Below are positions 1-64,000 of a stretch of DNA of 64,000 nt, piece by piece; position 1 is the first letter of the stretch; every line of letters starts with the position of its first letter. The translations under genes and the position numbers were made by a program. Below the pieces are notes generated by a model. It had not been told where the DNA came from, did no database searches, and saw only the letters and a list, made by a program, of their open reading frames with translations. Source of the DNA: Ananas comosus (taxonomy: Eukaryota > Streptophyta > Magnoliopsida > Poales > Bromeliaceae); NCBI RefSeq assembly GCF_001540865.1, contig NC_033628.1:9829214-9893213 (forward strand), in the 5' to 3' direction.

Positions 1-450
1 CCAGCGCTGTCCGTTGCCTCCCCCTCCGCGCCTGTCGCCTAGCCTCCCCTTCTTCTTCTTCGCCTTGTTTCCTTCTGCGCATCCAGCCCGATCCCGTTCG
101 CGCGGCCGCTCGCCACGCGACTATAGGGCTCGCTCCGCGGCACGAGGAGACGAGGGCGCTTGCGAGCGTGGAAGGAGGGTCAGATTGGGGCGACGTGGAA
201 ATGATGGGAGAGGGAGCGACGGTGAGAAGAAGCGACGTTCAGCCTTTTTCTTCGACAGAGAAAAAAAAAAGAACACGAATACGAAGAGGCAGAGAGAAAG
301 AGAAAGAGAAAAAGTAATAAGGGTTATTTTGTCAGTTTGCTGAAAAACGACCGAATCGCAAAAAACGAAAAATGTTGACCGGTTTGCAAAAGTCCAAAAT
401 AATTTTTTTGTTTGGGGGGATTTTTTTTTTTTTTTTATGCAAAAAGCCAA
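1..450. repeat. GC-rich edge plus purine/pyrimidine repeat, copy 1
   Basis: The first 240 bases are GC-rich with pyrimidine then purine bias. They pass into a run of A/G-rich DNA and then a block (about 310-440) that recurs at 925-1046, containing 'cagtttgctgaaaaa' and 'ttgcaaaagtccaaaataa'. No reading frame resembles a known protein; translations are low-complexity R/S or K/F tracts. I read this as one copy of a dispersed repeat cut by the window edge. It could also be the 5' end of a gene lying to the left, but no splice or coding signal supports that. Confidence 0.45.
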
Positions 451-536
451 AATATCTTATCATACTATAGTAAAACAAATTCTATATTTTATTTAAAATT
501 AATGTTATATTATTATATTTATAAGATTTTTATTTA

Positions 537-655
537 GCCGTTTGATTTTTGAGCCCTTATCCGTTCACTAGGCAAATGACTATCTAAAAACATAAAATTT
601 ATTTCTAGGTACTTCAAATAACTCAGAATCAAGTTATAACGAGCTGACCACGATG
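537..655. mobile_element. Foldback element, single-arm fragment
   Basis: This matches the right arm of the complete foldback copies at 4662-5209 and 7161-7700: 'gccgttt', then 'ttttgagccc', 'actaggcaaatga', 'aaaatttatttctaggtactt'. The partner arm is missing. A second fragment of the family, the centre only, lies at 1048-1107 ('ttctacaccgttaaacttg'). Confidence 0.6.
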
Positions 656-722
656 CGAACTCGCAACATCAAAAACACTAGTCAACCACGAGCCTCCGTC
701 TTCATATAGCATAAGCCCGGCC

Positions 723-1046
723 TTAGGGGGATCGGAGGCGAGGAAGGTGGGGGCGCCGGCGGCGACGCCGCTCTGTCTTCGCTGCTCTCTGGGAAGAGAA
801 AGAAAAAAAAGAACGAGAGAAAAAAGAGAAAAGAAAAAGGTATAAGGGCACCTCCGCTCCGTCTTCGCCGCTCTCTGGAAAGAAAAAGAAAAAAGAACGA
901 GAGAAAAGAGAAAGAGGAAAGAGAAAAAGGTATAAGGGTATTTTGGTCAGTTTGCTGAAAAAGCGGACCGAATCTGCAAAAGCTAAAAAGATGGCCCGAT
1001 TTTGCAAAAGCCCAAAATAAGTGGATTTTTTATGCAAATTGGCCAA
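723..1046. repeat. Purine-rich repeat, copy 2, with internal duplication
   Basis: This is a second copy of the block seen at 310-440. A module beginning 'cgctctgtcttcgctgctctctgg' (split here: 'cgctctgtcttcg', 'ctgctctctgg') followed by an A/G-rich tract and 'aaaaggtataagggca' is present twice in tandem (about 768-848 and 856-938). It ends with 'cagtttgctgaaaaa' and 'gattttgcaaaagcccaaaa'. No gene recognised. Confidence 0.6.
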
Positions 1047-1240
1047 GAATTTTCTATCAAAATTTCACATGATTTGGATATTTCTACACCGTTAAACTTG
1101 CAAACGGCTATATATATATTATTATAATTAAATCTTAAATAAATTTAAGCTGTAAAATTAATTTTATGTTGTCCATGTGGAAGTTATATTAGATATTATA
1201 AGATCTACAGAATATTTTACATAAATAGATAAATTACTGA

Positions 1241-1767
1241 GTCCGGCTACTATATTTTTATGAGTACGATCGTCGTCGTACTCATAAGTTAATTTTTATG
1301 ATAGAGCTTCCGAATCAACGATTCACACAGTTAAACGTTATCTAGAGCATTTAAAATGTCTAAAAATTAAATTTTATAATTTTTCGATATTATTTACCTT
1401 ACGATCAAAAGGTCATAAAATTGACAATTTTTAATGATTGGTATGAAAAATTTGCTAGTTTAACAATATAAAAAAATCAGAATCAGTTGAATTTTTGATA
1501 GAAAATTTTATTCATTACATAGATAAAGATCAATAACTCCAATCTTAAATTGAAGGATCTGATTATCCATTTTTAAGACGCCGTTCAATTTTGACCGTTC
1601 ATTTTATACCCGCTTGATGAACTTTATTATGATTTCAAAAAATTACAAAATTTATTTTTTAGAAGTTTCAAATACTCTACATCATATTTAACGGAGTGGA
1701 TCGTCGATTCGGAAGCTCCATCATTGAAAACAACTTATGAGTACGAAGGGCGCTTTACTCATAAATT
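1241..1767. mobile_element. Foldback element, copy with TTATGAGTACGA terminal hairpins
   Basis: The two halves are inverted copies of each other (roughly 1256-1420 against 1600-1765). Both carry a 'gaagctc'/'gagcttc' block next to a 'cgattc' motif, then 'aaattttataatttttcg' and 'gatcaaaaggtc'-type sequence. The left terminus is itself a perfect hairpin at 1258-1287 (12-bp stem TTATGAGTACGA, loop tcgtcg). The right terminus holds a 9-bp stem TTATGAGTA/TACTCATAA. No coding capacity. This is a non-autonomous foldback or long-TIR MITE; superfamily unknown. Confidence 0.7.
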
Positions 1768-2929
1768 ATTTAGTGTGTTTCTCTAAATTTTGTCGCGACT
1801 GAATGTTTTGCTTAAACAAAATAATTGATTTATTATGTTGCCATGTCTAAATATTATTAGGGACTATTTGACTGATCATAAATGTAATGTGGAGTATATA
1901 TATATATATATTTAAAAATACAATAGTTACAACGGCATGCATCATATTTGATTGGATATAATAAAAAGTGTCGGACTATAAATAATTTGTTCGATTGCAT
2001 GCAATTAAAAAGTCTATTTTTAAAATTTTATCACTTTATATATAATGGCGATGAGAAAAAAAAATTATTTATAAAGTGATTAGGAAGACAAGCTTATCTA
2101 AGCTTATCTATTTAAAATTAATTTATTAAACTGCTACAGTTGAAACTACAATCAATTTGAGCGTACTTTCAACTACTGCAGTTAGATCATTTTATGTAAT
2201 TCTGACCGTAACAGATGGATTCAAATAAGTGTGTTAAAGTAAACACCAAATTTACATATGCATACCCGTATACTCTTATAAATGCAGGACAGCTACAAAA
2301 TACATACAATCATATAACCCCTTCAGATGATTTACCCTATATTAAACACTACTATGTGAATAAAGTGAATAATTGATTATACTCATATAAGATATTTAGT
2401 TGACTCTCTACTGTCCAGCGCGTTACTCTGATAAAAAATATAGAATTATTTTTATATTTAAAACTTTTGTGGAAATAATTGTATAACAAAACATTTTAAG
2501 GGACTAATTAAAAAAATAAAAAAAATGAAAAATAAAAGGTTTCTTCTTCCTGGAAAACTAGGTGATGTGATACAACTCGACTTGGCCGACAGGGGCGAAG
2601 TCATGAAACCGACTACACCAATCGCTCTCAGGTGACGCGTCACCCTTTCACTATTTCAACCGGGAAATGTCCTCGGATATGTCATTTATTCACATAGGAG
2701 AATCCAGGTGAGCCATAAATTTTCAATATTTTAAAATTTTAATGACTTTTAAAAATATTATTTGGTCAAGAATTACTGATTGACATCAGCGTGGTATCAT
2801 AAATATTTAATTATTGGTCACGGCCTGCTTTTGAGAGGCCATTCATTACTGTGTCTGCGACTTGATTAAGTGAGTATTCTAAATTCAATCACTTGTTGGA
2901 TCCAATGTGCTAGCTTAAAATGCTATAGG
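1768..2929. other. AT-rich intergenic DNA, no gene seen
   Basis: This stretch contains short TA runs (about 1900) and no reading frame resembling a protein. A 61-codon minus-strand frame at 2458-2643 is low-complexity and not supported. Confidence 0.5.
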
Positions 2930-3935
2930 CAAGTTATTGAGTCTAGCCTATTCAAGTGCGGGGGTATATAAGTCTGAAGTCTGAATAGACCACACTCAAT
3001 AGTTGGAATACAATATTTTGGGCTAGCGAATCGAGTCCAGCAAGTTATTGGGTTTAAAGTACCTAGTAAATCTGAGTTACGGGCTCCGCGATGGATGACC
3101 TCAAGAGAAGCAGATCGTGATAGTTTGGCATCAGAGCAAGTCGCCTAGTCGGAATTGTGAGACTAGATCTTGAGCTATGTATACAACTGTGCGATTGAGT
3201 ATGATGAGATCGTTAGGGTTTAAAAAGGGAGAAGTTTGTGACCCCCCAAGGCTTAAGAATAGTCCCACATCAAATAGCTATAATTTGATTTGGAGGTATA
3301 TAAGCCTGAATAGGATAGACTCAATAACTGGAATATAACATTTTGGGTTAGTGGATTGGGCTGAACAAATTATTGAGTTTACAGTACCCAGTTAATCGAG
3401 CCGCGGGCTCAATGATCGGTGACCCCTAAAGCAGGTCATGATGGTTTTGGTGGCTTAGTAATAGATGACCCCTTGGGAAGTAGGTCGTGACAGTTTGGTA
3501 TTAGAGGAGCCAGCTAGCGGAAAGTATAAGACTGGATCTCACATTCTCAGGAGATGTAGACTCAATAACTAGACTATAACATTTTGAGCTAGTGGATAAT
3601 ATTTTAGGCTAATAGATTGGGCTCAATAAGTTATTGGGTTTAGGATACCCAATTAATTGAGTCGCAAGTGTAGTCAATGATGGATGACCCCCTCGGAAGC
3701 AAGTCATGACGATTTGGTATTAGAGCAGGTCGGCCAGTCGGAAGTGTGAGACCGGGCCATCATCTGGCAATGTTGGGCCGTGTATACAACTATGCGATGG
3801 AGCTTGACGAGAATATAGACTCAATAATTCGGCTATAGCATTTTAGGTCCAACAAATTATTAGGTCTAAAGTATAAAGTTAATCGAGTCGCAGGGTCAAT
3901 AATGGATTACCCACTAGAAAGCAAGTCATGACATT
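2930..3935. repeat. Diverged long tandem repeat, about four units
   Basis: Units of roughly 200-300 bp share ordered motifs: 'actcaataactgga', 'ataacattttgggctag', 'aagttattgggtttaaagta', 'ccagttaatcgagtcg', 'aatgatggatgacccc', 'gaagcaagtcatgac', 'gtttggtattagagcag'. Units start near 2935, 3305, 3545 and 3815; the last is truncated. Similarity between units is clear but imperfect, so the array is old. The 'ttggtatcagagca'-like motif resembles a plant retroelement primer-binding region, so decay of LTR-element DNA is one possible origin. Confidence 0.6.
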
Positions 3936-4252
3936 ATTACTTTTAATTTTATTATATAGAAAAAATTTTAATTATAAAATTTTAATTTTATACCAAATTA
4001 AATAAATATAAGTTTTAAAGTTTTACTTTCATAAAACTAATCTATTCATAGACAATAAAATTAGCCAAATTGATTTTAAGTCGTTGATTTTTAATATGAC
4101 TTACTCAACAAAGTTCAGCTGATTTGATTAAAATTAGACTAGTTTACTAGTTCGATAGTTGAATCTAGATTTAAAGTAGTTTTTTGACTTATCCGACTCA
4201 AAAGGTTTGAACCGAACAGCTTTACAAACTGTGTCACGGTCGGACCGATCAG

Positions 4253-4415
4253 ACTAGGGGTGAAAATGAGTCGAGCTTGAGCGACTTTACCTCTGCTCAA
4301 GTTTGGCTTCAAATTAATTTCGAGCCCAAATTTAGGCTCAAGCTCGGTTTGAATCGGCTTAAGTGGGTCTAACTTCGAATTGAGCGAGCTCGAGCCCTAT
4401 ACGAGCCATTTGAAA
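4253..4415. mobile_element. Element fragment rich in GAGCTCGAGC motifs
   Basis: It begins 'actaggggtgaaaatgag', the outer end shared with the elements at 6114-6652 and 24441-26318. It then carries degenerate repeats of gagc/ctcgagc ('cgagcttgagcg', 'ggctcaagctcgg', 'gagcgagctcgagcc'). I found no matching right end, so this is probably a fragment. Confidence 0.45.
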
Positions 4416-4543
4416 TTCTTAACATCATACAATCTATAGTTTAATTTTTATAGAACATTATCGAAAATTTGATACAAAAACATATTTAATAGTTCAACAT
4501 ACAAAATAAATACATGAATATGATATTATAATATTAAGAAAAA

Positions 4544-4571
4544 TAGAGAGAGAGAGAGAGAGAGAGAGAAA
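4544..4571. repeat. (GA)n microsatellite
   Basis: An uninterrupted GA run of about 13 units in AT-rich DNA. Confidence 0.9.
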
Positions 4572-4661
4572 CTAGAGAAAGGTTTTATTGGTTTAGTTTT
4601 GTGGATCAGCAAATATGTCTAATAATCTAAACTTTATATACATATAATTAAAATATATATA

Positions 4662-5209
4662 TAGCTTAGCTACTATACTTTTAGGAGGACGGAGGCCTTC
4701 GTCCTTCTAAGTCGTTTTAGATGATAGGGCTCCCGAGTTTATCATTGGAATCGTTAAAATTGATTTAGAGTATTTATAATATCTAGAAATTAAATTTTAT
4801 AAATTTTAAAATTCGTTATTAAGTTCATTGAAAAGTCGAAAAATGAACGATAAAAAATGAATAATCTTGTGACAATAAATGTTAGACTTTTTCAAGTTAT
4901 TATCGGAGTTATCAAATATTATCTAAATAGTATAAAAAATTTTCTATCAAAAATTCAAACTGTTTGGATTGTTCTACACCGTTAAACAAGCAAACGGCTT
5001 ATATAGGCCGTAAAAAACTATCGATTTCGTGATCCTTTGATCACTGTGTAAATAATTTTTAAAATTTATAAAAGTTTAGTTTTTAGACAATTTAAATATT
5101 CTAGTTCAACTTTGACGGTTCCGACAATCGATTCGAAATTCCTATTATCTAAAACAACTTAGAAGGATGAAAGTCTCCGTCCTTCTAAAAGAATAGTAAC
5201 TGAATTCTA
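4662..5209. mobile_element. Foldback element, copy with GGAGGACG terminal hairpins
   Basis: A complete copy. The outer ends are 'tagctactatacttttag' on the left and its inverse near 5186-5200 on the right. The left end contains the hairpin TTAGGAGGACG...CGTCCTTCTAA and the right end TTAGAAGGATG...CGTCCTTCTAA. The arms (about 200 bp each) are inverted copies around a centre with 'ttctacaccgttaaacaag'. Same core as the copies at 1241, 7161, 23108 and 28505. No open frame. Confidence 0.75.
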
Positions 5210-5284
5210 TATATATATAGATATATAGAATTAAGCTTCTATACTTTTAAAAGTCCTTTGTCAACTAATCTAGGTACAGTTGAA

Positions 5285-5512
5285 GAAAACAATGCATCGT
5301 TAAGGGGCCCTAATCCTTTGTCACGTATCAATTTTATCTTTATCAAGATTACAATCATATCCCTTAGAATTTAGATTCTTTTAAATTTTAATATTAAAAT
5401 ATATCAAACGAATCATTTGATGAAGGTAAAAATAATACGTATTAGCTAATTAGAGGTCCGTCCCTCAACGAGGCTTCATTTGGAAGCTCGCCACTGAAGT
5501 TTTACCCTATAG
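5285..5512. mobile_element. Short TIR MITE, family 2, copy 1
   Basis: Ends contain 'atgcatcgttaaggggccc' on the left and 'gctcgccactgaagtttta' on the right. The interior 'gtcacgtatcaattttatc' and 'tttaatattaaaatat' matches the copy at 7825-8070. Superfamily not determined. Confidence 0.55.
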
Positions 5513-5714
5513 TACATAATACCAAATGAATTCTCAATAAGTTATTATTGTATTTATAATTTAAAAAAGAAAAATTATGAGTGAATAGGTGAAGGTATTT
5601 ACTATCTTTAGGTATCTTCTTAGGACGGTGTATTGCATCTTTGACCTGTTCGTTGACCAATATCTTAGTATGAGAGAAGGGTGAATATTTAAAGAGAAAT
5701 GCTCATATTTAAAA

Positions 5715-6066
5715 GGTAAAAATGCATGAAGACCCCCTCAATTATACGGCGTTTGGAAAAAACCATCCCAACTATTTTGTTTATTTATTTTTATTGACAT
5801 CCCCTTAACTTCTAATTTTTTTCTTAATTTAGACTTTTATATTTAATTTAGTTAAAATGTTATCAAATTCAATGACTCTATAAGTGATCTAGTTGTATTT
5901 GCTAAAAAAAATAGATAATTAAATTTGATAAATTCTTTGAATATTTTAACTAAAATTACTTAATTTTCAAAAAATTAGAAGTTGAGATAGTATCAATAAA
6001 AAAAAGGTACTGTAGGGGGCTATTTCAGAACGGCCTATAGTTGAGAGGGTCTCCATACATTTTGCC
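5715..6066. mobile_element. TIR MITE with 'atgcatgaagaccccctc' ends
   Basis: The left end 'aaatgcatgaagacccc' and the reverse complement of the right end 'aaatgtatggagaccctc' match over about 50 bp, enclosing about 350 bp of AT-rich DNA. Related half copies are visible near 18930-18995 and 21935-21970. Confidence 0.65.
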
Positions 6067-6113
6067 ATTCGCTTAAAAAAAAATATGTTAATTAAAGAAT
6101 TTTGTAGCCATGA

Positions 6114-6652
6114 TTAGGGGTGTAATCGGTTCGGTTTGGTTCTGGCAAACCGAATCAAATTTTCCCGTTTGGAAATATTTACAATCGAACCAAACCCTTT
6201 TATACTAAAAATCGATCTAAAACAAATCTAATTAATTCGGTTTGGTTCTGTTTGATTTGATTTTGCAATTAATTTTTCAATTTTTTTATTTTTTTACAAA
6301 TTAATTTATAATTTAAGATTCAAAATTGAATTGTTATGAAATCACAAAAAAATTAAAAATTAACATTGAATTTGAAAAAGGTGTTGATATATGATCAAGA
6401 TTTGATCATAAATGTAAAACTTTAATAAATAATTTAAATAAAAGTGTAAAATTTATTACACATTCAGTTTTTTGATTTGGCTCGGTTCAGTTAAAAAATG
6501 TGTTCGAGCCAAGCCAAAACGAAAAAAATCAAAACTTTAATAAGTTTTAAAACTCAACCAAATCGAATCGAAAATTATATAAACCGAATCAGATAGTCTT
6601 ATTTAATTTGATTCGATTTGATTTTCGATTTGGGGCCAAACTGTGCACACCC
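6114..6652. mobile_element. Mutator-type non-autonomous element rich in CGGTTTGG
   Basis: Flanks carry a 9-bp target duplication: tagccatga (6105-6113) and tagccatgg (6653-6661), one mismatch. A 9-bp duplication is the hallmark of Mutator-like elements. Ends are 'ttaggggtgtaatcgg' and 'gtgcacaccc'. The interior is filled with degenerate cggtttggtt/aaccgaatcg repeats at both ends in opposite orientation. No transposase. Confidence 0.7.
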
Positions 6653-6675
6653 TAGCCATGGTGTAGGGCGACCTC

Positions 6676-6925
6676 TTAGGCTTCGTTTGGGATTGCGGTT
6701 TGGGATTGCGGGGAGATTGCGTTACGTGCGGTGAGAAACGACGATGGAAAGATACCATGTTTGTTTCCGTACGTAATATTGCGTTCCGCATATCGCGATG
6801 AGTCAGTTACGATATATTTTCTGCGGTCCCACCGGAGAACACAGAAATATATCCCTATATGCTTTTTTCTCAACTCCATTTTATCTAATAGCGTTAGATA
6901 GATCTCAATACCAAACTAAACCTTA
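6676..6925. mobile_element. Tourist/PIF-Harbinger-like MITE, copy 1
   Basis: Terminal repeats GGCTTCGTTTGG and CCAAACTAAACC, flanked by TTA on both sides (6676-6678, 6923-6925), the 3-bp target typical of PIF/Harbinger MITEs. The interior 'ggagaacacagaaatat' recurs in the copy at 60078-60255. Confidence 0.75.
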
Positions 6926-7160
6926 GTCTTTGGTACATTGCATCGTTATCCAAAGCATATGAAAAAGCTTATATTTTGAGGTCCATTTTGTCACCACGAT
7001 CTATTACAAGTTTCAACAATCAAGATTCCAAAGGAGTAAATATATAAAAGGATAATGTTTGCTCTACTTCCAAAGTGCACCCTTATCAAAGTGTCTCCAT
7101 TCTATTCAATTCCAAGGGTAAAATAGTTAGTTTATGAAAATAAACACTATATAATAAAAA
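6926..7160. other. AT-rich intergenic DNA, no gene seen
   Basis: Nothing recognised between the Harbinger-like MITE and the next foldback element. Confidence 0.5.
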
Positions 7161-7700
7161 GTGAGGCTAATATGTTTCTAGAAACACAAAGTTTTCTGTA
7201 CTTTCACATCATTTTCGATGTTGGGACTTTGAAATTAACGATCGACTCCGTTATATTTGATCGAGGGTATTTGAAGTACCTAAAAAATAGATTTTGCGGT
7301 TTTTCGATATCATTTGTCTAGTGATCGAAGGGGCTCAAAATCAATGGCTGAAAATAAAAATCTTACCAAATGTGATGATATGACATTAAAATTTTAAATC
7401 AAAAATATTGATTTTGTTTTATATAGTATAAAAAATATTTTATCAAAATTTCACGTGATTTGAATGTTTCTATATCGTTAAATTTGTAAACGGCTCACCA
7501 TGGCCATTAAAATTATTAATTTTGAGCCCCTTCAATTACTAGGCAAATGATGTCAAAAAATTATAAAATTTATTTTCTAGATACTTTAAGTACTCTAGAT
7601 CAAGTCTAATAGAGCCGATTGTCGATTCAAAAGTTCTAACATACAAAATGACTTGGAAACTCGGAGGATTCCATACTTTCAGAAGCATACAAGCCTTACT
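7161..7700. mobile_element. Foldback element, copy with GTGAGGCTAATATG ends
   Basis: The left end 'gtgaggctaatatgtttcta' and the reverse complement of the right end 'gtaaggcttgtatgcttctg' match. The arms (about 190 bp) are inverted copies: 'gatcgaaggggctcaaaat' on the left against 'attttgagccccttcaat' on the right. The centre carries 'atgtttctatatcgttaaat'. Terminal hairpins are weak in this copy. No open frame. Confidence 0.75.
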
Positions 7701-7824
7701 CATATAATATAATGAGTTATATTTTGTTGGATCAATTTGTTCGATAATATGGTATTAGAATGCTAAGTTCTCTATGTTCGAAAAAGATTTTCACCCTATG
7801 TATTCCTGAACACTGAGCCGGGAA

Positions 7825-8070
7825 ATGCTTAGGGCATCATTAGAGAGCTTCCCAACAATTCCTTGTTAAATCTGTCGTCACGTGTCATTTTTATCACTAT
7901 CTAAGAGTTACAAATTTTCTCTCTAAAATTTAAAAATTCTATTTAGATTTTAATATTAAAAAAATATTCAACGAATTATTGGATGTACACAAAACTAACA
8001 AATAGCAAAAATTATAGGCTCCCCAATATTGCGTCATTGGTGAGCTCTCCATTAAAGTTTTATTCTCTTT
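7825..8070. mobile_element. Short TIR MITE, family 2, copy 2
   Basis: Left 'gggcatcattagagagcttc' and right 'ggtgagctctccattaaag' are imperfect inverted repeats. The interior 'tcgtcacgtgtcatttttatc' style sequence matches the copy at 5285-5512. Confidence 0.55.
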
Positions 8071-9002
8071 TTACATGTTACTAGAGCTGCATTGCTTCTC
8101 TCGAATATATTTTAATCCTCATTTAGCATTCAAACATATCTAATGCTATAAGGTTAATAAAAAGTTAGGCCAAAAATATACTTTCATGTATTTTTCAATT
8201 AGATTATAGAAATTATGTCACACTTGAATTATGCAGATCTACAGAACATGATATCTTTTATAAAAACAAATAAAATACTTCCTATCATACTCTACTTTTT
8301 CTTCGTGTATAATAGTATTTCTCTATAAAACTCGCACAAATTCCTAGGCAATTTATGCGGTGGAAAGCTACATAAGCATGTAATTTATCACCGGGGTGTT
8401 TCCTTTTGGAGGCTACTGGTCACCTTTGGAATTGTTAGATCAGGTTAAAAGAGGTTAACACCTAACACATGTTGTTGGTAATTTTATTATTTTTTGTTGG
8501 CCTCGTAATGATGGAAGATGAAGCCCATGTCTACTGTTGCATTATTGAACATTAATTAATCTTATGTTAGTTAATTACTTACTATTCAGGGTGGTAACTA
8601 AGTTCCTACAAACCTAATACTACAATATCAGTCCAACCTGCCTGCATATGCTGCATGTTGGTGTACAATTTGACAAAAAAAAAAAACATAATTTTTAGAA
8701 AGCAATCTTTTAATCCTGTTAAATAAGTTCAGGCTGTGAAAGAAAAATTAGCTGAATTTTACAGCATTGAGTGACAGATTTTAAATTTGTATTATAATCT
8801 TGTTTTTTTATTTTTATTTTTTTCGTCATCTGTCGTTCTTAATTTTTTCCAGACCTCGATGTCTTAATTTCCATACCTAAATTTATTTTTTTATTAATTA
8901 AAATGAATGACGTATTATCTTTACCTAGAAAAAGAAAATGATATTAATAAATTGTACCAAATACATTTCTCCTTATGCAATTGATTTTCACAGGTTTGAT
9001 AA
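8071..9002. other. AT-rich intergenic DNA upstream of the protease gene
   Basis: No gene, RNA or recognisable element seen. Confidence 0.5.
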
Positions 9003-9189
9003 CCAGCTACAAAAAGTTTTTTTTTTTTTTTGAGAGATAGATAGCACGTTACCTGCTTAATTTATTTTATTTAGAAATAAACTTAGCTGAAAATGTGAAT
9101 CAACTAGGATTCGAACTCGGATCTCGAATACCAACCACCAAGTCTTTTGCCACTTGCTCTAGGGATGGTTGGTCCAGCTACAAAAAGTT
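9003..9189 (-). mobile_element. tRNA-derived SINE, intact, with 16-bp target duplication
   Basis: Perfect 16-bp target duplication 'ccagctacaaaaagtt' at 9003-9018 and 9174-9189. Read on the minus strand, the body begins 'ccatccctagagcaagtggc', with a pol III A-box-like TGGCAAAAGAC and B-box-like AGTTCGAATCC. It continues with 'agctaagtttatttctaaat', then a tail related to 'gcggatagcgtgctacctat' and poly(A). Same family as the copies at 31421, 43346 and 62228. Confidence 0.85.
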
Positions 9190-9648
9190 AAAAACAATAG
9201 GCTCTGCACCAAGGTTGTACTACAAATATCCTAAACCCTGGTTTGCATAGAATCCACTATAACAAAAAGTTACTCCTTGGATGCATACAACACAAGAAGG
9301 AAATATATAGATGAGCCTATTTTGGGTTCTTTTATTAGAAGCAGTGCATGTTTTAATCATTGATAACAATACCAAATATTAAATAACAAATTTTAGACAT
9401 CTAGGCCTACAATACATAGATTTCATGATGCAGCCACTCAAAGAACCATCACATCCAATCCAGCTACCCTCCCCAGCCAGTACCAGGCCAAAAAAAAAGA
9501 AAGTGGCATTACCATGTGTGCCATCAATGCGCATTCTTGCTCTACAGCTCACTCCCAGCCAAAGTTTCCTATTCCACCATCAAAAATCCAACACTGGTCA
9601 AAAAAAAACCCAAAAAAAAGAAAGAAAGAAAAACCCAACAGTTGAATC

Positions 9649-9655
9649 TATAAAT
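9649..9655 (+). promoter_or_regulatory. TATA box of the subtilase gene
   Basis: TATAAAT lies 45 bp before the chosen start codon at 9700. Transcription starting about 30 bp downstream (about 9680) would leave a short leader and exclude the upstream in-frame ATG at 9676. Confidence 0.55.
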
Positions 9656-9699
9656 TGGCTCTCACCTTACTGCAAATGCATCATGTTTCCCTCTCCACA

Positions 9700-11952
9700 A
9701 TGAACACTATCAAGCTAGTAAATCACTTTCCCCTCCTTATTTTCTTCTTGTTCTTCATTTTCACTACCACCATTGCCTCTTCCTCTTCAGAAAAAGAAAC
9801 ATACATAGTTCATCTGCGATCACCCCCACCAGATATTGGCTTGTTGAATATTGACGATTGGCACAGATCATTCCTGCCGCAAGACGAGCCGCGGCTGATC
9901 TGCTCTTACACCGAAGTCTTCAGCGGCTTCGCCGCGAAGCTCACGGAGGAAGAAGTCAGCATCATACAGCAGAAAGACGCGCTCATTCGCGTCTACCGTG
10001 ACAGGCTTCTTCCGCTCGCGACGACCCATTCCCCGGAATTCCTCGGCCTGCGCGTCGGGAACGGCTTCTGGAACGTCTCCGGCCTCGGAAAAGGCGTCAT
10101 CATCGGAGTTCTCGATACCGGCCTACTGCCCACGCATCCCTCGTTCGGCGACGACGGCGTCCCCCCGCCGCCGCGCCGGTGGAAAGGCGTTTGCTATTTT
10201 GGCGGCGCGGGCTGCAACAACAAGATAATCGGGGCGCGTGCGATCGGAAGCGCCGCCGCGAACGCCACCGCGCCGCCGGTCGACGACGCGGGCCACGGCA
10301 CTCACACTGCTAGCACAGCTGCTGGGAACTTTGTGGCCGACGCAAGTGTTCGAGGAAATGCCAATGGGACCGCGGCGGGGATCGCCCCGCACGCGCACTT
10401 GGCGATTTACAAGGTGTGCAGCCGGAGCCGGTGCTCGATGGTTGATATTCTGGCCGGGCTGGACGCCGCCGTTAAGGACGGCGTCGACGTCGTCTCGCTC
10501 TCGCTCGGCGGCGGCTCCGCGCCGTTCGAGTACGACCCGATCGCAATTGCCGCCTTCAAGGCGATGGAGAAGGGGATCTTCGTGAGCTGCGCGGCCGGCA
10601 ACGAAGGGCCGGCGCCGAGCTCTGTCTCCAACGCCGCCCCTTGGGTGCTCACCGTGGCTGCCGGCACGATGGATAGAGCCATCAGGGCCAAAGTTAGGCT
10701 CGGCGACGGGCGAGAATTCGACGGCGAATCGCTTTTCCAGTCTCCGAACTCCACTTCCACTCTGCTTCCGCTAATTTACCCTGCAACCAACAACACTCCT
10801 GCAGATTGTAGCTTTCTTGACAATTTCGATATCGAAGGAAAGATCGTGCTGTGTCAAAGCCCCGGATTGACCGGGAGGATCGACGCGGGCATCGGAGTAT
10901 TAGCATTCGGCGGCGCGGGCATGATCCTGATGAATCCGAAGCCTGACGGATACACCACTTTCGCCGATGCTCACGTCCTCCCCGCGTCGCATGTGAGCTA
11001 CGCAGCAGGTTCGGAGATCATCTCCTACGTCAATTCGACTAGCGCCCCGACGGCGACGATCGCCTTCGAGGGGACGGTGCTCGGATCGTCCCCTGCTCCG
11101 ACGGTTGCGTTCTTCTCTTCGAGAGGGCCCGGAAAAGCTAGCCCGGGTATTATAAAGCCGGATGTCACCGGTCCCGGTATGAACATCTTAGCGGCGTGGG
11201 CAGCGCCGGCGGAAACGAGATCTACTATGGCAGTTTCTACTGAACGAGCTTTCAATATGGTCTCAGGCACTTCGATGTCGACGCCGCATCTCAGTGGCGT
11301 CGCCGCGCTTATAAAGAGCGTGCACCCGCATTGGTCCCCTGCCGCAATCAAGTCGGCGATCATGACGACCTCTGATTTCGTCGACCATAGTGGTGAACCC
11401 ATAAAGAACGAGCAGTACCAAAAGGCGAGCTTCTTTGCCATGGGTGCAGGTTATGTGAACCCGTCAAGAGCCGTCGATCCAGGCCTTGTTTACGATCTCG
11501 GCGTAAATGATTACATAGCATATCTTTGTGGGCTAGGGCTAGGAGACGCCGGAGTTTCCGCCGTAGCTCACCGCAACATCAGGTGTTCGACGATAAGAAA
11601 TGTCACTGAAGCAGAGTTGAACTACCCATCAATACTAGTAAATCCGCAGGATAAACCGATTACGGTGAAGCGGACGGTGACGAACGTGGGGAAAGCGAGT
11701 TCGACGTATGTAGCTGCTGTGGAAGTGCCCGAGGAGGTGGTGGTGGTGAGAGTGCGGCCGCGAATTCTGCACTTCTCGAAAGCGAATGAGAAGAAGAGCT
11801 TCGCGGTGACGGTGCAGCGGAAGGGTGGGAGCAAGAATGGTGTTGAAGGGAATTTGAAGTGGGTTTCTGGAGAACATGTTGTGAGGAGTCCAATTCTCAT
11901 CCCTGCTAAAAGTTCTGCTTCCTTTGCTACCGCTTTTGCTGTAAATAGTTAA
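9700..11952 (+). CDS. Subtilisin-like serine protease (plant subtilase, S8)
   Basis: Intronless, 750 residues. An N-terminal signal peptide (about residues 5-28, rich in L/I/F) is followed by an I9 inhibitor-like propeptide starting ETYIVHLRSP. The peptidase S8 domain shows the full catalytic set: Asp139 in GVLDTG, His199 in DAGHGTHTAS, Asn301 in CAAGNEGP and Ser525 in SGTSMSTPHLSG. A protease-associated insert lies about 350-460 and a fibronectin-III-like C-terminal domain follows ('TVKRTVTNVGKASSTYVA'). Length and order are normal for the family, so a secreted or apoplastic endopeptidase is expected. I chose ATG 9700 because it has A at -3 and directly starts the signal peptide; ATG 9676 is in frame but too close to the TATA box. 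The substrate cannot be told from sequence. The coding region is much more GC-rich than its flanks. Confidence 0.93.
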   Translation: MNTIKLVNHFPLLIFFLFFIFTTTIASSSSEKETYIVHLRSPPPDIGLLNIDDWHRSFLPQDEPRLICSYTEVFSGFAAKLTEEEVSIIQQKDALIRVYRDRLLPLATTHSPEFLGLRVGNGFWNVSGLGKGVIIGVLDTGLLPTHPSFGDDGVPPPPRRWKGVCYFGGAGCNNKIIGARAIGSAAANATAPPVDDAGHGTHTASTAAGNFVADASVRGNANGTAAGIAPHAHLAIYKVCSRSRCSMVDILAGLDAAVKDGVDVVSLSLGGGSAPFEYDPIAIAAFKAMEKGIFVSCAAGNEGPAPSSVSNAAPWVLTVAAGTMDRAIRAKVRLGDGREFDGESLFQSPNSTSTLLPLIYPATNNTPADCSFLDNFDIEGKIVLCQSPGLTGRIDAGIGVLAFGGAGMILMNPKPDGYTTFADAHVLPASHVSYAAGSEIISYVNSTSAPTATIAFEGTVLGSSPAPTVAFFSSRGPGKASPGIIKPDVTGPGMNILAAWAAPAETRSTMAVSTERAFNMVSGTSMSTPHLSGVAALIKSVHPHWSPAAIKSAIMTTSDFVDHSGEPIKNEQYQKASFFAMGAGYVNPSRAVDPGLVYDLGVNDYIAYLCGLGLGDAGVSAVAHRNIRCSTIRNVTEAELNYPSILVNPQDKPITVKRTVTNVGKASSTYVAAVEVPEEVVVVRVRPRILHFSKANEKKSFAVTVQRKGGSKNGVEGNLKWVSGEHVVRSPILIPAKSSASFATAFAVNS

Positions 11953-13636
11953 TAGTTAATTGATCATATATGATATATATAGTATGAGGAGAATAGATCC
12001 ATTTGTTTTTGGATCAACCTTTTTGGCTTCCCTATCTTTAAAATGGTTCACAAAATTTGCCTATGTGGAACTATACATGGGTTACACATTCTGTATGGTT
12101 TTATTACGTCTTTTTTTAGATAACACGATATCAATGTTAATTCTAAATCTATTTTATGAGATCATAGGTTCAATCTCTGCCTTAGCAATGCTTTTTGAGT
12201 CGCCTGCAAAGTGTCTCTTATGCGTTGTCGATCTTCTTAGCATGTACACATATAAGTTTAGATTGAATGTATGTGTAAGCTCGAACGGTTAGAAATATAC
12301 AATCAATTCACTTAAAGTGTACAAATACAACGCCCACGGGTCTCAATTGTGATTCGGCCTATCCGACCTTACGCCACTTCGAATATAACTCGGCTCACCC
12401 AGTCTCATACCACTTCGAACATGACTCGGCCCACACATGGTCTCCCGTCACAGGATAGGATACTGGTCCATTTAAGCCAACAGTACGTCAATAAACTAAC
12501 ACACATCTAAGTACAGTATTTCAAAAACCTGGAGCTGTAGGCCCTGTTTAGATGTCGTGATCAGTTGTCCAATGACCCATTTGGTTGCAATATGTTCCAT
12601 CCATAAAAATCGCAAGCTATTAATTTCGTTCATTTTTTAAAAATTAATTCAACTAAAAGTGTGAAGTAACTAAAGCTTTGAATATGGAACTAGGCATCAA
12701 CAAGCAAGCACTTAACCAATGGCGGTAGATATGGCCAGTCTAATCTTTTAGTTATTACAATTAGATTCTTAATCTGTCACCCAAGCCTCAATTAGTTACT
12801 AACTTTCTAATTATTGTAATTAGGTTCCTAACCTTCCTTAATTGTTTCAAGTAGATTCTTATCATTTTAAGCTGGATACAATTTGGTACAAATCACAAAT
12901 TCCGCATTAAATAATAATTTTTTCTTATTAATCTTAAAAGCTATTTGATGCCCTTAGATTTTGTAAATTATATTTTTTTAACATAAGCTCTAAATGCCAG
13001 ATGCGAGGAGCTGAGATCGAATTCGCCATTTCTTATTAGGCGACTGAAATATCTACCAACTGCACTAAATATTTGATAACACAACTATTTATCAATTAGT
13101 TGGCAAAGTAATAATATAGATGCAGCTTTATAGATTATATTAAGTATAGACACAAATTTATAAATGTATACTTGTCGAGAAGAAAGAAAATGGAAGAATC
13201 TCGATGTTTCCATCTGGAGAATGAAAAATCGCGGATACGAATTGCTTGACCACGCTAGTTTTTTTTTTTTGGGCAATTGCTTATGTACCTCTAAAAATTT
13301 TTTGATTTTCTGATTTACTCCTCTTAGAAGATTAATATTGAAAATATTTTTTTTACGTTCCAATCTATTTTAAATATATTCCTGAACTCTGTTATCTGTA
13401 TAAAATTATTATTTTGCTCTTTTAAAATAATAGAATACTAAATTGATACATTTTAAACTATAGATTGCTAAAATAAAAAAATATAAAATCACATAGTATT
13501 TTAAAGGAAGAAGATTTTTTTTATTTCAAAAAAAGGAGATAATGAAAAACAAAAATAGAAATAGAAATGGCAAGTGGGCGAGACCCGCAAACAACGAACG
13601 ACGGTACATAACACCCCCCCTTTCTTTCTGATAAAA
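11953..13636. other. Intergenic DNA with repeat fragments
   Basis: Contains a block around 12330-12440 with 'cgacttcgaacatgactcggccc'-like repeats ('cacttcgaatataactcgg', 'cacttcgaacatgactcgg'). There is a possible old tRNA-derived SINE on the minus strand at about 12955-13070 (A-box-like 'gtgcagttggtaga', B-box-like 'gaattcgatctc'). The left half of the 'gggcaattgcttatgtacc' MITE lies at 13268-13440; its complete relative is at 54485-54988. No gene seen. Confidence 0.45.
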
Positions 13637-16600
13637 ATGGCGGCATTTCTCCGAGCCTTGAGCGCCGCTGCAGCTCTCCCCGCCGCAGCCGCCGCAGTTT
13701 CTCTCTCCTCCTCCTCCTCCTCCTCCTCCTCCTCTTTGTTCCCATCTAGGGTTTACTCTCCCTCCCCCTCCTCTCTCTACTCCTCTTCTTCGACACCCAA
13801 AACACTCGCGCCCGCCACAAGAAACCCTAGCCCCCGCCCCTTCGCCACCGTAAGCATGGTTTCGCCATCGACCGAGCTTAAGAACCCTGATCAGGTTTGG
13901 ATTCGTCCCTCGCCCATCTTGTTCGTGTTTTTGTGTTGTGAAATTTGGTTTCTGTTTCCTAAACTTCGTGTGTTGGTTTCTCTTTTCCGCAGAGGGACGG
14001 GGCTCTTCAGGAACTTTTGGTATGTTTGATCTCACTATTTTCAGGAAATTTCTTTTTGATCTCGATGTTCGCTTAGAATGAATCGAGGGTCTTAGAATTT
14101 TTTTGATCGAGGTGTGATGAAGATGGTTATATTGGTAGTGACGCAAATTCCCGAGATTTCCATTGCATGGTGTTTGTGTCAGGATTTTCCTCTAATTCTT
14201 GTCACAGTTGTTGAAATGCTTCAGTAGAAAGTAGAGAAGATGAGTAGAATTTTGAAAACAGGAGTTGATAGTGTCAATGAACTTGTAGTAATTACTCTGG
14301 CAGCTCATAAAAGTAGATAATTTCATTTAGTGGGACAAAAAAGAACTTTGATGTGTTTCTGTATGAAGTAATAAGAAGCTGTTAATGGACAATTAGTGCA
14401 GCAAACTATATCTATCCGATTTGAAGTCTCATGTAGTTAAATTTCCTGGAGTAAAACATATTTATCTAATCCGAAGTGTTATATGTGTTCTTTAGACCGA
14501 ATTCATGGTGGACATGAAATGTGAAGGGTGTGTTTCATCAGTGAAGAGCAACCTTCAAAAACTTGATGGTAGGTAGTTAAACATGTTTCCTGACATCTTT
14601 TTGTTAGTATTACCTTCAATGAGCTGATGCTTCATGTTGTTACCAATAGGTATAAAAAATGTTGATGTTGATTTAAGTAATCAGGTGGTGAGGGTCCTTG
14701 GATCTCTACCTGTCAAGACCATGTTAGATGCTCTGGAACAAACCGGACGAAGTGCACGATTGATTGGACAAGGCAACCCCAATGGTTAGTAATTTGACTT
14801 GTCACTTGCAAAAGTGCTTCTCAGTTGATCTACTTTTTCTTCTCAAAATATCTGTCAAAATTTATTTCAACAGCATTTCCGTATTCTCTGTTAACTTCTG
14901 ATAGTCAGTTAAATAGAATTTCATAATGTGCTTGATTGTTGAATCTTTTGCGATGATATAAGTGTTTTAAGTATATTTCTATATCTATATTTTCGTGGTC
15001 CTTGCTCTAGATCACTTTCTTTATCAATGGAACAAGCTGTATTGCTGGGAAGAGGATACACCATCTAGGAACTTCTGCCCAGTGCTCCTACTGCCTTATA
15101 AGAAAATATAAATCTGATGCATCATTTTGTATTGCTGGTGAAAACATTTCTGTTTACTAGATTTTGACACCATTTTATAGGGGATGCTCTGAAATATCTG
15201 GGTCTATTTGCTAGCGCAGCTTCTATAGCTAGTTTCATTTTTCTTATTGATTTGATTGTCCTTCTAGTGAGTATCTGCTTGTGAATATTCCTTTTTTTTT
15301 TTCCTTTTTAGTTCTTGGAATCTATGATTTTATTGAAAACAATGAATTTGCAAAAGGATTGCTGGAGTTTACATTATTTACTTGAACATTTTCAAAGCTC
15401 CCTGTTACCAAGAATTTACTAACTGCATTTAATATTAATATGTAGATTTTCTTATTTCTGCTGCTGTTGCTGAGTTCAAGGGTCCAGTTATATTTGGTGT
15501 CGTACGGTTGGCTCAAGTTACAATGGAATTGGCTAGAATTGAAGCCAGTTTTAGTGGCTTGTCACCTGGTAAGCACGGTTGGTCCATAAACGAGTTTGGG
15601 GATTTGACCAGAGGTGCAGCGAGTACTGGGAAAGTATTTAATCGGCCAAATCATGCATCTGAGAAGGTAAAACTTCTGTTAGTGTTCCTCTACAAAGTTG
15701 GCTTACTCTACTGATCTATGTGCATTATTTTGGCATGTTGCATGGGAGAGTGAGTTGCTGCAATCTTGATACTCAACAGTAGGTACTTCTAGTCGTCAAC
15801 TTACATGTAATGCAATCCTGTGGTGGCATCTCAGGGTGCTTTTATGTACATGTAAGTGTAGGTTCCCCTTCCCCTCCCCCCCACTTGTTTGTTGCAATTT
15901 GCAGCAACATTTTAAAAAAGAAAATCGAAAGTCACTACTAGAGTGCAATGGTTTTTCTCGATTGTTTTCAGCCAAGTTTTAAGCTATAGGAGAATCTGGG
16001 TTCTCAAATTGTTATAATTGAGAAGTTATACCATTCCGTATGTGCTTTGCAATTTGTATATTCGTTTTTGTTTGATAAATGCAGAACACAATAAATTGTG
16101 TATAAGTCTCTCTCTTCCATATGATTTATTATGTGCCTGTATTACGGGATCAAATATAGCTACAGTAGTATAATTCTGTATGTGATTTTCATTTGCATAT
16201 TTGCTTTTGTTTGCTTAATGCAGAACACAACAAATTGTTTATTAGTCTCTCTCTTCCGTACGATTTGATTGTGTGCCTGTATTACAGGATCTAATATAGC
16301 TACAGTAGTATAATTCTGTGGGTGCGAACTTATCATCTAGTATTTAACTCCTGACTCCTGTAACATTGTTTTTTATTTTAAATTCTGTTTGAACATTTGT
16401 TGCTCGCTAAGCTGTTCTTTGTTGCATGTAGCCCCTTGGTGACCTGGGAACACTAGAAGCTGACGAGAGGGGAGAAGCCAACTTCTCAGGCGCGAAAGAG
16501 ATGCTTAAAGTTTCCGAGCTAATTGGCCGTTCCATAGTGGTGTACGAGACTGAAGACAAATCAGACCCCGGCATTGCGGCTGCGGTGGTTGCAAGAAGCG

Positions 16601-16668
16601 CAGGGGTTGGCGAGAACTACAAGAAGATATGCACTTGTGATGGTGTCACCATATGGGAATCGCGCTAG
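13637..16668 (+). CDS. CCS: Copper chaperone for Cu/Zn superoxide dismutase
   Basis: Six exons: 13637-13894, 13993-14019, 14496-14568, 14650-14784, 15446-15666, 16432-16668. All junctions are GT-AG and in frame, giving 316 residues. Order: Ala/Ser-rich plastid transit peptide (1-72), heavy-metal domain with the copper motif MKCEGC (Cys104, Cys107), SOD-like docking domain (about 165-285, 'FKGPVIFGVVRLAQ', 'GLSPGKHGWSINEFGDL'), and a C-terminal CTCDG with the Cys305-x-Cys307 copper/disulfide-transfer motif. CCS inserts copper into, and oxidises the disulfide of, Cu/Zn-SOD. A second in-frame ATG at codon 74 (13856) would give a cytosolic form; the Arabidopsis CCS is known to be dual-targeted. 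The serine run comes from a TCC repeat in exon 1. Exon calls are mine from splice signals and family alignment from memory. Confidence 0.95.
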
Positions 16669-16801
16669 ATTTTGTCGTTATGTTTCATCTGATGTCTGAT
16701 CAAGTACTACTATCTAACTTCTCCCCCACTTCCCCTTTGTCTTATTGTGTTACTGTATAATTATAGGTCATGTAAAAGTGTATGAGAGAAGCAATTTGTC
16801 C

Positions 16802-16807
16802 AATAAA
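16802..16807 (+). terminator. Polyadenylation signal AATAAA of CCS
   Basis: AATAAA lies 134 bp after the CCS stop codon, at a normal distance for a plant 3'UTR. Confidence 0.5.
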
Positions 16808-17062
16808 AGCACATCTGGTTACTCTTTCTGAGCCATGTTTTAATGAAAGGCTACATTACAACTTCTATTTTGTGGATACATCGATATACATCTCGCATTT
16901 CTAGCTTCAAATATGATGGTTCTGACGGAAATATACATATCATTCTAGTTAAACAAGTTATAAGTACCTTGTAATCTTCACACACACATACATATGGAAG
17001 GTGACATTTATTGATCTTGCATAAAATCCTTGCAAGTTACAACACAACCAACATTAACCAGA

Positions 17063-18861
17063 TTATCTCGCGAAGGCACGGAGATTGAGCCCCTGCTCAA
17101 TGTGAAGAGTTATCATGGTTTTGTAATTCGCAACCGCTTTCTCATCGGCGAGTTTGAACAAGAAAAAGCGGAGAAGCACCGCCGCGAATATCTTCATTTG
17201 TCTGTAAGCAAAATCCTTTCCAAGGCATATTCTAGGACCAGCCTACACATCAGATAAAAAGGTTATTTGCAGATGAAAACATAATTGCGAGGCTACTGTA
17301 ATAACAAGTCAGTGTAACCATTCTGAGAATAAAGGAAAAAGAATCAGTGCTCTTCAAAACTTTCTTATTTACCTGAAATGCTGTAAACTTGAAAGGGCTT
17401 TCAGGCTGAAAAACTCCACTTTCGTCGAGCCACCTCTCCGGACGAAAAATTTCAGCATCTTTACCCCATAAATATTCCATTCGGCCCATCGCATAAGGTT
17501 GGTAGAACACGATGTCGCCTTTTCTTACATTGTAACCATTGGGTAAAACATCATCCGAAAAACAAACCTTATTATCCTGTAATTCATACAAATCTCTAGG
17601 TATTAATGCCTTTGACAATGAGATATCAACTTGTTTTTTTTACCCTTTTTTCCGAAAAGATAACAACAGAGAATAATTTTACTTACTAAAGGAACAGAAG
17701 GGTATAATCTTAGGGTCTCACTCAAGGTGGCATGGAGATAATGCATCTTGTTAAGAGCTTCATCATCAATGCTTGTCAAAAACTCTTCGACTGTCGCATC
17801 GTCTTTTGTTTTAGTAGTAGCTCCCTTCACTTCCTCATAAATCTTTTCTTGGATTTCTGGGTGCTTGCAGATCATATAAAAGAACCAAGATAATGAACCT
17901 GCTGTAGTATCTTTACCAGCAATAACAAAATTCAGTATTATATCTCGTAAATATCGGTAATCTAAGGCTTCGGAACCCTTTCGACTCTCCTGCACAAATC
18001 TTGATAGAATATCTGCCTTTTTTTCCTACGAGTGAGAGAGATGGTTAACAATTTCGTGTCAATTTCGAACCAAAGAATCTGAAAAATGCAGCAACAAGCA
18101 TTCACTCACCGAATCTTTTGTCGTATTCAAAATTTCGTCAACCCTCATGTGAATCAGCTTGTACACGAAGTCATCGACCACTTTAATCCTTCCCTTCAGT
18201 GTTGCCTCAGAGCCCAAGTTGAAGAACCTCATCATCTTCCAAAAGGGATTAACGTAGCGCAGCAAAATGAACTCACTGGAATCATCGAACGCCTTTGCGA
18301 AATTGCTACCCTCGTAGTTAGAACCATTTAGGCAATCCAACTCCAATCCAAAGCCAATGCTAAATATAGAGTCCATCGTCGATTTCATGAACAAGTCCTG
18401 CATTTATACATTCATTACAGAGACATATAAAGATCGTATTCCAAATGGTAAAGGATTCATTACTCATAATGGTGGTGACACTCACTTGAATTTCCATTGA
18501 TTGGTTTGTTTCCGCCTTTTGCGAGATTATGTGAGCAAGCTTAGCTGCATTTTTCTTGAAGATAACACCACTGAAGTCTCTTAAGACTTTTGTTGAGAAC
18601 TCAAAACTCGCAAGCTTTCTTTGTTGGCGCCACTTATCACCATCCACGGCAAAAATACCGTCTCCAAATAATTCTTTCGAATTTATGTAGTTATACGATC
18701 CCTGAAACGAAAAGTAAAATACGTAATAAGACAATGTGAAAAATGATTAAATGAGAGCACCTAGCTTTTGACGTAAAAGGCTTCAAAAAGAATTGATTAA
18801 ATTGCTCCTCAAAATCAGGTTTAAATAAAATTTAGTTATAGTAGTTTTAAGTATAATAACT

Positions 18862-18903
<42 letters not shown>

Positions 18904-19882
18904 GTATAAATAAAAAGAATAAAAAATATTAGGGATCTCCTGTAAAATCGCCTGTAGTTTGAGGGAGGTCCAATGAACATTTTATTCCATACAGAAAAAT
19001 AATTTCGTGGAGATTCCTCATAAATTTGCACATTAGCTAGGAGTGAAAACGGTCGAATACCGTCGGACATTTGATGAAACCATATTTGCATTCGTATTTT
19101 ATTTTGGACACGAATTTGAATACAGATATGTGTCGGATGCTAAATTTTATTTACCATATCCATTGAAAACAGATTCCAATAAAATTGGATATTTTTCATT
19201 TATTCAAATATTATTTGGATAGTAATATATATTAAAATACACATATAAATATGAATTAGAATTAGTAACAATGTACTAAAATTTCACATTCGTATTCAAA
19301 TATTTTTATACTTATATTTTACTAACATTTAAAATTTAATAAATATAAATACAGTTTTGATATGAAATTCATAATAAAATAAACAAAAACACAATGAACA
19401 ACTCTGCTTCCCAAATTATATATTAACGTTCACCTTTTCTCTCCACGAAAAGCAATCAAAACCCAATCAATATTTTTAAATCTAAATTTATAATTATAAT
19501 TTAATCTTAAATTAAAATTTAAATATATATTTAAATTTAAATAATTATTATTAAATTTAAAAAATAATTTGAAGTGTCGGGAATCCCAGAAACCTCTTTA
19601 CTTACCATATACCACCCACTTTTTTACTTTTTTTTTTACAACATATGTATTAATAACATCTATTAATCTTTGAATATCTGAATTCGAATCTGAATTCTAG
19701 ATAATCTAATGTATTCGCATCCTAATCCGAATTCGAAATACTGTAAATATAATATTTGAATCTGAATCCAAATCTGAATTCAACCAAATGCATAATTTTT
19801 ATACCTGTATTCGCATCCAATCGATCGGAGTTTATTCTAATCACTTTCACCACTAACACCAGCCCTTTCCCATCTCTATCTT

Positions 19883-19913
<31 letters not shown>

Positions 19914-20737
19914 TTGTGTGTGTTACGTTGTTAGTTTAATTGGTGCACAAATGTTTTTTGAAATTAGAGTATTGGCTCAAAGCAAATAAATTCAAGCGCT
20001 GAGTTTTAAAATTAAAATTTTAAAAATTTAGATAGTTAAGTTAAAATGATTAATAGTTTAGATAAATTCTACACATTTTTCTTTTATTTTTATTTATAAA
20101 AAAATATTTTTCTCACCTACTTTATTATTTTTTTTACTTTTCTCTCAAACGGAATGTTAATTAACAAATTATTGATCTTACCAACCGTCCCTAGTGCAAG
20201 TGGCAAAGCACTTGATGGTTAATATCTAAGATTTTAAATTCGAATTCTATTTGATTCATATTTTCATCTAAGTTTATTTCTAAAATAAATAAACCAAGCG
20301 CATAACATACTATCTTTCTCTCAACAACAACAACAACAACAACAAAGAAAAAAAAAAAAACAAAAAAAAAAGAAGAAGAAAACACTGACCTTGCCGTAGT
20401 TGTCGAAGTTGGTCTTGAGGATGTGCTCGACGACGGCGGGGTCGGAGGTGTAGATCTGGTTGCGGGCGGGCGCGAGCAGCCGGAACGTCCTGTGCCGGCG
20501 GGACAGCCGCGTGTGGTAGTCGTGAAGTCGGCGCACGTGATAAAGCTGGTGGAACATCGTGCCGACTGCCGGCGGATACCTTCTCTTGGTCCCGCCGCTT
20601 CGGCGCCGGCTTCGCAGCACTCCCCATATCAACACGGCGACCAGCAGCCCCAGCGCCGCGGTGGCGGTGGCGGTGGCGGTGGCGAGGCGACAGGAGATCA
20701 GGCAGTGGTCGGAGTTGTTGTTGTTGTTGTCATCCAT
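17063..20737 (-). CDS. Cytochrome P450, CYP704-type fatty acid hydroxylase
   Basis: Six exons on the minus strand: 20737-20390, 18701-18486, 18397-18110, 18025-17687, 17576-17373, 17242-17063. All are phase 0 with GT-AG borders, giving 524 residues. A membrane anchor lies at about 18-41 after an Asn-rich start. P450 signatures in order: AGKDTT (320-325, I-helix oxygen binding), ETLR (387-390, K-helix), FRPERW (PERW 443-446) and the haem loop FQAGPRICLG with ligand Cys471. The sequence 'FEFSTKVLRDFSGVIF' and six-exon layout fit the CYP704 family, whose known members omega-hydroxylate long-chain fatty acids in the ER. The exact subfamily and substrate are not visible. Exon 1 is very GC-rich compared with the other exons. 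Intron 1 (1,688 bp) holds a SINE, an AG microsatellite and a further element. Intact by inspection. Confidence 0.92.
18866..18901. repeat. (AG)n microsatellite in P450 intron 1
   Basis: About 17 AG units, giving a low-complexity 'SLSLSL' frame on the minus strand. Confidence 0.9.
19034..19858. mobile_element. Element with GAATCCGAATTC-type repeats in P450 intron 1
   Basis: Ends 'agctaggagtgaaaacgg' and the reverse complement of 'cactttcaccactaac' resemble the 'taggggtgaaaa' ends of elements elsewhere in the window. Both ends carry degenerate 'gaatccgaattcg'/'cgaatttgaata' repeats; the middle is AT-rich. No target duplication identified, so boundaries are approximate. Confidence 0.4.
20181..20345 (+). 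mobile_element. tRNA-derived SINE in P450 intron 1
   Basis: Begins 'ccaaccgtccctagtgcaag' with TGGCAAAGCAC (A-box-like) and a decayed B box 'aattcgaattct'. It ends 'aagcgcataacatactatc' and a CAA-rich tail that runs almost into exon 1. It is more diverged than the copy at 31421. Confidence 0.75.
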
Positions 20738-20788
20738 GTTGGGGTGGATTTTTTCGTGAGAACATCCATCGAGGGTGGTGGAGGTGGC

Positions 20789-20802
20789 CTATTTTTATAT
20801 AC
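20789..20802 (-). promoter_or_regulatory. TATA box of the P450 gene
   Basis: On the minus strand TATATAAAAATA lies about 55 bp upstream of the ATG at 20737. Confidence 0.6.
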
Positions 20803-20849
20803 AGAATTGCTCTCTCGCCCACTAGGTTAAATTAATTTTTTTATTTTAG

Positions 20850-23107
20850 ATTTTTTTTTAATATTAAAAAAATAATAAAGAGTGATGAAAATAATGTGAA
20901 AACATCAGTCGTCGAGATCGATATAAAATTTGTGCTAAAATATTTAGGACTTAGACTATGTAGATCTAGCTATTCAATATTTCAAAATTTTAATATTATT
21001 GTTATTTTTTTAATTTATTTGATTTGAATCGGTGGACGCAATTTTTACTTTAAATTTAAGGTAATTACTTAATTTAAATAAATTTATAATTATGAGAATT
21101 GTATAAACTATATCAACTGAATATATAAAAAACAAACAAATTGTATTTAAAATTTAAAATTAAAATATTATCGACTGACTCAAATTAAATAAATTTAAAA
21201 ATTAGATAAAAAATTTTATAAAATAAATATCTATTTATATTCGAATGATCTATAGTTCAGATAAATTTCGTACGCATCTTTCTAAAAGTTAGTTGACGTC
21301 GCCCCGTTGATATGTTGAGATTGCAAGGGCACCTTCAACTATTGAGTTCTTAATTAAAGGTTAAAATTTATAGACACCTTCTAAAGTTTAACATATATTA
21401 CGTTGATCCCACATTTTTTTTATTAACACTTTTTCTACTTTTTAACTATTTAGTTTAGTTCTTTCTGTTGACAATTTTAGAGATTACGTTAGAATCAAAA
21501 TATATGTCCAAAAGAGATGCACGAAATTAAGAATTATTTTAGTCAAAAAAAAAAAAATCGTATGCATCTCTGGTAAGCATTTGATTTCAATAAAATCTCT
21601 AAATTACGAACGAAAGGACGTAAAGCAAACAATTGGTAAATAGAGAGAGCATCAACCAAAGAAAAGCAGTGAGAGGTTAAATTTTAAAATGAGTTAAAAT
21701 TTAAGAGGTGTCTATATATTTTAACCTACTTTAAAACTACTTTATAATAAAAAAATAAATTAATTGATGAGTCCAAGTCACATAAAATGGCCACGACTAA
21801 TAATATTGTATCAGTTAATAAAGTTTTAACTGAGCACGTAACCACTGTCTAATTTACTAAATAAAAAAATTTAAAATAAAAATAGGAGATAATTACGAAA
21901 CGTTATTCCATATCCGATTTGCTGAAAAATTACACGAAGACCCTCTCAACTAAAGCCCGTGTTAAAATAAATTCCTTTCCTTTTACGTTTTCTTATTCCA
22001 CTACTATTTTTTTTTGACTTTTTATTTTTTTTAGTTAGTAAAAGTTTATTGAATTAAATATTTATCATTTAGCTAATAAATTATAATATAAAATTTAATT
22101 ATAATAATATAAAAAAATTAAAGTAAAAATAATAATGAATTAAAATTTAAGAATCGAAATATTCGCATCACATATTTGGAGGATCAGAAATGTGATTTAA
22201 CCTGACACAAACAGGTTCGTCGGTGTGAAAGGGTACAAATATGGAACGACATGGAACGACTTGCGAAAGTGTCCACACCTATCACCTATGGACGGACCTA
22301 TGTTTTAATTGATAGCTTTTTTGTGGGGATTGTTTTCTCCGCAATTTTGGACTAAGCAGCCTATCACTGATTTTGTATTTTTATTCGCAAAGTCTATGGC
22401 GTACACCTTTCCCGACGTAGCTGAACGAGTCCTTTTCATAGTCTCTGTCATGTTGCTAGCATGCATTGAATGTTCAGCTTTATAAGAATTAAAATCGTAC
22501 ATTCTGTCATAATTTTGATGTCTAAACTTGAATTGTAGACTGGATTCTTACTTGTAGTAAGAATGTTAAAGCGCGTTCGTTCATTAAAAATGTGTTCAGA
22601 TATATCCTAATTGTTAGATTTACTGTATCGTTATAGATCAAGTTAAATAGATCGACTATTTTTTTATAGATTGCTTTGAATAAATCACATACACTGCATC
22701 CAATATTAGAAACATGTATGTACCTTTTATGTAGTTTATGTAGAACAGGAGAGTAACAACAATCCTGATCCTACCCTATATTCATAGAAAATGCTTCTTA
22801 TATACACAAAATAGAAGTGTAGATTTTACACCTCCCATTTTAGGTTTGATAAAAATGTAAATAATTTTTAGTAAGAATAAAAAGAAATTGATGTGAGAAG
22901 TAGAATATTAATATCTTGAAATAAAGTAGATGTAAGATGTATACTACATTTTGAGATGTACCGATAGCATTACTCCTATTCAAATGCGTAAAGTTTATGC
23001 CCATAAATTTTTTATTATTCTTATTAGGTTGGATTATATTTTACTATACTATATTTTACTGTTAATTTTATTTGCCATATTATATATATATAGAGAGAGA
23101 GAGAAAG
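20850..23107. other. AT-rich intergenic DNA with MITE remnants
   Basis: About 21330-21715 is flanked by inverted 'gttaaaatttatagacacctt' and 'aaggtgtctatatattttaac'-like ends, which suggests a decayed MITE. 21935-21970 matches one end of the element at 5715-6066. No gene is supported; a 65-codon minus frame at 22305-22502 has no recognisable motif. Confidence 0.4.
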
Positions 23108-23528
23108 AGTTAGGCTGGTATACTATCGGTAGCACGGAGCCCTCCGTGCTACCAAGTTGTTTTCAATGATACGGCTTCCAAATCGATGATCGGCTCCGTT
23201 AGACTTGATCTACACTATTGAAAGTATTTGTAAACTAAATTTTATAATTTTTCGGCATCATTTACCTATCAAACGAGTAGTCTAAAAATAAACGGCTGAA
23301 AATAAAAATCTCGTAAAAAATGATGATAAAAGACTTGAATTTAAGATCAGAGATACTGATCTTATCCTAAATAGTGAAAAAAATTTTCTATAAAAATTTT
23401 ATCAGATTTGAATTGTTTTATACCGTTAAATTCACAAACATATCATATTTACCATTAAAATTGTCAATTTTGAGACCTTTTGATCACTAGTGAAATGATG
23501 CTGAAAAATTATGAAATTTAGTTTCCAA
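23108..23528. mobile_element. Foldback element, truncated at an assembly join
   Basis: The left end 'taggctggtatactatc' is followed by a perfect 12-bp hairpin GGTAGCACGGAG/CTCCGTGCTACC (about 23129-23154). The family core follows, with 'cttgatctacac' and 'ttttataccgttaaattc'. The right arm stops at N 23529, so the outer right end is missing. Confidence 0.7.
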
Positions 23529-23529
23529 N

Positions 23530-23644
23530 CTTGAGAAGCGGCAACAAAATCGTACGCTTGACCCACACATCGAAGAGCAATTTGCCAGTGGGAGGTTGCT
23601 GGCCTGCATCTCTTCTCGTCCAGGCCAATGTGGCCGAGCTGATG
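23530..23644 (+). pseudogene. RPS8: Orphan exon of 40S ribosomal protein S8
   Basis: The frame starting at 23530 reads [18 protein letters not shown] then [20 protein letters not shown]. That is the conserved C-terminal part of eukaryotic ribosomal protein eS8, part of the small cytosolic ribosomal subunit. It runs into a GT splice donor ('gatgggtaaagtg') exactly where a coding exon would end. No preceding exon exists (the sequence begins at N 23529), and I see no downstream exon with the final GKELEFY-type end. Directly after it, about 43 bp including the exon's last bases are duplicated in tandem. It is either a captured or duplicated gene fragment or a misjoined piece of the real gene. Confidence 0.8.
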
Positions 23645-23761
23645 GGTAAAGTGACTTTTTTAACCTTTTGATGTGGCTGAGCTGATGGGTAAAGTGACTT
23701 TTGTCCTTTCTGGCATAAAATGCAGTTAACCTTTTGGATATATCATGATATGTGCTTACCT

Positions 23762-23763
<2 letters not shown>

Positions 23764-23808
<45 letters not shown>
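23764..23808. repeat. (TA)n microsatellite
   Basis: About 22 TA units. Confidence 0.9.
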
Positions 23809-23811
<3 letters not shown>

Positions 23812-24431
23812 CAAAGACATCCTCATATTATTCTAATTTATCAAACTTCATATATTATTTTAGATATACTTTTATTTTTATTTTGTATATTTTTTTTCTC
23901 ATAGATATTATTAAATTATTTTTTTCTCGTCAAGCTCTATATTACTATCGACAAATTTATTATTTTAGATAAAATCTAATAATTTTATTGAGAGACACCG
24001 ATTAAATAGTATAAAAGAATAAAATAAATATCCACGATAGGCTCATTGAAAATTTCTATCAAGTTGTTTTAAATTTTTTTGTCTAAATAAATTGAATATA
24101 TACTCTAACACTTTTAACCAATATTTTTTTAACAGCTATCATATAAAATTATTGATTTTTTTTAACAACTTTTAACTAATATTACTTATTGTGTATAAAT
24201 TGAAAATAAAAAGACAGTTGAGTGGTACTTTTGACAAAAAAAAATAGTATAATGTAGAAAGTAAAAAAAAAAAAAAATGTAAAGCGCACTGTAGTATAAT
24301 AATTAAGTCCTCTTATTAATTCAGTAGTCCTATAACTCTTTTTTTTTTTTTTTTTTTTAACTAAAACCTCAAGGGTTTTATTAACTCTTGGATCCTTGAG
24401 TGTAATATGTACACTCCTATACCCTTATAGG

Positions 24432-26327
24432 GGTGCACTTTTAGAGATGTCAACAGCTCCGATTCGGGGCTGGTTTTTAAAAATCCGAATCTGAACTCTA
24501 AACCAAATTCGAAATCCGAACCCGAACCCGAATCCGACGGATTTTAGAAATTTATATCCAAACCCGAACCCGATCAAAAATCCGAAACAAATCCGAATCC
24601 GACCAAAAACCCGAAACCGATTCTAAACCAAGAAAACCTAAACCAAAAAATAATATGTACCGAAATTTCGAAACTATTAATAAAAAAACAAAACAAAAAA
24701 TTTCTAAAAATAAAAAAAATAGTTTTGTTGCCCAAATCCATAAAATCTAAAAAAGTAAAGTTAATTACACAGAGTTCGAATCCTAGAGCAAGTGGCAAAG
24801 GATTTGTGTTGGTACCATCGAAATAAATGAAGCGGTACATGACTACCTATCTCCCTCCAAAAAAAAACAAAAAAACTAATTAGAAAAATAAAACAAAAAC
24901 TTTTTTAATTTTTTTTAAAAAGTATCTATTGTCCAGGACAAGCTAGATTCATCATAGAGGGGGCCAAAAATATTTAAATAGAAACTTTAGTAATAAAAAT
25001 AAACAAAATTTTTTCTAATTAAAAATTTTTTATTAAAAAATTATTAATTAATATAAATAATGTAAAAGTATGAACTTATGTTTTTATTTTTATATGTTTA
25101 AACTTCTAATTATTTTTTTTTATATTATTACATTAAAATAATTTAAAATTTTATAAATCTAATATAATTTCTAGTTTTTTAGTAAATAAAATTAACATAG
25201 CTATAAAATTTAGTGCAATTATGATTTAGTCAAATAAAAGAGCTCACCTAAGATAAATAAAAGTTTTAAAAAATTATTAAATAAAATTTTTAGAGTAGAA
25301 AAATATATTATAAAATACTCTATAAGCAAGAAGCTTTTAATATATTTTCACCCATAAAAAGAGTATACCGATTAGGAGAAAGAGAGAGAAAGAGAGAGAG
25401 AGAGAGTTATATTGGTACCATAATATTAAGTAAATATTGAAAAGTTAGGGGGGTCAAAACTATTCATGGTCCACAAAAAAAAACTTTGAAGGACCATTAA
25501 ACAAATATTGAAAAGTTGAGGGAGGCCATGGCCACTTTGGACCTTCATATAGCTTCCTCCCTGCTATTGCCCAACAACCTATAAAAATTAAAAGACTAAG
25601 CTTAAAAAATAAGAAAAAAAAGACATATATGAAGAATAAAAAAAACCCACATCAAAGAAGCATCTTTAATTTTCATTTTTTTTTACAAAAGTCCTCACCT
25701 TTTTTCCTATTACGTTTAAGGTTGTGGTTCTTGGAGAGAAAGCAATAAGCTAAAATACCCTCTTGGATAAGAATGAATAAGAGACTACACAAGTCTACAA
25801 CAATTTCTCTAATTCTCTTTTAAGGTTTTAACTATTAGGGTTTGGAGATGGAGAGGATTTGAAAAATGGGAAGACTTTGAAGTAGTTCTTTTTTGAGGTT
25901 TTAACTATTAGGGTTTGGAGATGCAGAGGGTTTGGGAAATGGAAATATTTTGATTTTTGAATATTAGGATATAAAGATATATGTATTTTGATTTAGATTA
26001 TAAAAGTGTAAGTATTTTTTTGGCATTTAGATTCGGATCTAATAGTTTGAATTTTTTTTACATATTATATCATATTAAATTTGTTTGGGTTCGGGTTTGT
26101 TTTGGGTTGGGTTCGGGTTCGGGGTCGGGTCGGGTTTGGGTCGGGTTCGGGTTCGGGTTTTTTAAACATATCCATATCCGAATCCGAATCCGAATCCGTC
26201 AGATTTTTTTTTTTTTTGTTTTTTTTTATATCCATATCTATTTACATCAGATAATGTCCACACCGTTCGGATTTGGATTCTGATAAAATTCGGGCATCTC
26301 CATCCATTTACATCCCTAGGTGCACTT
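24432..26327. mobile_element. Mutator-type element with CCGAAC/GGGTTC repeat ends
   Basis: A perfect 9-bp target duplication GGTGCACTT flanks the element (24432-24440 and 26319-26327). Ends 'ttagagatgtcaacag' and the complement of 'atttacatccctag' match imperfectly. The left subterminal region has many 'ccgaacccgaacccg' repeats and the right has the inverse 'gggttcgggttcgg'. The interior is AT-rich with no transposase, so it is non-autonomous (1,878 bp body). A SINE fragment sits inside at 24780. Confidence 0.75.
24780..24895 (+). mobile_element. SINE copy with internal deletion
   Basis: 'cctagagcaagtggcaaagg' then 'ttggtaccatcgaaataaat' and 'gaagcggtacatgactacc', ending in poly(A). The B-box segment is deleted compared with 31421-31584. 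Confidence 0.65.
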
Positions 26328-26344
26328 GTAGTATTTTTGAATAC

Positions 26345-26460
26345 TGACTATACCTGGCATAATTGGTTAAGGACTTGATTCTTGGTATACCTACGGCTCC
26401 AAACTTGAAGTTTAGTTAAAATGAATGAAACGAATAGCATGCTATATTTCTCTCGAAAAA
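26345..26460 (+). mobile_element. Diverged SINE-like copy
   Basis: 'ctggcataattggttaagg' resembles a tRNA A box. The end 'gaatgaaacgaatagcatgc' plus 'tatatttctctcg' and an A-rich run match the shared SINE/LINE tail. The B-box region is too diverged to be sure. Confidence 0.45.
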
Positions 26461-27920
26461 TAGAAAATTAATACTATATGTAGTTACAATATAGGTGTAA
26501 AACTCACGTTCCAAACTCTTAATTTGAAGCCTAAATTTACTTATTTTATTATTTTTTAACTAAATATTATATAGAATTTTATAAATCCTTGGATCCAAAG
26601 TGTAAGATATACATCTCTATTTAGAGCGTATAGATAGCATTTTTCAAAATAGAATGAAAAATACTAGGTATACAAAAAGAGAGCGTACATCTTGCATCTC
26701 TAATTCTAAAATTTATAAATTCTTTTAGATTTTTAATATTAAAGATAAAAAAAAAAATGCTATCCATACATTCCAAAATAGGTATAAATCATACACCCTA
26801 TCTATTCTATAGATGAAATTTTCTAATACTCACATCGATGTGATCAGTGTGACCACGGCACCTATCTTATTAGTGCGATGTATGATTTACGTCCGGAAAA
26901 AAAAAAAAAAGAAGTTGAAAATAAAAAGATGAAATATGAGCTTTTTATAGAGTAAAGTTGTTTGTGTACTGTCATGCATAATCTGCAAGATTTTGATGAT
27001 CCTTTTATAGAGTCTAAAAACGTGAACTCTAAACCCTAAAGATTGATCCTTATTATTATTATTTTTTTTCAAATTGTTAAGTAATATTAAACAAACAAAA
27101 TTAAAAATATAGTAAAATTTGAACTCAATATCTCCCGTTCTCCTCGATCTTTTTTTTTTTTTTTTTAGATTTTTTTTTGCATGTGCATATTGTCGTATCT
27201 TCGACGATATTTCCGGCGATAGTTTTGCTACAACCTCCACTTGCATTCTGAGATTGAAATATCACAATCCGAGGGGCAGGAGTGTGCTTGCTAGTCTACA
27301 ATGTTAATATTCTTCTACTATGTTATAGCATGTCTTAATTTAATTTAATTTCTCTTTTGCTGTAGCTAGTTTTTTATTTAAACATTGTGCACTGTCGACT
27401 CATATGTACTATTTCTATAATACAATTAATCCTCTGTCAATCTCTCTTTTTCAAATGAAAAAAATTTGTTTGCGCTTATTTCATCTGTATATTTTATACT
27501 CTGAATTCACTCATCTTCATTTATTTATATCTTTAATTCAAGTGTTAAGTTTTTTATACAAAAATTTATAACTTACTGGGTGATAAAGTGAATAAAGATG
27601 ATAAAAAAAAAAAAAACTTAAAAAGCCGCAAAACATTAAAGTATACAGATACCACCTGGTGTAGGTCATAGTTTACCTGTAATAGTAAAGCGTATAGGAA
27701 TTCAAGGTTCTAATATTAAATTTAAAAGTTTGAAACCTTACTCCATTTAAATTTCCACAAAAAACTTCAAAATTTTTTCCCACCACTAAATTTCACGAGC
27801 ATCGTAACAACAAGCAATCAAAATTCGAATTCTTCTCAGATTCTAGCGTAATTGTACAGAGTCGAGATACACAGCATTTTCAATTTAATATCATGAAACA
27901 AAGGAAACAAAATTTACGCG
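26461..27920. other. Intergenic DNA, no gene seen
   Basis: AT-rich with poly-A/T runs. Two inverted blocks around 26570-26770 share 'gtataaatcatacaccc'-type sequence, suggesting a small decayed MITE. No coding signal. Confidence 0.4.
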
Positions 27921-28298
27921 CTAATTAACTGAGCGCTGGTTAGCATTTAACAACGCTTGAAGCAGCTTCCCAAACTCGATCAGCTTATCGACTTCGGGCA
28001 TCACTTCTTTCACCGCATCGTGCGCGCAGAACCGATCGGCCCAGGCGACGAGCAGCGGCACCTTCGCCTCGTCGAGTAGTTTGATGTTTAAAATCTTTTC
28101 AGATGCTTGAATCCACCCAATAAATGAGCCCAAAATGATGTCTAAGTATCCAACATTGTCTCCGCCGAAAAAGCGCTTCCCCTTGCTGCAGTTCTCGAAT
28201 GCTGCTTCTAACTGCAGGAGAGCAGCTGCTACTTGTCCCAGCGCTTCTGCTGTATCCCCTTTCATTGTTCCCCTCAAGATGCGAAGCGAACGAGGTAA
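27921..28298 (-). pseudogene. GST-A: orphan second exon of a tau GST
   Basis: An intact exon of 126 codons after a good acceptor ('tttgcaacag'), stop TAG at 27923-27921. It encodes the helical C-terminal domain of a tau GST: 'GKRFFGGDNVGYLDIILGS', 'LLDEAKVPLLVAWADRF', 'VMPEVDKLIEFGK'. No thioredoxin-like first exon is visible upstream as far as 31404; a foldback element sits there at 28505-29043. Without exon 1 there is no glutathione site or catalytic serine, so I call it a 5'-truncated pseudogene. It is more diverged from the other five copies than they are from each other. Confidence 0.8.
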
Positions 28299-28504
28299 CT
28301 GTTGCAAAGAATTAGAAACATTATTTTTTTTGTTGTTGTTTATTTTGAATTAAAATAATATAAAATTTATCAGAATTATCACTTATCCTGATCTAATCTT
28401 TTGAAAATTTCATTTTACTACTTAATTTTATAATTCAAATGAATTGAGTCATTTAATAATTTTTTCACTTTAAAATATAAAATACCGTTTATCTATACAG
28501 ATTG

Positions 28505-29043
28505 AGTAGAGCTACTATACTATTATTATGAGTATAGAGGTTTTCGTACTAATAAAATATTTTCGATGATGAAAATTTTAAATTGACGATCCATACCATT
28601 AAATATGATCTAAAACATTTGAAGTATATAGAAATCGAATTTTGTAATTTTTCTAATATATAATAAAGCTCATCGAGCTGTTTTAAATGAACAGTCAAAA
28701 ACGAGAGATCTTCTAAAAATAAGGAATAGTGTTTTTAAATTCAAGATTGCAGTTCTCAATCCTGATCTATATAATGAATATAATTTTTTATAAAAATTTA
28801 GTCGATTTCGATTTTTCTACACTGTTAACTCGAAAATGCTTTATACCGACCATTAAAAATGCCAATTTTGAAGCACTTCGATCGTAAACATATGTGTCAA
28901 AAAATTATGAAATTTGATTTCTAAAATATTTAAGTATTCTAAATTATATTTAACGATATGAATCGTCGATTCAGAAGCTCTATCATAGAACATGACTTAT
29001 GAGTACAAAGACGATGATACTTATAATAGTATATATAGTAGCT
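28505..29043. mobile_element. Foldback element upstream of GST-A
   Basis: Ends 'agagctactatactattatt' and the inverse 'atactattataagt...agtagct' match. Terminal hairpins use TTATGAGTA/TACTTATAA. The centre 'ttttctacactgttaactcg' and arm motif 'aagcacttcgatcgtaaac' belong to the same family as the copy at 1241. It lies where exon 1 of GST-A is missing. Confidence 0.7.
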
Positions 29044-29045
29044 AT

Positions 29046-31404
29046 CCTTAATTCATATATTTTATGTAACACATGAAATCATAATATTAATAAAGTAAAC
29101 GATACACCTAGATGATTCTAAATTTTGTATCGACAAAATTATAAAACAATTCAAATTAAATAAATTGAAAGATTAGACATCAAAATTAAAATTTTTAAAA
29201 AATTAGATAGTGGTCCCTAAAATATTGAGAAGCCCAAAGCTTTTTTTTTTTTTTTTTTCCTTCTGCCACCACCTGCCGGCCCAGTTAATTGATACCTCTT
29301 TCTTTTTTAAGAAAATAGTATCTAGTGAAGACATATAGGCGCATATTTTTCCTTGCTCCCTCACATTACAGAAGCAAAAATCACACAACCTATTTTTACC
29401 TCTAAAAGTAAAAGATAAATTATACTTTTGGTCCTCAAACTTTCAGATTTGAGATTTGTAATAGTTTGATTCCCAAAATTTAATTTATTATTTAAATTTT
29501 TAAAATTACTATAATTAATTTTTATCGTCTAATTTAGTTGAATACTAATATTTTGTTGATTTAGTAATGATGTGAACACTATCACATTAGTAACTTATTA
29601 TTATTCAATCAATTAAATTAAACTGTAGAATTTAAATATAATAATTTAAAATTAATATAAAACTATAATAAATTAAAGGTGGAGAACAAAAGTTTCATGC
29701 ACCTCAAAGATTAAGGACAACAAATATGCAATGTACCCAAAAATTTAAATATTCTACTGTACACCATGCGTAGAGGGATGCAGTGTATATTTACACTAAT
29801 TTCATGCAAAATGCCGCCGCAGTTATCTCTTATTAAGTTAACTCGGGTTAAACGTGAGTTAAATATCCACCACAGTTAAAAAAAAATTAAAATACCAATT
29901 TTCTCCTTAACTTAAGGACAAACAAAAAATGTTGGTGACGGTAGAGGAATATATTGGAAAAGACCAAAAGTTAAAATACTTTTTGTGCTCCTAACTTTAA
30001 GAGCAAATAAGAAAGTCAGTAATGGTGGAAGGGTATATTTGAAAAGACAAAATAGTAATTTTACAGAAATAACAGAGTTAAATAACAGATTTTAACTTTA
30101 GAGATATATTAGAAATAGGTTGGAAAATAGAAAGAATATTTTCAATATTAGCCTTCTAAAAGGAGTAAATCGAAAAATCGGAAACTTTTTAGGAGTATAT
30201 AAACAATTGCCCTAAGTTAAAGTATCGTACATCGACTCGAGTGGAACAAATTTAGAAAATTAGATAATAAAATTAAAATTATAAAAAGTTTAGATTCGTC
30301 TGTAACGATTCCACCAGCTAGTAATAATAATTCAATGAATCTAAAATATTTAAATTTAATTATTATTATTATTAGAACGAATATCTCTTATATTTCAAAT
30401 GAGAATTCTTTTTTCATCCAATATGAAAATACGAAACTGTTGGGACGGTAGTCAAATTCAAACAATTCATAATTCAGATAATTCGCATTACATTTCTATA
30501 AAAATAAAAATAATAGTAATAAAATAAAGNAAATAAATATAAAAGAATGGCCCGAAGTCCGGGCTGAGGGGCCGTGCTGGGCCGGAGTCCAAGGATAACG
30601 GCCCAGCACGACACGGCCCAAATTGTGGCCGGGCCGTGCTGGGCTGGCCTCGGGCCCGTTCTGGTCCGACTTAATGTGGGGCGTGTCGGCCCGGTACAGT
30701 CCACGTTACACCCCTAGTTGCCGGTGAGTTTTCGTCTGTGAAGCATTTTTTACATAATTGCTCAAATTAAAAAACTCATCCTATTTGATTTTGAAATTTT
30801 AATTTATTTTAATATTTTATTCAATTTAAATAGATAATTATAGTTAAGTAAAATTTAATTGATTAAATAATAGTTTATTACTAATATGACAGTAATACAG
30901 ATGATATAAAAATAACTAATGTGTGATATAAATACTATTTTAGAGACACGATATTGTAAAACTTAATTGTAAGAATTTTAAAAGTTTAAACTAAAAATTA
31001 ATAAATTTCTGGATCAACTGCATTAGCTATCACTAGAATTCAGAAGGGACAAAGTCAATAGTGCAAAATATTACACCTCTATCAAATCAATCATGATAAA
31101 TAACAGTTGTTTCATTTTATTTAACACCTCTATCAAATCGATCACAATAAATTCATCACTTGCTAAGTGAAATATAATTGGCATATGTTCCACATTTTAA
31201 TATCTTCCTTTTGAATGTTCTGGTTTCTTTATACAGTAAGAAACTAACAAAGCAATACAAAAATGGATGATACACATGGGTACTTAACTATTCTAAAGCT
31301 GATCATTAAACTTGTTAATTCTTTTTATTCAACACACTCCCTTTATTCTTGACAAATTGTCTTGCTATAGTATTTGAATACTAGATCAGTTATCCCAGGC
31401 ACTA
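29046..31404. other. Intergenic DNA with MITE half and GC-rich element
   Basis: 29830-30215 is an inverted partial copy of the MITE at 54485-54988 (ends 'aggagtatataaacaattgccc'). 30540-30718 is a GC-rich island of degenerate 'ggcccgtgctgggcc' repeats ending 'gttacacccctag', the inverse of the 'taggggtgtaa' end of the elements at 6114 and 24441. N at 30530 interrupts it. No gene. Confidence 0.5.
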
Positions 31405-31600
31405 ACATTCTACTTAGGTTACCGACCGTCCCTAGAGCAAGTGGCAAAGGGCTTGATGGTTGGTACCCGAGATCCAAGTTCGAATCCTAATTGATTCACA
31501 TTTCCAGCTAAGTTTATTTCTAAATGAAATAAACGAAGCGGATAGCGTGCTACCTATCTCTCCAAAAGAAAAAAAAAAAAAAAAACATTCTACTTAGGTT
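31405..31600 (+). mobile_element. tRNA-derived SINE with 16-bp target duplication
   Basis: Body 31421-31584 between perfect 16-bp duplications 'acattctacttaggtt' (31405-31420, 31585-31600). A box TGGCAAAGGGC near 31442 and B box GTTCGAATCC at 31478-31487, spaced about 36 bp, show tRNA origin. The tail 'cgaagcggatagcgtgctac' is followed by poly(A). The right duplication overlaps the stop codon of GST-B. The GST-C paralogue keeps the empty site at 34820-34842. Confidence 0.92.
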
Positions 31601-31945
31601 GGTGCACCTTCGTATAATACTCTACCAGCTTGTCGGTTTTCGGGATCAGCTTCTCCACGGTTGCGACGGAGCCGACGCGCTCTGCCCATTCGCTAAGGGA
31701 GGGAGCTTCGCCCCGTCGATGAGTTTGATACCTTATATCTTCTCTAGCGCTCTCAACCAACCTAGAAAGCATTCGAAAGCGATGTCCAAATAGCCTATGT
31801 TGTCTCCGCCAAAGAAGGGCTTCCCTTTGAAGCTTTTTTTGTAAGCCTCTTCTAGTAAAGAGAGTCCTACCAACGATTGCTCTACAGTCTCTGCTTTCTC
31901 TTTTTCCGTACTTGCATTTATAATCTTTTTTGTAGTAGAGAGCCA
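31590..31945 (-). pseudogene. GST-B: broken second exon of a tau GST
   Basis: Exon 2 copy nearly identical to GST-C, starting after the acceptor 'tgtctgcag'-type site. It has two disabling changes: TCA to TAA (31735-31733) inside the EKISGIK segment, and a one-base deletion near 31690 that shifts the frame just after AKLP. It is 356 nt against 357 in GST-C. Exon 1 is absent: homology to GST-C stops at about 32030, where a retroelement-like sequence and the N gap begin. Not expected to make a GST. Confidence 0.9.
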
Positions 31946-32030
31946 CTGCAGACAAATAGAGGTGGAGATAAAAAAGAAAACTCTATAAAACTTCTTGATT
32001 TAATGCAATATCACATGATAAACCAACACG

Positions 32031-33034
32031 TTGTTGGGATCAAAAAATTTTGAAATTTGAAATTCAAATTGAGAATATAGATGGAAGGGAATTGACGTGA
32101 TTAATGGTTGCCTTGGATGACCAACTATTAAAAGGAAAAGAATTAAAAATATATTGTTGCCTTCTTTTCAAATTCTTTTGAATTATTTCCCTAAACAAAG
32201 AGGGCCTAGAATCACTATAAATGACACCATGGAATTCAAAAATGAATCTCTTGGAGGGAGGGGGANNNNNNNNNNNNNNNNNNNNNNNNNNNNNNNNNNN
32301 NNNNNNNNNNNNNNNNNNNNNNNNNNNNNNNNNNNNNNNNNNNNNNNNNNNNNNNNNNNNNNNNNNNNNNNNNNNNNNNNNNNNNNNNNNNNNNNNNNNN
32401 NNNNNNNNNNNNNNNNNNNNNNNNNNNNNNNNNNNNNNNNNNNNNNNNNNNNNNNNNNNNNNNNNNNNNNNNNNNNNNNNNNNNNNNNNNNNNNNNNNNN
32501 NNNNNNNNNNNNNNNNNNNNNNNNNNNNNNNNNNNNNNNNNNNNNNNNNNNNNNNNNNNNNNNNNNNNNNNNNNNNNNNNNNNNNNNNNNNNNNNNNNNN
32601 NNNNNNNNNNNNNNNNNNNNNNNNNNNNNNNNNNNNNNNNNNNNNNNNNNNNNNNNNNNNNNNNNNNNNNNNNNNNNNNNNNNNNNNNNNNNNNNNNNNN
32701 NNNNNNNNNNNNNNNNNNNNNNNNNNNNNNNNNNNNNNNNNNNNNNNNNNNNNNNNNNNNNNNNNNNNNNNNNNNNNNNNNNNNNNNNNNNNNNNNNNNN
32801 NNNNNNNNNNNNNNNNNNNNNNNNNNNNNNNNNNNNNNNNNNNNNNNNNNNNNNNNNNNNNNNNNNNNNNNNNNNNNNNNNNNNNNNNNNNNNNNNNNNN
32901 NNNNNNNNNNNNNNNNNNNNNNNNNNNNNNNNNNNNNNNNNNNNNNNNNNNNNNNNNNNNNNNNNNNNNNNNNNNNNNNNNNNNNNNNNNNNNNNNNNNN
33001 NNNNNCTACCTATCTCTCTAAAAAAAAAAAAAAA
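32031..33034. mobile_element. Probable LTR-element start, N gap and SINE tail
   Basis: At 32031 the GST-B flank breaks at 'tgttgggatc', a typical LTR start. A TATA-like 'cactataaatgac' follows near 32214. 32266-33005 is unknown (Ns). 33006-33034 'ctacctatctctct' plus poly(A) is the 3' end of a plus-strand SINE whose body is in the gap. Any frame crossing the Ns is meaningless. Confidence 0.5.
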
Positions 33035-33072
33035 GATAATAAAATAAAACAAAATAATAAAATAAATATTTG

Positions 33073-33903
33073 GGTCGCCGTCTTCGTGATAGGCTAGATC
33101 CAATTTGACATAAATCGGGTCGCCGTCTTCGTGATAGGCTTGACCCGAGTCCGATTAATTGAGCCGGATCGCTGTCTTCGTGATAGGCTTGACCCGAGTC
33201 CGGTTCATTAAACCGGGTGGCCGTCTTCGTGATAGGCTTGACCCGAGTTCGGTGCATTAAACCGGGTCGCCGTCTTTCGTGATAGGCTTGACTCGAGTCC
33301 AGTTCATTAAACCGGGTCGCCGTCTTCGTGATAGGCTTGACCCGAGTATGATTAAATAAATCGGGTCGCCGTCTTCGTGATAGGCTTGACCCGAGTCCGA
33401 TTAATTGAACCGGGTCGCCGTCTTCGTGATAGGCTTGATCCGAGTCCGGTTCATTAAACCGGGTCGCCGTCTTCGTGATAGGCTTGACCCGAGTGCGATT
33501 AAATAAACCGGGTCGCCGTCTTCGTGATAGGCTTGACCCGGGTTCGGTGCATTAAACCGGGTCGCCGTCTTCGTGATAGGCTTGACCCGAGTTCGGTTAA
33601 TTAAACCGGGTCGCTGTCTTCGTGATAGGCTTGACCCAGGTTGAGTTAATTAAACCGGGTCACCGTCTTTGTGATAGGCTTGACCCGAGTTCGATTAATT
33701 AAACCGGGTCGCCGTCTTCGTGATAGGCTTGACCCGGGTTCGGTTCATTAAACCGGGTCGCCGTCTTCGTGATAGGCTTGACCCGGGATCGGTTAATTAA
33801 ACCGGGTCGCCGTCTTCGTGATAGGCTTGACCCGGGTTCGGTTCATTAAACCGGGTCGCCGTCTTCGTGATAGGCTTAACTCGGGTTCAGTTTGGTTAAA
33901 CCA
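33073..33903. repeat. 49-bp minisatellite, about 17 copies
   Basis: Head-to-tail units of 49 bp built from 'gggtcgccgtcttcgtgat', 'aggcttgacccgagt' and a variable 'ccgattaattgaacc' end. Each unit has a 6-bp inverted pair CGGGTC/GACCCG. Units differ mainly in the spacer. The length is not a multiple of three, so it does not encode a repeat protein. It lies directly upstream of the polypurine tract and 3' LTR at 34278, so it is part of a retroelement interior. Confidence 0.9.
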
Positions 33904-34277
33904 AATCGACTATATAAATATTTGATTTGAACCAAGCGCAACATAATCATGTGTTCAATTTGAGCTTATAAAAAAAAAAGGAGAAAATAAATAAGTCAAC
34001 AACGGGTCTATCAATCATGGATCCAAAATGAATTAAAGACCAAGTTGGTGAACCAAGCCTAAAATGGTGAACCAAAGAGTTCTAAGCCATATACTTAGAA
34101 TTCAGTCAAATGATATCAACTTTATTCGAACTCTAACATATATATTTAGAGTTCATCCGACTAGCCCTAGCACATATACCTAGGGTCTAGTCAGCCTTTT
34201 GCTCTAGCACATATACCTAGAATGGAAGTCAAATCATGGTCGACTAATCCTAACCCNCACTAGGCCAAGTAGGAGAA
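33904..34277. mobile_element. Retroelement interior with polypurine tract
   Basis: Non-coding. It contains four diverged repeats of 'ctagcacatatacctaggg' type (about 34085-34225) and ends with the polypurine tract 'agtaggagaa' (34268-34277) right before the LTR. N at 34257. Confidence 0.6.
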
Positions 34278-34656
34278 TGTTGGATATGGCCCACGTGATA
34301 TATTCAAGGCGATCCATAAAGATACGGTCAATCTATTTAAGTCGATCTATGAAGATATTTTAGATCTTACGGTTAGGATGTATCTGGACACGTCCTTGAT
34401 GGACGGACGTGATTTAACATCCTCACATTAAGTTATATATAAATATGTAACATACGGGAGTCCCGGTCTAACCCTAATCTAATTGTCTGTGACGGCTCCA
34501 TCTCCGGAGATAAGGGAATTAGACTCGAAACGTCCCGTCTTCTTGCAGATCACCAACGAGGACGAACCACGAGCAAGAATCGCCGCTTACAAATCGGGTA
34601 CAGAAATCGAAATCATGGCAGAAGGTACGATCTAGTTTCTCATAAAGTTTCTAACA
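34278..34656 (+). mobile_element. 3' LTR of the minisatellite-bearing retroelement
   Basis: 379 bp, begins TGTTGGATATGG and ends TTTCTAACA, preceded by a polypurine tract. A TATA motif 'tatatataaatatg' near 34434 suggests the LTR promoter. Downstream, GST-C flanking DNA starts immediately ('taagaaactaacaaagc'), as seen at 31247 in the GST-B flank. The 5' LTR is not visible and may lie in the N gap. Confidence 0.75.
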
Positions 34657-34829
34657 TAAGAAACTAACAAAGCAATACAAAAATGGATGATACACGTGGG
34701 TACTTCACTATTCTAAAGCTGATCATTAAACTTGTTAATTCTTTTTATTCAACACACGCCCTTTATTCTTGACAAATTGTCTTGCTATAGTATTTGAATA
34801 CTAGATCAGTTATTCGAGGCACTAACATT

Positions 34830-35989
<1,160 letters not shown>

Positions 35990-36078
35990 TTACCAAATGG
36001 AATCGTTAAGTAAACAAATATATAGAACTGGGAAACGAATTTGGTGTGGATTTGGTGTTGCGTTTATGGTGATGTGGA

Positions 36079-36086
36079 TATTTATA
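36079..36086 (-). promoter_or_regulatory. TATA box of GST-C
   Basis: TATAAATA on the minus strand, 111 bp before the ATG. The same site and spacing occur in GST-E and GST-F. Confidence 0.7.
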
Positions 36087-36140
36087 GAAAGTTACGAAAG
36101 GAGTGGTTGAATAGGTGAGAGTTATGAAAGGATGGTTTTT

Positions 36141-36280
36141 CTTTTTTTTTTTTTTTTTTTTGTAGGCTTGCTACCTGCTTCATTCATAGCGAATATGAAC
36201 TGAGCTACAGAAGTGGGACAACTGGCTCCGAGAATCAAAAACGTCCCAAACAAGGTCCGATAAAAAAAAAAGAAGAAAAA
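36141..36280 (-). mobile_element. LINE 3'-end fragment (5'-truncated)
   Basis: On the minus strand: 'cggaccttgtttgggacg', 'tgtagctcagttcatattcg', 'gaatgaagcaggtagcaagc', then poly(A). It resembles the 3' ends at 42955-43060 and 54060-54190. Confidence 0.55.
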
Positions 36281-36561
36281 ATTACTGGCCAGGAATTGTG
36301 TAGAGTATGAGGTTGGGGGGGGGGGGTTTAATTCTATTTTTCATCTCTACTTATTGCTCTATCCGCGGTGAATCGAGGCGAAAGCAAATTTTCAGTTGAT
36401 CAGGATGAATTGAAGTAAGAAATAAGTCATCCGTCTTCTCCTTCATTTATTTGGTGGATCAAAACGGATTTGAGATGGATTTTATTTTTCTATCTTTTCT
36501 GTTCTCATTTGCATTCCTATTGGCCAGTTGTTAAATGCTACTGATAATGAGCTGTCTATGT

Positions 36562-36786
36562 AGAGTGGGCTACCATATTATTATGAGTATAGACTCATTT
36601 GTATTCATATATTTTCAGTCGTTAAATGAAGGATTGTGCGGTTAGGATGATATGATTCCCTAGGATTGAGTAAGTGATTGGTTGAATAGTATAATATAAC
36701 GGGTAGAAATGATCAAGAGGATAAATTTGATGGTCGAAAATTTATGAGTATCTAGGGGTTTATACTCATAAGAGTATAGTAGCCAA
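36562..36786. mobile_element. Short foldback-like MITE
   Basis: Left 'gggctaccatattattatg' and the inverse of right 'ataagagtatagtagcc' match. The right end contains a hairpin ATGAGTATctaggggttTATACTCAT. It shares terminal style with the copy at 28505 but not the long arms. Confidence 0.6.
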
Positions 36787-37441
36787 ATTTTTAAATTTCA
36801 CAACAAATTAATTAGATTCTTTTTATCTCATATTAATATATTTAGGTGTCTTTAAATGTTGAAATAAGTTGTACAATTATAATTTATTCCGTATAAAATT
36901 TTTTTTATAATATTGGACGTTAAGAATTTAATTTTTATTTTATAAAGGATACGTTTTTAATTTTGCAGAATAATAGATTTTATCTACAAAGTAATTTATT
37001 TTATTTTAAAAAATAACTTGAAATCCAAAAGAGATATGTTGAATAAATGTTTATGTATTTAAATTGGGAATAATAGTTTACAAGAAAAATATTTTAGAGA
37101 CTGTAGTTTATTAGTTTACTAGAACAATATTTTAAACACTGTAGCTTTCTGCATCCTGTTTTACCTAAAATGTTGAAAATGTTATAGGAAAACAAAATTG
37201 ATTTGCACGACTTTCAAAGACCACTAATCACATGAAATGAGTCAAGTGTATTAGCCTACTTTCCCATCCGGGATCTGCTTTAATTATTTCGTCATTGCTG
37301 ATGATCTGTGCTAAGTTCTCATTGATTTGTTCATCAGGAGTAAAATGTTTTCTATTGATTTTTTTTTTAAAATTTTTATCTTTTAAAAGAGATTGAGAGA
37401 ACTTCTCAATTGAATTCTCTGCTTCCCGAAGAAAATAATTA

Positions 37442-37483
37442 ATGAATAATTGCGTTGATGTCGCCACTGCTGTCGTTAGCTAA
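37442..37483 (+). other. Conserved upstream block with 13-codon frame, GST-C unit
   Basis: The frame MNNCVDVATAVVS-stop lies 1,474 bp upstream of the GST-C start. The same position in the D, E and F units has MTNCADVATAVVG, MSNCEDVATAVVS and MTNCEDVATAVVS. The surrounding 'gattgagagaactt' and 'gatgtcgccactgctgtcg' are also kept. Function unknown; conservation may be at the DNA level only. Confidence 0.4.
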
Positions 37484-37525
37484 TATCTTAATTTCAACAA
37501 GTTTAATATGAGTGTCAAACTTTTA

Positions 37526-38293
37526 GGCTTCGTTTTGTTCGGATATAAGTAAGAACTAGTTGTTTAAGAGATAAGTATAAGATGAGGTATAAGATGGGTA
37601 TAGAGTAATTTTGTATTTGGTTGAGTATTGGTTTAGTTCAGATATAAACAAAATAGTGTTTGTTTGGAATAAGTGGAATAAGAAGGATAGTGAGTACAAT
37701 AAGAAGGATAGTTTTTGGGATAAAATTTAGAATTAATTACAAAAGTCGAATGTTTTATTTACCTTTCCGTATTAAGAACTACGTTGAATGTCTCCCTATA
37801 CTTAACTGTTGTTTTAAATAAACCCATAAATTTGGAATAGTTAGCTAATTAGATCATAAAATTTTAATAAAACGAGTTGGTTATTTTATATCTCACAACT
37901 AAATTAACTGTATAGTATAAATCGATAAATTGGCAGTGCTATAGTAGATAGTGTTGCAATAACTAATATATAACATCACTATTATATTAGCAACATTTAT
38001 ATTGGCATTTCTAGCTAAGTTGATTCACATATATAGTGTTGATTCACATTTCTAGCTAAGTTTATTTTTAAATAAAATAAATAAAGTGAATAGCATGCTA
38101 CCTTTCTCTCTCTAAAAAAAAAAAAACATATATATTGGCATTTAGTCCATTAAAAGTTGAAACGGATTGTAGCTTAATTATACTAAATAAAAAATTATAA
38201 TAAATTAAAATTTGTGGACCATACTATCACTTGTCTCACGGTTTAAGAAATAATCGATAAAACTAGTATGATAGTGATCGTAGTTATGCTTCT

Positions 38294-38325
<32 letters not shown>

Positions 38326-38399
38326 TTGAGTAAACAGGGGTATACCTGTTAGATGTCTCGAATCTTAGATGCTCTTGAATATTGCCAAAAGTTGTTTAT
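37526..38399. other. Duplicated upstream DNA with SINE and T-rich remnants
   Basis: 37526-37650 has a 'taggcttcgttttgttcgg' MITE-like start. 37780-37920 matches the D/E/F upstream units ('aaaacgagttggttatt'). 38022-38130 is a 5'-truncated SINE ('ttctagctaagtttattttt', 'gaatagcatgctacc', poly(A)). 38288-38328 is a long poly(T). 38349-38370 repeats the LTR start seen at 40329. No gene. Confidence 0.5.
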
Positions 38400-40295
38400 T
38401 GTCACGCTCCGGATTACACGTTTCCTCGGGTACGCCAATAGACCCGCCGTATACTAAGAAATTTTTTCTGTATACGAAACGAAGCTGTACTGAAATTGTA
38501 ATCAAACAACACTACAACCAATAGTATAGAGCTGCTAGAATGAAAACAGATAAATAAACAAGTTCCAAATGTATACGTAGCATCTAGGTACAAAAGTGCT
38601 TGCACAAGCGAGTCCAACATCCGTATGTACATGAACTCAAAAATAAAAGTACAACTACTTACAGAAGGTACTCCACTAGCTCAGGCTCGACTGGTAGGGC
38701 TCTAACTCGCGACGCCTTTGCCACGATCAGGATCAGCAGCAGCAGCAGCCGAAAACAACGGCTCTGCAAAACGGAAGCGAAAAACTGGGCGTGAGAACTA
38801 CTGCAAAAACAAGTAGTCCTCAGTGGGTGCCGCCCTCAACATTATTGGTCCACCCACTAAGTCTACAGAAGCGAGCTGGGATAGTAAGTAATGTTGGAGC
38901 AAATCTACAGTTAAAAATCACTATACTATTATACTCTAACACTAACTATCTGTATAAAATGTCAATACTGATCCAATCTCACTCGGGACTGTAACCATAC
39001 CCGTCTCAGGGACTGTGAACACATCTGTCCCGCCTGTCGAAGCTAAGCTATGTCCACACTGAGCAGTCAGTGGATAGCAAGTCCAAACAGGACACCTCGA
39101 CATCAACGCAGAAGCACTAAGTCCAACTCCGGAGTGGCACTCGTGGGCGCTACCCAACCGAGTATGCAAGTGTATCTCTGTCGAGCTCAATCAGGCTCTA
39201 GCAAGCTATAGTCAAGTACATAGTGTCCAACTGGTCTAACAACCAACGAGTCACGTGCCCTCGGCACAATGTGATGCCATAACGGCAATCTGGGTCTACC
39301 ATCAACCCCGACAGTCCCCAACAGTGCGGAATAGTCTGAACACTACTGTAGAAATAGGCTTGGCATCCCAGCGCGAACGTAATAGAAATCTACACTACCT
39401 GGGGTATCCACCACGTTGATATTGCGGTGATACAAAATAACAACGGCTTCTAAAGCTAAATCTGGTAGTGTAAGTATATGACGATTATAATCGCAGTTTT
39501 TTCCTAAGTCATATCCAAGTCCAACATGTGCAAATAGATTTAATCAAAAGACGAGGCTCCAATTCAGATTTTGACAATAGAAACACGAAATCCATGAATC
39601 GAGCAATTTCTATATACTAAACAACCCGATGAGCACATGTCGACTATATAGCTACTTAGAAAGCAAACCGACGATTAACCCACCTCAAAAGCTACTCCCA
39701 ATCCAGCGCGAAGTCGAAAACAGCGGAACCACACTCTCGCCCGGCCTCCCGACGACGCTACCACGACGAACACACGCTCGAACGGCTCCCCGACACGACG
39801 TCAGCGTCGATCCGAGCTCGAACGGCAACTCCATGACGTACGGCCGAGTCTAGAGAGAGAGAGGGGAAGAAAAATACAAAACTCTCTCTCTCAGCCTCTC
39901 AACACATGTATATAGCAGTGGGGAAGGAGGGTGACACATACGAGGCATGGAAAGACCAAAATGTGCTCTCACCTACCCTGGTGTATCGGTACACGAGCAG
40001 TTGTACTGGTACAAATGGCACCCCGAAAACAGCTGCGCGGGAATAGGCGAAGTGTACCGGTACACATCCGATGTTGTACCAGTACAGAAAGTGTACCAGT
40101 ACACCTCTGATGTTGTACCGGTACAACAAGCAGGAAATCTGCAATTTGCAGATTCCAATGCTAATTTCTACTCTCGCGTTCCCACTGAGTCCGTTTTGCG
40201 TCTATTTCACGCCAACACGACTCGAACTTTGTCCCGACACCCTCACGACGTGTCGACAAGCCTCAAATGCTGTACTCCATAGATGCCACACTTAT
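38395..40295. mobile_element. Solo LTR, about 1.9 kb, copy 1
   Basis: Starts TGTCACGCTCCGG at 38400 and ends GATGCCACA at 40290, flanked by near-identical 5-bp duplications TTTAT/CTTAT. It is homologous through its length to 56154-58168 ('gacccgccgtatac', 'gtgagaactactgcaaaaa', 'cccactaagtctacagaa', 'ccggagtggcactcgtggg'). No coding region, primer-binding site or second LTR was found, so a solo LTR is the best reading. Carries a cluster of GTACCGGTAC palindromes near its end. Confidence 0.75.
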
Positions 40296-40327
40296 CTTTC
40301 TTTTGTTATACCTTAACATATATTGAC

Positions 40328-41732
40328 TATTAGATGTCTCGAATCTTAGAACCACAAGATTTTATAGCCATATTCTATTTTGGTTATTCCATTAAGTTAA
40401 GTTTAGATTATACTTAATCTCATTGGAATTATTGACAATTTAGTGAATTTATATTTCTAGTTGTATTAGAATTTTGCCACTATTATAAATATACCTTTTA
40501 TTTTATTAATTTAGTGCAACAGATGAGAGGAATATTAGTGCATGTTTGGGACTAGAATTTTGTGAGAGAGATATTTTGTACACAACTTTCATAATAATGA
40601 AAGTTTTCACTGCCTCTTCAATAATAATGAAAATTTTTATTGTCTCTTCACTAGTGGATGTAGTGTAGTGCTCAAAACTCAAAACACGTACGCAAATGTT
40701 TGAGTATTTTATTTTTCCTCGCTCTTTCTTTATTTTTTTTGATATTTTCACACTTGATGAACTAGATCTTTTTCGCTTTTGTCACAACAAACTGGTATCG
40801 TAGAAAATTCGGTATCATTGTAAGTTTGAATTTCTAACAAACTGATATTAGAGAAAATCTAGTATTAGTGTAAGTGGCGGATTTCTAACAAAGTGGTATC
40901 AAAGGCGGATTGTTTATTTGGGTGTTCAAGATGTTGACGAAATTTGAGTTCGAGAAGTTTGAACGCTATAGCAATTTCGCTCTATGGCAAATTAATGTTC
41001 TGATGCAACAGAGATCGCAAAAAAGGCATAATTGAAAAAATGAGAAGATTAGCTCTTCAAAGAATCCCGTTTGTTCATTAAGTCTTTTTCAATGACCAAA
41101 TTCAAGTATTTTGTAAATTTGGTTTATATTTGTAGCAACACTTCAAAAATTTTTGGAATTTTGGTGGAAAGGATAGAGAATTCAAACCAAGATGGAGATT
41201 GTTAAATGTCTCGGATTCTAGAATCGCAAAATTTTCTAATTCTATTTTATTTTGATTATTCCATTAAATCAAGTTTAGATTATGTCTAATCTTATTAAGA
41301 TTATTCTTATTCTTAGTGGATTTGTATACCTAGTTATATTAGAATTTAGTCACTATTATAAATATAACCTTTATTTTATTGATTTGATACCGCAAATAAG
41401 AAAGAGTATGAGTGTATTTTTGAGACTAGAATTTCGTAAGAGAGACATATTTTGTGCACCATTTTGATAATAATGAAAAACTTCACTACCTCTTTGCTTG
41501 TGGATATAGGGAAGTAGCCGAAACAAACAAATATTTGAGTGTTTTATTTTTTTCTTCTCTCTTTCTCGATTCTTTTTTGATATTTTCACGGCTGATAAAT
41601 TAGATCTTTTTTGCTTTTGCCATAACAAGCTGGTATTAGAGAAAATCTAGTATTATTGTAAGTAACGAATTTTTAACAAACTGGTATCAGAGAAAATCTA
41701 GTATCAGTGTAAACGACGGATTTCTAATGACA
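40328..41732 (+). mobile_element. Internally deleted Ty1/copia retrotransposon
   Basis: 5' LTR about 40328-40890 and 3' LTR 41200-41732 are homologous (both with 'attccattaa', 'tattataaatat', 'gataataatgaaa'). After the 5' LTR comes a tRNA-Met-type primer site 'tggtatcaaaggcgg'. A gag start follows at 40931 (MLTKFEFEKFERYSNFALWQ). This is cut by a stop after about 35 codons, then about 160 bp of unrelated DNA and a polypurine tract 'aagatggagat'. Protease, integrase and RT are absent, so it cannot move on its own. Confidence 0.8.
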
Positions 41733-42560
41733 ATGTCCGTGGGAAAAGGAAGTTGATTTGCATGATTTTCAAAGATAATCCATCATAGAAATGAGTAGAG
41801 CATATTATCATGGGAACTGATATTATCAGCAAAATATCTACTATGAATTATGTATAAACTGAATTTTAGCATAACAAACAGAACATTCGCCAGATTGGCG
41901 AAGTGTTAGTGTAAATATTATATAATACTATTTAAAGAAAATTAGAGAGGTTACTGAATGTATCAAAATTAATTCGAAGTGAATCAGAGTGAAAATGAAA
42001 TTTCGGGAGCTAAATGTCAAAAATTAAACTAAAACTTCAAAGTCTGAACTCACTATAAAGAATTTGAACTCTAGGCAGGCTAGAGTTTCAGGTTCCTGAC
42101 CTTTCGAGAGGGAGAGTTCGAACTTCATCTGCGCATCAGCACATGGTAAACCTTCAGGCTCTGGACTTCCAAAGGGGAGTCCGGACCTCGCACAGTTTCG
42201 ATCATATTCCGCTTCCCATGAGGCCTTGGTGAGTAAGTAAAGACCGGACCCTAAATTCGGTCAAGGTTATTGAGTATGACATTGGTAGTTCTTTCTCCAG
42301 AACTTAATGCGCGAACACTTGACAAGTTAAATATATCATTAGCAACTCCATAACTTGTAGAGGTATAGTAATGACATTTTAACCTGTATTTCCTTCATCA
42401 TGCTCGACAGTAGTTTTATTTATCTTATTTATTTCTTGCTTATACTTTTTTTGGGTCGAATGAGTGTAGATCGTCACTTTCGACAGTTGCATCGATGAAA
42501 AACTTATTTCAAGTTCTAATCACTTTATTTTTATTATTTTTACAGAGCAATCTACGTGGG
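41733..42560. other. Intergenic DNA with GST-unit relic and LTR-like remnants
   Basis: 41737-41830 resembles the conserved DNA upstream of the GST genes ('ttgatttgcatgattttcaaaga', 'gaaatgagtagag'). 42060-42240 has degenerate 'gttcaggttcctgacc' and 'ctggacttccaaag' blocks typical of old LTRs. No gene seen. Confidence 0.35.
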
Positions 42561-42626
42561 TGGGATGGGCGATCACAGCAGGAATTAATGTTGCGGATTA
42601 GGTAGACCCCTGCCTATGTTGGTCGA

Positions 42627-43060
42627 GTGAGGGTACCATTTTGTAAGAAAGAAAATAATATATTTAACCATATATATTTTGAAAAGGCCACCGGTGTAAT
42701 TCATTTTGAAAAATGGATATTTACATGCTGGTGGGTTATTTGGGACCTTAGGAATAGAGCGATCTTCAGGATGACTCAGATTGACCAAACAGTCGGTATA
42801 TACAAAATTAAGCAGCTGACGAACTTGTGGAAGAATCGAAATACAGTGGACTGACTGATCTTTTCTTTTTTCTTTTTTTATTTTATTCTTTCTTTCTTTC
42901 TTTCTTTTTTTTTTATTTTTTTTATTTTTATTTTATTTTATTTTATTTTTTCTTTCGCCACACTTCGAGACCCTTGCTGCCTCACCCATGTAGCTTAATT
43001 CACTTTCTTTCTGAATGAAGCGGGTAGCATGCTATCTTTCTCTTTCAAAAAAAAAAAGAG
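42627..43060 (+). mobile_element. LINE 3' end: RT C-terminus, pyrimidine tract, tail
   Basis: The frame 42627-42854 contains 'FEKWIFTCWWVIWDLRNRAIF', which fits the W-x(2)-W-x(3)-N-x(2)-IF zf-RVT end of plant non-LTR reverse transcriptases; it is a 5'-truncated pseudogene. After the stop there is a long CT-rich tract (42860-42955), then 'cacccatgtagcttaattc' and 'gaatgaagcgggtagcatgc', and poly(A). The last part matches the tail of the SINEs in this window. Confidence 0.65.
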
Positions 43061-43345
43061 AGGATATTTTGAAAGAATTGGATTTCAGTTGTAAAAATTC
43101 AAAGCATTAACAAGTTTAGCTTTGATACTTTAATGTACATGATCTTGTATGTATTATATAGGTTGTTGCATACTATTGTTCCGTGCTAATAGGAAAAAAC
43201 TTTGTCTGTTCGGTGACAGAATCTGTCACAAGTGCTTGGCTAGGTCTAAGCAAAAGGGATAAAAAATTGTTGGATACAATGCATATTCGCTGAGAAGAGT
43301 AGATATTAATTAGTTTTGGCAATATCAATTTCCTAACTAAAACCG

Positions 43346-43499
43346 ATCGTTCCTAGAGCAAGTGGCAAAGAATTTGGTGGTTGGTACTCGAGATTTAAGT
43401 TCGAATCCTAATTGCTTCATATTTCCAGCTAAGTTTATTTCGAAATAAAATAAACGAAACCGATAGTGTAATACCTATCTCTAAAAAAAAAAAAAAAAA
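43346..43499 (+). mobile_element. tRNA-derived SINE 3' of GST-D
   Basis: 'gttcctagagcaagtggc', then B-box-like AGTTCGAATCC, 'cagctaagtttatttcg', tail 'cgatagtgtaatacctatc', poly(A). The flanking 'caatttcctaactaa' recurs at 43545-43560, so the site also has a local duplication. Confidence 0.8.
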
Positions 43500-43892
43500 C
43501 AATATTGAACCAGTATATCAAACTTGGCAATACCAATTTCCTAACTAACAAACTTGAACCAGTATATTAAACAATATTGGGTTATCTTTTCTCCCTGGTA
43601 CTATCAAATCAATCACAATAAATTCATCACTTGCTAAGCGAAATTTATTTGCAATCATTCCCACATTTTAATATTTTTGCAATCATTCCCATATTTATTT
43701 GCAATCATGCTACACATGGGCACTACTTTAGTCCACTACTTCAGAGAAATTACTACACAAATGCATGCTACACATGGGCACTACTTTAGTCCACTACTCC
43801 AAAGCTGATCACTAAACTTGTTTCTTCATTTTATTACACACGCTTCCTTTTATTCGCGGCAAACTATCTGGCTATAGTATTTGAATACTAAA

Positions 43893-44978
43893 TTAGTTGT
43901 TCAGGGCGTGCCATTTAGGTTGGAGCACTTTCGAACAATACTCTATCATCTTGTCAGTTTTCGGTATATGCTCCTTCACGGTCGCGACGGAGCAGAACCG
44001 CTCTGCCCATGTCGCTAAGAGAGGGAACTTCGCCCCGTCGATGAGCTTGAGACCCGACATCTTCTCTATCGTCTTCACCCAGCCCAGAAAGCTTCCGAGA
44101 GCGATGTCGAGATAGCCAATATTGTCTCCACCGAAGAAGGGCTTCCCTTTGAAGCTTTTCTCATAAGTCTCTTCTAGTAAACTAAGTCCTGCGAATGATT
44201 GCTCTATAGCTTCTGCTTTCTCCTTCTCGGTCTTTACTTGTAGAATCTTTATTGCACCATAAAACCACTGCATATAAAGAGAGGTAGAAAAATAGCAGAA
44301 AACTTTATAAACTTCATGATTTATTGCAATCTCGTAGTCACCAACACATAAAGTAAGTTAGAATTGAAAAATTATACACTACCATCCGAAATTTTGTAAT
44401 TAACCACTGGATTGGCTTCATCGGTCAAAACTGAAATTAATGAATATATAACACATATAGATATAACATTTCATAAATAAAACAACTAAGACAATTAAGT
44501 CCAATATTCTTTTTACTGTTCTTTAACATCTGACAACCAGTTTGTCTTTGACCTAGATAACTTTAGAATCAGTTGCTCTACTCAATCAAAATGATTTTCC
44601 ATGAAGTATAAATAGGACCAAACAAACCCCAAGTCTAGAATAACATACCGTGTCCTCGAAATAGCCGGCCCAAAAGCGCGCGATGGCACGTTCATACGGA
44701 TCCGAGGGGAGGATCGAGGGCCGAGCTCCGGCCCAAACTTCGTCGATGTATTGGAGGATGATCGCGGACTCGCAAACGGGCCGATCATTGTGGATCAAAA
44801 CTGGGACCTTCTTGTACACGGGGTTGGATTTGAGGAGGAGCTCACTCTTATTTTCCCAAATCTCTTGCTCCAGATACTCGTACCTCACCCCCTTGAGTTC
44901 TAAAGCAATTTTCACTTTAATCACGTAGGGACTTGGCCACACTCCTAAGAGTTTCACTTCCTCTCCTGACGCTGCCAT
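43893..44978 (-). CDS. GST-D: tau-class glutathione S-transferase
   Basis: Exons 44978-44649 and 44267-43893, phase 0, 234 residues. Ser16 in '[18 protein letters not shown]'; glutathione-site '[19 protein letters not shown]' with Glu70 kept; C-domain '[19 protein letters not shown]' and '[17 protein letters not shown]'. A full-length cytosolic tau GST by family. It is the only copy with Pro15 before the serine and with 'PKWHALNN' at the end. The TATA position carries TGTAAATA instead of TATAAATA, so expression may differ from the other copies. The gene is intact by inspection. Confidence 0.92.
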
Positions 44979-45086
44979 ATTATATGGGAAATAGTTTTCT
45001 TACAAAATCGAATAGTTAAGCAGACAATTATATATACGAAGCTACAACAAATTTGCTGTGGTTTTTGGGGTATATGGCGATGTGGG

Positions 45087-45094
45087 TATTTACA
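45087..45094 (-). promoter_or_regulatory. Degenerate TATA site of GST-D
   Basis: TGTAAATA on the minus strand, 109 bp upstream of the ATG, where C, E and F all have TATAAATA. A single A-to-G change is seen. Confidence 0.55.
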
Positions 45095-46467
45095 AAGGAG
45101 TATGAAAAGGAGTGGTTGGAAATGTAGGTGAGGAAATGTGTGGACTGTGACTTTGTGGCGGCTTGTTGACTGGTGTTGCAGGTAAGTTTGGTATAACGTA
45201 CGCTTTGGGTATTTCTCGAAAAAAAAAAAAAGAAAAACGTATGCTTTGGGTCTGGTCACTTGCCCCTTTAATGACCTACTATTGAAGTTACCTGCGCATT
45301 ACGGTGGATTAATATTATAAAAAAGACAAAAAATTGATAAAGTAATAATTTTAAAATTTTTGAGTTGCAATAAAATATCAATAAATACAAATAGTATGAG
45401 AAAAAAAAGTATAAAAAAATCTCATTTTACTCATTTTTTCTTATAAAAGCGATTTGTTCATATAACAATAGACTATGTGAATGAATTTTCTTGTGAAAGC
45501 GATTAGTTCAGATGACAATAGACTATGTGAATGAACTAATTAGAAAGTGAACAAGTGAGAAGACGAAACATCAGACAGAGATGGGAGGTGGAAAGGTGAA
45601 GCACCAAGGAGTGGAAAGGGGAGAGAAGGTAAGGATGAAAGAGAAATTGCCATATGGCAAACCTATGGGGAATAATGTATAAGTATAGAAGTATAGAAGT
45701 ATAGATTTCATAGACAAATCAATTAATTTTTGTTGCGTATATGTATGCTTTTGGTGTTACGAAGTATTTCCTCTTTCAATCTATTTCTTTAATAATTTTT
45801 TTCATTAGATAATATTATGCAATCAACCAATCATTTACTCAACTTTAGCGCGACTACTATCATCTTAACTGCTCACTCTTTTATCCAAGTGTTGAAAACC
45901 GAATAGCATCAATAACTTGGTGCTATAAATACTGAAGTAGCCTATATATAAATATATATTGATTTTATTTGGCCGATGAAATGAGGTATCAATTATAATT
46001 TATTTGGTATTAAGATTTTTTTGTAATCTTGGATGCAACTAGTTTAATTTTTTATTGCATAAATGATATTAACTCCTATAATTTTGTAGCATAGTATATT
46101 CACCTATGGAGTAATTCATTTTATTTCAAAAAGACACTTAAAAAACCAAAGGAGATATTACAAAAAAACAAAATAGTTTAAAAGAACAATAATTTAGAGA
46201 CTGTAGCTGCCCTTACTACTGTTTTACCTAGAATCTTGAAAATGTTATTGGAAATAAAATTGATACGCACGACTTTCAAAGATCATTAATCGCATAAAAT
46301 GAGTCAATTGGTCATCGCTAGCTGATGTGTGCTAATTATTACTTGTTAATTACTTTGTTAGTATTTAGTCCGTGAGGAGCAATTATTTTTCTATTATTAT
46401 TATTATTTTTTTTTTAAAGTGATTGAGAGAACTTTTCTATTGATTTTTCTCCTTGGAGGAGAAGAAA
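45095..46467. other. Upstream DNA of the GST-D unit
   Basis: Duplicated unit DNA. A tandem 'gtgaatgaattttcttgtgaaag'-like duplication lies near 45440-45540 ('gcgatt.gttca.atgacaatagactatgtgaatga' twice), and 45590-45700 is purine-rich. No gene. Confidence 0.4.
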
Positions 46468-46509
46468 ATGACTAATTGCGCAGATGTCGCCACTGCTGTG
46501 GTTGGCTAA
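46468..46509 (+). other. Conserved upstream block with 13-codon frame, GST-D unit
   Basis: MTNCADVATAVVG-stop, 1,490 bp upstream of the GST-D start; see the entry at 37442. Confidence 0.4.
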
Positions 46510-46671
46510 ATCGATCAAGCCCTCATAATTTCAACAACTTTAGTACGTGTTTTTGACCATAAATTCTCTGCTTTAGTTTTGACCATAAATATTAGGCCAA
46601 ACCCTAGCTTTTTGAGCCATATTTTATATCTCTCAATGCATCTATTATCCCGCTACACTTATCTACTATTT

Positions 46672-47091
46672 TAGGAAAAACTTCAAAAACTCTCTACGTG
46701 GTTTCGCACTTTTTCATTTTAGTACCCTGTAGTTTAAAATGTATCAAGTTAGTACTTTGTGGTTTTGCACTTTTTCACTTTAGTACTCTGTGGTTTAAAG
46801 TGTATCAAGTTAGTACTCTGTGGTTTTATTTTTATATCCAGTTAGCATAGTTAGTTAATTCACGAATTATTCGCAAATTATTCGCGAATTTTTGATATTC
46901 CGAATAAAACGTCCGTTTTTGAATTTTTGGAAAAAATTCGAAAAAAATCGCGTTTTATTGGATAAAAGTAATTATTCGCGAATTAAACGGGTTCGCGAAT
47001 AATTCGGCTCAAAAAAACGTCGCCGTTGCTGCGACTGCGATGCTGTCGCGGGCCTCGTGCATGGCCCAAAACAGAAAAGAGTTCGCCTCTC

Positions 47092-47122
<31 letters not shown>

Positions 47123-48296
47123 CTCTGAAATCGCCCTCTCCCAATCTCCCAAACTCCCACCCCCACCCCCATCCCCACCCCTCCCAAAAAAGGGTTTGCC
47201 CTAACTTCTCACCCCTGCGGCGGTGCGGCCCTGCCACCGACCCGTGCGGCGGTCGCGGTCCCTTCCCCTCCCCCTCTTCCCTTCCGGCTGCTCGCCGAAC
47301 GCAATCGGAAGCCCTCCTCTTCAGAAATCGAAGATCGAGTTCTTCCCTCTTCAGAAATCGAAACCCTCCTCGTCGCCTCTTCCTCTTCCGCTTCCGCTAT
47401 CCAACGATATATAGATCAGTAATAAGGTGGTTCTTTACAAACCAAGTACGATTTGAGTTTTCATTTTTTAAAGCAAAAGTTGGAAGCTTTTAGTCCATCT
47501 GATGGATACTTTTTTAGACACAAATGGCTCGAGTGCTTAAATTGAATGTGTCCATTCTCTGTTATGCACCTTAAATTGTTAAGAACTTAAGACCCAAACA
47601 TAGAGCTAAATAATGTTAATTAACCTAGGGACCATGCCTACTTTAGACTTTAGAATTTAGGAACTCTTGTATTTTACATTTAAATATGCACTATCTTGAT
47701 CTCTTATTTGGTTAATTATTTATTTTTTTTAGGCATAATATAGTTTATTATTTTTTTATTTAATTTTGTAGCTCTTTATTCTTATATTCTTAAAAAATAT
47801 GAATATTTATGCTAATAGCATAAATTTTGAGAGGAAAAAAATTTAATTTAATAGTCAAATTTTTGATCCCGAATTTTTAATTGGTGAACGTATAATATCC
47901 GTATAAATCACGTATCCGAATAATTGACTAATCCGTTTTTTAGCCGATTTTTTCAACGAATTTAAAAATTAGAAGACGAATTTTATCCGAATTATACCCG
48001 TACCGAATTTTTGCCGAATCCGAATTAACTAACTATGCCAGTTAGTACTCTGTGGTTTTATTTTTATATTAAGTTAGTACCCTATGGTTTTATTTTTCTC
48101 CGAATGAAATATTAAACCACAGGGTACTAAAATGAGAAAGTGCGAAACCATAGGGTACTAACTTGATACACTTTAAACCACAGGGTATTAAAGTGAGAAA
48201 GTGGGAAACCACAGGGCACTAATTTGATACACTTTAAACCACAGGATATTAAAGTGAGAAAAAGTAAAATCACAAGAGGGTTTTTGAAGTTTTCCC
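46672..48296. mobile_element. Long TIR element with internal sub-repeats, split by hAT
   Basis: Left 'ggaaaaacttcaaaaactc' and the inverse of right 'tttttgaagttttcccaaaa' match. The roughly 170-bp ends contain repeated 'tttagtaccctgtagtttaaa'/'gtatcaagttagtac' modules, inverted on the right. Without the inserted hAT element (46846-48037) it is about 430 bp. No coding capacity. Confidence 0.7.
46838..48045. mobile_element. hAT-type non-autonomous element with 5'UTR-like cargo
   Basis: Perfect 8-bp target duplication CCAGTTAG (46838-46845, 48038-48045) and perfect 16-bp TIRs CATAGTTAGTTAATTC/GAATTAACTAACTATG. An 8-bp duplication is diagnostic for hAT. Body 1,192 bp, nested inside the element at 46672-48296. 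Subterminal 'gaattattcgcgaattt' motifs recur in inverted form. The interior (about 47020-47420) is a GC- and CT-rich block resembling a plant promoter/5'UTR, with a duplicated 'cttcagaaatcgaa'. No transposase seen. Confidence 0.85.
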
Positions 48297-48761
48297 AAAA
48301 TTTAGAATAACTGGCAATTTAAATCGTTCAGCTTTACTAAAACGAGTTGATAATTCTATATCTCAATATCTATCTAATTTGCAACTTAAAAGACATATAA
48401 AAAATTAGAAAATAGAAATCTCATATTTTACTAGTCAAGTTATATGATTATACGTTATTAATCATAACTGATTTTATCTACCAATTTATCTTTACAAAGT
48501 TTATTTTTTAATTCAATAATTATCTTAAATTTTTTGATCTATTGTGAAATAATGATAAAGTGTAGGAAAGAAATGATGCAAGCTTTAATGTAGGCATAAC
48601 TGAGACAATAGCTAAAGTGTGAGAGGTTTTTATATATGCAGATATATAGAATTTAGCTTAAGTTTTATGAGAAATTATACCTGCACAACTCTCATAGGGT
48701 ACAAATCTCACGCCCTTGCATCAAATGGTATATAAAATCCCATTAGAATTTAGAAAAAAAT

Positions 48762-49852
48762 TGACAAAAACTCAAGTAAAATTAAATCAAGATAAAAATT
48801 GCACAACCAAATAAAAGAAGAAAATCAAACTCAGATAACACAGATGATTTATCCTGGTTCGGCCCTTCTGCCTACTCCAGTCCGGTCCTTCTTCTCCTCG
48901 AGGTATCGATTTCACTATCACTTGACCTTTTGAACAGGGCAAGACCAAAGCCGCTTACAATCACAAAAAACTTATTTTACAATCTCTCAAGAAACTCACA
49001 ATTACAAATCAATGAACAATTAGGACTTAGAGAATTTTTCTGAAATTGTGTCACAAATAACATCCAAGCCCCCCTTTAAATACACTAGCCATCATTTCAA
49101 AAATGAAACAAAAGCATAATTAAATTATAATTGATTTCAATTTGAATTTTAACCATATTTGCAAATGCATTTGAATTAATTCCAAAATAAATTCGAATTC
49201 ATACCACATTTGCAAAACATTTGAAATATTACTATATTGAAAAGCTCATTTGAAATTATACTAAATTTATAAAATTCAAATTCATACCACATTTGCAAAA
49301 CTCATTTGAAATATTACTATATTGAAAAGCTCATTTGAAATTATACTAAATTTATAAAATCCTTTTAAATTAATACTACAAATGAAAAACTTTTTGAATT
49401 CATTCCACATTTGTAAAAGCTTTTAATACAATACTTATAAAACTCATTTATATCATATTTCATATTTTTTAAATTCATACTATATTAAAATCAAATTTGA
49501 ATTTATACCATACATAAAATCACTTTCATACCATATTAAAATAATGGCTAATTTGACATTAAGCTCAAATCAAACCCAAAGGTGAATTGGTCAACTTGAC
49601 TAGGTTGACCGGCTCAAATCCAATAAATTGTACAGAAGTCCTCCAAATTTGTTGTGGCACTTGCATCCAATTTGGCACAATTTGATCTTGTCCGGGTCAA
49701 TTTGAATAATTTGATTGAATGGTTACCTTTGATCAATTCCGGTTCAGCTTGAGCCACTTTAAATTTAACTATAACCTGAAATTGCTAAATGACAAATTAA
49801 ATCTAATATTTGTTTGTTATCATCAAAATTTATTATTGGATAAAATCCAACA
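48762..49852 (-). mobile_element. Solo LTR or LTR fragment, minus strand
   Basis: Read on the minus strand it begins TGTTGGATTTTATCC and ends GAGTTTTTGTCA. It contains 'ttgatgataacaaac' and, near the end, the complement of 'tttatcctggttcggccc', both common in plant copia LTRs. No internal region or second LTR is present. An 83-bp tandem duplication lies at 49201-49366. No target duplication found, so ends are approximate. Confidence 0.5.
49201..49366. repeat. 83-bp tandem duplication
   Basis: Two nearly identical units starting 'ataccacatttgcaaaac' at 49201 and 49284, inside the LTR at 48762-49852. Confidence 0.85.
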
Positions 49853-50197
49853 TGGATAACATGATATCTGAATCACTCCTAAATCCTGCTGTTTTAAACA
49901 TGCTGATTTTTATTCCGATTCGTATATTTGTCAAGTCGATTTTTTGGGTTATACTAATAACATATAAAACCAAAATTAATTGGTGAAAATATATGGATTT
50001 TATATATACTATTTTGTATTTGGAAGTAGGGCCCACAAATGAGCAAGCCGGCTAGTGTTTGGCTTCGGATTGGTATTCGGTTCGCTTGAATTCGACTCGA
50101 AATTTAATAAGCCGAGCTTAATTAGAAGAAAAAACTCAAAATTTATTTCAAGCTAAGCTTGAGTATTACTGGACCCACTCGAATTAAGCTTGAAAAG

Positions 50198-50236
<39 letters not shown>

Positions 50237-50366
50237 ATTTTAGTTATATATATAATACTATATATTATTTATTTTAATTATATGTGCATAAATTTTAGAT
50301 TATTGGGCCATATTTTTCCGTCCACAAGACTAAATCAGCAAAATCCTACCATAATTACTCTCTTTC
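49853..50366. other. Intergenic DNA with element fragment and microsatellite
   Basis: 50040-50160 carries 'ggcttcggattggtattcgg' and 'ttcgactcgaaatttaa' repeats, like the end of a 'taggggtg' element. 50198-50235 is a (CT)n(TA)n microsatellite. No gene. Confidence 0.4.
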
Positions 50367-50884
50367 CACTACAATAAAAATGGTCTATAGCGGCATTTTT
50401 AAATATCGGTATAGGTTAAAAAAAATACCGCTAGCTAAATTACCGATACTTTTAAAAAGTGTTGATATATGTGGGGTCGTTAGGTATATAGTGACAGTTA
50501 AAGAGTGTCGCAATAATTTAAAACGATTGCTGCTAATTTATCAATACTTATTTAAGCATTTAACAACCGCCAGAACTTTACCTCATTGGCTGCGATGGTG
50601 GAGGAGGACGAGAGGGAATGTCTCTTCGTCTAGAATTTCAGTGGATTGAGTGAGGAGAGAATAGGAGATGGTAATCGATTTTTCTTTATTTTTCTTTTCT
50701 GTTTGTAATCGGGCCGAATGGACTGTGTGGATTGGGTTGAGTAGAGCAACCTTTTATTTTTTGTTGGATTGGGTTTTATATTTAGGCATTAGTTGATTTT
50801 TTTTTTAAAAGTTTTGATATAAATGGGACACTTACATAAAAGTGTCCCAAACATATATCCCTATAATTTAATTTTGCTGTAGTG
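50367..50884. mobile_element. CACTA-like non-autonomous element, copy 1
   Basis: Starts CACTACAATAAAAATGG and ends TTTTGCTGTAGTG, the ends of CACTA transposons. Subterminal 'agtgtcgcaat', 'gtgacagttaaagagtgtcg' and the inverted pair gggacactt/aagtgtccc are visible. Copy 2 at 58763-59276 lies in opposite orientation. About 518 bp, no transposase. Confidence 0.7.
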
Positions 50885-51624
50885 AATTTACTTGCTCGAA
50901 GAGTCGCTCCTCCTAAGTTTCTCTCTCCCAAGTATCGCTCACCAAGGCATTAGCTGTATTTAGCCATACAATGCTGGCACCCACAAAACGTACCAAATCT
51001 TAATATAATTAAAATATTTATTCTAATTAATATTTAAATTTTAATTAATTTATTTTTAATAGACTTAAATAATTTATCATAATTAATTTAATTAATATTT
51101 TATTACAAATGTAACCAAATCCTAATAGAAATTAATCACCTACCCTTGTGAAAAAAGGAAATTGAAGCATTTGAAAATGAGGTAAGATAATTTTTTAGAG
51201 CAGTTTGTGAACTCGCGTCAGTAGAATTTTTACTTAATAGTTCAATTGTAAGTTATTAAATTTTCTTTGTCTACTGCATGATAAGACTAATTAATGTTAC
51301 ATCTGTACATTTTTAGATGCTGAATTTTTCTTTGGTTTTGTTTCATGAGATAGAAGAAAATAAAAAGAAAAAAAATTGTCTCACTCTTGTTTCGAATTAG
51401 AAATTAAACAAAGATCACATATAAGGAAAAAGATGGGATCGGATCGAGCCGAGTGTTTTTCACTTCGACTCAAATCTAAAATACCTTGATCCTTCACTAC
51501 TCTGAAGCTGATCATGAGACTAGCTCGTTTATTCATTAATTATATTAAACGTACACCACTTTCTTCTATTTGCGACAAACTTTCATACTGTAGTATTTGA
51601 TACTAAATTAGCTGTTTTGGGGTA

Positions 51625-52806
<1,182 letters not shown>

Positions 52807-52890
52807 TTACAAAATGCAATCGTTGAGTAAACAACTATATGGAGACGGGCTACAAATTTGCTGTGGCTTCGGTGTTTATGATGATGTGGG

Positions 52891-52898
52891 TATTTATA
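52891..52898 (-). promoter_or_regulatory. TATA box of GST-E
   Basis: TATAAATA on the minus strand, 106 bp before the ATG, identical in position to GST-F. Confidence 0.7.
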
Positions 52899-53086
52899 GG
52901 GAGTCATGAGAGGAGTAGTTGGTTAAGTGAGGAATTGCGTAGGGTATGACGTTGTTGAATGGTGCAAGAGATTAATTTGGTATAACACTTTGGGTTTAGT
53001 CAGTGCCTTTAATGATTTGTTTTCGTTCACAAATTAATTAATTTTTAAAAATTAAAAAATATATATAAAGAGAGAGTCCGTTTACN

Positions 53087-53256
53087 AATTCAATAATCAC
53101 GTAAATCTAAAAGCCAAAAATTTACTTCTAAATATCTCAATTTTATTATCATCAAGATATTCCAATTCAAAAAATACCATGATTTAAGGGGTGGAATTCA
53201 AAGGGATAGATCTAACGTGGGAAACTTACAAGAACCAAGTGTTAGGTGTTTTCGGA

Positions 53257-53320
<64 letters not shown>

Positions 53321-53710
53321 GGACTTTAATTGGATTTTTTTTTTTTTCTGAGAGATAGGTAGCACGCTATCCGCTTCATTTATTTCATTTTGAAATAAAC
53401 TTAGCTGAAAATATGAATCAACTACTAGGTGTTTATAAGGTTTTCACCGTTAAATTTAATTATTTTGACTAGTTTAATCTTTTAAATTATGATATTCCAC
53501 TATATAACTACGTACTTAACCTTATACGACTGCTATTATTCTAATTCTATAAATCTTCATTTAAAGATCGAAAACCTACAAACGCTAATAATTTAGAAAA
53601 ATACCATGATTTAAGGGGTGGAATTTAAATGGATAGATCTAATGTGGGAAACTTACAAGAACCAAGTGTTAAGTGTTTTCGGATTCTCTCTCTCTATATA
53701 TATATATCGA
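53087..53710. repeat. Local duplication after an assembly join
   Basis: After N 53086 the segment 'ccatgatttaaggggtgg' to 'gttttcggattctctc' occurs twice (about 53178-53270 and 53602-53693), each followed by CT/TA repeats and 'gactttaattgga'. The first is followed by a truncated SINE, the second by the uninterrupted unit ('ttggatgttaaaatg'). The F unit has one copy with an intact SINE. Confidence 0.75.
53331..53430 (-). mobile_element. Truncated SINE upstream of GST-E
   Basis: Minus-strand SINE tail: poly(T), 'gagagataggtagcacgct', 'gcttcatttatttcatttt', 'cttagctgaaaatatgaatc', then it breaks off at 'aacta', before the tRNA-like head. Confidence 0.75.
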
Positions 53711-54054
53711 CTTTAATTGGATGTTAAAATGAAATATCTAATGATATATAATTTATTTCGTATGAAAACTTTCTTGTAATATTGATGCTAATAGTTTAAC
53801 TTATATTGCCTAAGCGATATTGAAGCTTGTAATTTTGTAGCATAATATATTCACCTATGAAGTAATTTTTTTATTTTAAAAAAAACTTAAAAGAAAGGAG
53901 AAAAATTCGAATAAAATATTTATGTATTTAAATTGAAGATAATAGTTTAAAAGAGCAATATTTTAGAGACTAGCAGCTCTTACTTCTATTTTACCTAAAA
54001 TCTTGAAAATGTTATAAACGGATCAGAAAATTGATATGCACGACTATTGTATTA

Positions 54055-54085
<31 letters not shown>

Positions 54086-54190
54086 CAGCCGCACAAGGCT
54101 CCGTTGTCTCACCCATGTAGCTTAATTCACTTGTTTAATGAATGAAGCGAATAGCGTGCTATTCATTACTCAAAAAAAAAAAAAAAAAAT
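54055..54190 (+). mobile_element. LINE-type 3' end, short copy
   Basis: Poly(T) tract, 'cgcacaaggctccgttgtc', 'cacccatgtagcttaattc', 'gaatgaagcgaatagcgtgc', poly(A). It matches the LINE end at 42955-43060. Absent from the F unit, so it was inserted after the E/F duplication. Confidence 0.65.
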
Positions 54191-54358
54191 TAAGATCATT
54201 CATCACATACAATGAGTCAATTCGTCATTGCTGATGTGCACTAGTTTGCTATATATTATTTAGTCAATGAGGAGTAAATATTTTTCTATTAATATATATT
54301 TTTTTTAAGAGAATGAGAGAAATTTTCTTTTGACTTACTCTGCTTGGAGAAGAAGAAA

Positions 54359-54400
54359 ATGAGTAACTGCGAAGATGTCGCCACTGCTGTCGTTAGCTAA
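54359..54400 (+). other. Conserved upstream block with 13-codon frame, GST-E unit
   Basis: MSNCEDVATAVVS-stop, 1,574 bp upstream of the GST-E start; see the entry at 37442. Confidence 0.4.
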
Positions 54401-54474
54401 TCGATCTCGCCCTCATAATTTAAACATTTTTATTACGAGCATTGAAGCTTTGCTGGATGCTTTAGTTTTGACCA

Positions 54475-54998
54475 TAAATTTTAGGGCTAATTACTTATAT
54501 ATTCCTGAAAAATTTTCGACTTTCTTATTTATCCCTCTTATAAGGCTAATATTAAAAATACTATTTTCACGTTCTAAACTATTTCAAATATACCTCTATA
54601 GTTAAAATCTGTTAATGAACTCTGTTATCTGTATAAAATTACTATTTTGTCATTTCAAATATACTCTTCCACCATTACCGACTTTTTTTATTTGTCTTTT
54701 AAGTTAGGGGCACAAAAAGTATTTTGACTTTTAATCTTTTCAAATATACCCCTCTATGGTCACCAATATTTTTTATTTGCTCTTAAGTTAAGGACAAAAT
54801 TAGTATTTTAATTTTTTTTAACTGTGGTAGATAATTAACTCACGTTAAACTCAAGTTAACTTAACGGGTGATAACTATAGGAATATTTGAGAATAACGGA
54901 GGAACATATGAGGGGTATATTGGAAAGAAAAAAAAAAGGATAAATGAGATATTTTTGAAGGTTTGAGAGATATATAGGTAATTATTCCTAAATTTTAG
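54475..54998. mobile_element. Mutator-type MITE in the GST-E unit
   Basis: Target duplication 'taaattttag' (54475-54484, 54989-54998; 9-10 bp). TIR-like ends 'ggctaattacttatatattc' and the inverse of 'gagatatataggtaattat'. The GST-F unit keeps the empty site ('ccataacttttagacc', about 63182). Half copies are at 13268 and 29830. Confidence 0.8.
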
Positions 54999-56148
54999 AC
55001 CTAACTGTGAAAGTCTTTCTTGCTCTTTTAAGCCATATTTTATTTATCTTCCGATTAATTGAGCTTCCGTACTTCCGTAGGTTTTCGGATTTTTGATAAA
55101 GATTTATAGAATTTTTGATAATCGTTGTTCTCTAGGATTGAGCACGGGGTTGGTGGAATAGCACAATTTAAAAAATAGAATTGGTTAAAATAATAAAAAA
55201 CTTAGAAATGCCAAATGCTTAGTGCTTTTAAAAGCACCACAGACAAACTCTCTTCCCATACTAAAAATTATATCAATTATTTCCCTACATTTATCTATTT
55301 TAAGATGGTTCCTAAATTTAGAGTAGCTAGCTTATTAAATGGTATAACTTTACTAAAATGAGTTGGTTATTCTATATCTCAAAATCTATCAAACTCACAA
55401 CTAAAAAAATAGATAAAAGCAATATCATAGTTTACTAATTTGTGTTGAATATATTTAATTAAATTTATATGATTGTACCTTATTAATTGTAACTAATTTT
55501 ATCTAACAATTTATTTTTACAAAGTTTACTACTGAATTCAACAATTATCTTAAAAATTTTTTATTTATTTGAAATAATGATAAAGTGTAGGAAAAAATTG
55601 ATGCAAGTTTTAATATAGGGGTAACTGAGACAAGAGCTAAAGTGCGAGGGATTTGTTTATATAATTTAGCTTAAATTTTATAAAAAATACTATCTGTACA
55701 CCCCTCACACGCATGCAAATCTTACATCCTACCCCTCGTAGGGTGCAAATTTTGCACCCTTGCATCAAATAGCGTATAAAACCCCTCTTGCACCCTTGCA
55801 TCGATATGAGCTTCGGGTGACCACATTGCTTTATGGCAAGGAGACCATAAGTGTGGAGGCGGTCACGACGGCGCTTCTCTCGAAAGAAATGCGGAAGATG
55901 ACTCAGAAGTCCGGCTTGCAGAGCCGGGATACTGCTATAGTGGTGAGAGCGAAGAAGGAGGCGACAACATCAACGATTGGAGATTGACAGAAGAAGCCGC
56001 TATCCGAGGTAGAGTATTTTTACTGTCACAGGAAAGGACATATTAAGCGAAACTGTCGAAAATTTCAGAATGATCTGAAGGAGTTGAAGCGGCAGAAGGA
56101 GAAAACTTTCATGAACCAAAATGTGACAGTGTCAGCGACGGCGCAGGC

Positions 56149-56292
56149 GGCAGTGTCACGCCCCGAATTACTCGTTTTCCCAAGCAAGCCAACAGACCCG
56201 CCGTATACATAGGAGTTTCCCCGGTATACGAAGCGATAGCTGTACTTGTAAACAAAGCCAAGTTACAACCACACGGTAAAGAGCTGCTAAAC

Positions 56293-56342
<50 letters not shown>

Positions 56343-58173
56343 CTCGAGGGGTTCCAGTACATACAAAATGTTTATTACACTACTCGCTCCAGTGAGTACC
56401 CAGACAACAACGATATGTACATAAAAAATTTCAAAACTACCTGTGGGAGATACTCCTCTAGCACAGCAACAAGTCTGGAAAGGATCTAGCTCACAACTCC
56501 CTTTCCACTATCAGAATCTACGACAGCAGCAGCCACAGAAGAAGGCTCTGTAAAAGGGGTCAACAACTGGGTGTGAGAACTACTACAAAAAGAAGTAATT
56601 CTCAATGGGTACCGCTACCGACCTCAACGGCTTACCCACTAAGTCTACAGAAAGTATGTAGAAAGATAGTAAAGGAAGCTGGTAAAATTCTACAGCTATA
56701 TGCCACTATACTATTGCTAACCAACACTAACTATCTGTAGATATAAGCAAGATGCAACCTTTGATCCAATCTCAGTAGGAATTATGAACGCACCCATCCC
56801 GCCTGTCGAAGCTACACTAACCACCACCACGCTGGGTTGTTGGTGGAGAGCAAGTCCAACCAGGACACTACGACATCAACGCAAAAGCACTAAGCCCGAC
56901 TCCGGAGTGGCACTCGTGGGCGCTACCCATCTGAGTATGCAAGCGTGTCTCTGCCGAGTTCAATCAGGCTCTCATGGACTATAATCAAAACAACTAGGTC
57001 TAACTGGTCTAACAACCAACATTCACGTGCCCTCGGCACAATCTGATGAAAACACAGAAATCTCGATCCACCGTCAACCGCGACGACACCCGACAGTCCG
57101 AAACATTCTACACCCAACTATAAAATAAGCTCGGCATCCCAGCACGAGTGTAAACTCATCCTAAACTAATCTGGATATCTAAGACGTACAAACTACAGCG
57201 ATACAAACTAACCACAGCTCCTAAAGCTAAATGTGGTAGTTTTCAGAAAATGACGTGTAGGATCTATAGTTTTCTTCTAAATCAATTCTAAGTTTAACAT
57301 GTAAAACAAATCTAGCATTTAAGCTCCAATTCAGATTTCATTAAAAGCAATGCAAATCGGCGAATCGAGCTACTAACATGATACCACACATGAAGTTTAC
57401 ATGTTGACAACATCTAGGCTTAGGAGAAAATCCGACGATTTCGGTAAACTTCAACCCACCTCGAAACGCTCGTCCAACAACGGTGAGAAGTCGAAAGGAG
57501 AGAAATCTCGCTCTCGCCCGGCCTCCAACGGCACAACCGCGACGCCTACACGCTCGAACGGCTTTCCGGCGGAATGTCGACGTCGATCCGAGCTCAAACC
57601 GTGACCTCCATCAAGCACACGACTCCAACCTAGAGAGAGAGAGGAAGTAGCAACCAGAGGCTCACTCTCTGCCTATCTACACGTATAAAAAGCGGTGGGG
57701 ATAAGGGTGATATAAACGATGCATCAAATGACCAAAAGGCCCCTCACCTACTCAAAAATCCAACTAGAGTACCGGTACCAGGTTTGGTTATCAGTACTCG
57801 GCCTCTCAGTCCGCAACCTCGCACACTGGGTATCGGTACCAGCCCGATGCCGTACCGATACTCGAGCTCGATACTGATAGTCGTCCGATACAATACTGGT
57901 ACTCAGCATCAAATTGGCTCAACCCGAGAGCAGTCTGTTCTGTAATACACTCGGGTACCGGTACTCCCCTATATGGTACTACTACACAACGCTAAAAACT
58001 TGCACTTTGCAGATTTTAATATCAAAACTCTGCTCTCCCGTCGCACTGAGTCCATTTTGCGTCCATTTCGTGCCAAAACGACTCTGACTTGTCCTGACAC
58101 TCTCTAGATGTGTTGACAAGCCTCAGATGCTAAAATCACACGGGCAACCAAACACCAGAGATACTACAGGCAG
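56149..58173. mobile_element. Solo LTR, about 2.0 kb, copy 2
   Basis: Body 56154-58168 starts TGTCACGCCCCG and ends ATACTACA, with a perfect 5-bp duplication GGCAG on both sides. It is inserted in the gag/protease junction of the copia element. Homologous to 38400-40290. Contains a (TA)n run at 56297-56338 and scattered GGTACC-type palindromes near 57770-57970. No coding region. Confidence 0.85.
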
Positions 58174-58762
58174 AGTCAGAGATGATCGATTTTGATGCGC
58201 TATATGCAGCGACCGGAGGTGCTAAAATTTCGGACGACCCGTGGGTGCTCAATTTGGCGTGTTCCTTCCATGTCTGCCCGGAGAAGAAGTCTTTTGCCAC
58301 CTATAAAGCGATCAAGGGTGGAAAGGCTCTGATGGGGAACGGGACGGCGTGCAAAGTTTTAGGAGTCGGCACGATGAAGATCCGAATGCACGATGGGGTC
58401 GTGAGGACACTGATAGGTGTGCGACACGTTCCTACATTGAAGCGAAATTTGATCTCGTTAAACATGTTGGACTCAAAGAGTTGCGATATTTCGGCTTCAA
58501 ATAGAGCTATGAGGGTTCAAAAGCGAAATCGGGTCGTGTGCGAGGCGAACAAGCGCAGAAACTTATACGTTTTGAACGGAAGCACAGTCAGAACAGAAAC
58601 GAAGATGGTTTGGGTTCCAAAAGTTCGCGGAGGTGCAGTAGCTCGAGACGGAGCTGCGGATGTAGTGACAACGAGCGCAGGAAACAAGCTCAAGGTGGAG
58701 CTTGCATGGTGAGCTCGACGTAGCGGTTGAAGACTACAAATCTAATCAAGGTGGAGATTAAA

Positions 58763-59276
58763 CACTACAACAGAATTAGGTTATAGGGACACATGTTTGG
58801 GACACTTTTGAGTGAGTGTCCCATTTATACTAAAACTTAAAAACACATCTACTAATGCCTAAATATAAAGCCCAATCCAACCAAAAATAAAAGATTACTC
58901 TACTCAACCCACCACACCCAGTCCATTTGGCCCAATTACAAACGGGAAAGAAAAAAAAAAGAAAAATCAATTACCATCCTTTCTTCTCTCTTCACTCAAT
59001 TCACTGAAATTCTAGACGAAGAGCCTTTACTGTCGTCCTCCTCCGCCACCGCAGCCAACGAGATAGAGTTTCGGCAGTTGCTAAATGCTTAAATAAGTGT
59101 TGGTAAATTAGCAGCACTCTTTTAGGTTATAGCGACACTCTTTAATTGTCACTATATACCTAGCGACCCCACATATAGCAACACTTTTTAAAAGTGTCGG
59201 TAATTTTAGCTAGCAGCACTTTTTTGACATGTATCTACATTTAAAAGTGTCGCTATAGACCGTTTTTGTTGTAGTA
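58763..59276. mobile_element. CACTA-like non-autonomous element, copy 2
   Basis: Starts CACTACAACAGAATTAGG and ends TTTGTTGTAGTA; inverted relative to the copy at 50367-50884 and similar along its length ('gtctagaatttcag' in one, its complement here). It sits between the polypurine tract and the 3' LTR of the copia element. Confidence 0.75.
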
Positions 59277-59832
59277 ATTGTTAGGATTTGGTTAGATTTG
59301 TAGTTAAATCCTAGTTGGATTAGATTAATATTTAAATCTGTTGGAGATAAATTAAGATTTAAATATTAATTAGAGTATAAATCTAACTAGGCTAAGATTA
59401 ATATTTAAATCTATTAGAGATAAATTAAGATAGCTTTAGATATTAATTAAAATCAAAATTCTATTATATTAGGATTGTGGTACATCCTTAATTGAGCATT
59501 ATATATAATGCATTGGCTCTAATTAGCACAGAGTCTGTGAGAGGGTTATGGCAAATTAATTAAGGCTAGCTGGTACTTCCGAGGAAACAGGCAGAGCCTT
59601 GGGGTGTGCCATACCAGAGAGAAAAAGAGAGAGAGTTATCCATGAGTTGAGTGCACCTTGTGCACGGATGCGCGTGGAGTGCTGTCTTTTTTGTGGGATA
59701 ATAGAAGACGAGAGAAGGGTAGAAAAAATTCAAAAAGAGAGCTCGGAATTATAGTTACTCAGTTGCAGAAGAGGGGTCAGACAGGTTTATAGTGCAACCC
59801 CGATTTGACGCTTTCGTTCCGAAATCCCAACA

Positions 59833-60077
59833 ATCGATACCGGATCCGCAGCCGTCGGTATCGGAGCGGGTTGCCGATTCACAAAATCTAGTACTAAGAC
59901 GAGTACCGCATTCTCAACAAGTTCAGCTCGATCAAATCTAAAATCTCAGTTCTAATAAAATATTATGGATCTGGTCAAATTTTTTTCATCACTCAAACAT
60001 GGATCAGTGTAGTAACTGTATTGGGATTTTCTCTTTTTTTTCTAGTACTGTCGAATCAATCACAAAAGCATCATCAT
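59833..60077. other. Short intergenic DNA
   Basis: Contains 'ccggatccgcagccgtcgg' of unknown origin and then GST 3'-flank DNA shared with copies B and D ('tcgaatcaatcacaa'). No gene. Confidence 0.4.
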
Positions 60078-60255
60078 TTAGGCATCGTTTGAAATTACGG
60101 AGAAGTGAGAAAGTACGATAGAAAAATATTTTATTTGCTTCCGTATGTAGTATTACAGTATATTTTCTATAATTTATCGGAGAACACAGAAAAATATTTC
60201 TATATATTTTTACCCCAACTCTATTTTATAAATCTCAATATCAAACTAAACCTAA
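60078..60255. mobile_element. Tourist/PIF-Harbinger-like MITE, copy 2
   Basis: 'ggcatcgtttgaaattacgg' to 'tcaaactaaacc', flanked by TTA/TAA. Interior 'cggagaacacagaaaaatat' as in the copy at 6676. Inserted in the 3' flank of GST-F. Confidence 0.7.
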
Positions 60256-60484
60256 CAAAATGAAAAAGAATTGACATCATTCCCATATTTTAATATTTTT
60301 CTTCCAAATGTTCCGAACGTCCTTACAAAGCAATACATAAATTCCTTCACTACCTTCACTACTGAAGCTGATCATGAGACTAGCTCGTTTATTCATTAAT
60401 TATATTAAACGTACACCACTTTCTTCTATTTGCGACAAACTTTCATACTGTAGTATTTGATACTAAATTAGCTGTTTTGGGGCA

Positions 60485-61666
<1,182 letters not shown>

Positions 61667-61750
61667 TTACAAAATGCAATCGTTGAGTAAACAACTATAT
61701 GGAGACGGGCTACAAATTTGCTGTGGCTTCGGTGTTTATGATGATGTGGG

Positions 61751-61758
61751 TATTTATA
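61751..61758 (-). promoter_or_regulatory. TATA box of GST-F
   Basis: TATAAATA on the minus strand, 106 bp before the ATG. Confidence 0.7.
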
Positions 61759-62171
61759 GGGAGTCATGAGAGGAGTAGTTGGTTAAGTGAGGAATTGCGT
61801 AGGGTATGACGTTGTTGAATGGTGCAAGAGATTAATTTGGTATAACACTTTGGGTTTAGTCAGTGCCTTTAATGATTTGTTTTCGTTCACAAATTAATTA
61901 ATTTTTAAAAATTAAAAAATATATATAAAGAGAGAGTCCGTTTACAGTGATTTTCAGAATATGACCTTTTAAATTATGATATTTCACTACATAACTACGG
62001 ACTTAACCTTATAGAACTACTATTATTTTAACTCTATAAATCTTCATTTAAAAACCGAAAATCTAAATGCACTAATAACTTAAAAAAATACCATGATTTA
62101 AGGGGTGGAATTCAAAGGGATAGATCTAACGTGGGAAACTTACAAGAACCAAGTGTTAGGTGTTTTCGGAT

Positions 62172-62214
<43 letters not shown>

Positions 62215-62215
62215 G

Positions 62216-62386
62216 GACTTTAATTGGGATTTTTTTTTTTCTGAGAGATAGGTAGCACACTAACCGCTTCATTTATTTCATTTTGAAATAAACTTAGCTG
62301 AAAATATGAATCAACTAGGATTCGAACTTGGATCTCGGGTACCAACCACCAAACCCTTTGCGACTTACTCTAGGGACTTTAATTGG
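62216..62386 (-). mobile_element. SINE upstream of GST-F, intact
   Basis: 12-bp target duplication 'gactttaattgg' (62216-62227, 62375-62386). Minus-strand body with tail 'gataggtagcacactaacc', B-box complement 'ggattcgaacttgg' and head complement 'cgacttactctaggg'. The second copy of this site in the GST-E unit (about 53712) is empty. Confidence 0.9.
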
Positions 62387-62684
62387 ATGTTAAAATGAAA
62401 TATCTAATGATATATAATTTATTTCGTATGAAAACTTTCTTGTAATATTGATGCTAATAGTTTAACTTATATTGCCTAAGCGATATTGAAGCTTGTAATT
62501 TTGTAGCATAATATATTCACCTATGAAGTAATTTTTTTATTTCAAAAAAAACTTAAAAGACCAAAGGATAATAATTTGAATAAAATTTTTATGTATTTAA
62601 ATTGAAGTTAATAGTTTAAAAGAACAATATTTTAGAGACTAGCTGATCTTACTCCTATTTTATCTAAAATCGTGAAAATGTTAT

Positions 62685-62882
62685 TAATGGAACATAATTT
62701 TTTTTATTTTTTTATTTTTTTATTTTAAGAGATAGATACGTAGCACGCTATTCGCTTCATTTAATTCATATAGAAATAAATTTAGCTGTAAATATGAATC
62801 AACTAGGATTCAAACTTGAGATCTCGGGTATCGACCATTAAGTTTTTTGCCACTTGCGTTAGGGACGGTAGGTAATGGAACA
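62685..62882 (-). mobile_element. Second SINE upstream of GST-F
   Basis: 10-bp target duplication 'taatggaaca' (62685-62694, 62873-62882). Poly(T)-rich end, tail 'gtagcacgctattcgcttc', B-box complement 'ggattcaaacttg', head complement 'gccacttgcgttagggacgg'. The GST-E unit lacks it. Confidence 0.9.
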
Positions 62883-63073
62883 GAAAATTTATATGCACGA
62901 CTATCAAAGATCATTCATCACGTAAAATGAGTCGATTCGTCATTGCTGATGTGCACCAGCTTGTTATATATTATTAATTAGTTAATCAGGAGTAAATATT
63001 TTTCTATTAATACATATTTTTTAAGAGAATGAGAGATCTTTTTTTTGACTTACTCTGCTTGGAGAAGAAGAAA

Positions 63074-63115
63074 ATGACTAATTGCGAAGATGTCGCCACT
63101 GCTGTCGTTAGCTAA
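63074..63115 (+). other. Conserved upstream block with 13-codon frame, GST-F unit
   Basis: MTNCEDVATAVVS-stop, 1,429 bp upstream of the GST-F start; see the entry at 37442. Confidence 0.4.
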
Positions 63116-63655
63116 TCGATCTCGCCCTCATAATTTCAACATGTTTATTACGAGCATTAAAGCTTTGCTGCTTTAATTTTGACCATAACTTTTAGACCTA
63201 ACTACAAAAGTCTTTCATGCTCTTTTAAGCCATATTTTATTTATCTTCCCATTAATTGAGCTTCTGTACTTTCGTGTGTTTTCGATTTTGGAATAAAAAT
63301 TTGTAAAATTTTGATAATCTTTCCTGGGGTTGAGCGGGTGGTTGGTAGAATGACACAATTTAAAAAATAGAATTGGTTAAAATAATAAAAAACTTAGAAA
63401 TGCTAAATACTTAGTGCTTTTAAAAGCACCACAACAAACTCTCTTCCCATACAAAAAATTATATCAATTATTTCCCTATATTTATCTATTTTAAGATGGT
63501 CCCTAAATTTAGAGTAGCTGGCTTATTAAATTGTATAACTTAAATGAGTTGCTTATTCTATATTTCAAAATCTGTCAAACTCACAACTAGAAAAAAAAGA
63601 TAAAAAATTAGATAAAAGAGATATCATATTTTATTAATTTGTGTTGAATATATCT

Positions 63656-64000
63656 ATAGTATCCTTGTTTTATTTTATTTATTTATTTACTTTTTTTGTA
63701 GTCGGTTGGTGATGCATGGGGTGGCTTTGGATGCCACGTGCACCCCCATGCATCCTTATCTTGTGGCCTATATGGCTTTGAGATGCAAAGGAAAATTGTG
63801 ATTTACAATTTCTCTCTCTCTCTAGTTTAAAAGAGAGAACTCGTGGAGGCTATAGTGGAGCTTGGAGTGACGTCAACTTCGCGCCAGCGAGCCGTTGGAG
63901 CATGCGTGCGTCGTGGTAGTGCCGTTGGGAGGCCGAGCATGCGCGAAAATTTCTTCTCCTATCGATTTCTCGCTATTCTGAATTAGCTTTTGAGGTGGGT
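63656..64000. other. Unidentified sequence at the right edge
   Basis: The GST-unit homology stops near 63655. What follows has a strong inverted repeat gatgcatggggtg/gcacccccatgcatc (about 63711-63752), a CT run at 63812-63823, and a GC-richer, leader-like segment with 'gcatgcg' repeats. It could be an LTR or a gene promoter; the window ends before this can be decided. Confidence 0.35.

Follow-up and report, generated by a model that had tools for sequence, protein, structure and literature searches.

Foldback elements of the window

The window, as the whole 64-kb stretch of pineapple DNA analysed here is called, contains five related foldback copies at about 1239-1784, 4662-5207, 7159-7701, 23107-23528 and 28504-29049, all of them named in the original prediction, together with a 229-bp element (36562-36790) and two degraded pieces (443-717 and 1025-1129) that had been overlooked. 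These elements and their palindromes are as follows:

443..717, no strand, degraded fragment of the Ac-mMITE-1-like family (nhmmer, E 6e-16)
1025..1129, no strand, internal fragment of the Ac-mMITE-1-like family (nhmmer, E 3e-15)
1239..1784, no strand, Ac-mMITE-1-like element, GAGTA subfamily (nhmmer, end alignment, core tree)
1258..1287, plus strand, left palindrome of the 1239 element, 12/12 Watson-Crick pairs (pairing test)
1735..1764, minus strand, right palindrome of the 1239 element, 9/12 pairs (pairing test)
4662..5207, no strand, Ac-mMITE-1-like element, GAGGA clade, (TA)n on both sides; the element from which the analysis started
4681..4710, plus strand, left palindrome of the 4662 element
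5159..5188, minus strand, right palindrome of the 4662 element
7159..7701, no strand, Ac-mMITE-1-like element, AAGCA clade, palindromes degraded
23107..23528, no strand, Ac-mMITE-1-like element, TAGCA word in the stem, only the left part present because the sequence breaks off at N 23529
23126..23155, plus strand, palindrome of the 23107 element, 11/12 pairs
28504..29049, no strand, Ac-mMITE-1-like element, GAGTA subfamily, weak palindromes
36562..36790, no strand, 229-bp Ac-mMITE-2-like element, GAGTA word
36742..36771, minus strand, right palindrome of the 36562 element, 10/12 pairs

The 7159 element has a 9/10 target duplication at its predicted ends, and (TA)n followed by (GA)n precedes the 23107 element. 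The ends of the 36562 element are as in the five Ac-mMITE-1-like copies; its core has no match to theirs. Elsewhere in the window lie a subtilase frame at 9646-11949 (100% identity to a pineapple protein across 98% of length), an inverted repeat at 46698-48273 with 129-bp arms, 83% complementary and 1.3 kb apart, and a retrotransposon polyprotein fragment (Pol_BBD) at 58134-58709. Rfam and tRNA scans of the window returned nothing.

In lengths, repeats and flanks the foldback elements fit the published description of Ac-mMITE-1, a type of Mutator-like MITE of pineapple. Lin, Sharma and Yu (2021, PMC8449440) give 510-570 bp with terminal repeats of 140-180 bp for Ac-mMITE-1 and 210-270 bp with terminal repeats of 40-70 bp for Ac-mMITE-2; the two families have a distal repeat in common, target (TA)n, possess GA...TC termini in most copies and show 9/10-bp duplications in 1,435 copies. 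The window elements come from the same host as the published families, match them in length (543-546 and 229 bp) and in having long terminal repeats in one family and short ones in the other, and likewise sit in (TA)n, end in GA...TC, are flanked by 9-10 bp duplications and resemble each other across families in the distal repeat. The finding is thus real but belongs to a MITE family already described in print, whereas the original prediction had known of no named MITE family with this design. The 2021 study found no autonomous element and predicts the secondary structure of Ac-mMITE elements in a figure; the terms 'hairpin', 'stem-loop', 'foldback', 'palindrom' and 'cruciform' are absent from its main text.

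The genomic sample comprised 20 stretches of 10 kb and the window, loci of less than 9 kb (L001-L008) being left out of the scan. Out of 145 end matches 118 were kept, 28 of them unpaired, which gave 45 pairs; after one mispaired element of 677 bp was dropped, 39 Ac-mMITE-1-like and 5 Ac-mMITE-2-like elements were left. Since the 20 stretches all surround matches to the 4662 element, they over-represent its subfamily. Four complete window copies measure 543-546 bp, and 39 of the 44 genomic end pairs span 504-585 bp, three of the 39 falling outside 510-570 bp. Ungapped inverted arms of 118 bp (at 1276) and 186 bp (at 7160) are near the published range. The 36562 element, with inverted arms of 49 bp, agrees with Ac-mMITE-2, as do four further paired elements of 226-239 bp. 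A flanking TA run of at least 8 is present on both sides of 18, one side of 13 and neither side of 13 of the 44 elements of both kinds, and 6 of the 13 without such a flank have a 9- or 10-bp duplication (at most 1 mismatch, offsets up to 3 bp). Within the Mutator-like range of 8-11 bp, duplications of exactly 10 bp are found at L011_4763, L013_4744, L019_4790, L026_4776 and L027_4729, and one of exactly 9 bp at L019_9387; some of the exact 9-10 bp duplications sit in AT-rich sequence.

A covarying palindrome inside the ends

At each end the palindrome spans bp 20-49, except at 28504-29049, where it sits a few bases deeper. Some 19 bp of conserved motif (GAGTnnGGCTACTATAC-like) precede it on the terminal side, which makes the hairpin subterminal. 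The original prediction had placed hairpins outermost in four copies: the hairpins are real at 1239, 4662 and 23107 and weaker at 28504, but their position is not the outermost one. Of 12 possible Watson-Crick pairs, both palindromes of 1239 and 4662 and the left one of 23107 form 9-12 (P from shuffles no higher than 0.00082), and those of 28504 form 8 and 9 (P 0.0066 and 0.00099). Pairing at 7159 is not significant, with 6/12 at each end (P 0.080 and 0.067).

The nine Ac-mMITE-1 ends present in the window offer 3,060 dyads within their terminal 200 columns, and among these the palindrome came top both by pairing (0.789 versus a mean of 0.30 and a best of 0.678 elsewhere) and by double change (0.161 versus a mean of 0.015 and a best of 0.083). 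Among 11 window ends, 85.6% of stem cells are paired, as against at most 48.5% in slid controls, with 16 two-sided changes against 7.5 in shuffles; no excess is seen in pairs with a two-sided change (6 versus 4.7) or in pair types (15 versus 13.1). For the larger set, nine of the 118 ends were dropped for gaps, N or lack of an exact place and one for an indel. In the remaining 108 ends (100 distinct), 85.8% of 1,400 stem cells are paired (at most 48.1% when slid) and two-sided cell changes number 161 against 69 shuffled (SD 6.4), counts that kinship among copies inflates, and two of the five covariation measures, pairs changed (9 versus 9.1) and pair types (31 versus 29.7), are no higher than in shuffles. 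Stem pairing reaches about 12-14 pairs in this set, pairs 11 and 14 being unpaired in 30 and 31 of the 100 distinct ends. Ten chosen terminal 62-mers, folded as DNA, give z of -2.2 to -6.5. Throughout the 382-Mb assembly the stem pattern occurs at 4,803 places (119 for a reversed control), and the stem pattern with outer motif gives 4,091 matches over both strands (94 for the control), G being fixed at N1 of the stem word in both patterns. Neither viral contigs nor bacterial or archaeal genomes yielded a match to the hairpin patterns.

Because the palindrome variants align without gaps and have nearly invariant letters in common (A6, A9, T22 and T25), they are substitution variants of one hairpin and not swapped units. 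The hairpins are subfamily-specific and the two ends of an element agree, as had been predicted: only 4 of 120 permuted pairings of the window elements are as good. The likeness extends to the rest of the end (inner 36 bp 2/120, outer 15 bp 8/120), and with the four Ac-mMITE-1 copies alone the hairpin and the inner 36 bp both reach 2/24 permutations. A coupling of the hairpin between ends beyond that of the rest of the repeat was rejected, since the inner 36 bp are coupled as well.

The stem arm is a word of the form N1-A-G-N2-A-Y, two inverted copies of which make up the palindrome, and N2 is mostly G, T or C according to subfamily. A third, looser inverted copy of the word stands directly outside the palindrome, and the variable stem letter recurs there. 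At N2 both stem arms have the same letter in 95 of 117 ends (37 shuffled), and the outer copy agrees with each stem arm in 83 and 84 (about 33 shuffled); the triples are GGG in 30 ends, TTT in 23, CCC in 21 and mixed in 43. The outer copy follows the stem only partly at N1 (47/117 and 48/117, shuffled 33) and at chance level at letter 6 (42/117 and 27/117, shuffled 38 and 27). Such a pattern, in which N2 is followed but its neighbours are not, is expected for base-specific contacts rather than for the copying of a tract. The exception is found in the TAGCA ends, five of six of which possess a stem C and an outer T. In the first 100 genomic matches listed, which come from the start of contig C1 only and all have the N1 = G fixed by the search patterns, all three N2 letters agree in 92 (79 T, 13 C; 56 expected by independence), and among the listed matches the stem arms agree at N2 in 48 of 50 pairs.

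The words GAGTA, GAGCA, AAGCA and TAGCA are found in both Ac-mMITE-1-like and Ac-mMITE-2-like ends, with no extra likeness of outer motif or loop between the families, as judged from 18 Ac-mMITE-2-like ends picked by eye from the inner flank, five tandem L022 ends being left out. These five copies, at L022:3906-4677, lie about 177 bp apart in one orientation. A satellite-like array was also noted beside an element at L020:2266-3159, where the outermost 30 positions of the end model match nine times at an exact spacing of 108 bp. The possibility that the word is simply an internal repeat was rejected by mean counts in element interiors, of own word versus the same word in the other types: 1.77 versus 0.57 and 1.44 for G-type elements, 0.86 versus 1.14 and 1.89 for C-type, and 2.67 versus 3.45 and 4.57 for T-type.

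Subfamily history and a gene-bearing element

Apart from single decayed copies, palindrome type follows the tree of the 215-bp centre alone. All eight GAGTA elements fall together, as do three GAGCA, three AAGCA and one AAGTA, while GAGGA groups with its close variants. Four copies with other words lie among GAGGA: L025_4753, which is decayed and scored as GAGCA, one GAGAA and two AAGGA. As read on the core tree, N2 changed only about three times within Ac-mMITE-1. In the five window copies, core likeness and hairpin likeness correlate with rho 0.49 (Mantel test, 10/120), which is not significant by itself. The proposal that hairpins are swapped as units independently of the core is not supported by the centre tree of this sample, and the terminal variation comes close to being explained by substitution along the same tree as the core.

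Five subfamilies have at least three elements. In four of them the 5' and 3' arm consensuses are 86-93% alike, the exception being GGAT at 77%, and consensuses of different subfamilies are 69-88% alike, a range that touches the former. Between types, like and unlike arms are equally similar (0.676/0.677, 0.700/0.698 and 0.718/0.713). Since arms are mostly more alike within than between subfamilies and like arms are no closer across types, we infer that both arms were probably made alike together, as whole arms, at the origin of a subfamily. The predicted joint change of both ends thereby survives in a weaker form. Such whole-arm renewal could largely account for the agreement of the word between both ends, but it cannot explain why the three copies at a single end agree.

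The evidence on continual copying between the two ends of an element differs among groups. In GAGTA the same end of different elements is more alike than the two ends of one element, both in inner arms (0.832 versus 0.771) and in loops (0.58 versus 0.44); judged from these likenesses, GAGTA arms drift apart after the subfamily's origin. The GGA group points weakly the same way (0.806 versus 0.789, loops 0.73 versus 0.69). The mixed C group, of six elements, shows the opposite: there the greatest likeness is that between both ends of a single element (0.842 versus 0.803), as expected if several small subfamilies are mixed or if arms are still being made alike. The GGAT subfamily (L009_6511, L009_7778 and L016_3691) possesses an odd stem arm at both ends; its 3' arm is 88% and its 5' arm 75% like GAGGA.

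PF10551 has at least 150 matches in the genome. Six of these MULE loci were fetched, and one, L032, has GAGTA-type ends and a 10-bp duplication. This element (L032:24-5313) is 5,290 bp long, with end matches at 24 and 5313 (E 3.5e-8 and 9.4e-9), a perfect duplication, ATAGAAATAC, and a 761-aa open frame that comprises FAR1, MULE and SWIM domains. Its left 424 bp are 85-89% identical to seven of eight GAGTA MITEs, 73% to the eighth and about 68-74% to other types, and its right 121 bp are about 85% identical to GAGTA MITEs; the middle 4,742 bp are absent from the compared MITEs. At its two borders this middle piece has no direct repeat of more than 6 bp, and the palindromes of L032 are partly decayed (9/12 and 7/12 pairs). 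On the tree L032 lies inside the GAGTA clade (0.999). It is a candidate partner of the MITEs, a gene-bearing element of the kind that the 2021 study reports not finding, and supplies a protein to test. Its nesting within the GAGTA MITEs suits a MITE that gained a gene better than an ancestor of the MITEs: either a MITE may have taken up a gene-bearing piece, which is the more parsimonious reading of the tree, or the gene-bearing form may be old and the tree misleading. Loci L030, L031, L033 and L035 were rejected as partners for want of a good end match within the 7-9 kb fetched, and L034 has only weak end matches, two of which lie back to back at 6641-6733. The MULE frames of L033 and L034 are 56% identical to that of L032. 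A possible longer relative was seen at L028:8557-9258, where inverted GAGTA-type ends with Ac-mMITE-2-like inner flanks stand 702 bp apart.

Readings of the stem word

We consider it somewhat probable that the stem word is a half-site of the mobilising MULE transposase, with N2 and N1 as the letters of subfamily specificity and the same word at both ends. An end would then consist of the conserved terminal motif and, at bp 20-49, two inverted half-sites read by the transposase, the third and looser copy lying outside them. In favour of this reading are the first rank of the palindrome among the dyads, the paired cells and two-sided changes in the 108 ends, the excess of the stem pattern over its control in the genome, the agreement of the outer copy at N2, the words that two families have in common without further likeness, and L032 with its ends, duplication and gene. 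Renewal of whole terminal-repeat arms at the founding of a subfamily would put the same word at both ends, and an element whose ends were read by different proteins would not move, so that ends would keep one word. Against this half-site reading stand the TAGCA ends, which break the rule of the outer copy, the 12-14 stem pairs, which exceed the need of a 6-bp half-site, the two covariation measures no higher than in shuffles, the inflation of end counts by kinship, the small number of N2 changes on the core tree, and the nested position of L032. A bolder extension, tentative and on balance doubtful, is that of a recognition code, in which the pair (N1, N2) in the three inverted half-sites of each end would name the transposase, the set would switch together at subfamily birth, unrelated MITE families would converge on the same words, and a MITE could be re-armed by uptake of a MULE gene, as in L032. 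The wider questions are by what means MITEs follow a transposase that changes and what makes the two ends of an element change together. Pineapple offers thousands of copies with a compact site at a fixed place, in which site, specificity and arm renewal are directly testable.

Two alternatives start from the stem itself. The structure may matter, the ends being extruded as hairpins or cruciforms or folded single-stranded and recognised by a protein through their shape, as Y1 enzymes do with REP hairpins; hairpin-recognising transposition of this sort, which the original prediction had raised, is unlikely. Stems covarying along much of 12-14 pairs, the folding of the chosen 62-mers and the TAGCA ends, in which both stem arms changed together and the outer copy did not, speak for it. 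However, N2 covaries in the third copy too, which is no part of the hairpin, the nearly invariant A6, A9, T22 and T25 suggest that sequence is read as well as shape, and duplications of 9-10 bp fit double-strand cut and paste. Alternatively the palindrome may have no function. Template switching during replication is a known process that perfects imperfect palindromes, so that one change becomes two, and the symmetric double changes are indeed frequent; this is nevertheless quite unlikely, as pairs 11 and 14 are so often left unpaired, the outer copy follows N2 but hardly its neighbours, and correction within a hairpin explains neither the agreement of two ends nor the same words in two families.

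The earlier reading, in which elements exchange whole hairpins or keep copying one of their ends from the other, would account for words that are subfamily-specific and the same at both ends, for the C group, and for the three GGAT elements, whose odd stem arm is present at both ends while the inner arms are only 77% alike. It is improbable all the same, because hairpin type agrees with the tree built from the centre alone, GAGTA elements retain loops and inner arms that are specific to each end, and words are common to two families whose outer motifs and loops show no such likeness. That the hairpins are precursors of small RNAs or silencing signals is very improbable, since stems of 12-14 bp are short for Dicer substrates. 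In favour of this reading, 24-nt siRNAs map to the family, but the reads were counted per element and not per hairpin (PMC8449440).

Several known systems resemble the pineapple elements in part. SaTar of guayule and rice, Micron, and MuTAnT of Medicago are microsatellite-targeted non-autonomous MULEs (PMC5907723, PMC4486113) and, like Ac-mMITEs, are small and Mutator-like, insert into (TA)n and, at other sites, show duplications of 9-10 bp; MuTAnT folds back as a whole and has a putative autonomous partner like Jittery. They differ in that the available text of both papers reports no covarying subterminal palindrome. Muta1, an active MULE of Aedes aegypti, has terminal repeats that start with a 10-bp imperfect palindromic motif (PMC5225508), so that palindromic MULE ends as such have a precedent; that motif is terminal, is followed by tandem subrepeats and comes with no subfamily covariation in the available description. 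In maize Mutator, the binding site of MURA is a conserved terminal-repeat motif some 32 bp long (cited in PMC3310237), comparable in length to the 30-bp pineapple palindrome, and the available part of that source describes no palindromic subfamily-switching site. A literature search by hairpin strings gave no title on such elements, and one on MITEs and MULEs with terminal hairpins no title or abstract start of this design. As far as these searches tell, and with the main text of PMC8449440 compared, the covarying site with its third copy and the gene-bearing element appear to be new. A further likeness is with bacterial REPINs and their RAYT transposases, which also have paired inverted palindromes with compensatory changes, in flavours matched to the transposases (PMC3116915, PMC2817692). 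RAYTs are bacterial Y1 enzymes with a proposed single-strand movement; the host here is a plant, and the sole gene found between such ends encodes a MULE transposase.
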